From Lachnospiraceae bacterium (GTDB taxonomy: Bacteria > Bacillota > Clostridia > Lachnospirales > Lachnospiraceae), in assembly GCA_022793065.1 (NCBI GenBank), contig JAAWCE010000065.1:1-64000 (forward strand): a stretch of DNA of 64,000 nucleotides, in the 5' to 3' direction. Position 1 is the stretch's first letter. Each line of letters begins with the position of its first letter. Positions 1-64,000 of this stretch are shown here, piece by piece. The notes under the pieces were generated by a model. That model searched no databases and was not told where the DNA came from. It was given only the letters and a program-made list of their open reading frames with translations. A program made the position numbers and the translations under genes.

Positions 1-25
1 CTTTTTTGACTTCAAAAGGAGGAAC

Positions 26-261
26 ATGAGCAACGATATTCAGACCAACACCACAGGGCGATTAACGCCCTGTCTGCAAAAAAGATTGATAAGACAACCT
101 ACTTAGTTGAAGTACATTTTTCTGATACGAGTACCCAAAGCGTAGAGGACAAGCTAAAGCGTGTAATTCTCCATGACTTAGAGCATAGAAAACAGGGCAG
201 ACCAAGAAAAAGTGATAAAAATGATGAATATGTCCTTGACAAGCAGCAACAGGTGTTTTAA
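26..261 (+). pseudogene. tnpW-like transposon protein remnant, frameshifted
   Basis: An ATG at 26 behind GGAGG encodes MSNDIQTNTTG and then runs out of frame, closing at 106. The next frame, open through 261, encodes NALSAKKIDKTTYLVEVHF followed by a Lys/Arg-rich tail. That pattern (KKI.KTTY.V.VHFS) resembles TnpW, a small accessory protein of Tn4451/Tn4453-type mobilizable elements; this is from memory of the family. A perfect 7-bp hairpin (54-60 with 66-72) sits exactly where the frames separate. No recombinase or relaxase is in view, so this is read as a decayed edge of a mobile element. The window starts only 25 bases upstream, so an upstream partner may exist outside. Confidence 0.5.
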
Positions 262-356
262 CCATGTACATTGTGATATTCGCGACATTCTTTGTAAAAT
301 ATAGTCAGTATAAGAGCAACAGAAAACAATTCAGGTAAGAAGGGAGGTACATACAA

Positions 357-374
357 ATGTATGAATTGTTTTAG
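357..374 (+). other. Five-codon ORF with a strong ribosome site (possible leader peptide)
   Basis: GGGAGG at 342-347 is spaced nine bases from an ATG that opens MYELF and stops at 374. It lies 90 bases upstream of the acetyltransferase gene. Such RBS-plus-short-ORF arrangements occur in attenuator leaders of resistance genes on mobile elements, but no clear competing hairpins were worked out here, so this may equally be a relic. Confidence 0.25.
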
Positions 375-464
375 CATGCTTTGCTTTTGGGCGGTCTGTG
401 CTGTTCTTTGATACAGGGTTTGTAGAGGATTAAATAGATAAATTGGAATTTATGGAGGCAATTT

Positions 465-959
465 ATGAATATTAGTATGGAACCTATATTGATTGAACAA
501 AAATCTGTTTTTATTCAGATGATGGAATTATATAAATATGATTTTTCGGAGTTTTCCGATGATGATATAAATGAATATGGATACTTTGGTTATCTGCGTA
601 TTGATGACTATTGGAATGAGGAAGGAAGATATCCCTTCTTTATTAGAGTTGATGAAAAACTTGCGGGTTTGGTTTTAGTAAGGTCTTGCTGTGAATATAA
701 TAATTTGTCGAATCCGCACAATATAGCAGAATTTTTTGTTATGAAAAAATATCGACGTAAAGGTGTGGGTAAGGTAGTTGCTATGAAGATTTTTGATATG
801 TTTCCCGGCGGATGGGAAATATCACAGTGGGTAAATAACTTGCCGGCTCAGAACTTTTGGAAGCAGGTTATTAGCGAATATACAAATAAAAAATATGATA
901 CGTTTATCACAACTGAAAAAGATGTGGTTGGATTTACATTTTATAATTCACTTTCATAA
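465..959 (+). CDS. GNAT family N-acetyltransferase
   Basis: A 164-residue protein of the GNAT fold, transferring an acetyl group from acetyl-CoA to an amine; the substrate cannot be read. The acetyl-CoA loop is visible as YRRKGVGK around residues 96-103, preceded by the strand AEFFVMK, which matches motif A. The C-terminal half has the usual NLPAQNFW element that closes the active site. The start is set by GGAGG at 452-456. Codon use is AT-rich like the rest of the first 5 kb and unlike the housekeeping genes later, consistent with acquired DNA beside the tnpW remnant. Such proteins are sometimes resistance enzymes; that is a guess here. Confidence 0.8.
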   Translation: MNISMEPILIEQKSVFIQMMELYKYDFSEFSDDDINEYGYFGYLRIDDYWNEEGRYPFFIRVDEKLAGLVLVRSCCEYNNLSNPHNIAEFFVMKKYRRKGVGKVVAMKIFDMFPGGWEISQWVNNLPAQNFWKQVISEYTNKKYDTFITTEKDVVGFTFYNSLS

Positions 960-1075
960 CTATAACGAAAAGCAGAAATGGAGCGACCAAAAGATTGCAG
1001 CAAGGGATGTTAAGTAATATTTCTTCCTTTATGAAATATACAAGAAGGTGTTATGACATGTTATAAAAATTTTTG

Positions 1076-1104
1076 TGGAAAAGGAAAAGAGAAAATGGTA
1101 TAAT
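1076..1104 (+). promoter_or_regulatory. Possible promoter for the nucleotidyltransferase gene
   Basis: A consensus TATAAT at 1099-1104 has only a weak upstream hexamer (TGGAAA, 17 bases away, or TTGTGG, 20 bases away). It lies about 100 bases before the 1206 start codon in a 246-base gene-free stretch that shows nothing else recognisable. Confidence 0.4.
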
Positions 1105-1205
1105 CAAATGCACTATTGTGACTTAAAGAGATAAAAGTAGTTAGATTTGTCTGTGGGGAAAAGAATATACAAATATCTTAAAAATAAGAAAGTGGGTGAT
1201 TCAGA

Positions 1206-1871
1206 ATGTTTAGAATAGATGAATATATTGCTGAGCTAATAAATATTTTAAAAGATTCTTTTGGAGAAAGACTGATGTATATAGGGCTACAAGGCAGTTA
1301 TCTTCGGAACGAAGAGACTAAAAACAGTGATATTGATATTATGGCTGTAATTGATAATCTTTCGGTTGAGGATTTGAAAACCTATCAAAAAGCACTTATT
1401 TTAATAGGAAATTTCCATAAGTCTTGTGGATTTATTTGCAGTAAAGCTGATTTAGAACATTGGAATCCGTTGGAAATATGTCATTTATTAAATACCACCA
1501 AAGATTACTACGGAGAATTAAAAAATCTTGTTCCAACATATACCATTGAAGATGAAAGAAACTATGTAAAACTAAGTCTGAACAATCTTTATCATGAAAT
1601 GTGTCACCGCTATATACACGCCGACAGGGAGTGCAACAGTTCAAGTCTGCCCGCCACTTGTAAATCAATATTTTTCATTATGCAGCATTTGTATTATTTA
1701 AGCAGTGGTAATTTTATTTCTACAAAACAAGAATTGCTTGCATGTGTACAAGATGAAGATAAAACGGTGTTGGAATTGAGCATATCATTAAAAGATAATA
1801 ATAGTTATGATTTTGATGAAGCTTTTTCCATGCTATTTCACTGGTGCCAAAATTCGTTATTAAAAATATAA
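1206..1871 (+). CDS. Nucleotidyltransferase-domain protein
   Basis: A 221-residue protein with the pol-beta-type nucleotidyltransferase signature: GSYLRNEETKNSDIDIM (residues 30-46), where the Gly-Ser and the two Asp of DID are the NTP/metal-binding residues. The C-terminal half is helical and resembles the substrate lobe of aminoglycoside nucleotidyltransferase-like and minimal NTase proteins. It would move a nucleotide onto a small molecule, but the acceptor is unknown. RBS is weak (GTGGGTGATTCAG). It sits alone behind its own possible promoter, in AT-rich DNA, followed 85 bases later by a truncated kinase ORF, so it is probably part of an accessory cluster. Confidence 0.72.
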   Translation: MFRIDEYIAELINILKDSFGERLMYIGLQGSYLRNEETKNSDIDIMAVIDNLSVEDLKTYQKALILIGNFHKSCGFICSKADLEHWNPLEICHLLNTTKDYYGELKNLVPTYTIEDERNYVKLSLNNLYHEMCHRYIHADRECNSSSLPATCKSIFFIMQHLYYLSSGNFISTKQELLACVQDEDKTVLELSISLKDNNSYDFDEAFSMLFHWCQNSLLKI

Positions 1872-1955
1872 GAAAAGTACCTGGTAGAATGATGTAAAAT
1901 TTATCATTCTCAGATGGGTTAGTGTGCAGCAATTACTGAAAAGGGAGGGAACAGG

Positions 1956-2093
1956 ATGAAATTTAATCATATCTTTTTTATCAATGGAACAGGATATGCC
2001 GGGAAATCTACAATGGTGAAGCGGCTTGCCGAAAAGTATCATGGTAGATGTTCTGCGAATTATTTGTTAAAACAGCCAACTTCTCATGTGTAG
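1956..2093 (+). pseudogene. Truncated P-loop kinase/ATPase 5' end
   Basis: An ATG behind GGGAGGGAACAGG encodes MKFNHIFFINGTGYAGKST, a clean Walker A (G-T-G-Y-A-G-K-S-T) at the expected distance from the N terminus of small-molecule kinase or AAA-type proteins. The frame then degenerates and stops at 2093 after 45 codons. Its 3' half overlaps the tail of the opposite-strand transglutaminase gene. The sequence after about 2055 no longer looks like a kinase. A deletion or insertion that fused the beginning of one gene to the end of another explains this best. Confidence 0.55.
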
Positions 2094-2934
2094 CCAGCAT
2101 ATGTTCCAGTTGTTCTATATTTTTATCAGGTTCTTTTAATAATTCAGCTAAATAATCAAGCTCACATAGTTCACTTTCGCTCAGTGTTTGCAGTCCGCCG
2201 CGAAGATATAAGGGTTGATATGAGTAAAAAATTTCGTTATTCAACAATGAATGGAAATCCATAAACAAATATTCACACACGCCATCTAAGAGAGGTGGTG
2301 AAAACAGGTCCAACTTTTTATTTAATGTATTATTTCTCAAACCCAACCATGCCTCTGAAGCGGTTACAAACTTTCGGCGTGGTAAATCAAATTGGCTGTA
2401 GCCGAAACGCTGTTCATATTCGTAATAGCCGTCAACATCCGCCAAAACCCACCTATTATTATGGAAATCCCAGTATTCATTCACCCAATGTTCTGTATAA
2501 CTGTCTCCTTGATTTCCAAAATCCATGAATCCGGCCCTTGAGCGGCAGGGAATTCCTTTTGCTTTTAAAATGGCGCTGAATAATACCGATGCCTGACGAC
2601 AGGATACGGTAATTCTTTTTGTCACATCTCTGTTCTTTGTAAATCCTGTTTCATCTAAACGTAAGATGCCGGCAATCATTGAAACGGCGGTTATATATAA
2701 CTCATCTTCATTTTTAAAGCGATATTTTGGGTAGGAGGCAAACTTCCCCAAATAAGTATCTTCCAAATAAGGAGATGGATCTGTAAAATACATCGTGGGA
2801 TGGGTGATTTGATCACAAACTAACATTCCTATAGAAGGTATGTCATCCGGTAGTGATAATATAAATTCTTTGTACATTCCTACATATGTATAAATACTGG
2901 TTTCTAAATAACGCTGATATATTTTTTCATTCAT
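2008..2934 (-). CDS. Transglutaminase-like superfamily protein
   Basis: A 308-residue protein with the papain-like transglutaminase core: Cys112 in VSCRQAS, His149 in TEHWVNEYW and Asp166 or Asp168 in VLADVDG, in the order and spacing of the Cys-His-Asp triad. Bacterial members act as proteases or amide-forming enzymes; the substrate is not evident and there is no signal peptide, so it is probably cytosolic. Start is set by AAGGAA upstream of the ATG at 2934. The last roughly 20 residues are encoded by DNA that on the other strand is the kinase remnant, so the C terminus may be foreign and the native stop lost. Convergent with the accessory genes. Confidence 0.7.
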   Translation of the reverse strand: MNEKIYQRYLETSIYTYVGMYKEFILSLPDDIPSIGMLVCDQITHPTMYFTDPSPYLEDTYLGKFASYPKYRFKNEDELYITAVSMIAGILRLDETGFTKNRDVTKRITVSCRQASVLFSAILKAKGIPCRSRAGFMDFGNQGDSYTEHWVNEYWDFHNNRWVLADVDGYYEYEQRFGYSQFDLPRRKFVTASEAWLGLRNNTLNKKLDLFSPPLLDGVCEYLFMDFHSLLNNEIFYSYQPLYLRGGLQTLSESELCELDYLAELLKEPDKNIEQLEHMLATHEKLAVLTNNSQNIYHDTFRQAASPL

Positions 2935-3008
2935 AAGCTGGGGTTCCTTCTTGAGATTTTTAGAAACAGTTGATTGGACTGATTCAATACTAGCACATTA
3001 AAAAAATT

Positions 3009-3037
3009 ATGTCAATCGTGTGTGAATATGTTATAAT
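3009..3037 (+). promoter_or_regulatory. Sigma-A-type promoter, extended -10
   Basis: ATGTCA (3009-3014), 17-base spacer, TATAAT (3032-3037) preceded by TG at 3029-3030. It would start transcription about 75 bases before the 3125 gene. Confidence 0.65.
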
Positions 3038-3124
3038 CGGGGGAGCAAATGTTAGACAAAAGCATGAACAAATATCAATATGTGTATTGCAATTACAAAA
3101 ACAAAACGGAAGGAGTAAGTAAAT

Positions 3125-3517
3125 ATGGCATTTTCTGAGATATGTATTTATCAAGTGAAGCCTCAAAAAGTAGAGGAATTTGAAACATTATTCCTTGAAG
3201 TGAAAAGCTTTTTAGAAAAGCAAGAGGGACTTCTGCTGCTTCGGCTTGTCAAAAGGGGGTATCACATAGATATGGAACAAATAAAAGAAGGGCTCCCGCC
3301 TCTTAAAATTTCGCGGATTGTAAAAAGTGTAAAGTATGTACTCTATTGGGAATTTGACACAAAGGAGAGTTATGGAGCGGCGCAGAAAAATCTTTACAAC
3401 AGTTATTGGAAGTCTATCGAAAAGTGTTTGATCGTTCCGCATGATAAATATTTAGGAGAAGTGTTTTTGGATGAGAAACAGGGTGAAAACCAGAAGCAAG
3501 TAATAGGAAAAGAGTGA
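3125..3517 (+). CDS. Small dimeric alpha/beta-barrel (ABM-like) protein
   Basis: A 130-residue protein beginning SEICIYQVKPQKVEEFETLF, the pattern of antibiotic-biosynthesis-monooxygenase-like ferredoxin-fold proteins (strand, then a helix rich in Glu/Phe). A central segment (VKYVLYWEFDTKESYGAAQ) fits the second half of the barrel. Enzymatic residues are not diagnosable, and many members are binding proteins. The RBS is GGAAGGAG. The AraC/GyrI-type regulator 105 bases downstream runs the same way, and such pairs are common in Firmicutes, suggesting a ligand-responsive unit. Function unknown. Confidence 0.5.
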   Translation: MAFSEICIYQVKPQKVEEFETLFLEVKSFLEKQEGLLLLRLVKRGYHIDMEQIKEGLPPLKISRIVKSVKYVLYWEFDTKESYGAAQKNLYNSYWKSIEKCLIVPHDKYLGEVFLDEKQGENQKQVIGKE

Positions 3518-3622
3518 TGGCATGGAAAGTTTAAAGTATGTCCTCTCTTTTTGGTGCAGAAATTGAGAGGAAAAAAAGCCAAATTGTGGTTATACTATAA
3601 ACTATCAGGAGGATGGTCTGTT

Positions 3623-4483
3623 ATGGAATGGATTGAAAGATTAAATGATGCAATCAGTTATATAGAGGAACATTTGACAGAAGAAATAGACTATGAACAA
3701 CTTGCTAAAATTGCCTGTTGCTCCACCTACCATTTCCAAAGAATGTTTGCTTATATGGCCGGGGTTCCTTTATCCGAATATATCCGCAGAAGAAAAATGT
3801 CCCTTGCCGCCGTGGATATACAGAGTGGAGGCATGAAAATTATAGAAGCGGCGGGAAAATATGGATATAGTTCTCCTACCGCATTTAACAGAGCGTTTCA
3901 GTCTGTTCATGGCATTGCGCCATCTGCCGTAAAAAATGAGGGGGTCTCCATAAAATCCTTCCCACCTGTTACATTTAAAATCATGGTCAAAGGAGTGGAA
4001 GAAATGAATTATCGTATTGAGACGAAAGATGCTTTTCGTATTGTAGGTGTATCTGCACCGCTGCATAAGGATATTGAGAAAAATTTTACTGTCATACCTT
4101 CCAAGTGGCAGGAAATATCCATGAACGGAACCTTGCAAAGGCTGATTGGCATGATGGATACGCCGCCCATGGGAGTTCTCGGCGTCAGCACTTGTAATGA
4201 TGAAGAATCCTGGAAGTATTATATTGCGGTATCGACTGCCCAGGGAAAAGGTGATTTTGAAGAATATATGGTGCCGGCAGCAACCTGGGCAATTTTTTCC
4301 GGAGAGGGTACAAATCAGTCCATTCAGGAATTGGAACGGCGCATTGTGACGGAATGGCTGCCCACTTCGGGATACGAGTACGGCAATGCTCCCGACGTGG
4401 AGGTTTATTTAAATCCGGACCCCCAAAACGCAAAATATGAGGTTTGGATACCGATTATGAAAGCTAAGCCAGATAAGATTTAG
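3623..4483 (+). CDS. AraC-family regulator with GyrI-like ligand domain
   Basis: 286 residues. Residues 5-105 are a double helix-turn-helix AraC DNA-binding domain at the N terminus (YHFQRMFAYMAGVPLSEYIR, then YGYSSPTAFNRAFQ). Residues about 130-286 match the GyrI/SbmC-like small-molecule-binding fold (RIVGVSAPLHKD near the start, VWIPI near the end). This is the Rob/BltR-type layout: a multidrug- or metabolite-sensing activator. The start at 3623 is preferred over an in-frame codon at 3551 because AGGAGG at 3608-3613 precedes it. A TATACT at about 3590 could serve as its -10. It probably controls itself and neighbours such as the 3125 gene. Confidence 0.85.
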   Translation: MEWIERLNDAISYIEEHLTEEIDYEQLAKIACCSTYHFQRMFAYMAGVPLSEYIRRRKMSLAAVDIQSGGMKIIEAAGKYGYSSPTAFNRAFQSVHGIAPSAVKNEGVSIKSFPPVTFKIMVKGVEEMNYRIETKDAFRIVGVSAPLHKDIEKNFTVIPSKWQEISMNGTLQRLIGMMDTPPMGVLGVSTCNDEESWKYYIAVSTAQGKGDFEEYMVPAATWAIFSGEGTNQSIQELERRIVTEWLPTSGYEYGNAPDVEVYLNPDPQNAKYEVWIPIMKAKPDKI

Positions 4484-4512
4484 AAGATTAATTAAAAAAG
4501 AAAAGCGCCTCA

Positions 4513-4541
4513 TTGCATGGATGGAATTATGAGTGTATTCT
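4513..4541 (+). promoter_or_regulatory. Promoter for the alkyltransferase-like gene
   Basis: TTGCAT (4513-4518), 17-base spacer, TATTCT (4536-4541), ending 22 bases before the ATG at 4564 and immediately followed by the ribosome site AGGAGG. Confidence 0.55.
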
Positions 4542-4563
4542 AATGTTTAGGAGGTGTTAATAT

Positions 4564-5067
4564 ATGGCCAATGAAGAGAAAAAAGATTTTAATGCTATGC
4601 TTAAGGATAGCAAGGATATGCCTAAATTTCAGACGATTACAGATGAAAAGAGTATAGAAAAATATGGCGGAGACAGGATGTACTTTGCACCGCCAATTGA
4701 CTATGACAAAGTAATGCGGCTTGTGCCATATGGAAAATTGCTTACGGTGGGCATGATAAGAGAATATTTTGCAAAACAAAACGGAGCTGATTTTACGGAA
4801 CCTATTACGGCGGGAATTTTTGTCTCAATTGTGGCGTGGGCCAGCGCCCAAAGAACGGAGGATAAGACGCCATATTGGCGGACATTAAAAGCGGACGGTG
4901 AATTAAATGCTAAATATCCCGGCGGAATAGAAGCTCAAAAGGAGTTACTTGAAAAAGAGGGACATGTGGTTATACAAAAAGGCAGAAAAAATATTAGGTA
5001 TTATGTTAAGGATTATGAAAAAATGTTATATGATGATATTTATAAATGTGTAATAAACGGATTTTGA
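4564..5067 (+). CDS. MGMT-like / alkyltransferase-like (ATL) DNA-binding protein
   Basis: 167 residues. The core PYGKLLTVGMIREYF resembles the winged-helix DNA-binding start of O6-methylguanine methyltransferases, followed by AWASAQRT and TPYWRTLKADGELNAKYPGG, the second helix-wing region. The catalytic PCHR motif is absent, so it cannot be a suicide methyltransferase. ATL proteins of this kind bind alkylated DNA or act as transcription-related binders. About 40 extra N-terminal residues are charged and probably flexible. RBS AGGAGG at 4550-4555. Convergent with the AIM24 gene, sharing a hairpin terminator. Confidence 0.7.
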   Translation: MANEEKKDFNAMLKDSKDMPKFQTITDEKSIEKYGGDRMYFAPPIDYDKVMRLVPYGKLLTVGMIREYFAKQNGADFTEPITAGIFVSIVAWASAQRTEDKTPYWRTLKADGELNAKYPGGIEAQKELLEKEGHVVIQKGRKNIRYYVKDYEKMLYDDIYKCVINGF

Positions 5068-5075
5068 TAAAGTAC

Positions 5076-5108
5076 ACAGGCCGGAATGTGTGGAGCATCC
5101 CGGCCTGT
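5076..5108. terminator. Hairpin between convergent genes
   Basis: Perfect 9-bp stem ACAGGCCGG (5076-5084) with CCGGCCTGT (5100-5108). T-runs are poor on both sides (TTTAT), so termination may be modest, but the placement between 4564-5067 (+) and 5152-5847 (-) fits a shared terminator. Confidence 0.6.
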
Positions 5109-5151
5109 AGGCTTTATGATGGATGTCAAAGTAGTCTGGCCATGTACGCTG

Positions 5152-5847
5152 CTAAGATTGAAAACTATGGCGTTCCGAGGGCTGAACAACGACGGAAACG
5201 CTTTGACTTCCGCTCCATTCAAAGGCATAGGATTCTCCGGAAGCCTGGCCGATGAAATTTTTCCAGGATAAGTCGGTGCGGATGGAAGGGTCGCAGTAGC
5301 CGGACTGCCCCATCCAGCAAATTACGGCGTCGGGGTCTACAGAAATTGTGCTGTGACTTTGGACATTGCTTAATACAATGGGATTGCCGTCAGACAAAAT
5401 TGCAACATAGGCGCTGTTGCCCGTACCTGTCAGAGTTGAGGTAGCAAGCCCTTTTTGAGAAATGATGCCGCATCCGATAAAACGCACGTCATATTTGCAA
5501 TCTTGGGTAAACGCCAAAATGTTCTCCGATTCCACGGATACCGTTTCTCCCATGGCAAGCTTATAAATTACCACATGTTGACCATAATTGGCATAATAAG
5601 TGACAGAATCTCCATTCATGGTGACTTTCATCAATGGAAGATTTTCTCCGCTCACACGCCGCAGAAGGGAACCCAGTGCGGCTTGTGCAAAGTTATTTTG
5701 CGGGCCTAAAAGTAGTTTCTCAAAGTTGTAATTTTTTCCGTTTTGGCTTTCACCGGCAATGAAAGAACCGGCTTTGGTGAAAAGGACATCATGTCCGCTG
5801 CAGGTAACTTTCAGAGTTAGTTCGTTTATTGTTTCAAATTTTAACAT
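5152..5847 (-). CDS. AIM24 family protein
   Basis: 231 residues, all beta-rich. The opening (MLKFETINELTLKVTCSG, then VLFTKAGSFIAG) and repeated Gly/Val strands fit the AIM24/TIGR00266 fold, a trimeric-barrel-like protein related to tryptophan-RNA-binding attenuation proteins. Bacterial members are found with TerD and other stress proteins and have no settled biochemical role. The RBS is GGAGG nine bases before the ATG. It follows the TerD gene by 75 bases on the same strand, so both likely come from the duplicated promoter elements near 6900-7000. Confidence 0.75.
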   Translation of the reverse strand: MLKFETINELTLKVTCSGHDVLFTKAGSFIAGESQNGKNYNFEKLLLGPQNNFAQAALGSLLRRVSGENLPLMKVTMNGDSVTYYANYGQHVVIYKLAMGETVSVESENILAFTQDCKYDVRFIGCGIISQKGLATSTLTGTGNSAYVAILSDGNPIVLSNVQSHSTISVDPDAVICWMGQSGYCDPSIRTDLSWKNFIGQASGESYAFEWSGSQSVSVVVQPSERHSFQS

Positions 5848-5922
5848 TGGTAAATCCTCCTACCACATGCCCTTATAGGCATCATTCCAGATTATTTTAG
5901 TCATTATATTTTCAGACATGTT

Positions 5923-6810
5923 CTAATCGCTTACCTGAACTCCATACAATTCGCACAGGCCGGACAAGTCTTTGGCAACGCCGTTGCCGATGGCGCTAAA
6001 TTTCCAGACACCGTTATGATTGTATATTTCACCGATCATCATAGAGATAACATTTGTATAATAGTCAGTCATTTTGAAACTGACTGCTTCTTCCTTACTG
6101 TCGGCGTTTAGAATTCGGATATATGCGTCCTGAAGCATACCAAAATGCAGCTTTTTTTCCAAAGCTTCATGAATGGTCAGCACAAAAACAATTTTTTTCA
6201 CCGAAGGGTTCAACTGATTCAAATGGATGGTAATACTTTCCCGGTCCTGGGAACTTTCCTGACAAAATACTGTGCTGTGGTCAGGACTTTCGGTTTGACC
6301 ATAAAATATAAACCAGTCGTCCCCCGGAACCTTTCCGGCGCCGTCTAACAAAAAAGCGGACACATCCACATCGCACTGTGAATTGGTGGTGTTCCAGCCC
6401 AGACAGGCTTTTAAGGTGCGGAGAGGCGTCTGGCTGCTGAGAACGATTTTTTGACCCTTTTGCACAGGATGCTGCAAAGCCGGAAGGGGCATTGGCGCCG
6501 GACCGGAGTGGGTTTGGCCGGAGACAGAACCGGATGGCCCATGCCCGGAAGCCGCCGGGACGTCGGGCAGAGGCTGTCTGGAAGCTGCCGGAGGATCGGG
6601 GTGAGTTCGCGGGCCAGTGGAACCGTTGTGGGGGCGGGGATGGAGTTGGGATGATGAGGTATTGGGCGAAGTCTGGGATCTGAGACGTTCCTGTCTTGTG
6701 TTAAGGGAATCCAGCGTCTGGGCTTGTACCACATCAGAAGTTACAGTATTTATAGATGGAAGGGAGCTGCTGTCAATAGCGCCCTGTGATCTCATAGCAA
6801 TGTTAATCAT
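5923..6810 (-). CDS. TerD-family stress protein with long Pro-rich linker
   Basis: 295 residues from the ATG at 6810, chosen because AAGAGAGG precedes it; an in-frame ATG at 6888 adds 26 residues with no RBS. Residues 1-130 are Ser/Pro/His-rich and probably disordered. Residues about 135-290 are a TerD domain: LGWNTTNSQCDVDVSAFLLD and the D-D-W-F-I-F-Y-G segment carry the acidic Ca2+-binding positions. TerD proteins are tied to tellurite, phage and general stress responses through Ca2+-dependent assemblies. The linker DNA (6450-6740) is distinctly GC-richer than its flanks. First gene of an apparent TerD-AIM24 operon. Confidence 0.82.
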   Translation of the reverse strand: MINIAMRSQGAIDSSSLPSINTVTSDVVQAQTLDSLNTRQERLRSQTSPNTSSSQLHPRPHNGSTGPRTHPDPPAASRQPLPDVPAASGHGPSGSVSGQTHSGPAPMPLPALQHPVQKGQKIVLSSQTPLRTLKACLGWNTTNSQCDVDVSAFLLDGAGKVPGDDWFIFYGQTESPDHSTVFCQESSQDRESITIHLNQLNPSVKKIVFVLTIHEALEKKLHFGMLQDAYIRILNADSKEEAVSFKMTDYYTNVISMMIGEIYNHNGVWKFSAIGNGVAKDLSGLCELYGVQVSD

Positions 6811-6863
6811 ATTACCTCTCTTTACTTTCTTTATTTGCAGGTTGCGACACATGTTCATAAGGA

Positions 6864-6913
6864 CATATGGAATCAAGAGTTGACACAATTACTTTTTGTG
6901 TCAACATTATACC
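6864..6913 (-). promoter_or_regulatory. Promoter/inverted-repeat element, copy 1
   Basis: A 50-base unit, 45/50 identical to the one at 6959-7008. It contains a perfect 10-bp inverted repeat, GTTGACACAA (6879-6888) and TTGTGTCAAC (6896-6905). On the minus strand TATAAT (6911-6906), with TG in the extended position, lies just upstream, placing a start site inside the repeat, as an operator would. On the plus strand it ends in a TTGACA hexamer followed 19 bases later by CATTAT. A repressor-controlled divergent promoter is the likely reading. Confidence 0.55.
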
Positions 6914-6922
6914 ATAACTTCA

Positions 6923-6960
6923 TGCGCAAGAGGGTGTGTAAACACCCTTCTTAAAGCGCA
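6923..6960. repeat. 38-base palindromic repeat, copy 1
   Basis: TGCGC and GCGCA ends enclose AAGAGGGTGT-GTAA-ACACCCTTCTT, forming a nearly complete hairpin. It matches the element at 8562-8599 at 36 of 38 positions. No T-run follows, so it is not an ordinary terminator. It sits between the two promoter/inverted-repeat copies. Confidence 0.7.
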
Positions 6961-7008
6961 TATGGAATCAACAGTTGACACAATGTTCTTTTGTGTCAAC
7001 ATTATACC
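6959..7008 (-). promoter_or_regulatory. Promoter/inverted-repeat element, copy 2
   Basis: Second copy of the 50-base unit, with the 10-bp inverted repeat at 6974-6983 and 6991-7000 fully conserved while the 7-base centre varies. Minus-strand TATAAT at 7006-7001 has a TTGCTT 17 bases upstream. Selective conservation of the arms against a diverged centre suggests protein binding. Confidence 0.5.
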
Positions 7009-7108
7009 TCAAGTACATGGGTAAAGCAAGAATAGAGTTAGAAGACGTGAACATACGCCAGGATATCCTCATTTATCAAAAAATCTGCAGCAATTAGAAA
7101 ACATTTAG

Positions 7109-7136
7109 TTGCAAATGCTGTCCAATATGTTATGAT
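7109..7136 (+). promoter_or_regulatory. Promoter for the 7178 gene
   Basis: TTGCAA (7109-7114), 16-base spacer, TATGAT (7131-7136) with an extended TG at 7128-7129. Located 42 bases before the start codon. Confidence 0.55.
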
Positions 7137-7177
7137 GAAAACAAAATAGGTGATTGAGAGGAGTTTCACTCTGAAAT

Positions 7178-7867
7178 ATGGTCAATAGAATTGACGGAAA
7201 TAATTATCATGTATATACAAAGCAGCAAAAGAAAGAAATCTCAGGTGCCGGAGAAAAATTCAGTCTGAAAGATCATGGAAACGAATCGCTCCAGGATTCC
7301 GGAAGCAAGTATGAGAAAGATGTATCCGACAGCGGGAAAAATCCCTTTGAGGAACGACAAGGGGTAAAACTGGAACTTTCCCCTGGAAGGTCATTAGGCA
7401 TGGACGGCATGCAGCAAAAGAATGTCATAGGGGAGGAGAATACACCCGGACAGCCTTTGCTGGAAACAATACGAAATTATGTTACCAAGGCTGTAACGGC
7501 AGTACGTGATTTGTTTTATCAAATATGGAACGATGCGCCAAAAGACGACGTTGCACAGGACAACCCGGCGTCTATGGATTCTTTTGATTCCGAATATATG
7601 ACAAATCCTATGGAATCTCCAACCCAGGAGAAGAGATTGTCCATCCTGCCCTTGCAGGACGAGCTGCCGGATTATGAAATCCGCCAATCTCTCAAAGAGG
7701 GAGATATGGACCGTGTCATTCGTCTTTTGACGGATAACGGAAAGAAGACGGCTGCTAAAAATTCCACTCTTTTGACAAGTTATGACAGAAATGGAAAAAT
7801 TGTGGAACCCAATGCTTCGGACAGAGGAAAGATTCTCTATGGAGACAAAACTTCATTAAAGTTTTAA
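7178..7867 (+). CDS. Conserved-looking hypothetical protein
   Basis: 229 residues, not recognised. It is hydrophilic, has no signal peptide or membrane segment, and is rich in Lys, Glu, Ser, Asn and Gly with low-complexity stretches, so much of it may be disordered. A short hydrophobic amphipathic region near residues 95-115 (IRNYVTKAVTAVRDLFYQIW) could be a protein- or membrane-binding helix, and residues about 150-195 look like two helices. GAGGAG lies 14 bases before the ATG, farther than usual. It is divergent from the TerD operon and shares its regulatory region, the only clue to role. Confidence 0.55.
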   Translation: MVNRIDGNNYHVYTKQQKKEISGAGEKFSLKDHGNESLQDSGSKYEKDVSDSGKNPFEERQGVKLELSPGRSLGMDGMQQKNVIGEENTPGQPLLETIRNYVTKAVTAVRDLFYQIWNDAPKDDVAQDNPASMDSFDSEYMTNPMESPTQEKRLSILPLQDELPDYEIRQSLKEGDMDRVIRLLTDNGKKTAAKNSTLLTSYDRNGKIVEPNASDRGKILYGDKTSLKF

Positions 7868-7948
7868 AACGCTGTTAGTTTGAAAAAGTTGATTTATCAA
7901 AAGAATTATTGTATGATGAAATAAAAAATACAGAAAGGGGATTTGTAT

Positions 7949-8028
7949 ATGAGACGATATGTTATGTTTGCATAGCACTGGCTATTGCAATAAAAAGTAA
8001 AATTCCGCCTGTTGCGGATAACCCATAA
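7949..8028 (+). pseudogene. Frameshifted small hydrophobic ORF
   Basis: AAAGGGG precedes an ATG at 7949 that opens MRRYVMFA and stops at 7975. Shifting one base at about 7969 continues as CIALAIAIKSKIPPVADNP to a stop at 8028. Together they would make a peptide of about 26 residues with a short membrane-like segment. Either a small gene has lost its frame or the ORF is fortuitous. A CCGC/GCGG mini-hairpin lies at 8005-8017. Confidence 0.35.
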
Positions 8029-8087
8029 GGTAATTTGAATTGTTATAGCCATGCTATTCCTGACAGTATAAAGTTTAGGAGGCAGAC

Positions 8088-8369
8088 ATGGGTTACATAC
8101 GAGCAGAAGAAATTCTGCCAATTGAGGTAATAGAACTGATACAAAAGTATGTTGACGGAGCAAACATATACATTCCGAGAAAGCAGGAGAATAGGCAGGA
8201 GTGGGGAACTATGACAGCATACAGAAGTGAACTGCAAAGCAGGAATGAAGCTATATACGGAGACTATATATCTGGACTGACATTCTATGAGCTGGCAGAG
8301 AAGTATTATTTATCCGAAAAAAGCATACAGCGAATTATCAGAGAGAAAAAACGAGCGCTTGTGGGCTGA
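8088..8369 (+). CDS. CD3324-type small HTH protein
   Basis: 93 residues. The sequence (MGYIRAEEILPIEVIELIQK, YVDGANIYIPRK, then YDLAEKYYLSEKSIQRI-like C terminus) matches the CD3324 family of clostridial proteins, whose second half is a Mor/recombinase-like helix-turn-helix (LAEKYYLSEKSIQRII, residues 70-85). Probably a DNA-binding protein; targets unknown. RBS AGGAGG at 8075-8080. The terminator hairpin begins inside the last codons, marking a single-gene unit. Confidence 0.75.
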   Translation: MGYIRAEEILPIEVIELIQKYVDGANIYIPRKQENRQEWGTMTAYRSELQSRNEAIYGDYISGLTFYELAEKYYLSEKSIQRIIREKKRALVG

Positions 8370-8394
8370 CTTAAGTTCGCTCACGCTCGTTTTT
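8351..8394 (+). terminator. Intrinsic terminator overlapping the stop codon
   Basis: ACGAGCG (8351-8357) pairs with CGCTCGT (8384-8390), followed by TTTTT. The left arm lies inside the coding region of the 8088 gene. Confidence 0.7.
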
Positions 8395-8559
8395 GTCATA
8401 TATGGTACATGGGATGGGGTTTAGAGGTTCCCTAAAGTTATAGTATATAGTAAAGGTAGTATGGTAAACGAAATGTGGAAAGGTAGAAAAGTTTGAAAGT
8501 AAACTTTCATACAATAAAATCTAAGAATATGATTTTATTATCAAGAATTCTGATTGGTA

Positions 8560-8601
8560 TGTGCGCAAGAGGGTGTGTAAACACCCCTCTTTAAGCGCAC
8601 A
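8560..8601. repeat. Palindromic repeat, copy 2
   Basis: TGTGCGC (8560-8566) pairs with GCGCACA (8595-8601); inside, AAGAGGGTGT pairs with ACACCCCTCTT around a GTAA loop. The inner 38 bases equal the 6923-6960 element with two changes. Here it lies 12 bases before the start codon of the deacetylase gene, overlapping its ribosome-site region, so in RNA it could affect translation. Confidence 0.7.
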
Positions 8602-8613
8602 GGGGGTATAAAA

Positions 8614-9438
8614 ATGAATGTATATACTTGTTTCCCAGGGGGAAAAGCAAAAGCGCTGACAATGAGCTATGACGACGGTAAAATTCAGGATGAAAGGCTT
8701 GTTGAAATATTTAATCAATATGGTATTAAGGGCACATTTAATATAAATTATGGTTTGACCGAGAAGGAACAGAATCCGCCCCGTATCAGAAGGGAGAGGA
8801 TTCGGGAATTGTACCGAAATCATGAGGTGGCGACCCATTCCATGACACATCCCACCATTGCACGCTGTCCGCTGGTTGAGGTGGCCAGAGAGATTTTAGA
8901 GGATAGAAAAGGGCTGGAAGCCTTGATGGGAAAGTTGGTGAGAGGACATGCCTATCCCAATGGTTCTTACAGCGAAGAGATTAAGCAGCTATTTCGTCAA
9001 TTAGGAATTGCATATGGGCGCGTGGTGGAGTCAAAGGACGATTATGAATTGCCCACAGACCCTTTGGAATGGCGTCCTACCTGTCATCACAATGACCCAA
9101 AGCTCATGGAAAAAGCGGAATTTTTTGCAAATTTTCAGAAGAAACAGTATTTAAAGCTCATGTATGTATGGGGACATAGCTATGAATTTGACAATGACCA
9201 AAATTGGGAAGTAATGGAAACGTTCTGCAAGTATATGGGAGGACGTGAAGATATCTGGTATGCAACAAATATTGAAATTATTGATTATATGGATGCGGTG
9301 AAGCGTCTGAAATTCTCCGGCAATAATGAAATGGTTTATAATCCCAGCGCGGCCAGCGTTTGGCTCAGCGTCGAAGACAAAAAGTATGTGGAGGTCAAAG
9401 GCGGCGCGCTTGTAGACCTGAATCTGTCATATGAGTGA
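8614..9438 (+). CDS. Polysaccharide deacetylase family protein (NodB fold)
   Basis: 274 residues. NodB-homology motifs are visible: motif 1 TMSYDDG (residues 16-22, metal-binding Asp), motif 2 THSMTH (two metal-binding His, about 76-81), motif 3 GHAYPNGSY (about 110-118) and a late WGHSYEF. The family removes N- or O-acetyl groups from sugars by metal-dependent hydrolysis. There is no signal peptide, so it acts inside the cell or on a small soluble substrate, unlike peptidoglycan deacetylases. The ATG at 8614 follows AGGGGG. Single gene; the palindromic repeat sits directly upstream. Confidence 0.82.
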   Translation: MNVYTCFPGGKAKALTMSYDDGKIQDERLVEIFNQYGIKGTFNINYGLTEKEQNPPRIRRERIRELYRNHEVATHSMTHPTIARCPLVEVAREILEDRKGLEALMGKLVRGHAYPNGSYSEEIKQLFRQLGIAYGRVVESKDDYELPTDPLEWRPTCHHNDPKLMEKAEFFANFQKKQYLKLMYVWGHSYEFDNDQNWEVMETFCKYMGGREDIWYATNIEIIDYMDAVKRLKFSGNNEMVYNPSAASVWLSVEDKKYVEVKGGALVDLNLSYE

Positions 9439-9557
9439 ATTCAGTATGGTGCGTTTAAGCGTTGAATCAATCTTGAAAACGAAATCACCAATAGGGTATT
9501 GCAATTTCTATAAAAATAATGCGGATTTAGCGCAGGAAGATATAGGGAGAGAAACAT

Positions 9558-11057
9558 ATGCAAAAGTATATCATAGCTTTGGATCAGGGAACAACCAGTT
9601 CAAGGTGTATATTGTTTGACAGAGCGGGAAATATCTGTTCTATGGCACAAAAGGAGTTTACACAGATTTATCCTAAGCCCGGCTGGGTAGAACATAACCC
9701 GAAAGAAATCTGGTCCACACAGCTTGCGGTGGCAACGGAGTGCATGGCCATGGTAGGAGCCGGGGCGGAAGAGGTTGCAGCCATAGGAATTACCAATCAA
9801 CGGGAGACGACCATCGTCTGGGACAAGACAACCGGAGAACCTGTGTATAATGCCATTGTATGGCAGTGCCGCCGCACTGCGGATATGATTGAGGAATTAA
9901 AAGCGGAAGGATTTGACCGTAAAATTCGAGAAAAAACCGGACTGATACCGGACGCCTATTTCAGTGCCACAAAAATAGCATGGATTCTGCAAAATGTGCC
10001 TGGGGCCAGGGAGCGGGCGGAAAGGGGAGAATTACTGTTCGGGACAGTGGATACCTGGCTGATGTGGAATCTGACAAAGGGCGCAGTCCATGGGACTGAC
10101 TATACCAATGCGTCCCGCACAATGCTTTATGATATCCACAGGTTATGTTGGGATGAGGAAATTTTGGACAGGCTGAAGATACCATCCGCTATGTTGCCCC
10201 AGGTACATCCCTCCAGCTATTATTTCGGGCGCACAAAGGCTTCCGTTTTGGGCGGCGAGATTCCCATTACAGGGGCGGCAGGAGATCAGCAGGCAGCGCT
10301 GTTCGGCCAATGTTGTTTTGAACAGGGAGAGGTAAAAAATACTTATGGCACAGGTTGTTTCCTGCTGATGCATACAGGGGACGATGCAATCATCTCCCAA
10401 TCAGGTCTGCTTACCACCATTGCGGCAGGAGTGGGGGTAAAGCCCCAATATGCTTTAGAGGGCAGTGTATTTGTGGCCGGCGCGGGGATTCAGTGGCTCA
10501 GGGACAGTATGGGGATGCTGCAGAGCGCGCCGCAGTCCCAAAAGTATTGCCAGGAGGTGGAAGATACTGCAGGCATGTATATTGTGCCCGCTTTTGCAGG
10601 ATTGGGGGCGCCCTATTGGAATCAATATGCCAGGGGGACTGCGGTAGGGCTCACAAGAGGATGTACAAAGGAACATTTTATCCGCGCCACATTGGAATCC
10701 ATTGCATATCAGACGGCGGATGTGCTGAGGGCCATGGAACAGGACAGCGGAATTCACTTAAAAAGCCTGAAAGTGGACGGGGGTGCCAGCGCCAATGACT
10801 TCCTGATGCAGTTTCAGTCGGATATTGTAGATACCCAAGTGCATAGGCCCAGGTGTATTGAAACTACGGCCCTGGGGGCGGCATACCTGGCCGGGTTGGC
10901 CGTAGGGTATTGGCGCGACCAGAAAGAAATCAGGGAAAATTGGCAGATTGAAAAAATGTTCATGCCCTCTATGGAAAACGGAAAAAGGGAACTGCTTTTA
11001 AAAGGCTGGAAACGAGCGGTAAAATGTGCCCTTGCCTGGGCGGAAGACGAGGAATAA
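9558..11057 (+). CDS. glpK: Glycerol kinase
   Basis: 499 residues, the normal GlpK length. FGGY-kinase motifs are intact: [10 protein letters not shown] at the N terminus, [13 protein letters not shown] and TYGTGCF in the phosphate-binding region, and [15 protein letters not shown] in the C-terminal domain. It phosphorylates glycerol with ATP to sn-glycerol 3-phosphate, in the cytosol. No glpF, glpD or HPr-linked partner is adjacent, so it stands alone between the deacetylase and a convergent gene. RBS GGGAGAG at 9545-9551. A stem with GC-rich arms terminates it. Confidence 0.96.
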
Positions 11058-11080
11058 GGTCAAAAAGCATTTTTAAACAC

Positions 11081-11116
11081 GCGGGCGTAATTTCCTGTGC
11101 GCCCGCCCGTATTTTA
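11081..11116. terminator. Bidirectional terminator after glpK
   Basis: GCGGGCG (11081-11087) pairs with CGCCCGC (11100-11106), followed on the plus strand by CCGTATTTTAT; on the minus strand it is followed by TTTAAAAATGCTTTTT. It separates two convergent genes. Confidence 0.75.
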
Positions 11117-11120
11117 TAAA

Positions 11121-11960
11121 CTATGAATATGGACCAAAGGCAGAAGCAATGTGAGGAAGTCTTGCGGAAAGTTCAGGGATGCTGCCCCTTAAATAGTCCA
11201 ACAGCGCCCTGTTGTGATCAAAATAGTGTGCCACCAATTCTTCCAAAATGTTTTCAACGGCTGCTGCCGGCGCATGTCCTGAGGTCTTCTGAAAGAGATG
11301 ATGCAAGGAGAGGCTGTCTTCATGGGTGAAACAGGGGTTGCTGAAAGGCTTGTGCAGCATCATATGGGCTATCAGGTTTAAAAGAACGATGGAACAATAG
11401 TTTTCCGTCAGGATACCATAATCTTCACTGTATAGGCGCAGCGTTTCGGCCACGTAGGCATAATCAAATCTTGTCAGAAATTGCTGTTCCAGACGAATAC
11501 ATTTTAAATATTCTAAAACAGCGTCAATTCCGGTAAAAGCATCCATATTTTTTAAAACCGGATAGTAAGTGACTTCACACAAAGGCGGCGTCTCGTGGGG
11601 GGCGTATACGGCGTCATAGTGGGACAAGAAATGGGGGATACTTTGTATGAATTCTTTTATGGGTTGGGAGCCGAAATCTTGAAAATCAGGAATAAGCTCA
11701 TTATAAAGTGTCTGCAATTGGCTGACTTTCATGATTACAATTTCCCGGCCGGCCAGATAAGCTTCTTTGGCGGGAATGTGGCTTTGGCGCAGCGTGTCTG
11801 CTTCGGCGGATTCCCATTCCTGAATACAGTATAGAACCCCTTCCATGAGAGACTGCGCTTTTTCATAGCTGATAGAAGAATGTTCGTAACCGGTACATTT
11901 GACGGCCAATTGGGCCACAATCGGAACACATTCTTCAAGCGTATATTCGGTAGTTTGCAT
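11121..11960 (-). CDS. DUF6179 domain protein
   Basis: 279 residues, soluble and mostly helical. From memory of the family it matches DUF6179, a Firmicutes protein usually next to DUF6323; no biochemical function is known. Visible features: an acidic N-terminal half, the segment FDYAYVAETLRLYSEDYG around residues 165-182, and a helical C-terminal part (NILEELVAHYFDHN). RBS GGGAGG nine bases before the ATG. It follows the DUF6323 gene by 55 bases, so the two are cotranscribed. Confidence 0.68.
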   Translation of the reverse strand: MQTTEYTLEECVPIVAQLAVKCTGYEHSSISYEKAQSLMEGVLYCIQEWESAEADTLRQSHIPAKEAYLAGREIVIMKVSQLQTLYNELIPDFQDFGSQPIKEFIQSIPHFLSHYDAVYAPHETPPLCEVTYYPVLKNMDAFTGIDAVLEYLKCIRLEQQFLTRFDYAYVAETLRLYSEDYGILTENYCSIVLLNLIAHMMLHKPFSNPCFTHEDSLSLHHLFQKTSGHAPAAAVENILEELVAHYFDHNRALLDYLRGSIPELSARLPHIASAFGPYS

Positions 11961-12015
11961 TGGATACCTCCCAGTTTGTATGATAAGCGGTTTTATAGAA
12001 AAAGCAGATTCAACT

Positions 12016-12546
12016 CTAACATAACTCTTTTAATGCAGCCAGATATAAGTCTTTGTCCCAACGTTTTGTAATATCAAATTTCTCAAATTCTCCTCTGCCT
12101 TCGGACGCGATATAACCCGTATACCCGGCTCGGATAGCCTGGGCAAATATATCAAGGCAAGTGCTTTCCAGATAATCCAGGTCACCGTAACAGACCGTCT
12201 CAAATTGTTCACGCATAAATTCCAGAAGTTCGTCGTCTGTAATTTCGTCCAACATTTCGTTTTTATAATAGTAGAAAATTTCCTGAAGACGAAGGAGCGT
12301 ATCCCGGTAAGTGTCCTGGGTCATAAAAGACGAATTACAAAAAGCATATATGATTTTGGGTAATATGCTTTGGCCGAATTCAATTCTTTGTTCTTGTTTC
12401 AGGACGGCGGTTCTTTCTTCTGCCAGAAGAGAAGCGTCTTCCTGACTTAGGATCAGACCAAAACTTTCAGAATATTGGTTTGTCTCAAGAATCTGAATCA
12501 TCTGTGTTTGGTTTGATAACTGTTCCAGCCAGTTTTTTCCTTCCAT
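12016..12546 (-). CDS. DUF6323 family protein
   Basis: 176 residues, first gene of the DUF6323-DUF6179 pair. The opening NWLEQLSNQTQMIQILETNQ, the central GLILSQEDA and FGQSILPKIIYAFCNSSF, and the late GDLDYLESTCLDIFAQA match what I recall of DUF6323. It is soluble and helical with no recognised catalytic motif. RBS AGGAGG precedes the ATG. A minus-strand promoter that overlaps the divergent aminotransferase promoter lies about 170 bases upstream. Confidence 0.68.
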   Translation of the reverse strand: MEGKNWLEQLSNQTQMIQILETNQYSESFGLILSQEDASLLAEERTAVLKQEQRIEFGQSILPKIIYAFCNSSFMTQDTYRDTLLRLQEIFYYYKNEMLDEITDDELLEFMREQFETVCYGDLDYLESTCLDIFAQAIRAGYTGYIASEGRGEFEKFDITKRWDKDLYLAALKELC

Positions 12547-12699
12547 AAATCATTCCTCCTGAATTATGAATTTGTGAATGCATAAGGCGGCATATGGTTA
12601 TTTTCAGAACGGTTTGAATGTCTCCAAAATTGCAACAGGTCACGGAGCTAAAGTACTGTGGAAGTTTATTATAGAGGAAGGGGGGATTCCTTACAAGTC

Positions 12700-12728
12700 T
12701 TGAAAATATTTGAATTTTGTAGTATAAT
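12700..12728 (+). promoter_or_regulatory. Plus-strand promoter, aminotransferase leader
   Basis: TTGAAA (12700-12705), 17-base spacer, TATAAT (12723-12728). It would give a leader of about 315 bases before the start at 13050. The leader holds an imperfect hairpin (12852-12912; core GAAATCA with TGATTTC) and no recognised riboswitch. Its -10 overlaps that of the opposite promoter. Confidence 0.65.
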
Positions 12729-12753
12729 ACTAATAGATAAAACAGTATGTCAA
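12724..12753 (-). promoter_or_regulatory. Minus-strand promoter of the DUF6323 operon
   Basis: Read on the minus strand, TTGACA (12753-12748), 18-base spacer, TATTAT (12729-12724). Immediately upstream lies the block CATATGAAATCAAGAG (minus strand, to 12769) that also precedes the TTGACA of the two elements near 6870 and 6965. Confidence 0.5.
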
Positions 12754-13049
12754 CTCTTGATTTCATATGAGTTAAGGTGTATAAAAGCCGATTTCTTTAC
12801 TTCTGAATATATGGAAAAGAATCCTTTGCATTCCCCGTTGTATAGAATTGAATGACAGTGCAGCCATGCGGAAATCAATGAATGATTTCACTGTGCGGGA
12901 CTGTGCTGTAAAGGCAGATGGTGTTGTATTATAACAGATTTGACACAGATTTTATGAAAAAAGTCTTGCTGTCTCAGTCACAGGTTGGTAAAATAATAAG
13001 GATTGTTATTGAGGCGGGAACCAACACAAAGCAGAAAGGATATAAAAGA

Positions 13050-14240
13050 ATGTTAGTGCAAAAATATAAAGATATGTTGTCGGGAAAGTCTGTGATTAGG
13101 CAGCTTTCCGAATTTGCCACTGCAAGGGGGCTGGAGATTGGTTATGAAAATGTATTTGATTATAGTTTGGGGAATCCCTCTGTGCCGGTTCCGCAGGAAT
13201 TTACGGACGAAATGATTCGGATGCTGAAGGAGACGGAAACCAATGTGCTGCACGGCTATAGTCCCAGCTTAGGTGTTACCAGTGTCAGAGAGGCGGTGGC
13301 GGATTCTCTAAAGAAGCGGTTCGGACTGCCCTATGGCAAAGAGCATATTTTTATGGCGGTGGGAGCTGCGGGAGCGCTGGCCCATGCGTTTCGATTGGTG
13401 ACCGAACCCGGCGATGAAATTTTAACTTTTGCCCCGTTTTTTCCGGAATACCATCCCTATGTGAACCTTACCGGAGCGTCTTTGAAAGTGGTTCCTCCGG
13501 ATACGGAAAACTTCCAGATTCATTTCGGAAAGTTCAGGGAACTGTTGACGGAGAAGGTAATGGCGGTGCTTGTGAATACGCCCAACAATCCGTCGGGAGT
13601 GGTATATTCTGCGGAGACGCTTCACAAATTGGCGGATATTTTGCGGGAAAAATCGGAAGAATATGGGCATACCATATATTTGATTTCTGACGAGCCTTAT
13701 CGGGAAATCGTTTTTTCCGGTGTGGAAGCTCCTTGTGTTTCCGCTTTTTATGATAATACAATTATGTGTTATTCCTTTTCCAAATCTCTTTCGATTCCGG
13801 GAGAGCGCATTGGCTATGTGGCAATAAATCCCCGCTGTAAGGACGCGGAGGATATGGTAAATATGTGTGGACAGATTTCCAGGGGAATCGGACATAACTG
13901 TCCTCCGTCCATAATTCAGTTGGCAGTTTCCCGTGTTCTGGACAAAACGGCGGACCTGAGCGTATACGAGACAAACAGTAACATTTTATATCAAGAGTTG
14001 ACCACTCTTGGGTTTCAATGTGTAAAACCCGGAGGTACATTCTATATTTTCCCGAAAGCGCCGGAAGAGGATGCGGTGGAATTCTGCAATAAGGCTTTAA
14101 AGTATGATTTGATTCTGGTGCCGGGAGATACCTTTGGCGTGCCTGGATATTTCCGTATGGCATACTGTATTGATACGGAAAAGGTGAAGCGCTCCCTGGA
14201 ACCCTTAAGGAGGTTTGTAAAAGAAGTATATGGAAGGTAG
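13050..14240 (+). CDS. PLP-dependent class I/II aminotransferase
   Basis: 396 residues from the ATG at 13050, preferred because AGAAAGGA stands eight bases ahead and homologous proteins begin about here. The aspartate-aminotransferase fold is clear: NPSVPVP near residue 30, the NTPNNPSGVVY loop, ISDEPYREI (cofactor Asp) and SFSKSLSIPGERIGY, whose Lys forms the internal aldimine. It transfers an amino group between an amino acid and a 2-oxo acid; whether aspartate, alanine or another donor is used cannot be told. Divergent from DUF6323, followed by the patatin gene with about 90 bases between. Confidence 0.88.
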   Translation: MLVQKYKDMLSGKSVIRQLSEFATARGLEIGYENVFDYSLGNPSVPVPQEFTDEMIRMLKETETNVLHGYSPSLGVTSVREAVADSLKKRFGLPYGKEHIFMAVGAAGALAHAFRLVTEPGDEILTFAPFFPEYHPYVNLTGASLKVVPPDTENFQIHFGKFRELLTEKVMAVLVNTPNNPSGVVYSAETLHKLADILREKSEEYGHTIYLISDEPYREIVFSGVEAPCVSAFYDNTIMCYSFSKSLSIPGERIGYVAINPRCKDAEDMVNMCGQISRGIGHNCPPSIIQLAVSRVLDKTADLSVYETNSNILYQELTTLGFQCVKPGGTFYIFPKAPEEDAVEFCNKALKYDLILVPGDTFGVPGYFRMAYCIDTEKVKRSLEPLRRFVKEVYGR

Positions 14241-14332
14241 TGTATTCCAATAAAAGGAAGTATTGGGAACCTCTATGAAATATGAGGATGCCCATGAGAT
14301 TTTGGGAATAGGACAGAAAGGTGGGAATATAT

Positions 14333-15184
14333 ATGTATCAGGCAGGGCTGGTCCTGGAAGGCGGTGGAATGAAGGGCGTGTACACTGCAGGAGTTCTTGA
14401 TTTTTTCCTGGATAAGGAGATGATGTTTTCTGGTGTGTACGGCGTATCTGCGGGTGCGTGTCATATGTGCAGTTATTTGGCGGGGCAGCGGGGACGGGCT
14501 CTGGATGTGAGTATTGATTATCTGGACAGCAGAAAATATTGCAGCCTGGAAAGTTTGATATCGTCAGGAGATTTGTTTAATGTACAGATGTGCTATCATT
14601 TGATACCAGACTATCTGCATCCCATTGACGATGATGCTTTTGGCAGATATAAAGGAAAGGCTTACAGTGTGGCCACGGATATTGTCACCGGAAGACCGGA
14701 ATATTTCCGTATCAGGGATGTAAAGAAAGATATTGATAAAATCAGGGCGTCTGCATCGCTGCCGTTGGTGTCGAGAAATGTGGAAATTGACGGCAGACTG
14801 TATCTGGATGGGGGGATTAGCGACTCGATTCCTCTGCAGAAATCCGTTGTGGACGGAAATAGGAAAAATGTGGTGATTATGACAAAAGAAGTGGGATTTG
14901 TCAGGAAACCCAGTACCAGGCTGGGATTGATAAAAGCCAGGTATTGGAAGTATCCCAAAGTGTTTGAACTGATGGCGGAGCGCCATATTTCCTATCGCAG
15001 ACAGCTTGATTACATTGACAGGATGCAGCAGGAAGGCAAGGCTTTTGTAATTCGTCCCAAGGCTGCCAGCGATGTAGGAAGAGTGGAGAAGGATGTGGAG
15101 AAATTAAAAAGGCTATATGAGGAAGGCTATCGGGATGGAGCGGCGTGTTATGAACAGCTGCGCTGCTTTTTAGAAAAGAATTGA
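14333..15184 (+). CDS. Patatin-like phospholipase
   Basis: 283 residues from the ATG at 14333, placed nine bases after AAAGGTGGG; a GTG at 14321 overlaps the RBS. Patatin motifs: GGGMKGVYTAGVL (oxyanion loop), GVSAG (nucleophile Ser) and DGGISDSIP (Asp of the dyad). These enzymes hydrolyse acyl esters of lipids. It resembles the RssA/YjjU-like bacterial branch (about 280 residues). No signal peptide, so it would act on the inner face of the membrane. UppP follows on the same strand after 61 bases, perhaps in one transcript. Confidence 0.88.
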   Translation: MYQAGLVLEGGGMKGVYTAGVLDFFLDKEMMFSGVYGVSAGACHMCSYLAGQRGRALDVSIDYLDSRKYCSLESLISSGDLFNVQMCYHLIPDYLHPIDDDAFGRYKGKAYSVATDIVTGRPEYFRIRDVKKDIDKIRASASLPLVSRNVEIDGRLYLDGGISDSIPLQKSVVDGNRKNVVIMTKEVGFVRKPSTRLGLIKARYWKYPKVFELMAERHISYRRQLDYIDRMQQEGKAFVIRPKAASDVGRVEKDVEKLKRLYEEGYRDGAACYEQLRCFLEKN

Positions 15185-15245
15185 CGGGAAGGCAGAGGGC
15201 GGAACAAGTTTCCGCAGCGGGAACTGAAATTAGGAGGAAATGAAT

Positions 15246-16106
15246 ATGATAGAGATTATAAAAGCAATTATTTATGGGATTGTGGAAGGGATTACAGAAT
15301 GGCTGCCCATCAGCAGTACCGGTCACCTGATTTTGGTGGAGAGTCTGATTCCTTTTGAAGGAACCAGTGAAGAATTTTTCAGTATGTTTGATGTGGTCAT
15401 ACAGTTGGGGGCCATATTGGCGGTTGTAGTACTGTTCTGGAATCAGATATGGCCGTTTGCACTCTCAAGGCGAGAGCGGGAACAGAACGGGGGAACGGGG
15501 ATAAGTTCGTATTTCAAAAAGGATATCTGGATTTTATGGTTTAAGATATTGGTTTCCTGTGTACCGGCTGCGGTGATTGGGATTTTGTTCGACGATGTAT
15601 TTGACGCATTATTTTATAATCCCACCAGTGTTGCAGTTGCATTGATTGTATTTGGTATTGCGTTTATCCTGATTGAAAACTGGAATCGGGGAAGGAGATG
15701 TAAGATAAGGGCGTTGTCGGAAATTACATATCAGACGGCGCTGCTCATTGGAGCCTTTCAGTTAATCGCGGCGGTATTTCCGGGCACATCCCGTTCCGGC
15801 GCTACGATTGTGGGCGCTTTGTTGATTGGCGTATCCAGAACGGTTGCTGCGGAGTATACCTTTTTTCTGGCGATCCCCGTGATGTTTGGCGCAAGCCTTT
15901 TGAAGGTGGTGAAATTTGGGTTTGAATTTACTTCTCTGGAATTGACGCTGTTAATTATCGGTACGGTGGTTTCCTTTATCATTTCTCTGTTTGTACTTCG
16001 CTTTTTAATGGGATATATTAAGAAACATGACTTTAAAGTGTTCGGATGGTACCGCATTTTGCTGGGGGCGGTAGTGCTGCTATATTTCGGTTTGTTGAAT
16101 CATTAG
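15246..16106 (+). CDS. uppP: Undecaprenyl-diphosphatase UppP (BacA)
   Basis: 286 residues, integral membrane protein with about eight hydrophobic segments. Signature motifs: EGITEWLPISSTGHL at residues 12-26 and PGTSRSGATI at about 179-188, holding the catalytic Glu, Ser and Arg residues. It dephosphorylates undecaprenyl pyrophosphate, recycling the lipid carrier for cell wall synthesis and giving bacitracin tolerance. The start at 15246 is chosen because GGAGG (15233-15237) is eight bases ahead; the ATG at 15240 would be only two bases away. Confidence 0.95.
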   Translation: MIEIIKAIIYGIVEGITEWLPISSTGHLILVESLIPFEGTSEEFFSMFDVVIQLGAILAVVVLFWNQIWPFALSRREREQNGGTGISSYFKKDIWILWFKILVSCVPAAVIGILFDDVFDALFYNPTSVAVALIVFGIAFILIENWNRGRRCKIRALSEITYQTALLIGAFQLIAAVFPGTSRSGATIVGALLIGVSRTVAAEYTFFLAIPVMFGASLLKVVKFGFEFTSLELTLLIIGTVVSFIISLFVLRFLMGYIKKHDFKVFGWYRILLGAVVLLYFGLLNH

Positions 16107-16177
16107 GGGAATTTCTATAAAAATATGTAAAAATAACACAAATTTAACTATATAGGGATTGAAAGAGCCTAAAATTG

Positions 16178-16206
16178 TTGACATTTACGCGAAAATGCAA
16201 TACAAT
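16178..16206 (+). promoter_or_regulatory. Strong promoter for the Lys/Ala-rich protein
   Basis: TTGACA (16178-16183), exactly 17 bases, TACAAT (16201-16206). The near-consensus match predicts high expression; the leader to the start codon is about 80 bases. Confidence 0.8.
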
Positions 16207-16293
16207 GCTGTCATGCAAGCTCGGTGGACACTCACGGAAGCCTGTGAAAGTGAATAAACTATATGTAAATTGTTTAGAAAGGAAGTAGCAATT

Positions 16294-16692
16294 ATGGCAG
16301 GAAGAAAGTCAAACGCAGTGAAAGCGGCGGAAGCAGCAAAAGCTGTGGAGAATGACCCCAAGACAGAAAGCATAAAGACAGAAGAGAAAAAGACCGAGGA
16401 GAAAAAAGCGGCATCCACGGAGAAAAAGGAGCCGGCAAAGAAGACCGCTGCCAAGTCAACAACAAAATCAACCGCTGCAAAGAAGACTGAAACGGAGTGT
16501 GTGATACATGTTCAATTTGCCGGTAAGTCTTATGCGCAGGATGAGTTGATGAAAATGGCTAAGGACGTATGGAAATATGACCTGAAGCAGAAGGCAGGAG
16601 ATCTTACAAGCGTAGTACTTTACGTAAAACCGGAAGAAAACAAAGTTTACTATGTAATGAACGGCGAGTTTAACGGTGATTTTTCTATCTGA
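16294..16692 (+). CDS. DUF6465-type protein with histone-H1-like Lys/Ala tail
   Basis: 132 residues from the ATG at 16294 (RBS AGAAAGGAAG). Residues 1-70 are Lys, Ala, Glu and Thr-rich with AKK/TAAKS repeats, like H1-type bacterial DNA- or RNA-binding tails. Residues 70-132 form a small folded unit (VIHVQFAGKSYAQDELMKMA, then VVLYVKPEENKVYYVMNGEF) matching the DUF6465 region as I remember it. Function unknown; a nucleoid- or RNA-associated role is inferred only from the tail. The strong promoter and its own terminator make it a separate, probably abundant product. Confidence 0.7.
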   Translation: MAGRKSNAVKAAEAAKAVENDPKTESIKTEEKKTEEKKAASTEKKEPAKKTAAKSTTKSTAAKKTETECVIHVQFAGKSYAQDELMKMAKDVWKYDLKQKAGDLTSVVLYVKPEENKVYYVMNGEFNGDFSI

Positions 16693-16725
16693 TATTTTAT
16701 GATTGTTGTGACAAGGGAAAGGGCG

Positions 16726-16768
16726 GCATCTGAGTCTGCACAAGAGTGCGGAGTTTAGATGCTGTTTT
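16726..16768 (+). terminator. Intrinsic terminator
   Basis: GCATCT (16726-16731) pairs with AGATGC (16757-16762), with CTGCAC/GTGCGG inside, followed by TGTTTTT. Confidence 0.8.
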
Positions 16769-16869
16769 TGTATGCCCTTATTGGACCTGAATGGGAATGA
16801 AAAATAATGAAATGCAGAAACAAAAAATATCATTTAGAATTATTTTAGAAATAATTTTGATAAAAGCAG

Positions 16870-16898
16870 TTGACAATAAGTAGGGTAAGTGCTATTTT
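16870..16898 (+). promoter_or_regulatory. hrcA operon promoter
   Basis: TTGACA (16870-16875), 17 bases, TATTTT (16893-16898). The start site falls just before the CIRCE element. Confidence 0.8.
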
Positions 16899-16912
16899 AT
16901 GGTTAGTAGATG

Positions 16913-16939
16913 TTAGCACTCTTCTCAAATGAGTGCTAA
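16913..16939 (+). promoter_or_regulatory. CIRCE operator
   Basis: TTAGCACTC (16913-16921), nine-base spacer, GAGTGCTAA (16931-16939): a perfect CIRCE inverted repeat, the known binding site of the heat-shock repressor HrcA, which is encoded just downstream. Confidence 0.97.
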
Positions 16940-16963
16940 TAACAAGAAAGGAAGGCAGCCTGG

Positions 16964-17986
16964 ATGGAGTTGGATGATAGGAAAAAGAAAATCCTGCAGG
17001 CAGTCATCCGCAATTACCTGGAGACAGGCGAACCGGTGGGCAGCAGAACCATTTCCAAATACACGGATTTGAATTTGAGCTCTGCCACCATACGGAATGA
17101 AATGGCGGACTTAGAAGAAATGGGTTATATTCTGCAGCCCCATACGTCCGCAGGCCGGATTCCCTCCGATAAAGGATATCGTCTCTATGTAGATACCATG
17201 ATGGAGGAAAAAGAACGGGAAGTTGTGGCTATGCAGGAGATGCTTGTGGAGCGGCAGGATAAACTGGAAACGCTGTTGAAGAAGATAGCTAGGGTATTGG
17301 CACAGAATACCCAGTATGCCACAATGATTTCCGCACCTCAGACAAAGCGCAGCAAGCTGAAATTTATTCAGCTTTCCAGAGTGGAGACGCATCAACTTCT
17401 GGCAGTGATTGTCAGTGAAGGGAATGTGGTCAAAAATAATATTCTGGCCGTTCAGGAGGCGATGGATGACGAGACGCTGTTAAAGCTGAATATTTTGCTG
17501 AACACGCATTTAAATGGTTTGACCATTGATGAGATCAGTCTCGGTATGATTGCCGCAATGAAGCAGCAGGCGGGGATTCACAGCCGGCTAGTGAGCGATG
17601 TGATTGATGCGGTGGCGGAGGCAATCCGAGCGGAAGATTTGGAGATTTATACCAGCGGTACCAATAATATCTTTCGATATCCTGAATTGGCAGATCAGCA
17701 AAAGGCCAGCGAACTGATTAATACCTTTGAGGAAAAACAGTTGCTTGGGGAGCTTCTTCAGGAGACCGATGTGGAAGGCGGGGAAACAGGTATTCAGGTA
17801 TATATTGGAGAAGAAACGCCGGTACAGAGTATGAAAGACTGCAGTGTGGTTACGGCCAGTTATGAATTGAGCGATGGCATGAAGGGTACAATTGGTATTG
17901 TGGGGCCTAAGAGAATGGATTATGACAGGGTTGTAACGATACTGAGAACCATACAGACACAATTGGACGAATTATACAGGAATTAA
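16964..17986 (+). CDS. hrcA: Heat-inducible transcription repressor HrcA
   Basis: 340 residues. The N-terminal winged helix (RKKKILQAVIRNYLETGEPV, then SSATIRNEMADLEEMGY and HTSAGRIPSDKGYR) binds CIRCE; the rest is the GAF-like dimerization and chaperonin-responsive part. HrcA represses the operon at normal temperature and is released when GroEL is titrated by unfolded protein. RBS GAAAGGAAGG, first gene of hrcA-grpE-dnaK-dnaJ, directly downstream of its own operator, so autoregulated. Full length. Confidence 0.97.
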   Translation: MELDDRKKKILQAVIRNYLETGEPVGSRTISKYTDLNLSSATIRNEMADLEEMGYILQPHTSAGRIPSDKGYRLYVDTMMEEKEREVVAMQEMLVERQDKLETLLKKIARVLAQNTQYATMISAPQTKRSKLKFIQLSRVETHQLLAVIVSEGNVVKNNILAVQEAMDDETLLKLNILLNTHLNGLTIDEISLGMIAAMKQQAGIHSRLVSDVIDAVAEAIRAEDLEIYTSGTNNIFRYPELADQQKASELINTFEEKQLLGELLQETDVEGGETGIQVYIGEETPVQSMKDCSVVTASYELSDGMKGTIGIVGPKRMDYDRVVTILRTIQTQLDELYRN

Positions 17987-18104
17987 GGTGGATCATTTCT
18001 TTGCAGCTGCTTTCGCAGGACTATGGGCGGTGTCCGAAAGGCAGCGAAAGCCGGCAGGATAAGAAGCAGTTACGGGATTGAAAAAGGATAGGGAGGCTGA
18101 AAAG

Positions 18105-18776
18105 ATGGCGGAGCAGGAACAGAAAACGGAAGCGGCGGAAGAGGAAGTTAAGAAGAATTCCCAGGCGGAAGAAAATCCGGAGGCAGAGATGGAAGAAGCT
18201 CTGGGAGAGAATGGGGAAGGGGAAGAAGAAACCTCAGAGGCCGAAGATGAGATAGAGGAAGCGCCGGAGGGAGAAGACGCTAAAACCTGGGCAGAAAAGC
18301 GGGCGGCTAAAAAGCAGGCGAAGCAGGATAAGAAAACGCAGGTTTTTAAGGAGCAAATTGAACAACTGGAGGATAAGGTGAAACGCCAGTTGGCAGAGTT
18401 TGAGAATTTCCGCAACAGATCGGAAAAGGAGAAACTTGCGATGTTTGAGACAGGGGCAAAGAGTGTGATAGAGAAAATGCTTCCTGTGGTAGATAATTTT
18501 GAGCGGGGCCTGGGGATGGTTCCGGAAGATAAAAAAGAAGATCCCTTTGTAGATGGTATGAACCGGATCTATAAACAGATGTTGACGGAATTGGAAAATA
18601 TTGGTGTAAAGCCCATAGAGGCGCTGGGGCAGGAATTTGACCCCAATCTTCACAATGCGGTTATGCAGGTGGAAAGTGAAGAATATGAATCGGGTGTGGT
18701 GGCCCAGGAGCTGCAAAAAGGATATACTTACCGGGAAAGTGTGGTGAGACATTCCATGGTAGCCGTAGTAGTATAG
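18105..18776 (+). CDS. grpE: Nucleotide exchange factor GrpE
   Basis: 223 residues from the ATG at 18105 (GGGAGG eight bases before). Residues 1-75 are extremely acidic with Glu runs, longer than in E. coli GrpE; then a long coiled coil (EQIEQLEDKVKRQLAEFENF) and the beta-wing ending in VAQELQKGYTYRESVVRHS, the conserved C-terminal motif. It swaps ADP for ATP on DnaK and acts as a thermosensor. Second gene of the operon; a 118-base gap follows hrcA. Confidence 0.95.
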   Translation: MAEQEQKTEAAEEEVKKNSQAEENPEAEMEEALGENGEGEEETSEAEDEIEEAPEGEDAKTWAEKRAAKKQAKQDKKTQVFKEQIEQLEDKVKRQLAEFENFRNRSEKEKLAMFETGAKSVIEKMLPVVDNFERGLGMVPEDKKEDPFVDGMNRIYKQMLTELENIGVKPIEALGQEFDPNLHNAVMQVESEEYESGVVAQELQKGYTYRESVVRHSMVAVVV

Positions 18777-18811
18777 AAAATATCACAAACATGATATAGA
18801 TAGATGAATGA

Positions 18812-20716
<1,905 letters not shown>

Positions 20717-20916
20717 GCCAAGTGCTATGTATCTATCCGGACATTTTATATGATTATGGATATAAAAAGGTTGAATAAATCTGCGGAATATGTTAATTTA
20801 GAGTAGTATTTGGAAAAAAGTGGTAGCACAGAGTATGGGAATGGCATGGTTTCACAATAGCGGGAATGTCAGGCGTGTATTCTGTGCCGCCGCATTTGTG
20901 ATATGAGGAGTTTACT

Positions 20917-22101
20917 ATGGCAGAGCAGAAAAGGGATTACTATGAGGTCCTGGGGGTTGATAAAAATGCGGATGATGCTGCGATCAAAAAGGCATATCGC
21001 GGCCTGGCGAAGAAGTATCATCCGGACATGAATCCAGGAGACGCGGATGCGGAGAAGAAATTTAAAGAGGCATCGGAAGCCTATGCCGTATTGAGTGATC
21101 CGGAAAAAAGGCGCCAGTATGACCAGTTCGGCCATGCAGCTTTTGACGGCGGAGCGGGTGCAGGTGGTTTTGATTTCGGCGGTATGGACTTCGGAGATAT
21201 TTTTGGAGATATTTTCGGGGATATTTTTGGAGGCCGAAGCAGCAGAAGTCATAGCAATGGCCCTATGAAGGGAGCAAATCTGCGCACCAGTGTGCGTATA
21301 TCTTTTGAAGAGGCCGTATTCGGATGCAAAAAAGAAATAGAACTTACCGTAAAAGAAACCTGTAAAACATGTAACGGTTCAGGTGCAAAACCCGGAACCA
21401 GTCCTGAAACCTGTTCCAGGTGCGGCGGTTCGGGACAGTCCGTGGTGACTCGTCAGTCTCCTTTTTTTGGCGGAACGATACGGAGCGTGGAACCCTGTCC
21501 GGAATGTCAGGGAAAAGGCAAGGTTATCAAAGAAAAATGTCATGATTGCGGCGGTACGGGTTATATTTCCATGAAGAAGCGTTATTCCGTTGATATTCCG
21601 GCGGGTATTGACAACGGCCAGTCCACACGTATGCCGGGACTGGGAGAACCGGGAATCAACGGAGGCCCCAGGGGCGATGTACTTATTGAAGTGATTGTAG
21701 GACGCCATCCTATCTTCCAGAGACAGGACTTTGATATTTATTCCACAGTGCCGGTGTCGTTTGCGGTGGCTGCATTGGGCGGTGAAGTATTGATTGATAC
21801 CGTTGACGGAAAGGTGATTTATGACGTGAAACCCGGTACCCAGACGGATACCAGGGTACGACTGCGGGGTAAGGGCGTGCCTTCCTGGAGGAACAGGGAT
21901 GTAAGAGGCGACCACTATGTTACGCTGGTAATACAGGTGCCGGATAAATTAAAACCGGAAGCAAAGGAACTTCTGCGTCAGTTTGACGAATTGACAGGAG
22001 ATACGCTGAATGCGGCTAAGGCTTCTACGGAGCAGGGACATACTGGAGACGATAAGGATAGCGGCCCCAAAGAGGGAAAGAAAAAAAGATTTTGGAAATA
22101 G
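20917..22101 (+). CDS. dnaJ: Chaperone DnaJ (Hsp40)
   Basis: 394 residues with all class I parts: J domain with HPD in [10 protein letters not shown] (residues 32-41), Gly/Phe-rich region with GDIFGD repeats, four zinc-binding CXXCXGXG units ([32 protein letters not shown]) and the C-terminal substrate domains. It delivers clients to DnaK and triggers its ATPase. RBS GAGGAG. The 200-base gap after dnaK shows no clear promoter or terminator, so readthrough is assumed. Confidence 0.97.
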
Positions 22102-22159
22102 TGTGAAGAGATTTTCCAGGGTTAAAATATGGCATGGAAAAATCTATCGCTTCACACTT

Positions 22160-22188
22160 AAAAAAGGTGTCGGAGAGGCACCTTTTTT
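22160..22188 (+). terminator. Terminator of the heat-shock operon
   Basis: AAAAAAGGTG (22160-22169) pairs with CACCTTTTTT (22179-22188), the right arm supplying the T-run. Symmetric arms would work on both strands. Confidence 0.8.
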
Positions 22189-22235
22189 CTTATAAGTTAT
22201 TTTCTGTCTTTTCAAATCAGCAAAGAGAGCGTACT

Positions 22236-23948
22236 ATGAATAAAGAGAACAATCATTATGAGGGAAAAAATAAGAAAGAAAAAGAGAACAAAGAAAGTCA
22301 TGCAGCAGAAAAAAATGAATTTGCAGGGCTTTTATGTAATCTCTATATGATTGCACTGTTGGCTGTGCTGCCCTTGTATACAGGAGAAGGATATTGGAAG
22401 TTGGGGGATACCAAATATATACTGTTTCGCAACGTTTCATTTTTGTGCCTGGGGTTTTGGCTGATCTTAAAGATATGGGAACAGGTCAGGCTATGGGCAA
22501 GGGCCTTATGGAACAGAAAACCTGGCAAGCCCTTGTCTGAGAGAGAGGGAATGGTCAGGAAGAAAAGCTTCAGTGTGGTGGACCTGGCAGTGGCCGCATA
22601 TGGATGCAGTGTGGCGGTGTCCGCATTGTGCAGTTCTTATGGAGCCCTTGCCTGGAACGGCTATAACGAATGGTATATGGGGGCCGTATCCCAACTTATG
22701 TTTGTGGGAATTTACTTTTTTGTGTCAAGACAATATGATGGTTCCCAGTATCCCCTTTATATGGGCGTGGGAGCTTTTGGGCTTGTGACGCTGTTTGGTC
22801 TGCTTCATCGGTTGGGAATAGACCCTCTTGGTCTGCAGACCGGATGGAATAACGGAGATTGGGAATATAATCACATGCTGTCCACATTGGGAAATATTAA
22901 CTGGTTGTGCGGATTTTACAGTGTGGCACTGGCATGGCTTTTAGCAAATTATTTTAGAGAAAAAAGGCGCAGTTTTCAGGTGGCTGCCTATATGGCAGCA
23001 TTGGGCGCCTATGTATTGTTAGGAATTCAGGGGAGCCAGGGAGGATTATTGATTCTCGGTGTAAGTGTTGTGGTATGCTTTTTGCTGGGATGGGGACAGA
23101 AAATGATGTTTCGGAAGCTGACGCTATTGCTGGCGGGATTTTTTCTGTGTATGCCTTTCATTGATTGGCTGACGAAACTGCGTGAAGAAATGGCTGCAGT
23201 GGCGGCGGACGGAAATGTGTTTGACCATGTGGTATGGTATGCCTGGTTTTGGGCCGCGGCAGTCTGTATTGTTTTATATTTTATTTCGCTTTTGGGGTTG
23301 TTTCAGAGGGTGGAAGATTGGATTCATAGAAGTATTACGCACAATGGATGGTTAAGCGGAAAAAAATGGTTTCCGGGAAAAGGACGGCAGGGGATTATAC
23401 CTGTTTTTGGTTTATCGGCTGGAGTGGTTTTGATTGTATGCTGTCTGCTGTGGGGCGGCGGAAGGGGCGGTTTGTTTGGCATTGAGGACAGCTTTGGCAG
23501 CGGACGGGGATTTCTGTGGCGAATTGGGGCGGAAGGATTTGCACGGGCGGATTGGAAAGAAAAGTTGTTGGGAGCGGGGCCGGATTGTTATGGAGAAGCT
23601 GTTTTCCGCAGATTGGGAGAAGGGACGGACGTGTGGAATGGAGAGCATTGGGAAGGGGCGATTTTCACCAATGCACATAATGAGATTATAAGCCAACTGA
23701 TTAATGTGGGCATTATGGGCACGATTTGTTATCTGGCTATTTTTCTGGCAGGGATATGGAGATACTGTTTTGGCGGGAAACAGTTGAAATATGGCAGGTG
23801 GATGGGGACATTGGCCATTGTCATGTATGGTGCCCATGCTATGATTAGCTTTCAACAGGTGTTAAACGCCCCGTTGCTTTTTTTGACGTTGGGGTTGTGT
23901 GAATATGGGATGCGGGAGACATCTTCAAGGGGACCGGATGGAAAGTGA
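22236..23948 (+). CDS. O-antigen ligase/polymerase-like membrane protein
   Basis: 570 residues from the ATG at 22236; an in-frame ATG at 22134 lies upstream of the terminator and is rejected. A charged N terminus (Lys/Glu/Asn, residues 1-25) is followed by about 11 membrane segments and a large loop near residues 420-490 holding the Wzy_C-type region (GSGRGFLWRIGAEGF, GAGPDCYGEAV, NAHNEIISQLINVGIMG). The Arg and His residues here match O-antigen ligase/Wzy proteins, which join polysaccharide units outside the membrane. No sugar-biosynthesis genes flank it, so its polymer is unknown. Confidence 0.75.
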   Translation: MNKENNHYEGKNKKEKENKESHAAEKNEFAGLLCNLYMIALLAVLPLYTGEGYWKLGDTKYILFRNVSFLCLGFWLILKIWEQVRLWARALWNRKPGKPLSEREGMVRKKSFSVVDLAVAAYGCSVAVSALCSSYGALAWNGYNEWYMGAVSQLMFVGIYFFVSRQYDGSQYPLYMGVGAFGLVTLFGLLHRLGIDPLGLQTGWNNGDWEYNHMLSTLGNINWLCGFYSVALAWLLANYFREKRRSFQVAAYMAALGAYVLLGIQGSQGGLLILGVSVVVCFLLGWGQKMMFRKLTLLLAGFFLCMPFIDWLTKLREEMAAVAADGNVFDHVVWYAWFWAAAVCIVLYFISLLGLFQRVEDWIHRSITHNGWLSGKKWFPGKGRQGIIPVFGLSAGVVLIVCCLLWGGGRGGLFGIEDSFGSGRGFLWRIGAEGFARADWKEKLLGAGPDCYGEAVFRRLGEGTDVWNGEHWEGAIFTNAHNEIISQLINVGIMGTICYLAIFLAGIWRYCFGGKQLKYGRWMGTLAIVMYGAHAMISFQQVLNAPLLFLTLGLCEYGMRETSSRGPDGK

Positions 23949-23960
23949 AGGAGAATAAAA

Positions 23961-24956
23961 ATGAAGTGGATGAAATTTAAGATTAAGACGATTACGGACG
24001 CAGAAGATATTATTATAAGTACATTGTATGACATTGGCCTGGAGGGCGCACAGATAGAGGATAAGGTACCCTTGACCGCATGGGAAAAGGAGCAGATGTT
24101 TGTGGATATTCTTCCCCAGGGACCGGAAGACGACGGGGTTGCGTATCTAAGTTTTTTTGTGGAGGAAAATGAGGATGGCAGCCCGGAAGTTCTGGGGGAG
24201 AAGACGACGCCGGAGGCCATTTTGGAACAGGTGGGGAAGGAACTGAATGAGTTAAGGCAGTTTTGCGACATCGGCGAGGGAACTGTAACCATTGAAGAGA
24301 CAGAGGATATTGACTGGATTAACAATTGGAAACAATATTTTCATCAGTTTTATATAGACGATATTCTGGTGATTCCTTCCTGGGAGGACGTCAAGGCGGG
24401 AGATGCGGACAAGTTGGTGCTGCATATTGACCCCGGCACCGCTTTCGGGACAGGAATGCATGAGACCACACAGTTATGTATTCGGCAGCTTCGCAAATAT
24501 GTTACTTCTCATACAAGGCTTTTGGATGTTGGTACAGGAAGCGGAATTCTGGCAATTTTATCTCTCATGTTCGGGGCAAATCATGCGGTGGGAACTGATC
24601 TGGATGTGTGCGCCGTAGAGGCAGTGGCCCAGAACTGTGCTGATAACGGCATAGATACCGCCCGGTTTGAAATGATAATCGGAAATATCATTACGGACAA
24701 AGAGATCCAAGACAGGGTGGGATATGGCTGCTATGACATAGTGGTGGCAAATATTTTGGCAAATGTGCTGGTGGAATTGACGCCTGTAATTGTAAATCAG
24801 ATGAAGGAAGGCGGAATTTATATTACGTCCGGCATTATTGATGATAAGGAAGATGTGGTGGTAGAGGCTGTAAAAGGGGCCGGACTGAAGGTGCTGGAAG
24901 TGACCAGACAGGGAGAATGGGTATGTGTTACGGGACGAAAAGAATCGCTGAACTGA
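23961..24956 (+). CDS. prmA: Ribosomal protein L11 methyltransferase
   Basis: 331 residues. An N-terminal L11-recognition domain with a Glu-rich linker precedes a class I SAM fold: DPGTAFGTGMHETT, LLDVGTGSGILAI (SAM loop) and VANILANVL (catalytic-side NI-A-N motif). It trimethylates L11 on the ribosome. RBS AAGGAG. It begins 12 bases after the O-antigen-ligase-like gene, so the two may be cotranscribed. The prmA-rsmE pair next to dnaJ is a standard Firmicutes arrangement; the membrane protein is inserted within it. Confidence 0.94.
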   Translation: MKWMKFKIKTITDAEDIIISTLYDIGLEGAQIEDKVPLTAWEKEQMFVDILPQGPEDDGVAYLSFFVEENEDGSPEVLGEKTTPEAILEQVGKELNELRQFCDIGEGTVTIEETEDIDWINNWKQYFHQFYIDDILVIPSWEDVKAGDADKLVLHIDPGTAFGTGMHETTQLCIRQLRKYVTSHTRLLDVGTGSGILAILSLMFGANHAVGTDLDVCAVEAVAQNCADNGIDTARFEMIIGNIITDKEIQDRVGYGCYDIVVANILANVLVELTPVIVNQMKEGGIYITSGIIDDKEDVVVEAVKGAGLKVLEVTRQGEWVCVTGRKESLN

Positions 24957-25054
24957 CAAAAAATGGCAGTTAGGATTTAATGCTGCGTATATAAAAAGTA
25001 TAACCATGGGTATCCTGGGGGAAGCAGGGGGCAAATGGTTGCAGGAGAGGCAGA

Positions 25055-25801
25055 ATGTATCAATTTTTTGTGGAACAAAATCAAATTCATATGGCGGAAA
25101 AGCGTGTAGTTATTCTGGGAACGGATGTAAACCACATTAAAAATGTACTGCGCATGAAACCGGGAGAAGAGATTTCGGTCAGCGACGGTGTGGATGGAAA
25201 GGAATATCGCTGTGGGATTTTGGCGTTTGAGGAAGAACGTGTTCTCTGCGAGCTGCGGTTTGTGAAGGAGGAAAATGTGGAGCTTTCTTCCCAGGTATAT
25301 TTGTTTCAGGCGCTGCCCAAAGGGGATAAAATGGAATGGATTGTTCAGAAGGCTGTGGAGTTAGGTGTTTGTCAGGTAATTCCTGTGGCGGCCAAACGGT
25401 GTATCGTCAAGTTAGACCATAAAAAGGCAGCGGCGAAGGCGGCAAGGTGGCAAGGAATTGCGGAAGCGGCTGCAAAACAGAGCAAACGCGCCATAGTGCC
25501 GGAGGTGACTTCGGTAGTATCCTTTGAACAGGCAATGGAAAAGGCAAGGAAAATGGATATAAAACTGATTCCATATGAACTGGCGGAGAACATGGAGAAA
25601 ACCAAAACGATAATAAATGGGTTGATTCCGGAACAAGACATTGCAGTGTTTATTGGGCCGGAAGGAGGATTTGAAGCGTCGGAAATTACGCTGGCTTTGG
25701 AGAACGGCGTGGAACCCATTACGTTAGGCAGACGTATTTTGAGGACGGAAACAGCGGGATTAACGGTATTGTCCTGGGTAATGTATGCGTTAGAACGTTA
25801 A
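25055..25801 (+). CDS. rsmE: 16S rRNA (uracil1498-N3)-methyltransferase
   Basis: 248 residues, SPOUT-class. N-terminal PUA-like part (MYQFFVEQ, then NHIKNVLRMKPGEEI) and the knotted SAM site with IGPEGGFEASE and LGRRILRTETA at the C terminus. It methylates U1498 of 16S rRNA in the 30S subunit. RBS AGGAGAGG eight bases before the ATG. Same strand as prmA, 98 bases downstream, likely one transcript. Confidence 0.95.
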   Translation: MYQFFVEQNQIHMAEKRVVILGTDVNHIKNVLRMKPGEEISVSDGVDGKEYRCGILAFEEERVLCELRFVKEENVELSSQVYLFQALPKGDKMEWIVQKAVELGVCQVIPVAAKRCIVKLDHKKAAAKAARWQGIAEAAAKQSKRAIVPEVTSVVSFEQAMEKARKMDIKLIPYELAENMEKTKTIINGLIPEQDIAVFIGPEGGFEASEITLALENGVEPITLGRRILRTETAGLTVLSWVMYALER

Positions 25802-25843
25802 ATTTTTAAGGTTTAAGTATTTTGTTGGAATTTAAGACAGTAT

Positions 25844-25872
25844 TTGACAGAATCTCCCCCCTTGATTATAAG
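25844..25872 (+). promoter_or_regulatory. Promoter for the glucosaminidase gene
   Basis: TTGACA (25844-25849), 17 bases, TATAAG (25867-25872). The leader to the start at 25993 is about 115 bases. Confidence 0.75.
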
Positions 25873-25992
25873 AAAAGTCTATGTTATCCTTAAGAAGTAA
25901 CTTACCAGGTTGTATAAGAGTGTGACATATGTATTGTGTTTGACTCTGTTCCTGCATGGAAAGAGTTCATACGGGAAAGGTACGGTAGCGAT

Positions 25993-28227
25993 ATGAAAAA
26001 AAACAAGAGGTTAAAAAAGGGGCTGGGATGCTTTTTGCTGTCAGCGGTAATGGCGTTTGGCACATTGGGCGTGGCCGGAGAATTTCCGTCGCTGAAAGCG
26101 CAGGCATTGGGCAGCCGAACACTGACAATACGGTCTTCGGAAGGTACGGAGACAGAAATGGCCCAATATGTTGCCCAGGCCGGAGAGGCTTTAAATGAAA
26201 TTGCTGCAGAACGGGATATTATGGCGGTGGTGTATTTGAGCGATGAATATCCTGTGAGACAGGAACCATCCTATGACAGCCAGGCGGCGGTAACGGTGTG
26301 CAGCGGTCAGACCGTGAATATACTTGACGTTTATGTGGATGAAAACTTTGAGGTTTGGGAGTATGTGAATCTTCTATATGAAGAAGAGGAATATTACGGA
26401 TATATTCCGCGCAGTTATCTGGCAGTTTCCGACGGGAGATTCTTAGCATGGGAAGAACAGTATGGAATGAATCCCAATGGGGCGGTTTATGCGGCGGAGG
26501 GGCAAGACAGATCGGTTTCACCGGATATTGAACAATTTCCGGAAAGCTACAGGCCGGCGCTGTATGCTCTGAAACAAAGTCATCCCAACTGGATATTTAC
26601 GAAGATGATTACCGGCATGGATTGGAATGAAGTGATTGCAAGTCAGCTCCAGGGGAGCAGAAGTCTTGTGTATAAGACATTTCCCGATTGGGCGAAAGCG
26701 GGTCTTTACGACGACGGGGATTGGTATTTTGCCACCGAGCCCGTGCTGAAAATATATATGGACCCCAGAAATGCGCTGACAGAGAGTTCTATTTTTCAAT
26801 TTGAGCTTTTGACATATAATAAGGAGTATCACACCCAGGAGGCAATCAGCAAGCTTTTGGAGAAAACTTTTATGAATGACAGTCATCTGGCTGTGGGGAC
26901 CAATCTTACGTATTCAAATATTTTCTGGTCTGTGGGAAGTGAACCGGGAAGAGAGGTTAGTCCGTTCCATCTGGCGGCGCGTGTGGTGCAGGAACAGGGA
27001 GTGAATGGAGACTCGGATTTGATTTCTGGTACATATCCGGGATATGAGAATTTGTATAACTACTTTAATGTAGGAGCAACCGGTACTACCAGGAAAGAAG
27101 TGATAGAAAGCGGACTGCGGTATGCGGCAATGGAAAATCCCGCGATTAACAAGGTGGTATGGAATAATGCTTATACTTCCATTATGGGCGGAGCGGATTT
27201 TATTTCCGCCAACTATATCAGGAAGGGACAGGATACTTTATATCTGCAGAAGTATAATGTGGTTCCCAATGGGGCGTACAAGCCTCATACCCATCAGTAT
27301 ATGCAAAATATTTCCGCACCCACAACCGAATCGTCAAATGTGAGAAAATTATATGCCGGTGTAATCTCTTTGGAGGAAAGCACTTTTGTATTTAAGATTC
27401 CGGTATTTGATAATATGCCTGAAAGTCCCTGCGGGGAACCCACGGAATCTCTCAGTCTGTCATTGAGAGTGCCGGAGGGATACGGGGAACCTGTAATCTA
27501 CCTGGACGGTGTGGCTTACAATGCGGAAATCAAAAACGGCTATTATACGCTGGAAGCGCCGGATAAAAATGCAAAGACGGCCATAGCGTACAGATATAAT
27601 GAGTCCGGTGTCCCGGAGGGCATGTATGTCTGGAGTCTGGCCTATGAAGGAATGGCTTACAGAGTTACGGAGGAGCCGGAACTGGCAGATTTGCTGACAG
27701 CCCATGGATTTTCTATCAGAATCACAGGAGATGCGGGAATACGTTTTAAGACTGGAATCTCTCAAGAGAAGCGAAATACATTGACATCTACGGGAGTAAA
27801 TGGGTACTATTTGAAAGAATATGGCACTTTGATTATGAATCACGCCAATGTAGGAACTTACGCTATGATTCGGGGCGGTGAGAAAGTGAGTCAGGGGATG
27901 GCTTACGGTACCACTGGGGATGGCGTGCATAAGGATACTGTTTTTGAAACCGTAGATGGAAGGTATCGGTATACTGCTGTGCTGGTGGGGATGCCGGTGG
28001 AAAAGTATAAGACGGAGTATGCGTTTAGAGGTTATGCGGTACTGGAAAAAGACGGGCAGCAGATAACCTTGTACGGACCCATCAGAGCCAGAAATATTTA
28101 TTCACTTGCAAAGCAACTTTTGGATATGAATACGTATGCGCCGGAAACGGAGGCATATGCTTTCCTGAAGAAATTGGTTGCCGACGCGGACGCTTATGAA
28201 AGCGCTTCCGGCGGCAGTACACAATGA
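25993..28227 (+). CDS. Secreted beta-N-acetylglucosaminidase with SH3 domain
   Basis: 744 residues from the ATG at 25993, chosen because it opens a typical signal peptide: MKKNKRLKKG, a hydrophobic stretch, then a cleavage site after about residue 37 (LKAQA). Residues about 65-145 look like a bacterial SH3 domain (wall binding). Residues about 165-470 match LytD/GH73-type endo-glucosaminidase (HPNWIF, FHLAARVVQEQG with the putative catalytic Glu, then YFNVGATG). The remaining 270 residues are beta-rich and unassigned. It would cut glycan strands in the wall, for daughter-cell separation or turnover. Confidence 0.82.
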   Translation: MKKNKRLKKGLGCFLLSAVMAFGTLGVAGEFPSLKAQALGSRTLTIRSSEGTETEMAQYVAQAGEALNEIAAERDIMAVVYLSDEYPVRQEPSYDSQAAVTVCSGQTVNILDVYVDENFEVWEYVNLLYEEEEYYGYIPRSYLAVSDGRFLAWEEQYGMNPNGAVYAAEGQDRSVSPDIEQFPESYRPALYALKQSHPNWIFTKMITGMDWNEVIASQLQGSRSLVYKTFPDWAKAGLYDDGDWYFATEPVLKIYMDPRNALTESSIFQFELLTYNKEYHTQEAISKLLEKTFMNDSHLAVGTNLTYSNIFWSVGSEPGREVSPFHLAARVVQEQGVNGDSDLISGTYPGYENLYNYFNVGATGTTRKEVIESGLRYAAMENPAINKVVWNNAYTSIMGGADFISANYIRKGQDTLYLQKYNVVPNGAYKPHTHQYMQNISAPTTESSNVRKLYAGVISLEESTFVFKIPVFDNMPESPCGEPTESLSLSLRVPEGYGEPVIYLDGVAYNAEIKNGYYTLEAPDKNAKTAIAYRYNESGVPEGMYVWSLAYEGMAYRVTEEPELADLLTAHGFSIRITGDAGIRFKTGISQEKRNTLTSTGVNGYYLKEYGTLIMNHANVGTYAMIRGGEKVSQGMAYGTTGDGVHKDTVFETVDGRYRYTAVLVGMPVEKYKTEYAFRGYAVLEKDGQQITLYGPIRARNIYSLAKQLLDMNTYAPETEAYAFLKKLVADADAYESASGGSTQ

Positions 28228-28304
28228 TTTTCATGGACAAGCAGTGACACAGGATGGTTGTACACTTTACAATGATCCGGAATGAGTAGGAAGAGAGGAG
28301 AGTT

Positions 28305-29336
28305 ATGAAAAAGAAATACTTCACAATTATCCCCATATTGGCAATATCTATTGGCATGCTTGCGGGCTGCGGAGACGGAACCGGAGAGGCGGAGGGAGTG
28401 AGCGATGCCTCCAGCGCGTCGGCCATTGTCCCTGTGACGGTCAGCGCTCCGCCAGTGTATGCCACACCGGAACCGGTGGACCCTTCGGAGATTCGTCTAT
28501 TGTATTTGTCAGGGGAATTGACGGAGGAAGAAGAGAAGGCCATCAGGGAGTCCATGCAGATATTGTATCAGAATTTGGATATCCCTGAATACATTGGAGA
28601 GGCAATTCACATGGTGGAGAGTGAAAACTGGTTTGAAACCATGACTGCGGGTACCAACAGGGGAGGCGGAAGTTATAGCCTGTACCAGGGGGAAAATCCC
28701 ATTTTAACCGTAAACATCGGAGAAGATTCTTCAGGGCTGCTTTATGCGGATGTGCTGTTTGAAAGTGTGGAAGGAAAGCTGATTGAACTGAAACAATTCG
28801 GAGGCATTACACAACTGTTGTTGACAACTTCTCAAAACGGGCTGCCCAACGGAGCGTTTGAAAGCTGGAGGATTGACAGTACCATAGGCGAGATTGTATG
28901 GGAGAAGGGAACTTATGTGGATGGACGTGTTGTGGGAGAAATGACCACATCGAAATATGTGGGAGTGGAAGGGGACGCTTTTGACCTGTGGACAAACAGA
29001 GAAGGGTTTACCTACGAGGTGAGCACCACTACCTATGACCAGGAGGGAAATCCCATTACAACACCCACGCCGGATCCCACAGCGCCTCCGTCATCAACCA
29101 CAACGCCCAAACCAAATGTCACACCTAAGCCCAATATCACACCCAAACCTCCTGCACCCACACCAAACGTACCGGTACAGGAGCCGGATGATGGTAACAA
29201 CGATGATGATAATGACGATGACGATGATGATAACAATGATGATAATAACGGAGGGGGTGTACCTGAACCGCCGCAGCAGCCTGAACCACCCCAGGGAGGG
29301 GATGTAGATGTGGGCTGGTCTCCCGACCTGGATTAA
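28305..29336 (+). CDS. Lipoprotein with Pro/Thr stalk and Asp/Asn-rich tail
   Basis: 343 residues. A type II signal peptide ends in the lipobox LAGC (Cys22), so it is lipid-anchored outside the membrane. Residues about 60-240 form an unassigned folded domain. Residues 248-290 are a Pro/Thr/Lys stalk with PKPN-type repeats; residues 293-315 are almost all Asp and Asn, then PEPPQQPEPP and an Asp-containing end. The acidic stretch could bind Ca2+, which is inference. RBS AGAGGAGAG. It follows the glucosaminidase by 77 bases, suggesting a shared envelope role. Not recognised as a named family. Confidence 0.75.
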   Translation: MKKKYFTIIPILAISIGMLAGCGDGTGEAEGVSDASSASAIVPVTVSAPPVYATPEPVDPSEIRLLYLSGELTEEEEKAIRESMQILYQNLDIPEYIGEAIHMVESENWFETMTAGTNRGGGSYSLYQGENPILTVNIGEDSSGLLYADVLFESVEGKLIELKQFGGITQLLLTTSQNGLPNGAFESWRIDSTIGEIVWEKGTYVDGRVVGEMTTSKYVGVEGDAFDLWTNREGFTYEVSTTTYDQEGNPITTPTPDPTAPPSSTTTPKPNVTPKPNITPKPPAPTPNVPVQEPDDGNNDDDNDDDDDDNNDDNNGGGVPEPPQQPEPPQGGDVDVGWSPDLD

Positions 29337-29363
29337 ACTTAAGCGCCGGATAGCAAAAGAAAG

Positions 29364-29428
29364 GGCAACATGATAAGCTTTCGTAGGGCAGATAGAAATA
29401 TTTGCCTTACGAAAGCATTGCCGTTTTT
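29364..29428 (+). terminator. Long intrinsic terminator
   Basis: Outer stem GGCAA/TTGCC (29364-29368, 29418-29422) and inner stem GCTTTCGTAGGGCA/TGCCTTACGAAAGC (29377-29390, 29403-29416), followed by GTTTTT. Confidence 0.8.
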
Positions 29429-29576
29429 GGAGAGTGAATTAGGACGAAAAGGCGGAGGAGTTGGAGTGTATGGTTTGCGGCCGTGGCAGGGACGAGCATC
29501 ACTGCATATGATATCATAACTTGATTGTCATAAATACAAAAAAATTTGCAGTCAATTGATATAAAGGAGCATAATT

Positions 29577-30752
29577 ATGGAAGTGTATTTGGACAATTCC
29601 GCTACGACCAGAGTGTTTCCCGAAGTGGCGGAATTGATGACAAAAATCATGTGTGTGGACTATGGCAATCCTTCCAGCCTCCATATGAAGGGAGTTTGGG
29701 CGGAACAGTACATTACCTATGCCAGACAGACCTTTGCCAAAATTCTGAAAGTAGAGGATAAGGAGATATTTTTTACTTCGGGAGGTACAGAGTCGGATAA
29801 TATGGCAATTATGGGATGTGCTATGGCCAATAACAGAAGGGGGAAACATCTGATTACCACCCAAATAGAACATCCGGCGGTGTTAAATACCATGCGTCAC
29901 ATGGAATCTATTGGGTACAGGGTGACATATCTGCCGGTGAATTCTTACGGACAGATATCCTTAGAAGAGTTGCAGCATCAACTGTGCCAGGACACGATTC
30001 TGGTATCCATTATGCACACCAATAATGAAATTGGGGCGCTGCAGCCTGTGGAAGAGGCCGGCGCATTGATTAAGCGGATGAATCCCAACACATTATTTCA
30101 TGTAGATGCGGTGCAGGGATTTGGAAAAGCTAAAATCTACCCTAAGAGAATGAACATTGATCTTTTATCTGCCAGCGGTCACAAAATTCATGGTCCCAAA
30201 GGCATAGGAATATTGTATATTGGAGATAAAGTTAAAATTCAGCCCATTGTCCATGGCGGAGGGCAGCAGAAGAATCTTCGTTCCGGTACGGACAATGTGC
30301 CCGGTGCGGCGGGGATGGCCAAAGCCGCAGAACTTTTGTACGCCCACTATGAAGATGATCTGAGACGGCTTTATGAATGTAAACGATACTTTATGGAGCA
30401 AATCAGAAGGATGGAGGGAGTTCAGGTAAATGGTCTCATTCCTGGTAAGCCGGACGGCGAGGGAACGGCGCCCCATATTGTAAGCGTTTCTTTTAGAGGG
30501 GTTCGCAGTGAGGTATTGCTCCATGCGCTGGAAGAGGATAAGATATATGTTTCGGCAGGGAGTGCTTGCGCGGCTCGTAAACCGCAGCCTTCCCAGACAT
30601 TGAAAGCTATGGGGATTGATAAGACTTTACTGGAATCTACAATCAGGTTCAGCTTTTCGGTTTATACCACCCGGGAAGAAATAGACTATACATTAAAGGC
30701 GTTATATGATAAAATTCCTATGTTGAGAAAATATACCCGAGGAAGAGTGTGA
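29577..30752 (+). CDS. Cysteine desulfurase (NifS/IscS class, NifZ-like)
   Basis: 391 residues. PLP-binding Lys in SASGHKIHGPKG (about residue 203), TSGGTESDN cofactor loop, HTNNEIGALQP and the mobile-loop Cys in GSACAARKPQ (about 325). It takes sulfur from cysteine as enzyme persulfide, releasing alanine. The next gene is thiI, six bases away, the same pairing as B. subtilis nifZ-thiI, so it most likely feeds sulfur to ThiI for tRNA 4-thiouridine. The clean RBS is AAGGAG at 29566-29571. The 240-base gap upstream holds only the previous terminator. Confidence 0.92.
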   Translation: MEVYLDNSATTRVFPEVAELMTKIMCVDYGNPSSLHMKGVWAEQYITYARQTFAKILKVEDKEIFFTSGGTESDNMAIMGCAMANNRRGKHLITTQIEHPAVLNTMRHMESIGYRVTYLPVNSYGQISLEELQHQLCQDTILVSIMHTNNEIGALQPVEEAGALIKRMNPNTLFHVDAVQGFGKAKIYPKRMNIDLLSASGHKIHGPKGIGILYIGDKVKIQPIVHGGGQQKNLRSGTDNVPGAAGMAKAAELLYAHYEDDLRRLYECKRYFMEQIRRMEGVQVNGLIPGKPDGEGTAPHIVSVSFRGVRSEVLLHALEEDKIYVSAGSACAARKPQPSQTLKAMGIDKTLLESTIRFSFSVYTTREEIDYTLKALYDKIPMLRKYTRGRV

Positions 30753-30757
30753 TAATA

Positions 30758-31936
30758 ATGTTTACTTCTTTTTTGATAAAATATGCCGAAATTGGCGTTA
30801 AAGGTAAGAACCGGTATCTGTTTGAAGATGCTTTGGTTCATCAAATTAAATATGCTTTGAAAAAATGTGAGGGAGATTTTCTGGTTCACAAATCTCAAGG
30901 ACGTATTTATGTAGAGACAATCGGAGAATTTGACTATGAGGAAACCGTGGCGCGGCTGAGGAAGGTGTTTGGAATTTCCGGCATCTGTCCTGTTGTATCT
31001 GTGGAGGACGAGGGCTTCGAGAAGCTCTGTGAGACAGTGGTGAAGTATGTGGGGGATGTTTATCCTGACAGAAACAGAACTTTTAAGGTACATTCCAGAC
31101 GCGCCCGCAAGAATTATCCCAAAGAGTCCATGGAGATCAATGCGGATTTGGGCCAGGAGCTTTTACAGGCTTATCCTGAACTGTCCGTGGATGTACATGA
31201 GCCGGATATTTTGCTGAATGTTGAAATCAGGGAAAAAATTCATATATATTCTACAGTAATACCAGGGCCGGGGGGAATGCCCGTGGGGACGGGAGGCAAG
31301 GCCATGCTGCTTCTGTCCGGCGGGATTGATTCCCCTGTGGCAGGGTATATGATTGCAAAACGGGGAGTAAAGCTGGATGCAGTTTATTTTCATGCACCGC
31401 CTTATACCAGTGAAAGAGCAAAGCAAAAGGTTGTAGAATTGGCCAGGATCGTGTCGGCATACACAGGGCCGATTTATTTGCATGTGATTTCGTTTACAGA
31501 TATTCAACTATATATATATGAAAAATGTCCCCATGAAGAGCTTACCATAATTATGCGCCGATACATGATGCGGATAGCGGAACATATTGCCGGGGAGACA
31601 GGATGTCTGGGGCTGGTTACAGGGGAAAGTATCGGACAGGTTGCTTCTCAGACCATGAATTCTCTGGTTGCTACAAATGAAGTATGTGAGCTTCCGGTAT
31701 ACCGTCCGCTGATAGGTTTTGATAAACAGGAGATTGTGGAGGTGGCCGGTAAAATCGGTACGTTTGAAACTTCTATTCTTCCCTATGAGGACTGCTGTAC
31801 GATTTTTGTGGCAAAACATCCTGTGACAAAACCTAATGTGAAGGTAATTCGCCGACATGAGCATAATTTGGATGAAAAGATTGAGGAATTGGTGAAAGCT
31901 GCACTGGAAACGGACGAGCTTATCATTGTGGAATGA
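30758..31936 (+). CDS. thiI: tRNA 4-thiouridine synthase ThiI
   Basis: 392 residues from the ATG at 30758 (GGAAGAG ten bases before). N-terminal ferredoxin-like and THUMP domains (FLIKYAEIGVKGKNR; YKVHSRRA-type region) bind tRNA; the PP-loop ATPase begins LLLSGGIDSPVAGYM at about residue 185. It adenylates U8 of tRNA and replaces oxygen by sulfur. The C-terminal rhodanese domain of E. coli ThiI is absent, as in Bacillus, so sulfur must come directly from the adjacent desulfurase. It begins six bases after that gene ends. Confidence 0.95.
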   Translation: MFTSFLIKYAEIGVKGKNRYLFEDALVHQIKYALKKCEGDFLVHKSQGRIYVETIGEFDYEETVARLRKVFGISGICPVVSVEDEGFEKLCETVVKYVGDVYPDRNRTFKVHSRRARKNYPKESMEINADLGQELLQAYPELSVDVHEPDILLNVEIREKIHIYSTVIPGPGGMPVGTGGKAMLLLSGGIDSPVAGYMIAKRGVKLDAVYFHAPPYTSERAKQKVVELARIVSAYTGPIYLHVISFTDIQLYIYEKCPHEELTIIMRRYMMRIAEHIAGETGCLGLVTGESIGQVASQTMNSLVATNEVCELPVYRPLIGFDKQEIVEVAGKIGTFETSILPYEDCCTIFVAKHPVTKPNVKVIRRHEHNLDEKIEELVKAALETDELIIVE

Positions 31937-32019
31937 TAAAAGTTTTGTTTGTTGTCCGGGGGAAATTGCAGATGATATGGATGTAAGTGTCAGTTGTGTG
32001 AGAAGTAAAAATTAGAAAA

Positions 32020-32050
32020 ATAACAGTTCAGCCCAGTGCTGAACTGTTAT
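32020..32050. terminator. Hairpin terminator between thiI and the HPr-like gene
   Basis: Perfect 13-bp stem ATAACAGTTCAGC (32020-32032) with GCTGAACTGTTAT (32038-32050). The T-run (TTTTTC) lies on the minus strand, so it mainly ends the HPr-like transcript; thiI may use it less well. Confidence 0.8.
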
Positions 32051-32137
32051 GATACAATACCATGATGTTATCAAAACCAGTGATATAAATGTACCGCAGC
32101 GCGTATGAATACAGAATCATATATTGACATCCGCAAT

Positions 32138-32368
32138 TTAAATCATGTAGGGTTTCAGCGCTTCCATCACATCGGTTGCGCTGTCTTCTGAATGGATATT
32201 CAGATCAATGGGTTTGGAAAGATCCAGGCTGAATATTCCCATGATGGATTTAGCGTCAATAACATATCTGCCGGATACCAGGTCAAAATCACATTCGAAC
32301 TTGGTAATATCATTAACAAATGATTTTACCTTGTCGATAGAATTTAAAGAAATCTGTACAGTTTTCAT
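32138..32368 (-). CDS. HPr-like protein lacking the active-site histidine
   Basis: 76 residues from the ATG at 32368, behind GGAGGAG. The HPr fold is indicated by KSIMGIFSLDLSKPIDLNI, where the Ser of GIFSL corresponds to regulatory Ser46 of HPr. The N-terminal stretch TVQISLNSIDKVKSF replaces the GLHARPA segment, so the phospho-transfer His15 is absent. It cannot carry PTS phosphate but might be a Crh-like partner of CcpA, if HPr kinase recognises the serine. It has its own promoter and terminator and no PTS genes near. Confidence 0.78.
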   Translation of the reverse strand: MKTVQISLNSIDKVKSFVNDITKFECDFDLVSGRYVIDAKSIMGIFSLDLSKPIDLNIHSEDSATDVMEALKPYMI

Positions 32369-32520
32369 GATTGTCTCCTCCTTGATATAAGTCTGCAACA
32401 TTACGATTCACAGTTAAGTAAGGCCGATGAAAATCGGTAAGTCTTACGATTCCGCACGGGGAAGAGTTGGTTTAGATCCGCGGAATAACCATGCATGGTA
32501 ATGCTATGATTCCTGTCTCC

Positions 32521-32549
32521 ATATTAAAGGCTGACAGAATAAAAGTCAA
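32521..32549 (-). promoter_or_regulatory. Minus-strand promoter of the HPr-like gene
   Basis: On the minus strand TTGACT (32549-32544), 17 bases, TAATAT (32526-32521). The leader of about 145 bases contains small inverted repeats: CCGAT/ATCGG at 32424-32436, ATTCCGC/GCGGAAT at 32449-32486, and ACCATGCATGGT at 32488-32499. Confidence 0.6.
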
Positions 32550-32673
32550 GGGGAAAGTCTTATAAAATCCCACGGAAGTAAAAAGGGACCAAACCCGACA
32601 AAATGCGGGGTCATTGGGGCTGCAGAAAAGAGAATCATAAGGTTTGGGGAGTATGAAAACGAGAGGTAAATAT

Positions 32674-34095
32674 ATGAAGAGTGTGGCGTTTCACAATCTG
32701 GGCTGCAAGGTGAATTCCTATGAGATGGAGGTAATGCAGCAAAATTTGCGCGAAAAAGGATATAAAATTGTACCTTTTGATGAAATAGCTGACATTTACA
32801 TAATTAATACATGTACTGTGACAAATATTGCTGACAGGAAGAGCAGACAAATGCTTCACAGAGCAAAACAGTTGAATCCCCAGGCGGTGGTTGTTGCGGC
32901 AGGATGCTATGTGCAGACAGGAAAAGAGACGGTTGAAAAAGATGAGAGTATAGATCTTGCCATTGGTAATAATCGTAAAAAGGACATTGTCTCCATTTTG
33001 GAGGAATACTTACAAAATAGGGAAAAGGTCAGGGAGCAAGAGAACGTAAGATATGTTCAAACCGTGTCCATTGATATAAACGGTGCCTGTGATTATGAGG
33101 AAATGCAGTTAAAGCATATGGGGGAGCATACAAGAGCCTGTATTAAGATTCAGGATGGCTGCAATCAATTTTGTTCTTATTGTGTGATACCTTACGCCAG
33201 AGGAAGAGTGCGAAGCCGTCGGGCGGAAGATGTGACGGAAGAGATTGCAGGTTTGGTAAGGGCAGGGTGTAAGGAGGTAGTGCTGACAGGTATTCACATC
33301 AGTTCTTACGGAATTGATTTTCAGGAGGCAGCCTGGAAGGCCGGGGAAAGCAAAAGAGCCGAAAAAGGGGATCGGTCGGAGCATAGGAGCAGCAAACTGA
33401 TAGATTTGATTGAACGTATCCATGACATAGAGGGGCTTGAGAGAATCCGTCTGGGTTCGCTGGAACCCAGAATTATACAGGAAGAGTTTGCAAGAAGGCT
33501 TTCCGCCCTGAGAAAAATATGTCCCCACTTTCATCTTTCTCTTCAAAGCGGGTGTGACGAGACTTTAAAAAGGATGAATAGACACTATACAGCGGGGGAA
33601 TACTTTACCAGTGTGGAGATACTGCGAAAATACTTTGCGTATCCGGCAATTACCACGGATGTGATTGTGGGATTTCCGGGAGAGACGGAGGAAGAATTTA
33701 CACTGACAAAAAAATTTCTGGAGAAGGTCCGGTTCTATGAAATGCACATTTTCAAATATTCTTCCAGGGAGGGGACCAGGGCAGCATCCATGCCCTGTCA
33801 GGTGCCGGAGCCGATCAAGACCAAACGCAGTGCCCAGCTTCTTTCGCTGGCTGAAAGTCAATCGGCAGCGTTTCGCAGGCGATACATAGGAAGAGAGGCG
33901 GAAGTACTTTTGGAGGAAACCAGGGAGATATGCGGCGGTATCTATCGGGTGGGCCATACAGGGGATTATGTGAAAGTGGCGGTGGAGAGTGAGGGAACGA
34001 ATGGAGAGGCGGCCAATATCTTTGTAAAGGTGTTGGTAAAAGGTTTTCTGACGGATGAAATTCTGTTAGGGGAGCTTTGCGCCGTGGAATCGTAA
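32674..34095 (+). CDS. mtaB: tRNA ms2t6A methylthiotransferase MtaB
   Basis: 473 residues from the ATG at 32674 (GAGAGG eight bases ahead). UPF0004 domain with FHNLGCKVNSYE and NTCTVT; radical-SAM cluster motif CNQFCSYCVIPY at about residue 164; TRAM domain at the C terminus. It adds a methylthio group to t6A37 of ANN-decoding tRNAs using two Fe4S4 clusters. An insertion of about 25 charged residues (FQEAAWKAGESKRAEKGDRS) interrupts the radical-SAM barrel near residue 225. The gene stands alone. Confidence 0.92.
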   Translation: MKSVAFHNLGCKVNSYEMEVMQQNLREKGYKIVPFDEIADIYIINTCTVTNIADRKSRQMLHRAKQLNPQAVVVAAGCYVQTGKETVEKDESIDLAIGNNRKKDIVSILEEYLQNREKVREQENVRYVQTVSIDINGACDYEEMQLKHMGEHTRACIKIQDGCNQFCSYCVIPYARGRVRSRRAEDVTEEIAGLVRAGCKEVVLTGIHISSYGIDFQEAAWKAGESKRAEKGDRSEHRSSKLIDLIERIHDIEGLERIRLGSLEPRIIQEEFARRLSALRKICPHFHLSLQSGCDETLKRMNRHYTAGEYFTSVEILRKYFAYPAITTDVIVGFPGETEEEFTLTKKFLEKVRFYEMHIFKYSSREGTRAASMPCQVPEPIKTKRSAQLLSLAESQSAAFRRRYIGREAEVLLEETREICGGIYRVGHTGDYVKVAVESEGTNGEAANIFVKVLVKGFLTDEILLGELCAVES

Positions 34096-34104
34096 TAGTT
34101 ACGC

Positions 34105-34133
34105 TTGAATTTTGAAAACAAATGAGGTATAGT
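34105..34133 (+). promoter_or_regulatory. Promoter of the ireB operon
   Basis: TTGAAT (34105-34110), 17 bases, TATAGT (34128-34133), about 75 bases before the ireB start. Confidence 0.65.
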
Positions 34134-34209
34134 AGTAAGGAATAGTGTACGGAGAATGGAGTAAATAAGCCTGATAAGGGACGGAGAGGGAGCGGAACGA
34201 GGTTAGCGT

Positions 34210-34473
34210 ATGCAGAATTTAGGGAATACACAATATTTCAGGGTAGACTCGGAGCCAGCGCCCGGGGCGAAAATGGTATTGTCCGCCGTATATGAGGCGT
34301 TGACAGAAAAAGGATACAATCCGGTGAACCAAATCGTAGGATATATTATGAGCGGAGACCCAACCTATATCACCAGCCATAAAAATGCCAGAAGCTTAAT
34401 TATGAAGGTGGAACGGGATGAATTGGTGGAAGAACTGCTGACGGAATATATTCATGCCATGGAATGGAAATAA
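34210..34473 (+). CDS. ireB: IreB-family regulatory phosphoprotein (DUF965)
   Basis: 87 residues. The conserved core TEKGYNPVNQIVGYIMSGDP and TSHKNARSLI matches UPF0297/IreB, a small dimer phosphorylated on Thr by the PASTA kinase IreK in Enterococcus and linked to envelope stress and cephalosporin tolerance. It opens the block IreB-RuvX-DUF1292, conserved as yrzL-yrrK-yrzB in Bacillus. No PASTA kinase is in this window. The RBS is weak (GAACGAGG). Confidence 0.9.
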   Translation: MQNLGNTQYFRVDSEPAPGAKMVLSAVYEALTEKGYNPVNQIVGYIMSGDPTYITSHKNARSLIMKVERDELVEELLTEYIHAMEWK

Positions 34474-34502
34474 GGGATTGAAGAAGATACGGGAGATTAT
34501 TT

Positions 34503-34976
34503 ATGCGGATTATGGGTCTGGACTTTGGGTCTAAGACAGTTGGAGTGGCAGTCAGCGACAGCTTATTGATTACGGCGCAGGGATTAGAAATCATTCGTCG
34601 TAAGGAAGAGAATAAGCTGCGCCGGACACTGGCCAGAATTGAAGAGCTGATCGAAGAGTACGAGGTGAAGGAAATTGTTCTGGGATTGCCCAAACATATG
34701 AATGCAACAGAGGGGATTCGTGCGGAACTGACAATGGAATTCCGTGAAAAATTAGAGCGCAGAACGGGACTGCCGGTGATTATGCGGGACGAGCGGCTGA
34801 CGACGGTTGTGGCCCAGAAAACCATGATGGAAGCGGGCATCCGTAGAGAAAAACGCGGAGAATATGTGGACAAGATTGCGGCAGCCTTGATATTGCAGGG
34901 ATATTTGGATAGCCGCAGCCGTGAAAAGGACGGGACGGACAATGGTGAAAATGGAGAAGATAATACTGAATACTGA
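34503..34976 (+). CDS. ruvX: Holliday-junction-resolvase-like YqgF/RuvX
   Basis: 157 residues. RNase H-like fold: [19 protein letters not shown] (first catalytic Asp), VLGLPKHMN and [10 protein letters not shown] (second acidic residue), then [14 protein letters not shown]. It is proposed to process the 5' end of 16S pre-rRNA and earlier to resolve junctions. Second gene of the block; its last 35 bases overlap the start of the DUF1292 gene. The last 20 residues are Asp/Asn/Glu-rich. Confidence 0.92.
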
Positions 34977-35208
34977 TGGGGATTCGCCCCTGGAGTATTA
35001 TGTGCTGGAGCAGACGCGCATCGGAGGGGTGGACTACCTTCTTTTGTCAGATGTGGCGGATGGTGACGGAGAAGCGCTGATTCTGAAAGATATCTCCGGT
35101 GATGGAGAGGAAGAAGGCATGTTTGTGACTATTACGGATGAAAATGAACTTTCTGCCGTGGCGGAGGTATTTGAGAACATGCTGGAAGATGTTACGATTG
35201 AAAATTGA
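34942..35208 (+). CDS. DUF1292 domain protein (YrzB-like)
   Basis: 88 residues from the ATG at 34942; a GTG at 34921 is also in frame. The pattern [20 protein letters not shown] and [18 protein letters not shown] matches DUF1292, a small acidic protein (about one third Asp/Glu) of unknown role, regularly downstream of ruvX. It overlaps ruvX by 35 bases, so translation is coupled. Cytosolic. Confidence 0.85.
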
Positions 35209-35295
35209 GAATGACAGTTACAATTTGCAGCAGAGGGGGAGACTGTAATTTTTAGCTGCAATGGGACTGTGTTATATGTGTGTTGGAGTTAAAAT

Positions 35296-35769
35296 ATGGC
35301 GGTGGATAGAGGGCAGTTTAAACAACTGTTAAAAGAAAACGGACTCAAGGTTACGAAACAGAGGTTAGTGGTGTTGGAAGCCATTGCAGCTTGCCCTGAG
35401 GAACATTTAACCGCAGAAGAGATATTTGCGCTGGTAAAAGTGGACATTCCGGACATAGGACTGGCCACTGTTTATAGAACAATACAATTGCTTAGTGAGC
35501 TGCATCTGATTGACAAGGTCAATTTTGATGATGGTTATGTACGTTACGAGATAGGGAATACTGCGGAACAGGGACAGAGACACCATCACCATCATTTGAT
35601 TTGTATGAAATGCGGTAAGGTGATTTCCTTTCAGGAGGACTTATTGGAAGCGCTGGAAGGAAAGATTGCCCAGACTACCGGATTTCTGGTTGTGAATCAC
35701 GAGGTGAAGCTCTATGGCTATTGTGAGAAATGTGGAGGTAATTTGATTGAAGAAAAAAGAAAATCATAA
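35296..35769 (+). CDS. Fur-family metalloregulator
   Basis: 157 residues. N-terminal winged helix (LKVTKQRLVVLEAIAACPEE, then GLATVYRTIQLLSEL), metal site HHHHHLICMKCG and C-terminal CEKCGG; the two CXXC motifs hold structural zinc as in Fur and PerR. Whether it senses iron, peroxide or zinc is not decidable; the HHHHH run is typical of Fur. It represses promoters when metal-bound. Its last 23 bases overlap the RNase J start, so the two are one unit. Confidence 0.93.
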   Translation: MAVDRGQFKQLLKENGLKVTKQRLVVLEAIAACPEEHLTAEEIFALVKVDIPDIGLATVYRTIQLLSELHLIDKVNFDDGYVRYEIGNTAEQGQRHHHHHLICMKCGKVISFQEDLLEALEGKIAQTTGFLVVNHEVKLYGYCEKCGGNLIEEKRKS

Positions 35770-37420
35770 TGGTCCTGGGCTGAAGATAATACCTTTGGGC
35801 GGCCTGGAACAAATCGGTATGAACATTACTGCTTTTGAGTATGAAGACAGTATTGTTGTGGTAGACTGCGGCCTGTCGTTCCCGGCAGATGATATGTTGG
35901 GAATCGACCTTGTAATCCCGGATGTGACATATTTAAAGGACAATATTGACAGGGTAAAAGGCTTTGTAATCACTCATGGGCACGAGGATCACATCGGGGC
36001 GCTGCCCTATGTGCTCAGGGATGTGAACGTCCCTATTTATGCCACAAGGCTTACAATGGGAATCATTGAGAATAAGTTACGGGAACATAATCTCATGAAG
36101 GGGACGAAGAGAAAGGTTGTAAAATTCGGCCAGTCTATCAATATGGGGAAATTCCGTGTGGAATTTATCAAGACAAACCACAGTATTGTGGACGCCGCTG
36201 CATTGGCCATATATTCCCCGGCGGGCGTAGTTGTGCACACAGGTGATTTTAAGGTTGATTATACGCCTGTCTTTGGAGACGTCATTGACTTGCAGCGGTT
36301 TGCGGAACTTGGCAAGAAAGGCGTACTGGCGCTGATGTGCGATTCCACCAATGCGGAACGTCCAGGATTTACTGCTTCCGAGAGAACGGTGGGCAAAACC
36401 TTTGATACTTTGTTTGAAGAGCATAAAAATACAAGAATATTTGTTGCAACATTTGCTTCCAACGTGGACCGTGTGCAGCAGATTATTAACAGCGCTTATA
36501 AATTTGGGCGTAAGGTATGCGTGGAAGGGCGTAGTATGGTCAGTATCATTGAAACGGCCAGAAGCCTTGAATGTATCAGTATTCCGGAAAATACGCTGAT
36601 TGAAGTGGAACAGATGAAAGATTATCCTGATGAACAGCAGGTTGTCATTACCACCGGAAGTCAAGGGGAGAGTATGGCGGCGTTAAGCCGTATGGCCAAT
36701 GGTATGCACCGAAAGATTACGATTGGCGTGGGAGATACGGTTATTTTTTCTTCCAATCCCATACCGGGCAATGAGAAATCGGTTACAAAGGTCATCAATG
36801 AATTGCTCAGGAAAGGGGCCGATGTGATTTTCCAGGATGCTCATGTATCAGGGCATGCCTGTCAGGAGGAAATCAAGTTGATTTATTCTTTGATTCATCC
36901 TAAATATACGGTGCCGGCACACGGGGAAATTAAGCATTTAAAGGCACAGGCGAAAATTGCCGAAAGTCTGGGCATGGATAAGGATCATATTTTTATTCTG
37001 TCTTCAGGAGACGTGCTGGAACTGAAGGAGGATAGTGCCAAGGTCACAGGGCGGGTTCCTGTGGGAGCCATTCTGGTAGACGGACTGGGCGTGGGAGACG
37101 TGGGAAACGTTGTGCTCAGGGACAGGCAGCATTTGGCGGAGGACGGTATTATGGTGGTGGTTATGAGCCTGGACCGTGGAAGCGGTATGCTGGTGGCCGG
37201 GCCGGATATTGTGTCCAGAGGTTTTGTGTATGTGAAGGAAGCCGATGAATTAATTGACGAAGCGCGTCAGACCGTGGATGAGGCCATTCAGAAATGCCTT
37301 GACAGAGGAATTACTGATTGGGGCAAGCTGAAGAATACCACAAAGGATGCCCTAAGTGATTATGTCTGGAAGAAGACAAAACGGCGGCCTATGATTTTGC
37401 CTATTATTATGGAAGTTTAG
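35747..37420 (+). CDS. rnjA: Ribonuclease J
   Basis: 557 residues from a TTG start, chosen because GGAGG (35734-35738) sits eight bases before it and no later ATG has an RBS. Metallo-beta-lactamase motifs: HGHEDHIGALPY, HTGDFKVD and the beta-CASP GHACQEE. It is an endo- and 5'-3' exoribonuclease central to mRNA decay in Gram-positives. It overlaps the fur stop by 23 bases and is followed 31 bases on by a YlbF-like gene, itself tied to RNA processing in Bacillus. Confidence 0.95.
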   Translation: MKKKENHNGPGLKIIPLGGLEQIGMNITAFEYEDSIVVVDCGLSFPADDMLGIDLVIPDVTYLKDNIDRVKGFVITHGHEDHIGALPYVLRDVNVPIYATRLTMGIIENKLREHNLMKGTKRKVVKFGQSINMGKFRVEFIKTNHSIVDAAALAIYSPAGVVVHTGDFKVDYTPVFGDVIDLQRFAELGKKGVLALMCDSTNAERPGFTASERTVGKTFDTLFEEHKNTRIFVATFASNVDRVQQIINSAYKFGRKVCVEGRSMVSIIETARSLECISIPENTLIEVEQMKDYPDEQQVVITTGSQGESMAALSRMANGMHRKITIGVGDTVIFSSNPIPGNEKSVTKVINELLRKGADVIFQDAHVSGHACQEEIKLIYSLIHPKYTVPAHGEIKHLKAQAKIAESLGMDKDHIFILSSGDVLELKEDSAKVTGRVPVGAILVDGLGVGDVGNVVLRDRQHLAEDGIMVVVMSLDRGSGMLVAGPDIVSRGFVYVKEADELIDEARQTVDEAIQKCLDRGITDWGKLKNTTKDALSDYVWKKTKRRPMILPIIMEV

Positions 37421-37451
37421 AAGGGTTCTGCCGGTGGGAGAAGGAAACTGT

Positions 37452-37772
37452 ATGAGTGACATTGAAAGTGCGAGGGCTGCTTTTGTTTCCGCAATTTTGG
37501 ATACGGAAGAGTATCGGACGTATGCCAGAGAATGTGAGAAGATAAAACAATATCCGGAGTTGAAGGTACAGATTGATGATTATCGTAAACAGAATTATGA
37601 ATTACAGATAAACATTGGAATAGATTTTGAGACGCTTGATAGTTTTGAAAAAGAGTACGAAACCTTTCGGGAGAACCCGTTGGTGGCGGATTTTCTGGCG
37701 GCGGAGCTTGGATTTTGCAGAATGATGCAGCGGTTGAATTTGCTGATTACCGCGGATTTACATTTTGAGTAA
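37452..37772 (+). CDS. YlbF-family protein
   Basis: 106 residues from the ATG at 37452 (GGGAGAAGG ahead). All-helical: AFVSAILDTEEYRTY, then YRKQNYELQINIGIDFETLD. This matches YlbF/YmcA proteins, which form a complex that modifies RNase Y-dependent mRNA cleavage in B. subtilis. It sits 31 bases after RNase J, so a role in RNA processing is plausible here too. Confidence 0.8.
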   Translation: MSDIESARAAFVSAILDTEEYRTYARECEKIKQYPELKVQIDDYRKQNYELQINIGIDFETLDSFEKEYETFRENPLVADFLAAELGFCRMMQRLNLLITADLHFE

Positions 37773-37829
37773 TGCTGCGCCGTATGCAGGAGTGGGGACA
37801 AGAATGGGTATGAAGGCGAGGTGAATGGC

Positions 37830-38216
37830 ATGAAGACAACAACTGTGGTGGGAGCCGTACTGGGAGCGATTATCAGAGTATTAGCAGTGGTGGCAGTGGT
37901 ATACCTGATATATGAGGGATCTGTAATCTGTTATGATTATGGCTTTCGGATTTTTACGGAACCGGCAATGACTACGGAAGAGCGTGCCAGAACAGTGAGA
38001 GTGACGATTACTTCGGATATGTCTGCTTTTGACATCGGAGAGCTTTTTGAGGATAAAGGGTTGGTGAGAGACGCTAAGTTATTTGCTTTGCAGTATTATC
38101 TCTCCGAGTATCTGAAGGATGTGGAGCCTGGAGTATTTGAGTTGAATACATCCATGACTGCGGAAGATATGATGGCCGCTATGGTGAAGATAGATCCGGA
38201 GGCAGAGGAAGACTGA
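37830..38216 (+). CDS. MltG-like N-terminal protein without catalytic domain
   Basis: 128 residues from the ATG at 37830. One membrane segment (GAIIRVLAVVAVVYLIYEGS), then a LysM-like/YceG N-terminal domain (VRVTITSDMSAFDIGELFED, with a VEPGVFELNTSMTAEDMMAAM stretch). Full MltG proteins of about 350 residues continue into the lytic transglycosylase domain with a catalytic Glu; here the gene ends first. Its position before trmR corresponds to Bacillus yrrL (mltG), so this is a shortened version, perhaps regulatory, and not obviously broken. Confidence 0.72.
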   Translation: MKTTTVVGAVLGAIIRVLAVVAVVYLIYEGSVICYDYGFRIFTEPAMTTEERARTVRVTITSDMSAFDIGELFEDKGLVRDAKLFALQYYLSEYLKDVEPGVFELNTSMTAEDMMAAMVKIDPEAEED

Positions 38217-38295
38217 TGTGTAGTATAAAATCCGGAGGTTCCGGTATTGGAAGTTCGGATTGGATGTCCGTCTGAGGCGGGCAGAGGGTATCATT

Positions 38296-38937
38296 ATGAT
38301 TATAGAAGAGAGAATGGCGGTATTTATTGACTCCTTAGACCGTGGCAATACGCCGTTTCTGGATGAAGTGGAAAAATATGCGCTGGAGACCCAAGTGCCT
38401 ATTATACGAAAATCCACGCAAAGCCTGCTGAAATTTCTGCTCAGGCTTACAAAGCCGAAGCGCATCCTGGAAGTCGGGACTGCAATCGGCTTTTCTGCAT
38501 TATTTATGAGTGAATACGGGCCGGAAGACTGCCATATTACCACAATAGAGAAATATGAAAAAAGAATTCCTCTGGCACGACAGAATTTTGTCCGGGCAGG
38601 CAGGGCGGAGCGGATTACTCTGTTGGAAGGGGATGGGGCGGAGATTTTGAAAGAACTCACAGGCAGTTATGATTTGATTTTTATGGATGCGGCCAAAGGG
38701 CAATATCTCAATTTCCTTCCGGAGGTTCTGAGATTGCTGACGTCCGGCGGCCTTCTTGTGTCGGACAATGTATTGCAGGAGGGGGATGTGATAGAGTCCC
38801 GTTATGCCGTAATGAGGCGGGATCGCACCATTCATGCCAGGATGAGGGAGTATCTCTATGAGTTAAAACATGCGGAGGCGTTGGAAACAGTGATTCTTCC
38901 AGTGGGGGACGGTGTGGCGCTGACTACGAAGAAGTAA
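38296..38937 (+). CDS. trmR: O-methyltransferase TrmR-like
   Basis: 213 residues from the ATG at 38296 (AGAGGG seven bases ahead). SAM loop ILEVGTAIGFSALFM (residues about 59-73), FMDAAKGQYLNF (metal/SAM side) and VSDNVLQEGDV, the class I caffeoyl-CoA-O-methyltransferase-like family. B. subtilis YrrM/TrmR of this family methylates 5-hydroxyuridine-34 of tRNA to mo5U. The U32-family gene that follows is the expected partner making ho5U, which supports the assignment. Confidence 0.85.
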   Translation: MIIEERMAVFIDSLDRGNTPFLDEVEKYALETQVPIIRKSTQSLLKFLLRLTKPKRILEVGTAIGFSALFMSEYGPEDCHITTIEKYEKRIPLARQNFVRAGRAERITLLEGDGAEILKELTGSYDLIFMDAAKGQYLNFLPEVLRLLTSGGLLVSDNVLQEGDVIESRYAVMRRDRTIHARMREYLYELKHAEALETVILPVGDGVALTTKK

Positions 38938-38973
38938 ATGGGTGGATGGCACAGGCTGGGAAAGGAATAAGTG

Positions 38974-40242
38974 ATGATACGAAGAAAAAAACCTGAATTG
39001 CTGGTTCCGGCAGGAAGCCTGGAGGTACTGCGGACAGCGGTTATCTTTGGGGCGGATGCGGTTTATATTGGGGGCGAGGCTTTCGGGCTGCGGGCAAAAG
39101 CGAAGAATTTTTCCATGGAAGAGATGGCGGAGGGGATTGCTTTTGCACATGCCCATGGGGTAAAAGTGTATGTTACGGCAAATATTTTGGCCCATAATGA
39201 GGATTTGGAGGGAGCGGCGGCATACTTTAAGGAACTCAGGGATATGAAGCCGGAGCCCTGCGACGCTTTGATTCTTTCTGACCCTGGCATGTATACTCTT
39301 GTAAAAGAGGTATGGCCCGGAGCGGAAATTCACATTTCAACCCAGGCGAACAATACCAATTATCAAACATATCTTTTTTGGTGGAAGCTGGGAGCCAAGC
39401 GGGTTGTAGCCGCCAGGGAATTATCTTTGCAGGAAATTCGCGATATTCGGGAGCGGATTCCGGAAGAGATGGAGATGGAGTGTTTTGTCCATGGTGCAAT
39501 GTGTATCTCTTATTCGGGAAGGTGTCTTTTAAGCAATTATTTTACGGGAAGAGATGCAAACCAAGGGGCGTGTACCCATCCTTGCCGTTGGAACTATGCT
39601 GTGGTGGAAGAGACAAGACCGGGGGAATATTTTCCGGTATACGAAAATGAGCGGGGCACTTTTTTGTTTAATTCCAAAGACTTGTGTATGATAGAACATA
39701 TACCGGAATTGGTGGAGGGGGGAATCGACAGCCTGAAAATTGAAGGTCGTATGAAAACGGCGCTTTATGTGGCTACGGTAGCCAGAACATATCGCAGAGC
39801 CATTGATGACTATTTCCATTCGGAAGAGACATATGAGGCTCATATGGACTGGTACAGGACTGAGATTGCAAAGTGTACCCACCGTCAGTTTTCAACGGGA
39901 TTTTATTTTGGCAAGCCTGAAAAAGAAGCACAGATATATGACAGTAGCACTTATGTGAATGAATATACTTATCTGGGAATGATTGAAGCGCTTTGGGCGG
40001 AGGCGGAACAATCCTGGTCCGGGGAGCCGGGGCTGGTTCGGTTTGAACAGCGGAACAAGTTTTCTGTGGGAGATACCATAGAAATTATGAAACCCAATGG
40101 AGAGAATAAGACAGTTTTGGTAGAGTGTATGTATGATGAAGAGGGAACGCCGGTAACAAGCTGCCCTCATGCGCGGCAGAAATTGTGGGTGAAGCTGTCG
40201 GAAGAGGCGGAGCGGTATGATCTGCTGCGGCAGAAGGTTTGA
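38974..40242 (+). CDS. U32-family protein (tRNA hydroxylation, TrhP/YrrO-like)
   Basis: 422 residues from the ATG at 38974 (AAGGA seven bases before). U32 hallmarks: ELLVPAGSLEVLRTAVIFGA, GADAVYIGG, CFVHGAMCISYSGRCLLSNY, the cluster GACTHPCRW (iron-sulfur cysteines) and LKIEGRMKTALYV. Annotated as collagenase-like peptidases, members are now linked to tRNA wobble-uridine hydroxylation (TrhP, prephenate-dependent) and rRNA hydroxylation. Next to trmR as in Bacillus yrrM-yrrN-yrrO, so ho5U34 formation is the likely job. A second U32 gene is missing here. Confidence 0.85.
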   Translation: MIRRKKPELLVPAGSLEVLRTAVIFGADAVYIGGEAFGLRAKAKNFSMEEMAEGIAFAHAHGVKVYVTANILAHNEDLEGAAAYFKELRDMKPEPCDALILSDPGMYTLVKEVWPGAEIHISTQANNTNYQTYLFWWKLGAKRVVAARELSLQEIRDIRERIPEEMEMECFVHGAMCISYSGRCLLSNYFTGRDANQGACTHPCRWNYAVVEETRPGEYFPVYENERGTFLFNSKDLCMIEHIPELVEGGIDSLKIEGRMKTALYVATVARTYRRAIDDYFHSEETYEAHMDWYRTEIAKCTHRQFSTGFYFGKPEKEAQIYDSSTYVNEYTYLGMIEALWAEAEQSWSGEPGLVRFEQRNKFSVGDTIEIMKPNGENKTVLVECMYDEEGTPVTSCPHARQKLWVKLSEEAERYDLLRQKV

Positions 40243-40309
40243 GAAGAATTATTTGTGCCGCCGCTGACGACATATTAAGAAGTGCGGCGGGTGAAAGGAG
40301 GAATTTGGT

Positions 40310-40897
40310 TTGCGGATAAAATATTTGATTGGGCTGCTGGCTGTATTGTTGTCTGTGTCTATGGCAAGCGGCTGCGCCGGAAGCGATGGAACAGAGGGAG
40401 AAAATAATAGCGCGGCAGAAGTAGGAGGTAATTCGCTTTCGGATCAGGAGGCAGCTTCAGCACAGGTAGTTTTTGAGGGAAAGGATATTGACGGAAACAC
40501 AGTTTCTTCAGATATTTTTGCAGAGTCAAAGATCACAATGGTGAACGTATGGGCTACTTATTGTAATCCCTGTCTGAGGGAGATGCCGGCAATCGGAGAG
40601 TTGGCGGGAGAATATGATGCAAGCCAGTTCCAGGTTATCGGGATTATCAGCGATGTGCAGGAAGGGGCGGCGCCGGAGACATTGGACATGGCTGCGGATT
40701 TGATTGAAATGACAAGTGCGGATTATGCGCATCTGCTTTTGAATGAATCATTGTATTACGCACTGCTGACGGATGTGTCGGCAGTTCCCACGACTTTTTT
40801 TATCGACGGCGACGGTAAGATTCTGGATGTGGTAATAGGAGCAAGGGACAAGGACGGATGGAAGGAAATGATTGATGAATATTTGGAAAAACAGTAA
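40310..40897 (+). CDS. Thioredoxin-like (TlpA/ResA) lipoprotein
   Basis: 195 residues from a TTG at 40310, seven bases after AAAGGAGG; no closer ATG exists. Lipoprotein signal ending ASGC (Cys22) puts it outside the membrane. A low-complexity acidic linker is followed by a redoxin domain with the CXXC active site in NVWATYCNPCLREMPA (about residues 77-92) and AVPTTFFID with the cis-Pro. It would reduce or oxidise extracellular cysteine pairs. Electrons could come through the ferredoxin membrane protein two genes later. First gene of a three-gene redox operon. Confidence 0.88.
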   Translation: MRIKYLIGLLAVLLSVSMASGCAGSDGTEGENNSAAEVGGNSLSDQEAASAQVVFEGKDIDGNTVSSDIFAESKITMVNVWATYCNPCLREMPAIGELAGEYDASQFQVIGIISDVQEGAAPETLDMAADLIEMTSADYAHLLLNESLYYALLTDVSAVPTTFFIDGDGKILDVVIGARDKDGWKEMIDEYLEKQ

Positions 40898-41027
40898 AAA
40901 ACATGCCTGGATTGGGGGTGTTTTGGCCGGGGTGTGTTGTTTTGGTCTGGGACTGGCAGAGGGACAGTTTGCCGTGATTTGGAAAAAGGCGGTCATGATT
41001 TGCCTGGAGTGCATTGGAATCGGGTAA
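40875..41027 (+). CDS. CD1871A-type small membrane protein with CXXC motif
   Basis: 50 residues. ATG at 40875 with AAGGAA upstream, overlapping the end of the thioredoxin gene by 23 bases in another frame. It has one hydrophobic segment (GGVLAGVCCFGLGLA) and ends AVMICLECIGIG, a C-terminal CXXC. This matches the CD1871A family from clostridia, always seen between a TlpA-like gene and a 4Fe-4S membrane protein. The CXXC next to the membrane suggests it relays electrons between the two. Missed by common length cut-offs. Confidence 0.82.
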   Translation: MNIWKNSKKHAWIGGVLAGVCCFGLGLAEGQFAVIWKKAVMICLECIGIG

Positions 41028-41055
41028 TGTGCCGGGAGGGTATGGGATTAGGCGT

Positions 41056-41916
41056 ATGAAGAAGATACGACTGGGAGTTCAGTTACTTTTTACAATTCTT
41101 ACAAATGGATATGTGTATGGGTTTCTCAACGGGAAAATATATCAGGGGCGTATGAAATATGTCTGTGTTCCGGGATTAAACTGTTATTCTTGTCCCGGAG
41201 CCATTGGTTCCTGCCCCATTGGAGCCCTGCAGGCATTACTCAATCAAAAAGGATTTGAAATCCCTTTTGCAGTGCTGGGCTTTTTCTTTTTGTTTGGAAG
41301 CGTTCTGGGACGGTTTGTCTGCGGGTGGCTTTGCCCTTTTGGACTGGTACAGGATTTACTGCATAAAATTCCTGTTTTTCGCAAGAGGAAGAAATTGCCC
41401 CTTCATCATATATTGAAATATGGAAAATATCTGACGCTGATTTTTCTGGCAGGAATTGGTTCAATGTTCTTGTTTGACGGATTTGCAAAGGTGCCGGCTT
41501 TCTGCAAGTACTTATGTCCTTCGGGGACATTTTTCGGAGCGCTGCCTTTGCTTAGCACAAATGAACTGCTGCGCAGTCAGTTGGGAGGACTTTTTTTCTG
41601 GAAGCTGGGCGTTTTGTTGGTGATTGTGTTTTTGTCCATAAAAGTTTATCGGCCGTTCTGCCAGTATCTATGTCCATTGGGCGCCATTTACGGTTGGTTT
41701 AACCGTTTCAGTCTTGTTCAGGTGCATTGGGAGAAGGAGCGTTGTATCTCTTGCGGTGCCTGTGAGAGGGCTTGTCCGGTATCAATTCCGGCAGAGGAAA
41801 TCTCCCGTTCGCCGGAGTGTATTCGATGCGGTAAATGTGTGCAGGTATGTCCGGCACATTGCTTATCTTTTAGAAAAAGACAGGGTGAAAGCCTTCCATG
41901 CGGCACTGAGGAATAA
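41056..41916 (+). CDS. Membrane 4Fe-4S ferredoxin-type protein (NapH-like)
   Basis: 286 residues from the ATG at 41056. Four to five membrane segments carry CGWLCPFG and YLCPLGA motifs, as in NapH/CcoG-like proteins; the C-terminal cytosolic part has two ferredoxin motifs, CISCGACERACP and CIRCGKCVQVCP. It moves electrons across the membrane. With the thioredoxin lipoprotein and the CXXC peptide it forms a predicted transmembrane reductase for extracellular thiols. The start is uncertain because GGGAGGG lies 15 bases ahead. Confidence 0.88.
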   Translation: MKKIRLGVQLLFTILTNGYVYGFLNGKIYQGRMKYVCVPGLNCYSCPGAIGSCPIGALQALLNQKGFEIPFAVLGFFFLFGSVLGRFVCGWLCPFGLVQDLLHKIPVFRKRKKLPLHHILKYGKYLTLIFLAGIGSMFLFDGFAKVPAFCKYLCPSGTFFGALPLLSTNELLRSQLGGLFFWKLGVLLVIVFLSIKVYRPFCQYLCPLGAIYGWFNRFSLVQVHWEKERCISCGACERACPVSIPAEEISRSPECIRCGKCVQVCPAHCLSFRKRQGESLPCGTEE

Positions 41917-41984
41917 CATTTGACAATTGTGAAAGAATAGTTGTGAAAAAATAATGGAATCAATGGTAAAATGGAGGTAAGCGT

Positions 41985-42959
41985 ATGTGTACTGCGGCAA
42001 CTTACAATACAAAAGATTTCTATTTTGGGCGCACGCTGGATTATGATTTTTCCTATGGGGAAGAGGTAGTGATAACGCCTCGTAATTATTTTTTCCGCTT
42101 TCGTAACATGGGGGATATGGAAAGGCATTATGCTTTAATTGGCATGGCTCATATGGAGGAAGGGTATCCACTCTACTATGATGCGGTAAACGAAAAAGGA
42201 CTGGGAATGGCGGGTCTGAATTTTGTAGGAAATGCTTGTTATGGGGAAAAGGTACAGGGCAGGGATAATGTGGCAGTGTTTGAATTTATTCCATGGATTT
42301 TGTGTCAATGTGCAACGGTCGGGGAGGCAAGAGAGCTTTTGGGGAGAATCCATCTGACGGATGAAGCTTTTAACCATAGGCTGCCTGTGGCGCAGCTTCA
42401 TTGGCTGATAGCGGACCAACATGAAGCAATCGTGGTAGAGTCTGTGCGAGAGGGGCTTCGGATTTATGATAACCCTACCGGAGTGCTGACAAACAATCCT
42501 CCTTTTGATGAGCAGATGTTTCACCTGAACAATTATATGTCTTTATCAGCTAAAGACCCGGAAAATAATTTTTCACCCCAATTGCCCTTGTATATTTATT
42601 CTCGCGGCATGGGAGCCATTGGGCTTCCGGGTGATTTGTCTTCTCAATCCCGCTTTGTCAGGGCTGCTTTTGTGAAGATGAATTCTGTTTCAGGGGATTC
42701 GGAAGCGGAGAGCGTCAGTCAGTTCTTTCACATATTGGGCGCTGTGGAGCAGCAGAGAGGGTGCTGCAATGTGGGAGATGGGAAGTATGAAATTACGATT
42801 TATACATCTTGCTGTAATGCGCTGAAGGGTATTTATTATTATACCACCTATGGGAATCATCAGATTACGGCAGTGGATATGCACAGGGAAAACCTGGAAG
42901 GCATTGTGCTCATAGGCTATCCTTTGGTTGAGGGTGAGCGGATTTATATGCAAAATTAA
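41985..42959 (+). CDS. Choloylglycine hydrolase (bile salt hydrolase-like)
   Basis: 324 residues, Ntn-hydrolase. The nucleophile Cys2 follows the initiator Met (MCTAATYN). Other active-site residues of clostridial BSH are present: Arg16 and Asp19 in RTLDYD, Asn79 in GLNF, Asn170 in GVLTNNPPF, Arg223 in SRFVR; and YTSCCNALKGIYYYTTY closely resembles C. perfringens BSH. It hydrolyses the amide of glycine- or taurine-conjugated bile acids; penicillin V acylase activity is an alternative in the family. RBS GGAGG. No signal peptide, as usual. Suggests a gut habitat. Confidence 0.88.
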   Translation: MCTAATYNTKDFYFGRTLDYDFSYGEEVVITPRNYFFRFRNMGDMERHYALIGMAHMEEGYPLYYDAVNEKGLGMAGLNFVGNACYGEKVQGRDNVAVFEFIPWILCQCATVGEARELLGRIHLTDEAFNHRLPVAQLHWLIADQHEAIVVESVREGLRIYDNPTGVLTNNPPFDEQMFHLNNYMSLSAKDPENNFSPQLPLYIYSRGMGAIGLPGDLSSQSRFVRAAFVKMNSVSGDSEAESVSQFFHILGAVEQQRGCCNVGDGKYEITIYTSCCNALKGIYYYTTYGNHQITAVDMHRENLEGIVLIGYPLVEGERIYMQN

Positions 42960-43005
42960 TTTCAGGTATTGCATTTTTTTACAAAATGGAGTATGGTATA
43001 GGAAA

Positions 43006-43036
43006 TGAAACGGAAGCCTTTGGCTTTGGCGTTTCA
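43006..43036 (+). promoter_or_regulatory. Leader hairpin upstream of glutamine synthetase
   Basis: TGAAACG (43006-43012) pairs with CGTTTCA (43030-43036), and AAGCC pairs with GGCTT inside. No T-run follows, so an RNA leader structure is likelier than a terminator. Confidence 0.4.
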
Positions 43037-43133
43037 CATATCAGAATGGTTGAGCGAGGAGGTTCCATGGTAACTGGTTTACTTTGGAACTCTTTTTTGC
43101 ACATGGACGCGGAAAGGGAGAAAAAGGGAGAAG

Positions 43134-45251
43134 ATGAGTGATGTATTGAACCTGAATGTGGAAGAAATTTTTGCCAGCAAGGTATTCACCTTCGGTAAGA
43201 TGAAAGAGAGGCTTCCAAAGAGTGTGTACAGGGAAGTTCGGCGGGTGATGGACCATGGAGGTGAATTATCTCTGGCGGCTGCCGACGTGATTGCAAAAGC
43301 TATGAAGGATTGGGCTGTGGAAAATGGTGCAACCCATTATACACATTGGTTCCAGCCATTGACCGGTATCACCGCCGAGAAACATGATGCTTTCGTGACG
43401 CATCCTGACGAGGACGGCAAGATGATTATGGAATTTTCCGGTAAGGAGCTCATCAAAGGGGAACCGGATGCTTCCTCGTTTCCTTCCGGCGGTTTGAGAG
43501 CTACGTTTGAGGCCAGGGGGTATACCGCATGGGATATTACATCTCCGGCATTTTTGAAAGAGGATGCCACAGGGGTAATTCTCTGTATTCCAACAGCCTT
43601 TTGTTCTTATACGGGGGAAGCGTTGGATAAGAAGACTCCTTTGCTTCGTTCCATGGAGGCTATTAGTCAACAGGCGCTCAGGATTGTTCGTTTATTCGGC
43701 AATACGGAGGCGACAAAGGTGGTGGCAAGCGTGGGAGCGGAGCAGGAATATTTCCTGGTGGACAGAGAGAAATATTTGCAGCGGGAAGATTTAATTTTTG
43801 CAGGCCGTACATTATTTGGTGCGCCGGCGCCTAAAGGACAGGAGCTGGAGGATCATTATTTCGGCACAATCCGGGAACGGGTCGGCGCGTACATGAAGGA
43901 TTTGAACATAGAGCTATGGAAGTTGGGAGTAACGGCCAGAACCCAGCACAATGAGGTTGCGCCGGCCCAGCATGAACTGGCGCCGGTGTATGAGTCGGCC
44001 AATATTGCAGTTGACCACAATCAGCTAGTGATGGAAACGATGAAAAAGGTAGCGGGCAGACATGGCTTGACCTGCCTTTTGCATGAGAAACCTTTTGCCG
44101 GGGTAAACGGTTCCGGCAAACATAATAACTGGTCGTTGGGTACTGACAACGGAGTTAATATGTTGGACCCCGGAGATACGCCCAATGCAAATATTCAGTT
44201 TCTTTTGGTGCTGGCATGTATATTGAAAGCGGTGGATACCCATGGGGATTTACTTAGGCAGAGTGCCTCGGATGTGGGAAATGATCACAGGCTTGGGGCA
44301 AACGAAGCGCCGCCGGCCATTATCTCCGTTTTTTTGGGAGAACAGTTGGAGGATGTGGTAAAACAGTTGGTGGAAACCGGTGAGGCAGCGCACTGTCTGG
44401 AAGGCGGCAAATTAGAGACGGGAGTGTCTACCTTGCCGGAATTAGAAAAGGACGCTACCGACCGGAATAGGACGTCGCCGTTTGCTTTTACAGGCAATAA
44501 ATTTGAGTTTCGTATGGTGGGAAGTGCGGATTCCATTGCCAGTCCCAATACTACCTTGAATGCGATTGTGGCGGAGGCGTTCTGTGAAGCGGCGGATTTG
44601 CTGGAACAGGCGGATGATTTTGAATTGGCCGTACATGATTTGATTAAGGAATATATGACAAAGCATCAGCGGATTATTTTCAATGGGGACGGCTATTCCG
44701 ATGAATGGGTGGCGGAAGCCGCAAGGCGCGGTCTGCCCAATATTAAGTCAATGGTGGAGGCAGCGGAGACGTTGACCACTGAAAAGGCTGTGAAATTGTT
44801 TGAAAAGTTTGGGATTTTTACAAAGGTGGAGTTGGAATCCAGGGAAGAAATTATTTATGAAATTTACGCCAAAACTATTAATATTGAAGCCCTTACCATG
44901 ATCAATATGGCTGGGAAAAAATATATTCCGGCAGTTATAAAGTATACAAAGTCTCTGGCAGATGCAGTGATTTCCGTCAGGGGGGCCGGAGCGGATGCCT
45001 CGGTTCAGGAAGAATTGCTCCAGGACGTGAGTAAGAGGCTGGCGGCGGCCAAAGCGGCGCTTTCCAAACTGGAAAAGGCGTCGGTTCAGGCTGGAAAAAT
45101 CCATAACATAAAAGAGCAGGCATTCTATTATAAGGATATGGTTAAAACAGCTATGGAAGAGTTGCGGACGCCCATTGACGAGCTGGAAATGATTGTGGAT
45201 AAGGCAATGTGGCCCGTGCCTTCTTATGGTGAGCTTACTTTTGAGGTATAA
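43134..45251 (+). CDS. glnN: Glutamine synthetase type III
   Basis: 705 residues, the size of GSIII and far longer than GSI (about 450). Opening FGKMKERLPKSVYREVRRVM, then THYTHWFQPLTGITAEKHD, and the catalytic block GAEQEYFLVD, TARTQHNEVAPAQHELAP (glutamate and metal site) and HEKPFAGVNGSGKHNNWS. It makes glutamine from glutamate, ammonia and ATP. RBS AGGGAGAAG. It stands alone, followed by a long hairpin that may end transcription. Confidence 0.95.
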   Translation: MSDVLNLNVEEIFASKVFTFGKMKERLPKSVYREVRRVMDHGGELSLAAADVIAKAMKDWAVENGATHYTHWFQPLTGITAEKHDAFVTHPDEDGKMIMEFSGKELIKGEPDASSFPSGGLRATFEARGYTAWDITSPAFLKEDATGVILCIPTAFCSYTGEALDKKTPLLRSMEAISQQALRIVRLFGNTEATKVVASVGAEQEYFLVDREKYLQREDLIFAGRTLFGAPAPKGQELEDHYFGTIRERVGAYMKDLNIELWKLGVTARTQHNEVAPAQHELAPVYESANIAVDHNQLVMETMKKVAGRHGLTCLLHEKPFAGVNGSGKHNNWSLGTDNGVNMLDPGDTPNANIQFLLVLACILKAVDTHGDLLRQSASDVGNDHRLGANEAPPAIISVFLGEQLEDVVKQLVETGEAAHCLEGGKLETGVSTLPELEKDATDRNRTSPFAFTGNKFEFRMVGSADSIASPNTTLNAIVAEAFCEAADLLEQADDFELAVHDLIKEYMTKHQRIIFNGDGYSDEWVAEAARRGLPNIKSMVEAAETLTTEKAVKLFEKFGIFTKVELESREEIIYEIYAKTINIEALTMINMAGKKYIPAVIKYTKSLADAVISVRGAGADASVQEELLQDVSKRLAAAKAALSKLEKASVQAGKIHNIKEQAFYYKDMVKTAMEELRTPIDELEMIVDKAMWPVPSYGELTFEV

Positions 45252-45298
45252 AGAAATACGTTTCTGATGTAAGAATTGTTGGGGAATAGAGAGACCGG

Positions 45299-45403
45299 AA
45301 GCAGAACTGTCGCGTTGAAGGCAACATATACGGAAAATTGTATGCCCTTTGGGATAATACAAGATCTTGTATCTGAGCCTCTGAAAGCGACAGTTCTTTG
45401 CTT
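45299..45403. ncRNA. Long structured hairpin region after glnN
   Basis: Arms AGAACTGTCGC (45303-45313) and GCGACAGTTCT (45387-45397) form a perfect 11-bp stem, extended by AAGC/GCTT beyond a bulge. The 73-base interior contains a GTTG/CAAC tetraloop hairpin, a GGC..ATAC/GTATGCC helix and a perfect 16-base palindrome (45357-45372). On the plus strand TTTGCTTATATTATGTTTTGG follows. This may be an extended terminator, an unrecognised small RNA or a leader-like element; I could not match it to a known class. Confidence 0.45.
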
Positions 45404-45471
45404 ATATTATGTTTTGGATATCAGAAGTCTATGATGGTTCTTTCAATGTCGGGCGTGCCATTGTGGAAGTA

Positions 45472-47163
45472 TCAGGTCTGCTGTAGATAAGTTTCCACAT
45501 CTTTGCGAATTGCCATAAATACTTCTACGATTTGCGGATCAAAGTGACTTCCGGATTCTTCTTGTAAAATGGTAAAAGCTTTGTCCAATGGGACTTCATT
45601 TTTATAAACGCGCCTGGATATTAGCGCGTCGAATACATCGGCCACCGCCATGATTCTTGCACATAGAGGAATATCCTTTCCTTTGAGACCTTCCGGATAT
45701 CCGGAACCGTCCCATTTTTCATGATGAAAATGTGCTACATCGCTTGAAATTTGCAATAGATTTTTATCCGCATTTTCGCCTAAAATATCTTCAACGATTT
45801 CGCTGCCCAGGCGTGAATGATTTTTCATGATCTCGAATTCTTCCGGTGTAAATTTGCCGGGTTTGTTTAAGATGGTGTCGGATATCATGATTTTGCCCAC
45901 ATCATGAAGGGGAGCGGCGTTGGTGATTTTGCTGATATAATCTTTGTTTACTTCTTCCGGATGAATGTGATGTTCGTACATATATTGGACAATCATTTCC
46001 ACATATTTTTTAGTGCTCATCACATGACGTCCTGTATTGTTGTCGCGGCTTTCTATTAAAGTAGCCATTCCTTCAATGACATGTTCCTGCATTTGCAGCA
46101 TGTGCTCTGTCTGCTTTTTGATTTCCAATGTCTGTTCTTCCACCCGTTTTTCCAGAGTGCGTTGGGATTGCTGCAGTTGTTGTGCGTAGTGTAATGCTTT
46201 GATTCTATTGAAATAGCTTGCGGTACAGAAATAAACCACAAGTGCAAAAATAAGCAATGAAATAATTAGATTATGATAAAGATTGTTTCGTACACGTTGA
46301 AATAATTGTTCTTCGTCGATGACCATGACCACATACCAGTCATCCTGTACTACATTGGAAAATATGGTGGAGGACTTGCCGGAAAGTTCTGTTCGGATTG
46401 TGGTTCCGGCGGCCTGTATAATCTGGCTTGCAAGATCATGTAATTCTGTATCTTTCATGTCCTGGTCTGTGAGAAAGTTTCTGCCTTTCATCTGGCGGTC
46501 GGAATGGGCCACTATAAAACCTGTTTTGTCAATAATGAATCCATATCCGTTACCGTTCAGATTCATTTCCTCTGCAAGGAGCTGCATCTCATCCATGACA
46601 ATATCAAGAGAAACCACGCTTTCTCCGTCCGACAGCGTTTGGCTGACAGATATCATAATGCTGTCGGTTTGAGCGTCCAGATAGGGTGAAACTACCACCG
46701 GTTTACCGTTTCCTTCCATTGCGGCTGTGTACCAGGGTCTTTCCTTGGGGACATAACCTTCCTCAGGAACCCAGCCGATTCCGTCAATATAATCGTCGCG
46801 AAAAAGTCCGTAAATGCCGGTAAAATAAGGGTCCATATGTATTTGGTAAGCCTGGGATTCATACAGGAGATATTGCGTAATCTCATCGGAACTTTTCCCT
46901 TCCTGCAGCATATGGTCGATGGTCAGACCGGTTACTTGCAGCACATCCAGGCCACGGAGCAAAAAGTTGTTGAGCTTCTCTGATTCCTCCGAGACAGCCA
47001 ATTCTCCGATGGTAACGGCGTCATTGCGGGCAATGGAATAAAACGAACCAAAACTGTAGCATACAATTGCCAGTAATGCTGCCAAAGTAAAGAAAAGTGT
47101 TAATACATAGTGCATTTTATCTTTTCCAGCCGCGTATATTTTTTCGCCGGTTTCTTTATTCAT
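45472..47163 (-). CDS. HD-GYP cyclic-di-GMP phosphodiesterase with extracellular dCache sensor
   Basis: 563 residues. TM1 about 17-42, extracellular dCache-like sensor (about 45-300; the WYTAAMEGNGKPVVVSPYLD and DDWYVVMVIDEEQLF pieces are typical), TM2 about 295-320, coiled coil, then an HD-GYP domain: PLHDVGKIM (HD at 420-421) and HHEKWDGSGYPEGLKG (480-494) with the GYP motif intact. It should hydrolyse c-di-GMP in response to an external small molecule. No GGDEF partner in the window. The stop lies 7 bases beyond the gap region after the hairpin. Confidence 0.9.
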   Translation of the reverse strand: MNKETGEKIYAAGKDKMHYVLTLFFTLAALLAIVCYSFGSFYSIARNDAVTIGELAVSEESEKLNNFLLRGLDVLQVTGLTIDHMLQEGKSSDEITQYLLYESQAYQIHMDPYFTGIYGLFRDDYIDGIGWVPEEGYVPKERPWYTAAMEGNGKPVVVSPYLDAQTDSIMISVSQTLSDGESVVSLDIVMDEMQLLAEEMNLNGNGYGFIIDKTGFIVAHSDRQMKGRNFLTDQDMKDTELHDLASQIIQAAGTTIRTELSGKSSTIFSNVVQDDWYVVMVIDEEQLFQRVRNNLYHNLIISLLIFALVVYFCTASYFNRIKALHYAQQLQQSQRTLEKRVEEQTLEIKKQTEHMLQMQEHVIEGMATLIESRDNNTGRHVMSTKKYVEMIVQYMYEHHIHPEEVNKDYISKITNAAPLHDVGKIMISDTILNKPGKFTPEEFEIMKNHSRLGSEIVEDILGENADKNLLQISSDVAHFHHEKWDGSGYPEGLKGKDIPLCARIMAVADVFDALISRRVYKNEVPLDKAFTILQEESGSHFDPQIVEVFMAIRKDVETYLQQT

Positions 47164-47354
47164 AATTTTTGTTTCCCTCAGTTTTGTTTGTTGAAAAACG
47201 AACTATGGTTTACGATAAATAAAAAGAAAATAATATTTGCTTTTTTATTTTCTCACAACTGCCCATAGGATGTCAACCTTATGACAGGGATAATTGAGAC
47301 TTCTTTTATGGATTGGGAAGAGTGAAAAAAATTTAAAAAAATTAAATTTAGGTA

Positions 47355-47383
47355 TTGCAAAATGGAATAACTTAGTGTATAAT
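47355..47383 (+). promoter_or_regulatory. tRNA-Gln promoter
   Basis: TTGCAA (47355-47360), 17 bases, TATAAT (47378-47383), 19 bases before the tRNA. The rest of 47164-47402 is very AT-rich with no gene. Confidence 0.75.
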
Positions 47384-47402
47384 AACTCAAGTAATGATTC
47401 AT

Positions 47403-47474
47403 AGGGCTATCGCCAAACGGTAAGGCAACGGACTCTGACTCCGTCATTTCAAGGTTCGAATCCTTGTAGCCCTG
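47403..47474 (+). tRNA. tRNA-Gln (anticodon CUG)
   Basis: Acceptor stem AGGGCTA pairs with TAGCCCT, D-arm with GGTAAGG, anticodon arm ACGGA-CTCTGAC-TCCGT with CTG in the loop, T-arm CAAGGTTCGAATCCTTG, discriminator G. All arms close. CCA is not encoded. It reads CAG codons. Confidence 0.93.
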
Positions 47475-47479
47475 TTTTA

Positions 47480-47514
47480 AAACCTCGGTGGAGAGATTCA
47501 TCGGGGTTTATTTT
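47480..47514 (+). terminator. tRNA terminator
   Basis: AAACCTCG (47480-47487) pairs with CGGGGTTT (47502-47509) with one G-T pair; the T-rich stretch TTTATTTTG follows. Confidence 0.72.
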
Positions 47515-47645
47515 GTTGTAAAATTAAGAGTTTTCGGGATTGGGGATTGTAAATTGTGCTGTGAGATGAAAAATGTTGTGGGCTATACAAATGAAAAAAA
47601 GTGTGTTACACTGAAAAAAAGAAATTACGAAACGAGGATTGAAGT

Positions 47646-48686
47646 ATGGAAGAGACAAGAGATTCCGTATTAATGGAAGAGAATGGTATGGAGATTGATT
47701 TAAAGGGGGCCAAAAAGCATTTTTCCAAAATTGGCTGGATGTTTGTGCTGGGGACAATTGCCATATATGCTGCACAGTTGATTCCTCTCACAATTGTACA
47801 GTTTCTGCGGCCGGAATGGATAGCGGACGCCAATATGTCGATTTTGGTTTCCATGCTTCCCATGTATCTGATCGGGATGCCCATATTGATTTTATTGGTG
47901 AAGGGAATTCCTTCGGAGAAGCCGGAAAACCATCCCATAAAAGCAGGACAGTTTATCGTAGCGGCAATTATGTGTTTTGCCCTTGTGCATTTGTCTAATA
48001 TAGTGGGCACCATTACTACAACGATTATTGGGGCGTTAAAGGGCGGGGAGGTTCAGAACCAGATACTAAATGCCACAGTGGGTATGGATCTGTGGATGAT
48101 ATTTATTTTCATGGTAATCTGTGCCCCCATTATGGAAGAGCTTATATTTCGCAGACTGATTGTAGACAGGACTATGCGCTATGGGCAGGGAGTGGCCGTT
48201 TTGGTGTCAGGGCTTATGTTTGGTTTGTTTCACGGCAATTTGAACCAATTTGTGTATGCGTTTGTGCTGGGCGTGTTTTTGGCATATCTGTATGCAAAAA
48301 CAGGAAATTTAAAGATAACCATTGGGCTGCACATGCTGATTAACTTTTTTGGCGGTGTGGTAAGTACCTGGCTGATACGGCTTATTGACCTGGACGAGTA
48401 TTACAGTCTTGCCATGGATGCGGATACGGATGCCTTGATGAACTTTTTGGGGGAGAATCTGGTAGGGTGCGTTGCCTATATGGTATATTTTTTATTTATC
48501 ATAAGTGTTATGATAGTTGGCGCCGTATTGATCATTGTGAGTCTGGCAAAGAAGAAATTTGTGTTAAATCGCGGATCTTTTGTGATTCCGAAAGGAAAAA
48601 AGTTTTCTACGGTGATTCTGAATGGGGGAATGATTGTTTATTCTGTCATATGGATTATTACAATTGTTTTGCAGTTGTTTATGTAG
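47646..48686 (+). CDS. CPBP-family intramembrane metalloprotease
   Basis: 346 residues, about eight membrane segments. CPBP/ABI motifs: EELIFRRLI (Glu-Glu motif 1), GLFHGNLNQF (motif 2, His) and GLHMLINFFGG (motif 3, His/Asn), the residues that bind metal in Rce1-type proteases. The N-terminal 35 residues are hydrophilic. Members cleave prenylated or bacteriocin-related proteins or act in immunity; the substrate here is unknown. The ATG at 47646 follows GAGGATTGAAGT. Confidence 0.85.
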   Translation: MEETRDSVLMEENGMEIDLKGAKKHFSKIGWMFVLGTIAIYAAQLIPLTIVQFLRPEWIADANMSILVSMLPMYLIGMPILILLVKGIPSEKPENHPIKAGQFIVAAIMCFALVHLSNIVGTITTTIIGALKGGEVQNQILNATVGMDLWMIFIFMVICAPIMEELIFRRLIVDRTMRYGQGVAVLVSGLMFGLFHGNLNQFVYAFVLGVFLAYLYAKTGNLKITIGLHMLINFFGGVVSTWLIRLIDLDEYYSLAMDADTDALMNFLGENLVGCVAYMVYFLFIISVMIVGAVLIIVSLAKKKFVLNRGSFVIPKGKKFSTVILNGGMIVYSVIWIITIVLQLFM

Positions 48687-48723
48687 AAGGGGCCTAAAGT
48701 ACCGTTTTGAAAGGAATTATTGC

Positions 48724-49461
48724 ATGTATACATTTAAGAGTAGAATCAGATATAGTGAGACGGACAGTGAGGGGAAGCTTACAATGGCTTCCCTTATCAA
48801 CTATTTCCAGGATTGCTCCACATTTCATTCAGAGGATTTGGATTTGGGGGTGGAATATCTAAGGAGAGAACATTTGGTATGGGTACTGTCATCCTGGCAG
48901 ATTGTAGTAAATCGTTATCCCGGATTTGGAGAGAATGTGCTGATTGGCACATTGCCCTATGAAGTAAAGGGATTTTTGGGATATCGTAATTTTGCAATGA
49001 CAGATGAAAAGGGGGAATATATTGCAAAGGCAAATTCCCTGTGGAGTTTGCTCAATACGGATACGGGGCGGCCGGCATCGGTAACACAGGCGATGATGGA
49101 CGGTTATACTCTGGGAGAAAGATTAGATATGGAATATGCGCCCCGCAGGATTACGCTGCCTGGAGAAGGAATCACAGGGGAACCGATTGTGGTGCGCAAG
49201 CATCATCTGGATACCAATCATCATGTGAATAATCAGCAGTTTATCAATATGGCAATGGATTATCTGCCGGAGCATTTTGTGGTAAGGCAAGTGAGGGCGG
49301 AATATAAGAAACAGGCATTTCTGGATAATGTATTGATACCCTATGTGGCGGGGGGCGGAGACAGATATACGATTGCTTTGCAGGATAAAGAGGCGAAACC
49401 TTATGCGGTGGTGGAAATGACAATGTACCGAGAAGATATGACAGGATTGAGAGAGGAATGA
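48724..49461 (+). CDS. Acyl-ACP thioesterase
   Basis: 245 residues from the ATG at 48724 (GAAAGGAA ahead). Two hot-dog folds: the first (RIRYSETDSEGKLTMASLIN, DCSTFHSEDL) and the second with the catalytic HHLDTNHHVNNQQFIN motif. It hydrolyses acyl-ACP to free fatty acids, controlling chain length or supplying fatty acids for membrane or signalling use. No fatty-acid synthesis genes surround it. Continues a plus-strand run into cvfB. Confidence 0.9.
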   Translation: MYTFKSRIRYSETDSEGKLTMASLINYFQDCSTFHSEDLDLGVEYLRREHLVWVLSSWQIVVNRYPGFGENVLIGTLPYEVKGFLGYRNFAMTDEKGEYIAKANSLWSLLNTDTGRPASVTQAMMDGYTLGERLDMEYAPRRITLPGEGITGEPIVVRKHHLDTNHHVNNQQFINMAMDYLPEHFVVRQVRAEYKKQAFLDNVLIPYVAGGGDRYTIALQDKEAKPYAVVEMTMYREDMTGLREE

Positions 49462-49473
49462 GAGGATAGGGAA

Positions 49474-50313
49474 ATGATTCGACTGGGAGAGAAACAGAAA
49501 TTGGTGATAGTAAAGGTGGTAGAATTTGGCGTATATTTGGCGGCCTCACCTGAAACTGCCGCAGAAAGGGTCTTGCTGCCAGCCAGACAGGTGCCGGAGG
49601 GAAGCCAGGTTGGTGATGACCTGGAGGTATTTATTTATCGTGATTCCAGCGACAGACTGATAGCCACTACAAGGGAGCCGAAGCTTACACTGGGGCAAGT
49701 TGCGGAATTGACCGTGGCGCAGGTGGGAAAATTTGGCGCGTTTCTGGACTGGGGATTGGAAAAGGATTTGCTGCTGCCTTTTAAACAACAAAGAGGCAAA
49801 GTGGAACAGGGGCATAAAGTGCTGGTCACTCTTTATATTGATAAAAGCGACCGTCTCTGTGCTACCATGAATGTGTATGAAAATCTTCGCACCGACAGTC
49901 CGTATAAGGCGGACGACAGGGTGAAGGGGCGCGTCTATGAGTTAAGCAAAAATTTTGGCGCTTTTGTGGCGGTGGATCATCAATATTCGGCGCTGATTCC
50001 ACAGAAAGAATTGTATGGAAAGGTGGAATTGGGAGAGGATATCTCAGCCAGAGTGGTACAGGTTCGGGAAGACGGCAAGCTTACTCTGAGTATTCGAGAG
50101 AAGGCGTATGTGCAGATGGATCAGGATGCCCAGGAGCTGCTTTCTATTATTGACGGTTATGACGGGGTGCTTCCCTTTAATGATAAAGTATCTCCCGAAA
50201 TCATACGCAGAGAGACAGGAATGAGTAAAAATGAGTTTAAACGTGCGGTGGGAAGACTTTTGAAAGAAGGAAAGATAGAGTTAAAGGGAACTGTGATTCG
50301 ACGTTTGGGATGA
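49474..50313 (+). CDS. S1-type RNA-binding protein CvfB/YitL-like
   Basis: 279 residues. Three S1/OB-like units (VKVVEFGVYLAAS; VAQVGKFGAFLDWG; VYELSKNFGAFVAVD) followed by a winged helix (GMSKNEFKRAVGRLLKEGKI). This is the CvfB layout: it binds RNA and influences virulence gene expression in Staphylococcus. Starts 12 bases after the thioesterase, so cotranscribed. Terminated by a strong hairpin. Confidence 0.9.
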   Translation: MIRLGEKQKLVIVKVVEFGVYLAASPETAAERVLLPARQVPEGSQVGDDLEVFIYRDSSDRLIATTREPKLTLGQVAELTVAQVGKFGAFLDWGLEKDLLLPFKQQRGKVEQGHKVLVTLYIDKSDRLCATMNVYENLRTDSPYKADDRVKGRVYELSKNFGAFVAVDHQYSALIPQKELYGKVELGEDISARVVQVREDGKLTLSIREKAYVQMDQDAQELLSIIDGYDGVLPFNDKVSPEIIRRETGMSKNEFKRAVGRLLKEGKIELKGTVIRRLG

Positions 50314-50340
50314 TAAGTTCAGCGGGGGTTGTATGATAGA

Positions 50341-50368
50341 AATCCGGCTCAGAAGAGCCGGATTTTTT
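50341..50368. terminator. Strong bidirectional terminator
   Basis: AATCCGGCTC (50341-50350), AGAA loop, GAGCCGGATT (50355-50364), then TTTT. It separates cvfB (+) and the convergent kinase gene (-). Confidence 0.9.
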
Positions 50369-50390
50369 CACATCACTTTTCTTATTGCAT

Positions 50391-51524
50391 TTATAGAAAC
50401 ATGGTAACTTCATAGGCTTCCCAAGAGCAGGGAATTTCCAGTTTTCGTATCATTGACTCAAGGACGTTTTCAGGAATATGGCGTGCCCTGGTGCGGTTCC
50501 TGGCAATCAGTTCCGTGTAAGGGACTTCTAAGTAGAGGATATGCACACGAGCCCCATAACCTGAGAATAGCCCTACCAGTTTTTGTCTGGTCTCCCCAAT
50601 GAGATTGGTTGCATTCCAGATAAAAGACTGTTCCTTTCGCAGATACCCCCGCGCAAGTTCCAGGGCGGCTTGCACTACCCGGCCTGTGTCTTTGGACGGT
50701 GCAATCCCCATTTTCTCCCGAAGGTCGTCCAGCGATATAACGGGAATATCTTGTGCAAAGTTTCCGGCATTTTGCGCGATCCAGGTATCTTTGCCCGACA
50801 GAGGGAGTCCTGACATGAGGATTACATCAAATGAAGTGTTATCATATAAGGGGGTATCGCACCATAGGTTCCCTTTTTGATAAAATTGAAATCGGGTGTA
50901 GGGGTTTGCAAAGGTGTGGGGAGTTTCCCATATATTTAGTTCTCTTGCAGTTTCACCAAATAGTTCCGCTTGTTCCAATAGTTGTCCGGGAACGTTCTCG
51001 ATTCGTCCTAAAATGTCTGCTTTGGACAGTAAATATAAAAGTTTCAAAGGGATACTTTCGGCGGCTTTGTATAATTCCAGCTCAGGATGCTGTTTTGTCC
51101 AAAACCACACAGGAAGACCATGGTAGCGGATTAGTTTGGCTGCAAGTTCCCTCTGCGGGAAGGTAAGACCGAAACGGTGGGCTTCCCGATAGGTAATTCC
51201 GCGGAACATTTTCTCCCCCAGGATAGTATGTCTGGGGGAAATCCATTTTCCGTCTTCTTGTCGAGTGCAGGCGGATTTCCCTATATCGTGAAACGCGGCG
51301 GCCAGAAATAAAATAGCTTGCGTATCTAAGGGCAGTTGCTGCCAGGCGTCCAGTTTGCAAAGCTGGCAGCATACCATTTGAGTATGGCAAAATACGTCCC
51401 CTTCTCCGTGATATTCAGGATTTTGTGGCACATTTTGCAATGTCAAAAGCTCCGGGCAAATGGTGGTAAGCAGAGAAAAAGAAAAGCCGCTGTCAATGAG
51501 TTCTGTAAGGATATTTCGGTTCAT
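50391..51524 (-). CDS. HD-domain phosphohydrolase fused to P-loop polynucleotide-kinase-like domain
   Basis: 377 residues. Residues about 40-180 are an HD domain: His47 (CHTQM), FHDIGK at 78-83 and Asp170 (KADILGR). Residues about 230-377 are a P-loop kinase: SGLPLSGKDTW (Walker A, 238-248) and SLDDLRE, then WNATN and RNRTR (lid arginines). This combination resembles bacterial RNA-repair enzymes that heal broken ends: the HD part removing phosphate and the kinase adding 5' phosphate. It starts directly after the ligase stop (TGA then ATG), ribosome site GGAGG. The healing role is inferred from context and motifs. Confidence 0.78.
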   Translation of the reverse strand: MNRNILTELIDSGFSFSLLTTICPELLTLQNVPQNPEYHGEGDVFCHTQMVCCQLCKLDAWQQLPLDTQAILFLAAAFHDIGKSACTRQEDGKWISPRHTILGEKMFRGITYREAHRFGLTFPQRELAAKLIRYHGLPVWFWTKQHPELELYKAAESIPLKLLYLLSKADILGRIENVPGQLLEQAELFGETARELNIWETPHTFANPYTRFQFYQKGNLWCDTPLYDNTSFDVILMSGLPLSGKDTWIAQNAGNFAQDIPVISLDDLREKMGIAPSKDTGRVVQAALELARGYLRKEQSFIWNATNLIGETRQKLVGLFSGYGARVHILYLEVPYTELIARNRTRARHIPENVLESMIRKLEIPCSWEAYEVTMFL

Positions 51525-52331
51525 TCAGGCGCCTCCTTCCGGGATGGAGAAAAGGTCCACGCCATCTGCCAGGCGGTTTGCAATGATCGGGCGGCTTGCC
51601 CAGTGACTTTCCGAATCAAGTATGGTGTTTAGGAAGGAAGGGCGGACATATTTCAAACGGTCTACCACATAATCCCCTTCTTCTACTTTAATGTAGACAC
51701 CTTCCATTGTTCCGGACAGGTCCGTCTGTGGGATAGCCCGTTCTGAATCCACGCCGCTTTTTTTACATTGGGCAAGGAAGCTTTGCTGCGCCAAATTTGA
51801 AATGAAAAGGCTGGGACCTATAAGGCGGGCAATGTCCTGAGAATTATTGTAATAACCCTGTTCCAGTACACGGACGGATTGGACAAAGGGAAAGTCCTGC
51901 AAAAATTCCTGACGTTTTGCAGTGGAATAGAATTTTCCCGTTGTTTTGTCAAAAATGTCAAATTCCATAAAATAATGTGGAAGACAGTCGTAAAAAACCG
52001 TATGCTTTGCATACAGCCATTCTCCATACATTACAAATCTGTCTCCTAAAAGGCAGTGCAGTCTTTCTTCAAAGCAGCCAGCCCAAAGTTTCAATAAATC
52101 AAACTGGCGTTCGCTGTATCCGCCGTTTAAGAAGTGCCCTCGACTTTGGAGATACATGTTCCCATCGCTGCTGAAACTGATGCCGCAGTTAGCGCCGTCT
52201 ACTTTTTCTTCCAATACCAAATACTTTCCCTCTATTTCACAGAAGGGAATACATTTTAAATCCTCATCACCAGTCTGTTTTCTGGAGCCTTCCAAGTGAC
52301 GGGTGCGGGGATACTTATAAATCTGTTCCAT
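51525..52331 (-). CDS. RNA ligase family protein (Rnl2-like)
   Basis: 268 residues. The nucleotidyltransferase motifs are intact: motif I KVDGANCG (Lys43 takes AMP), motif III region FVMYGEWLYAKHTVFYD, motif IV EGVYIK (210-215) and motif V VVDRLKYVR (Lys227). It would join 5'-phosphate and 3'-hydroxyl RNA ends. It lies upstream of the HD-kinase gene with no gap, so together they could restore cut RNA (for example tRNA) to intact form. Such cassettes are thought to repair damage by ribotoxins. No toxin or Hen1-type methyltransferase is adjacent. Confidence 0.82.
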   Translation of the reverse strand: MEQIYKYPRTRHLEGSRKQTGDEDLKCIPFCEIEGKYLVLEEKVDGANCGISFSSDGNMYLQSRGHFLNGGYSERQFDLLKLWAGCFEERLHCLLGDRFVMYGEWLYAKHTVFYDCLPHYFMEFDIFDKTTGKFYSTAKRQEFLQDFPFVQSVRVLEQGYYNNSQDIARLIGPSLFISNLAQQSFLAQCKKSGVDSERAIPQTDLSGTMEGVYIKVEEGDYVVDRLKYVRPSFLNTILDSESHWASRPIIANRLADGVDLFSIPEGGA

Positions 52332-52790
52332 ATATACTTCACGTTCCTTTCCGGGGCGTGCGTTTTTTGCAGCATAATTTCTTTTTACTGATTTCCGGAT
52401 AATTATGCCGATAAAAAACGCCGTGAAGGAATATCTTTCACAGCATCATCAAAATTTATATGGGGTAACGATTGCGGCCTATGACAGGTCTGACAACTGA
52501 AACATCCCATGCTGTTCAAAATAATCCCAACTTAACAGGTACACAAAAAACACCGATTGCCAGACAAAGATTTCTCCGGCATCCGCATGTTTTGTCTATT
52601 TGTTTGTTGGAATCGTATTACATGGGGTCCTCCAATCTGAAGCCAAAAGATGGCTGACTGATATTTTTACTCTTTTAAATATATCATCAAACCGAACTTT
52701 TGTAAATATGTAATACACACAAAGACAAAATACACTGTGAACGGTGGTAATCAGAGCCTTTTCTGAATTTAAGGAATTTTTAATCATCTA
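52332..52790. other. Gene-free region upstream of the RNA-repair cassette
   Basis: About 460 bases with no supported gene. It holds the long inverted repeat at 52360-52421 (see next entry). Two weak ORFs of about 61-63 codons (52472-52657 plus, 52596-52787 minus) lack RBS and look random. AT-rich near 52650-52720. No transposase traces. Confidence 0.5.
52360..52421. repeat. Long inverted repeat next to the RNA ligase start
   Basis: GCGTTTTTT (52360-52368) pairs with AAAAAACGC (52413-52421), and GCATAATT (52372-52379) with AATTATGC (52401-52408): 17 bp in two blocks. It ends 28 bases before the ligase start codon, so in RNA it would form a hairpin beside the ribosome site; in DNA it could be an operator. 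Confidence 0.6.
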
Positions 52791-52819
52791 TGGACAATTT
52801 TCATAAAAGTAGGTATAAT
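52791..52819 (+). promoter_or_regulatory. Promoter of the ATP synthase operon
   Basis: TGGACA (52791-52796), 17 bases, TATAAT (52814-52819). The start codon of the first gene is 42 bases downstream, and the ATG at 52790, which overlaps the promoter, is thus rejected. Confidence 0.8.
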
Positions 52820-52861
52820 GGAACAGGATGGCAGAAGGATGCGGACAGAGTAGAGGTGTGT

Positions 52862-53185
52862 ATGAAGCAGCAAAAGGATAATGACAGAGTTGTGTTTCAA
52901 TCGCTTGCCATGGTAATGCAGTTTGGCCTGAATATGTTGGTGCCAATCTGTATCATGTCTGCTCTGGGCATATGGATTGACGGAAAATTGGGGACTTCCT
53001 GGGTTACAATCGTGCTGTTTGTGGTGGGAGCCATAGCGGGAGGGCAGAACATTTACCATATGGCAAGACGAATAAGCGGCGGAACGGACGGGGAGGGACC
53101 CATAGGTGAAGGGGAACCGGGGGTAAATAAGGTTCAAAAAGGTGGTTCTTGTGAAAATAACCGGGCGGCTGAAAAAGATGAATAG
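52862..53185 (+). CDS. AtpZ/AtpI-type small membrane protein
   Basis: 107 residues from the ATG at 52862 (GAGG five bases ahead). Two membrane segments (MQFGLNMLVPICIMSALGIWI and VTIVLFVVGAIAGGQNIYHM) with the short GTSW turn match the AtpZ/AtpI family that precedes ATP synthase genes and may aid Mg2+/Ca2+ uptake or c-ring assembly. The Gly/Glu-rich tail is extra. Overlaps the next gene by 35 bases in another frame. Confidence 0.75.
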   Translation: MKQQKDNDRVVFQSLAMVMQFGLNMLVPICIMSALGIWIDGKLGTSWVTIVLFVVGAIAGGQNIYHMARRISGGTDGEGPIGEGEPGVNKVQKGGSCENNRAAEKDE

Positions 53186-53603
53186 GACGCTTCTGGAAAT
53201 GCAGGCGGGAATGTTGTTTTTCGGTCTGGTATGCCAGATAGCGGGTGTTTTTTTTGTGGATAATCAGGGGTATTATGCGGCCAGCCTCTGGTTTGGGATT
53301 GCGTTTGCCTTTGTGGCCAGTATTCATATGTACAGGACGTTGGATAGGGCGTTGTTATTCGGCGCGGATGCGTCCAAACTGGTGACGAGAGGATATATGT
53401 TCCGCTATGTGGTATTTGCGGCGGCGCTGGTTCTGGTGGCGCTGACGGAAGTGATGAATCCCATAATCTTCTTTCTGGGTTATATGAGTTTGAAAGTAAC
53501 GGCATATCTTCAGCCGATTACTCATAAATTATGCAATAAGCTGTTCCATGAGACGGACCCGGTTCCGGAGCCATTACCGGAAGAGGATGGTTTGCAGTCA
53601 TAG
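53151..53603 (+). CDS. ATP synthase subunit I-like protein
   Basis: 150 residues from GTG at 53151 (AAAAGGTGG ahead; ATG at 53178 is also possible). Four membrane segments (GMLFFGLVCQIAGVFFV; ASLWFGIAFAFVASIHMY; MFRYVVFAAALVLVALTEV; PIIFFLGYMSLKVTAYLQ) match the AtpI/UncI group. It likely helps assemble the c-ring. The presence of both a short and a long I-type gene before atpB is typical for some clostridia. Confidence 0.72.
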   Translation: MKITGRLKKMNRTLLEMQAGMLFFGLVCQIAGVFFVDNQGYYAASLWFGIAFAFVASIHMYRTLDRALLFGADASKLVTRGYMFRYVVFAAALVLVALTEVMNPIIFFLGYMSLKVTAYLQPITHKLCNKLFHETDPVPEPLPEEDGLQS

Positions 53604-53679
53604 TTCATATCCTTTGGATGTATGAGGCTTTGAAGGAATTTGGACAGCTACCAAAATATTATAAGGAGGAGGTGATAGG

Positions 53680-54420
53680 ATGGAACATGGCATTTTGCTA
53701 TCTGGTGGGTCTGATGTGGATTTTATGATTCATGGGGTATTTCAATATTCCTTTTTTGGTCATCAGGTGTGGATTACAACTTCTCATATCTGTGTGTTCA
53801 TTGTAATGCTGATTCTGGTGATTTTTGCCATAGCGGCCAACAGGTGTATGGCGAAGGCTTCTGAGGTACCGGGCGGTTTTCAGAATGTATTGGAATTGAT
53901 TGTGGAAATGCTGGATAATATGGTAAGTAGTTCCATGGGGCAGGCTGCGGCCAGATATTCCAATTACATCGGAACCATATTTATTTTTATTTTGTTCAGC
54001 AATATATCAGGTTTGCTGGGACTGCGGCCGCCTACTGCGGACTATGGCGTGACGCTGCCTTTGGCGCTTTTGACGTTTTCATTGATTCATTACAATAAAT
54101 GGAAATATCAAAAGCCGGTGACAATCTGGAAAGACCTGTGTTCACCGCTGCCGCCCTGGCTGCCAATCTGGCTTCCGATAAATGTGGTGAGTATGTTTGC
54201 GGTACCTGTATCGTTGTCTTTGCGTTTGTTCGCAAACGTTTTGTCCGGTACGGCAATGATGGCTTTGATTTATGGGCTGTTAGGATGGATTGCCACGGCA
54301 TGGCCGGCGGTGCTGCACGTATATTTTGATTTGTTCTCCGGAGCAATTCAGACTTATGTGTTCTGTATGCTGACAATGACGTACATTTCAAATGAAATCG
54401 GTGACGGCACCAGAAGATAG
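53680..54420 (+). CDS. atpB: ATP synthase subunit a
   Basis: 246 residues, five to six membrane segments. The key helix shows SLRLFANVLSGTAMM with the essential Arg (about residue 181) facing the c-ring, and FDLFSGAIQTYVFCMLTMTYI at the end. It forms the ion half-channels. RBS AGGAGGAGG. Follows the I-type gene by 76 bases. Confidence 0.95.
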   Translation: MEHGILLSGGSDVDFMIHGVFQYSFFGHQVWITTSHICVFIVMLILVIFAIAANRCMAKASEVPGGFQNVLELIVEMLDNMVSSSMGQAAARYSNYIGTIFIFILFSNISGLLGLRPPTADYGVTLPLALLTFSLIHYNKWKYQKPVTIWKDLCSPLPPWLPIWLPINVVSMFAVPVSLSLRLFANVLSGTAMMALIYGLLGWIATAWPAVLHVYFDLFSGAIQTYVFCMLTMTYISNEIGDGTRR

Positions 54421-54484
54421 TGTGCGGAATGGATGTTTCGTTTGAGTTGTCGCAAAACGGCAGGTGAAAAAGGTTCCAAATTAA

Positions 54485-54769
<285 letters not shown>

Positions 54770-54810
54770 GATAAGTGGAGAGCTTATAGGAGGCAGAAAG
54801 GAGGCAAAGA

Positions 54811-55340
54811 ATGATACTTTTAACAGGGGGCGAGTCCATGTCGAGACTTTTTGACCTGGACTGGCAGCTGATGGCCGATGCTATTCTGATGATTATCGCT
54901 ATCTTTTTCCTGTTCCTGATTATGAGCTATTTTCTGTTTAATCCTGTGAGGAAGATGCTCAACGGCCGCAAAGAGAAAATTCAAGGCGAGCTGGAGACGG
55001 CAAAGCAGGATATGGAGAATGCGCAAAAGCTGAAGGGGGAATATGAGGCAAAACTGAAAGAGATAGATAAGGAAGCGGAAAGTATTCTCAGCGAAGCCCG
55101 CAAAAAGGCTTTACACAATGAAAACCAGATTATTGCCCAGGCGAAGGAAGAGGCGGCGCGTATTCTGGAGAGGGCACGTGTGGAGGCAGAGCTTGAGCGG
55201 CAGAAGCTGTCAGATGATGTAAAGAGAGAAATAATTTCCGTTGCATCCCTTATGGCCGGCAAGGTAGTAGCAGTTTCTATTGATACTACAGTGCAAAATC
55301 AACTGATTGACGAGACCTTAAAGGAAATGGGTGATAAGAC

Positions 55341-55353
<13 letters not shown>
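54811..55353 (+). CDS. atpF: ATP synthase subunit b
   Basis: 180 residues. One N-terminal membrane helix (about residues 20-45), then a long charged coiled coil (EKIQGELETAKQDMENAQKL onward) that forms the peripheral stalk, ending with a helical delta-binding part. RBS AAAGGAGG six bases ahead. It overlaps atpH by 13 bases. Confidence 0.94.
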
Positions 55354-57429
<2,076 letters not shown>

Positions 57430-57485
57430 AAAGAGAGTAACTTTTCGGCGCTGTGAAGGGCTGAAAAGGACAAGAGGGATAGAAT

Positions 57486-58400
57486 ATGGCATCAATGCGT
57501 GATATAAAGCGCCGCAAGAGCAGTATTCAGGGGACACAGCAGATTACGAAAGCGATGAAGCTGGTGTCCACGGTAAAGCTGCAGCGGGCCAGGGCAAGCG
57601 CAGAGCGTTCCAAGGACTATTTTACCTGTATGTTTGACACGGTGAACAGTATATTGAAACGTGTAGGACATGTGGAGCATAAGTATCTTGCGTCTAGTAC
57701 CTCAGAGGACTCTGCGGGAGCGGAACATCCGGATGGAGCAAAGAAAAAGGCTGTGATTGTGATTACCTCTAACAGGGGGCTGGCCGGAGGATATAATTCC
57801 AATGTAATTAAGCTGATTACAAGGCATCCTGTGTGGAAAAAAGAGGATTTACAGGTCTATTGTCTCGGAAATAAGGGGCGGGAGGCATTTACACGGTCCG
57901 GTTACGAGGTGAAGGACTGCAACAGTGATATTGTGGAGAGTCCGGTTTACGCGGACGCAATGGTATTGTCGGAGAGACTTCTGAAATCATTTGCAGAGGG
58001 TGAGATCGGAGAGATATATCTGGCATACACCGCTTTTAAAAATACGGTCAGCCATATACCTACGCTGCTTCGTCTTCTTCCGGTGGACACAGGCAATTCT
58101 AAGGAGGAATCGGGAGAAAATACTGAGACCAAAGAGGCGTCTGCGGTAATGAATTTTGAGCCGGAAGATACGGAAGCGTTGGATATGCTGATACCAAAGT
58201 ATGTCACAAGCCTGATTTATGGCGCGCTGCGGGAGGCCATTGCCAGTGAAAACGGAGCCCGTATGCAGGCCATGGACAGTGCTACCAGCAACGCGGAAGA
58301 AATCATAAGCGATTTGACGTTGAAATATAACAGAGCCCGTCAGGGATCTATCACACAGGAGCTGACAGAGATTATTGCCGGAGCAGAAGCTTTGGGATAA
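57486..58400 (+). CDS. atpG: ATP synthase subunit gamma
   Basis: 304 residues. N-terminal SMRDIKRRKSSIQGTQQITKAMKLV and C-terminal MDSATSNAEEIISDLTLKYNRARQ helices form the rotating shaft; ITSNRGLAGGYN is the conserved core. Two hydrophilic insertions (about residues 68-85 with Ser/Glu/Asp, and about 205-222 with Lys/Glu/Ser/Thr) make it longer than the usual 285-290. A 142-base gap with a small CCGC/GCGG hairpin separates it from atpD. Confidence 0.94.
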   Translation: MASMRDIKRRKSSIQGTQQITKAMKLVSTVKLQRARASAERSKDYFTCMFDTVNSILKRVGHVEHKYLASSTSEDSAGAEHPDGAKKKAVIVITSNRGLAGGYNSNVIKLITRHPVWKKEDLQVYCLGNKGREAFTRSGYEVKDCNSDIVESPVYADAMVLSERLLKSFAEGEIGEIYLAYTAFKNTVSHIPTLLRLLPVDTGNSKEESGENTETKEASAVMNFEPEDTEALDMLIPKYVTSLIYGALREAIASENGARMQAMDSATSNAEEIISDLTLKYNRARQGSITQELTEIIAGAEALG

Positions 58401-58539
58401 GGATGGCGGTCTTCGGGCGGCACTGTGAAAATGTTGTAAAACAGATGGTTCTGATGTCGTTGGCGGAGGATGCTTCCGGTGTGTGGCAAGATAAATGACA
58501 AAATAATACATGAATAGATTTTTGAATGTAATGAATTAG

Positions 58540-59970
<1,431 letters not shown>

Positions 59971-60002
59971 GCATGTAAGAGGGATTTCGATGGAGGGAAA
60001 AT

Positions 60003-60407
60003 ATGGCAGATAAAAATGGCTTTCTTCTGCGTATCATTACTCCTGACAGGGTATTTTATGAAAATCAGGTTGATATGGTGGAATTTAATACCACGGAAGG
60101 CGAGATTGGTATATTGCCGGGACATATTCCCATGACAGTGATCGTGAAGCCCGGTATATTAAATATCAGCGAGCCGGAGGCGGATAAAGAAGCCGCACTG
60201 CACGCAGGTTTTGCGGAAATTCTGCCGGAGAGTGTAACAATTCTTGCGGAGATTGTGGAATGGCCGGGCGAGATTGATGAAAAACGTGCAATGGCGGCAA
60301 AAGATCGTGCGGAGGAACGTCTGCACAACAGGACGCCGGAGACGGACATTGCCAGAGCTGAGACCGCATTACAGAGGGCTTTGGCCAGGATTCAGGTATT
60401 GAAGTAG
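60003..60407 (+). CDS. atpC: ATP synthase subunit epsilon
   Basis: 134 residues. Beta-sandwich N-terminal domain (ITPDRVFYENQVDMVEFNTT, GEIGILPGHIP) followed by a C-terminal two-helix hairpin (RAMAAKDRAEERLHNRTPE), which may inhibit ATP hydrolysis. RBS GGAGGG. Last gene of the operon; no obvious terminator follows. Confidence 0.95.
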   Translation: MADKNGFLLRIITPDRVFYENQVDMVEFNTTEGEIGILPGHIPMTVIVKPGILNISEPEADKEAALHAGFAEILPESVTILAEIVEWPGEIDEKRAMAAKDRAEERLHNRTPETDIARAETALQRALARIQVLK

Positions 60408-60524
60408 ATTTGACAGACGTAAGATACCGTTGTGGGCGGGTGAAGAAATATTTGGTGTGGCCGGATAAGTAACAATTGGATGAAAACACGCATATGCTGT
60501 TAAAAAACCGAAAGAAGAATGCAT

Positions 60525-60926
60525 ATGGAATTTCATTCTAAATTATTACAGCCGTTGCCCGAAAGTAAAGAAAGGGGCTGGAATGGGCCCCTTCCTTTTT
60601 ATATGACCTATCCTGGTTATTGCGGAGGGAGACAGGAAGAGAAACTGTTACAAGATTTGGAATATCTGCAACAACTGTACCCCAATGATGTAAAACGCTG
60701 TCAAATCAGGATAGCGGAGATTTTAGATAAAGCAGATTATGAAGGCAGTATGATATATGATGAATACCCTGACAGATGCAGCCTGCAGGCTTTGGCAAGC
60801 TCAATTTGTGGAATTCTGGAGCGGGAAACGCAGAAACCTCCTATGGAAGATATGATTATTATACTTTTGTTTAATGAGGTCTATAAACGTAGGCATGGAG
60901 GACGCAGGGGAAAAATATATTATTGA
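60525..60926 (+). CDS. Conserved hypothetical protein (unknown function)
   Basis: 133 residues from ATG at 60525 (AAAGAAG ahead; the ATG at 60519 is too close). Distinct motifs PLPFYMTYPGYCGGRQEE and YPNDVKRCQIRIAEILDKAD, then YEGSMIYDEYPDR, look conserved by their composition, but no domain is recognised. Soluble, helical, with a charged C terminus (YKRRHGGRRGKIYY). It begins 118 bases after atpC and precedes a methyltransferase by 15 bases, so the two are cotranscribed. I recall similar unnamed proteins in Lachnospiraceae. Confidence 0.65.
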   Translation: MEFHSKLLQPLPESKERGWNGPLPFYMTYPGYCGGRQEEKLLQDLEYLQQLYPNDVKRCQIRIAEILDKADYEGSMIYDEYPDRCSLQALASSICGILERETQKPPMEDMIIILLFNEVYKRRHGGRRGKIYY

Positions 60927-60941
60927 AAATATAAGGAAATT

Positions 60942-62099
60942 ATGGATGAACTGAGAGAACTGTTCCGGCAAGTGCTGGACGAGAATTTAATAAGGATTGT
61001 ACTCAGCAATACCCGTGATGAGGCACAGGGGACGAAAGTGAAGATTCGTCCGGTGATAATCAGGGGAGTGCTGAGTTTTCAAGAGACACTGTATCGAGGG
61101 ACACAGGTATTTCATTCTAATTTTGGCAAGGATGAAATGTCCCATCGATTACGGGAGTATATGGAGAGATTGTTTCGTCAGGCCCAGGTGGACGGACGTT
61201 TGGAAGATGCGACTGTTTTGATCAGCAAAAAAGGAGCGGTCAAGATAAAGCGCCGCCGCAAACCTGACGGTAAAGCGGCGCGGGAACAACAAGATTTATC
61301 CCATGACCGTACCAAACAATATATTTTGCAAGAAGGAACACCCATTGATTTCCTGATAGAACTGGGGGTCCAAAATACGGACGGGCGTATTGTAAAAGCA
61401 AAGTATGATAAATTCCGGCAGATTAATCGTTACCTTGAATTTATAGAGGATATTTTGGATAAGCTTCCTGCGGACAAAACACTTCACATTGTGGATTTTG
61501 GCTGTGGGAAGTCTTATTTGACGTTTGCACTATATTATTATCTGCATAATCTGCAGCAAAGGGATATTCATGTTACCGGATTGGATTTGAAAAAAGATGT
61601 AATTATGCGTTGTCAGAAATTGGCTGATGAGCTGCATTATCATAATCTGGAATTTCTGCAAGGGGATATCAGCAGCTTTCAGGGAACGGAACATGTGGAC
61701 ATGGTGGTATCTCTTCACGCATGTGATAAGGCTACGGATTATGCTTTGGAAAAGGCAGTCAAGTGGGGGGCTGGAGTTATTTTGGCGGTACCTTGCTGTC
61801 AGCATGAATTGAATCAACAAATATCCTGCAGCAAACTGCAGCCCATCTTGAAATATGGAATTATCAAGGAGCGTATGGCGGCGTTGATCACGGATGCAAT
61901 CAGGGCGAACTTGTTGGAAGAAAATGGTTATGAGACACAGATTTTAGAGTTTATTGATATGGAACATACCCCTAAAAATCTTATGATTCGGGCGGTAAAA
62001 GCGTCCGGAATACGGCCCAAATCTGCCGTTTGTCCGGATGGAAGCCGGGAAGTCATGGAGTTTTTACATTTGAATCCTACCTTGAAGGAGTTGCTATGA
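60942..62099 (+). CDS. Methyltransf_32-type SAM-dependent methyltransferase
   Basis: 385 residues. N-terminal half with a positively charged region (KIKRRRKPDGKAARE) precedes a SAM fold: HIVDFGCGKSYLTFALYYYL (loop at about 184-203), TGLDLKKDVI and VPCCQHELNQQ. The C-G-K glycine loop and CCQH match bacterial proteins related to eukaryotic METTL25/GSTCD, whose substrate may be rRNA or protein. Overlaps the following gene by four bases (ATGA). Confidence 0.78.
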   Translation: MDELRELFRQVLDENLIRIVLSNTRDEAQGTKVKIRPVIIRGVLSFQETLYRGTQVFHSNFGKDEMSHRLREYMERLFRQAQVDGRLEDATVLISKKGAVKIKRRRKPDGKAAREQQDLSHDRTKQYILQEGTPIDFLIELGVQNTDGRIVKAKYDKFRQINRYLEFIEDILDKLPADKTLHIVDFGCGKSYLTFALYYYLHNLQQRDIHVTGLDLKKDVIMRCQKLADELHYHNLEFLQGDISSFQGTEHVDMVVSLHACDKATDYALEKAVKWGAGVILAVPCCQHELNQQISCSKLQPILKYGIIKERMAALITDAIRANLLEENGYETQILEFIDMEHTPKNLMIRAVKASGIRPKSAVCPDGSREVMEFLHLNPTLKELL

Positions 62100-64000
62100 G
62101 AAAAAGTTTGATAAGGCTTTTTGTTTTTTGCGGCACTTTTCTATTGGCATTGGTTGCTATCAGTAAAATTATGAATAAGGATCATGATAATTTGACTATG
62201 GAAATGGCACCGGCGACGCTGCCCTTAGTGACTATGGTAATGGATGGGATAGAATACAATCAGCTTCATGGTGTCGCCAATACTACAGACATTGCTTTTC
62301 AGAGGGATACTATCACATTGCTGGGTGAGACAAGAAATACCGGTTTTGTGGTTGATACTTATGGGCAGGATGTAAGCGGAGTTTCCATAGAGGTAAGGAC
62401 CATAGACGGCGAAAGGCTCATTGAAGACACGGAAATCGGAGAATTGACAAGAGAAGGAGATCAAATCAAAGGGGATATTGCATTAAAGGATTTGATTGAG
62501 AAGGACAAGGAGTATGCGCTGGTAATTGTCTTGCATCTGGAGGGAAGGCAGGTGTCATATTATACCAGGGTTCTGTGGAGCGACCGGGTGTACGGCGAGG
62601 AAAAACTGAGCTTTTGTATTGATTTTCATGAGAAATTGTACGACAGAGAGGCTGCAAGAGATCTGGCAATCTATTTGGAGACAAATTCTAAATTGGAGGA
62701 TAACAGTTCCTTTCATAAGGTGAACATTCACAGCAGTTTCCGACAGATTACCTGGGGGAATCTGGATGTGGAGCAAGTGGGGGAGTTTTCCATTCGGCTG
62801 ACGGAGATTGCGGAACAGACCGCATCCTTGCGGGCTAATTATATTGTGTCTACAGCGGAGGGAAATCGTACAACATGGTATCTGGTTGAAGATTTTTATC
62901 GTCTTCGTTATACGGTGGACAGAATGTATCTGTTGGATTATGAGAGAACTATGACGCAGATACCTGATGCGGAACAGATTTGTGCCAATGATAAAATATT
63001 GCTGGGAATCACCGGTGTGGATGTACCCATGTTGGAAAGCGATGACGGAAATGTTGTAGTGTTTCAGGCCGCCAACCGATTGTTCAGCTATAATTCCTCC
63101 AGCAACAGTCTGGTGAAAATTTTCAGCTTTTACGATAAAGAGAATGGGGACGCCCGTACAATGTATGCGGGACATGCCATAAAGGCATTGGCTGTGGATG
63201 AGGGGGGAAGCGTACAGTTTGCCGTTTATGGTTATATGAATCGCGGGAGACATGAAGGAGAGGTAGGAGTACAGCTTTATACCTATAATGGCTCCCAAAA
63301 TACCATAGAAGAGTTGGTATATATTCCATATGATAAGACATATGCTGTTTTAGCTGCACAGATGGAACAGCTTTTGTACCTGAACCGTGAACAGCAGTTG
63401 TATCTGGTATTGGATCATGTTTTATATGGAGTTGACTTGACGGAAAAGACATATTCAAAGCTGTTGGAAATTACCCAGGATGAGGGGCTGTTAATTTCAG
63501 ATAATAACAGGATAGCAGTGTGGGCGGATGGAGAGGACATCTATGATAATACGGCTTTATATATTAGAAATCTGGGGAATGATGTGCAGAAAACCATTTC
63601 CGTTCCGGAAGGGGAGTCTATTCGTCCTTTGGGATTTATGGGGGAAGATGTAATCTATGGAGTGGCATATACGGAAGATATCAGAGAAGAAAGTTCGGGC
63701 GGAATGTTTTTTCCTATGTATAAGATATGTATTCGCAGCGCTTCGGGAGAACTGTTGAAGGAGTATAGTCAACAGGATATCTATGTGACAGACTGTACAA
63801 TTACGGATAATCAAATTACGCTGGAGCGGGTAAGACGTTTGGAATCCGGAATATACCAGGAAGATGTGCAAGACCATATTATGAATAATGTGGAAGAGGA
63901 TGAGGGAAGAAATCATATTGTGTCTGCGGATATTGACAAATATGAGCGCTATGTGGAGATACAGACCAGAAAGGATATAGACAATAAAAGTTTAAAGATT
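62096..64000 (+). CDS. Membrane-anchored extracellular protein, incomplete at window end
   Basis: 635 codons are open to the last base with no stop. Start at 62096, ribosome site AAGGAG, overlapping the methyltransferase stop as ATGA. The N terminus is a signal anchor (SLIRLFVFCGTFLLALVAIS), so most of it is outside the membrane. A beta-rich region with repeats of aromatic and Asp residues follows. No domain recognised. Lachnospiraceae have similar large unnamed proteins; function unknown. Confidence 0.7.
   Translation, partial: MRKSLIRLFVFCGTFLLALVAISKIMNKDHDNLTMEMAPATLPLVTMVMDGIEYNQLHGVANTTDIAFQRDTITLLGETRNTGFVVDTYGQDVSGVSIEVRTIDGERLIEDTEIGELTREGDQIKGDIALKDLIEKDKEYALVIVLHLEGRQVSYYTRVLWSDRVYGEEKLSFCIDFHEKLYDREAARDLAIYLETNSKLEDNSSFHKVNIHSSFRQITWGNLDVEQVGEFSIRLTEIAEQTASLRANYIVSTAEGNRTTWYLVEDFYRLRYTVDRMYLLDYERTMTQIPDAEQICANDKILLGITGVDVPMLESDDGNVVVFQAANRLFSYNSSSNSLVKIFSFYDKENGDARTMYAGHAIKALAVDEGGSVQFAVYGYMNRGRHEGEVGVQLYTYNGSQNTIEELVYIPYDKTYAVLAAQMEQLLYLNREQQLYLVLDHVLYGVDLTEKTYSKLLEITQDEGLLISDNNRIAVWADGEDIYDNTALYIRNLGNDVQKTISVPEGESIRPLGFMGEDVIYGVAYTEDIREESSGGMFFPMYKICIRSASGELLKEYSQQDIYVTDCTITDNQITLERVRRLESGIYQEDVQDHIMNNVEEDEGRNHIVSADIDKYERYVEIQTRKDIDNKSLKI

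Follow-up and report, generated by a model that had tools for sequence, protein, structure and literature searches.

Gene pairs that encode an RNA ligase and a fusion of an HD phosphohydrolase to a polynucleotide-kinase-like domain (HD-Pnk) are widespread, and what induces them, hence which damage they answer, is the question raised by the locus studied here. We analyzed such a pair in a 64,000-nt stretch of Lachnospiraceae DNA (contig JAAWCE010000065.1; here called the window). The part of the find that is worth following up is the leader upstream of the pair, in which a start codon is directly followed by a stop codon. On balance, we lean toward reading the locus as a healing-and-sealing cassette whose leader, in many Clostridia, acts as an attenuator governed by a ribosome parked on this start-stop element.

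The ligase and HD-Pnk genes form a cassette of a known enzyme family

The original prediction held that the ligase stop codon touches the next start codon and that the two proteins together contain ligase, kinase and HD motifs. Both points were borne out. The two open reading frames lie on the minus strand as predicted (Table 1), the junction reads GGAGGCGCCTGAATGAAC, with the ligase TGA abutting the ATG of the HD/kinase gene and GGAGG preceding both, and the Pfam families RNA_ligase, AAA_33 and HD all scored above cut-off.

Table 1. Features of the cassette and its leader in the window
Feature	Position	Strand	Basis or remark
Promoter-like site TTTACA-17-TATATT, with TG before the second hexamer	52678..52706	-	Sequence match
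Shine-Dalgarno site GGAGG of the mini-ORF	52629..52633	-	Conserved in relatives
Start-stop mini-ORF, ATG TAA	52618..52623	-	Conserved motif
Structured leader RNA (outer stem P0a/P0b, inner hairpin P1)	52506..52639	-	Covariance model R1, 102.5 bits, the window being one of the 15 seed sequences of the model
Terminator-like hairpin ATGCTGTGAAAGATATTCCTTCACGGCGT, then TTTTTATC	52418..52446	-	Fold and relatives
RNA ligase (PF09414), first gene of the cassette	51525..52331	-	268 aa; ORF, Pfam and alignments
HD-Pnk: N-terminal HD phosphohydrolase and C-terminal P-loop polynucleotide-kinase-like domain	50391..51524	-	377 aa

The ligase matched the ATP-type RNA-ligase family PF09414 (E 2e-33) and carries the KxDG nucleotidyl-lysine motif, Lys43 sitting in EEKxDG. 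It had no T4_Rnl2_C match in Pfam, and no solved structure proved closely related to it (the single-sequence search gave an unrelated protein at E 0.22, the profile search at best E 0.063). In the HD-Pnk protein, the kinase domain matched AAA_33 (E 9.1e-22) and the HD domain matched Pfam HD (E 4.8e-5, 24.1 bits versus a cut-off of 22); its HD part is similar to those of CCA-adding and poly(A) polymerases. We looked for relatives mutated at Lys43 or at the HD residues, a finding that the original prediction had named as speaking against it, and these residues were invariant in all aligned relatives: Lys43 in 14 and in 45 aligned ligases, and the HD metal-site residues H47, H79, D80 and D170 in 15 and in 56 aligned HD/kinase proteins. 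R313 and the kinase residues G244, K245, D266, R269 and R346, which include the catalytic Asp and Arg, were likewise invariant in both sets of HD/kinase proteins.

The best solved relative of the kinase part was L-seryl-tRNA(Sec) kinase (3adb, E 8.3e-16), which lends a very slight probability to the view that the substrates are different ones, for example an aminoacyl-tRNA or a nucleotide in the case of the kinase, and nucleotides in that of the HD domain. This view is countered by the next solved relative, T4 polynucleotide kinase (1ly1, E 2.4e-10), by the ligase encoded as a partner and by the Deinococcus radiodurans homolog, which phosphorylates 5'-OH DNA according to the accessible text of PMC1997131. 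We infer from homologs that the two enzymes would heal and seal RNA.

HD-Pnk proteins often share an operon with a ligase, and a further HD-Pnk is known from Runella slithyformis. Residues 19-374 of the window protein align with the D. radiodurans megaplasmid protein DRB0098 over its full length (31%, E 3e-21), and this homolog lies in a ligase-TIGR02452-HD-Pnk operon. Since an HD-Pnk in an operon with a ligase was already described for D. radiodurans in the accessible parts of PMC1997131, PMC1274311 and PMC11833690, the novelty of the enzyme pair that the original prediction implied has to be given up; a study of the D. radiodurans HD-Pnk by Schmier and Shuman (2018) is also cited in the available portion of PMC9146567. 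As judged from sequence, the pair is a further member of the known HD-Pnk family and not new as enzymes. The kinase activity of DRB0098 was demonstrated and its 3'-phosphatase left open, the HD-motif mutants not being reduced (PMC1997131, accessible text). The D. radiodurans operon differs from the window in its distant, shorter ligase (DRB0100, 210 aa, E 1.2e-9 to the ligase profile) and in a PARG-type gene between ligase and HD-Pnk; unlike in the window, no start-stop leader was among the D. radiodurans-type loci found.

Other known repair systems share the logic and differ in parts. The bacterial Pnkp-Rnl-Hen1 complex heals and seals broken RNA as well (PMC4411300, available text), but with a metallophosphoesterase where the window pair has an HD domain; beside the window pair, no Hen1 methyltransferase gene was found, its neighbors being cvfB on one side and ATP-synthase genes on the other. 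T4 Pnkp with Rnl1/Rnl2 likewise combines a P-loop 5'-OH kinase with a nucleotidyltransferase ligase, whereas the window pair has an N-terminal HD phosphatase and a 268-aa ligase lacking T4_Rnl2_C. PADLOC recognized no known defense system in the cassette; the similarities to Cas3-HD and ZorC that it reported were weak (E 1.3e-5 at best).

Many clostridial cassettes are preceded by a conserved start-stop leader

The leader region of the window extends from about 52410 to 52706, upstream of the ligase gene, and did not figure in the original prediction. Its promoter-like site is weak alone, because the region contained 8 such sites versus 4.7 (sd 2.3) in shuffles; in several relatives, TTGACA..TATAGT-like sites, read by eye, lie ahead of the start-stop motif. 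A 63-aa ORF in another frame (52596-52787, minus strand) overlaps the promoter-like site and the mini-ORF, and is probably due to chance since, by eye, its frame is not kept in relatives. Just after the terminator-like hairpin lies a second strong hairpin (about 52362-52419, minus strand; z-score -2.94 over 119 nt) that pairs with the T run of the terminator in the predicted fold, and of which no further copy was found in the same genome.

We surveyed 90 loci whose ligase match starts in its first ten residues, or 88 once the duplicates L044 and L152 were set aside. After 11 chance-like motif matches had been dropped by eye, 32 distinct leaders remained, none of them from a duplicate, and L150, with its motif further upstream, was added. 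The leader was thus present in 33 of the 88 loci. By phylum label, it was found in 22/33 Bacillota loci (one of the 11 misses, L044, being a duplicate that carries the leader), in 11/27 loci without a label (L152 likewise being a duplicate with the leader) and in 0/30 loci of other named phyla (Cyanobacteriota, 0/22; Chloroflexota, 0/4; Bacteroidota, 0/3; Spirochaetota, 0/1). Some Clostridia cassettes among the 88 loci had no leader. One of the surveyed cassettes (L036) has the same type of terminator hairpin, GCTGTGAG..CTCACAGC and a T run, 30 nt before the ligase start, but within 600 nt it lacks a start-stop motif accompanied by a ribosome site.

The common element in Clostridia combines a Shine-Dalgarno site and AUG-UAA with a long stem that has the AUG in its base. 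The inner hairpin, P1, contains a one-base mismatch, and many copies also have a terminator hairpin of the type GCTGTGAA..TTCACAGC-U. Conservation among the 32 distinct strings was highest in ATGTAA, which varies at its second base alone, three strings having A in place of T (L034; L035; L038 with L040). These four of the 33 leaders thus read AAG-UAA, which speaks against a start codon there. The segment around AUG-UAA paired better with its own downstream segment than with non-cognate ones (-20.1 versus -13.3 kcal/mol; 0/10000 permutations, n = 32, relatedness left in), and the cognate stem was not seen in the tested span of two leaders (L042 and L146). In the 15-sequence seed alignment, 90.5% of the cells were paired, with 17 double-change cells versus 6.0 in shuffles (relatedness left in). 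An 18-sequence alignment, fitted to the covariance model and including three sequences from outside the seed, gave 90.2% paired cells and 24 double-change cells versus 7.0 in shuffles, again with relatedness left in; structures slid along this alignment were only 24-36% paired. The helix holding the AUG showed no double change in the seed alignment and two in the larger one.

The model located the leader before the ligase when run on 67 loci. Its other matches there were mirror matches, those on the opposite strand of leader loci mirroring the stem, and one marginal match (L027 924-1015, E 0.93). Within 397 family genomes it gave five matches, four of them directly before a cassette; the fifth (G520, L169, 41.8 bits) was judged false, the motif being absent in the stretch inspected. 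Divergent leaders recovered by motif, such as L152 and L154-L156, are missed by the model. The motif GGAGGNNCCCATGTAAT occurred in 5/387 family genomes, three of the occurrences being cassette leaders, and in 16 viral stretches. The remaining two genomes (G451 and G382) and the 16 viral stretches were rejected as leaders, all 18 scoring at most 21 bits with the model and looking chance-like. Rfam 15 gave no match at the leader at gathering score, in window positions 45000-55000 and eight leader loci. By computation, the leader is a conserved, structured and cassette-specific element. A literature search, whose coverage mostly excludes subscription papers, found no published account of it among the titles and abstracts listed, and as far as checked the start-stop leader is the new part of this locus, a putative variant of ribosome-mediated control with an unusual two-codon mini-ORF.

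Equilibrium folds favor attenuation

Of the 33 leaders, 27 have a terminator-like hairpin. Using equilibrium folds of 25 leaders, which are related sequences, we made positions -15 to +15 around the AUG unavailable. The mean terminator probability fell from 0.82 to 0.45, compared to 0.79 with control windows. Sixteen leaders dropped by more than 0.1, 12 of them by more than 0.4; among the controls only one did (L021, in which control windows drop as much as the AUG-region block). L024 and L047 were among the strong responders. Eight leaders hardly changed, and one (L020) rose, the wrong direction. The window leader itself responded weakly, from 0.76 to 0.63.

Inspection of 15 leaders showed that the strand capturing the terminator arm is largely the free-state partner of the AUG-UAA region in nine of them and only partly so in two (L021 and L051); the expected antiterminator partner was not recovered in the window, L041, L020 and L029. 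The response of the terminator to the block was stronger in cognate than in swapped combinations (0.371 versus 0.125, p 0.0037), and antiterminator pairing was better in cognate pairs (15/10000 permutations, relatedness left in). Translational control by hiding the ribosome site of the ligase was not supported, since terminator-less leaders failed to free that site (from 0.36 to 0.24, n = 5).

Alternatively, the leader could be a real structured RNA that works independently of translation, the SD-AUG-UAA string belonging to a protein- or ligand-binding motif or to a processing stem and the terminator merely regulating or ending read-through. The AAG-UAA leaders, the pairing of the AUG itself in a stem and the weak response of the window speak for this explanation, whereas it is at odds with the GGAGG-like site and ATGTAA being the best conserved sequence while the pairing partner changes between clades, and with an effect of the AUG region on the terminator that is, on average, position specific. 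We regard it as possible, yet doubtful. The equilibrium folds favor attenuation rather than prove it, and we infer both the attenuation and its polarity from these models.

A model for control by a ribosome parked on AUG-UAA

We thus hypothesize that the cassette is held off by its leader RNA in many Clostridia. A ribosome would bind the strong Shine-Dalgarno site and initiate at AUG-UAA. Termination and departure of this ribosome would allow stem P0, with the AUG in it, to re-form, and the downstream terminator would stop transcription. If instead the ribosome remains parked, or cleavage of the mRNA hits the stop codon in the A site, P0 would release its 3' strand to pair with the 5' arm of the terminator, so that the repair genes would be transcribed. 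The HD domain would then remove 2',3'-cyclic or 3' phosphates, the kinase would phosphorylate 5'-OH ends, and the ligase would join the healed ends.

In known ribosome-mediated attenuators, such as amino-acid and drug-resistance leaders, the position of the ribosome likewise chooses between terminator and antiterminator. The mini-ORF of the window type differs from these in consisting of a start codon and a stop codon only, which means no peptide and no elongator tRNA. In plants, the AUG-stop element of NIP5;1, an AUG with an immediate stop, senses slow termination; it is alike in this respect and differs in being eukaryotic and boron responsive. A ribosome on AUG-UAA would hold initiator tRNA and have a stop codon in its A site, and would thus report on termination or recycling. 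The presumed trigger would be ribosomes that are able to initiate but not to terminate or to be recycled, and the repair genes would come on after damage to the decoding center or cleavage of the codon in the A site. Sensing of this kind fits a statement in the accessible text of PMC9223846 that PrfH, whose gene lies next to that of the RtcB2 ligase, is able to free fMet from fMet-tRNA on ribosomes cut by colicin E3, on which RtcB2-PrfH acts. RtcB2-PrfH and the RtcBA operon with RtcR resemble the cassette as regulated bacterial RNA repair but differ in ligase chemistry and share no genes with it; the RtcB gene of the window's genome lies elsewhere.

More tentatively, the leader might represent a new class of cis-acting RNA sensor for damaged ribosomes that turns on heal-and-seal enzymes, the causes being a cut decoding center or sarcin-ricin loop, cutting of the A-site UAA, or release-factor failure; we consider this extension possible, though rather unlikely. 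Under the parked-ribosome model in general, the leader would be a bacterial control element whose stop codon follows the start without any codon in between, and what it reads would be termination or recycling, not an amino acid or a nascent peptide. The conserved leader offers a direct handle on the inducer of the cassette: whatever parks the ribosome on AUG-UAA should be this inducer, and would point to the broken RNA.

Distribution and neighbors of the cassette

A scan of species genomes for HD-Pnk gave at least 590 candidate stretches, at least 573 of them confirmed, and the best 80 were kept as loci. A ligase-family ORF was present in 76 of these best 80, in 75 upstream on the same strand, which argues that the pairing is not due to chance; the four without one are L058, L081 and two loci that start at a contig end or close to it, L056 and L096. 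Among 86 ligase/HD-Pnk pairs, the ligase was close in 74 and distant or, in L082, split in 12, these 12 including Bacteroidota and D. radiodurans. Ligase and HD-Pnk distances correlated at 0.92 in the 74 close pairs and at 0.39 in all 86; tree congruence was not taken as proof because shared species history was not removed from the distances.

The distribution of the cassette is patchy. A near full-length HD-Pnk was found in 3/37 genomes of the same genus, the window's own included, and the ligase in 13/397 family genomes (any match, 16/397) and in 4/293 class genomes (any match, 7/293), counting strong matches. The cassette was absent beside cvfB in all eight cvfB regions fetched from the genus, and one locus (L041) has it beside cvfB as in the window. 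Composition gave no sign of recent import (GC of 0.463 for the cassette versus 0.447 for the window). The window's genome has one match each to PF09414, RtcB and a PemK/MazF-type family, and none to AAA_13 (PrrC-like). A phage-specific cassette was rejected as well: ligase relatives were found in only two viral contigs and 10 phage records, 18 phage records had an HD-Pnk or kinase relative, and all of these relatives were below 60% identity.

Flanking genes bear on whether the cassette mainly mends DNA breaks, not RNA, as proposed for D. radiodurans. Indeed, DRB0098-DRB0100 is described as a putative, irradiation-induced DNA repair operon in the accessible text of PMC1997131 and PMC11833690, and some plasmid copies of the cassette lie near RecX, UmuD or SOS-type genes. 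We nevertheless consider DNA repair improbable: PF09414 is an RNA-ligase family, the cassettes of other lineages have enzymes of RNA ends as neighbors (Thg1, MJ1316-2H-PAP, a second Rnl2-type ligase), and no sealing of DNA by DRB0100 was found according to the accessible text of PMC1997131. Moreover, the upstream gap in the window contained no SOS-like box, the best candidate being a match with three mismatches. A defense-island reading fared no better as support for phage defense, since PADLOC, run on 94 of 98 immediate same-strand neighbors, found no family in more than three of them among the first 25 of 57 families. The role against ribotoxins or phage put forward in the original prediction is hypothetical.

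Other flanking genes mostly vary between loci. Seven cyanobacterial loci (L057, L059, L067, L068, L076, L085 and L087) encode a protein of about 1,000 aa directly 3' of HD-Pnk, with MJ1316, endonuclease/phosphatase, 2H and poly(A)-polymerase domains (one protein scanned, seven matches counted); its predicted domains mark it as an RNA-end processing partner. A class-I SAM methyltransferase, possibly a Hen1-like partner, is encoded upstream of the ligase in six loci from three phyla (L060, L061, L072, L075, L090 and L098; Pfam check on three of the six) and adjoins it in four (L060, L072, L075 and L098). In L053 (2442-7053), genes for a kinase-like protein, Thg1, the ligase, a second Rnl2-type ligase (PF18043) and HD-Pnk form one run; an association of Thg1, kinase and ligase is already in print (PMC2904730, accessible part). 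A NADAR-Macro fusion adjoins the ligase in L061 (4101-5084) and recalls the PARG gene of the D. radiodurans operon. Finally, HD-Pnk is broken in L146 (9095-9895), where it matches as two separate pieces that are not in one frame; the ligase match ahead of it is intact.
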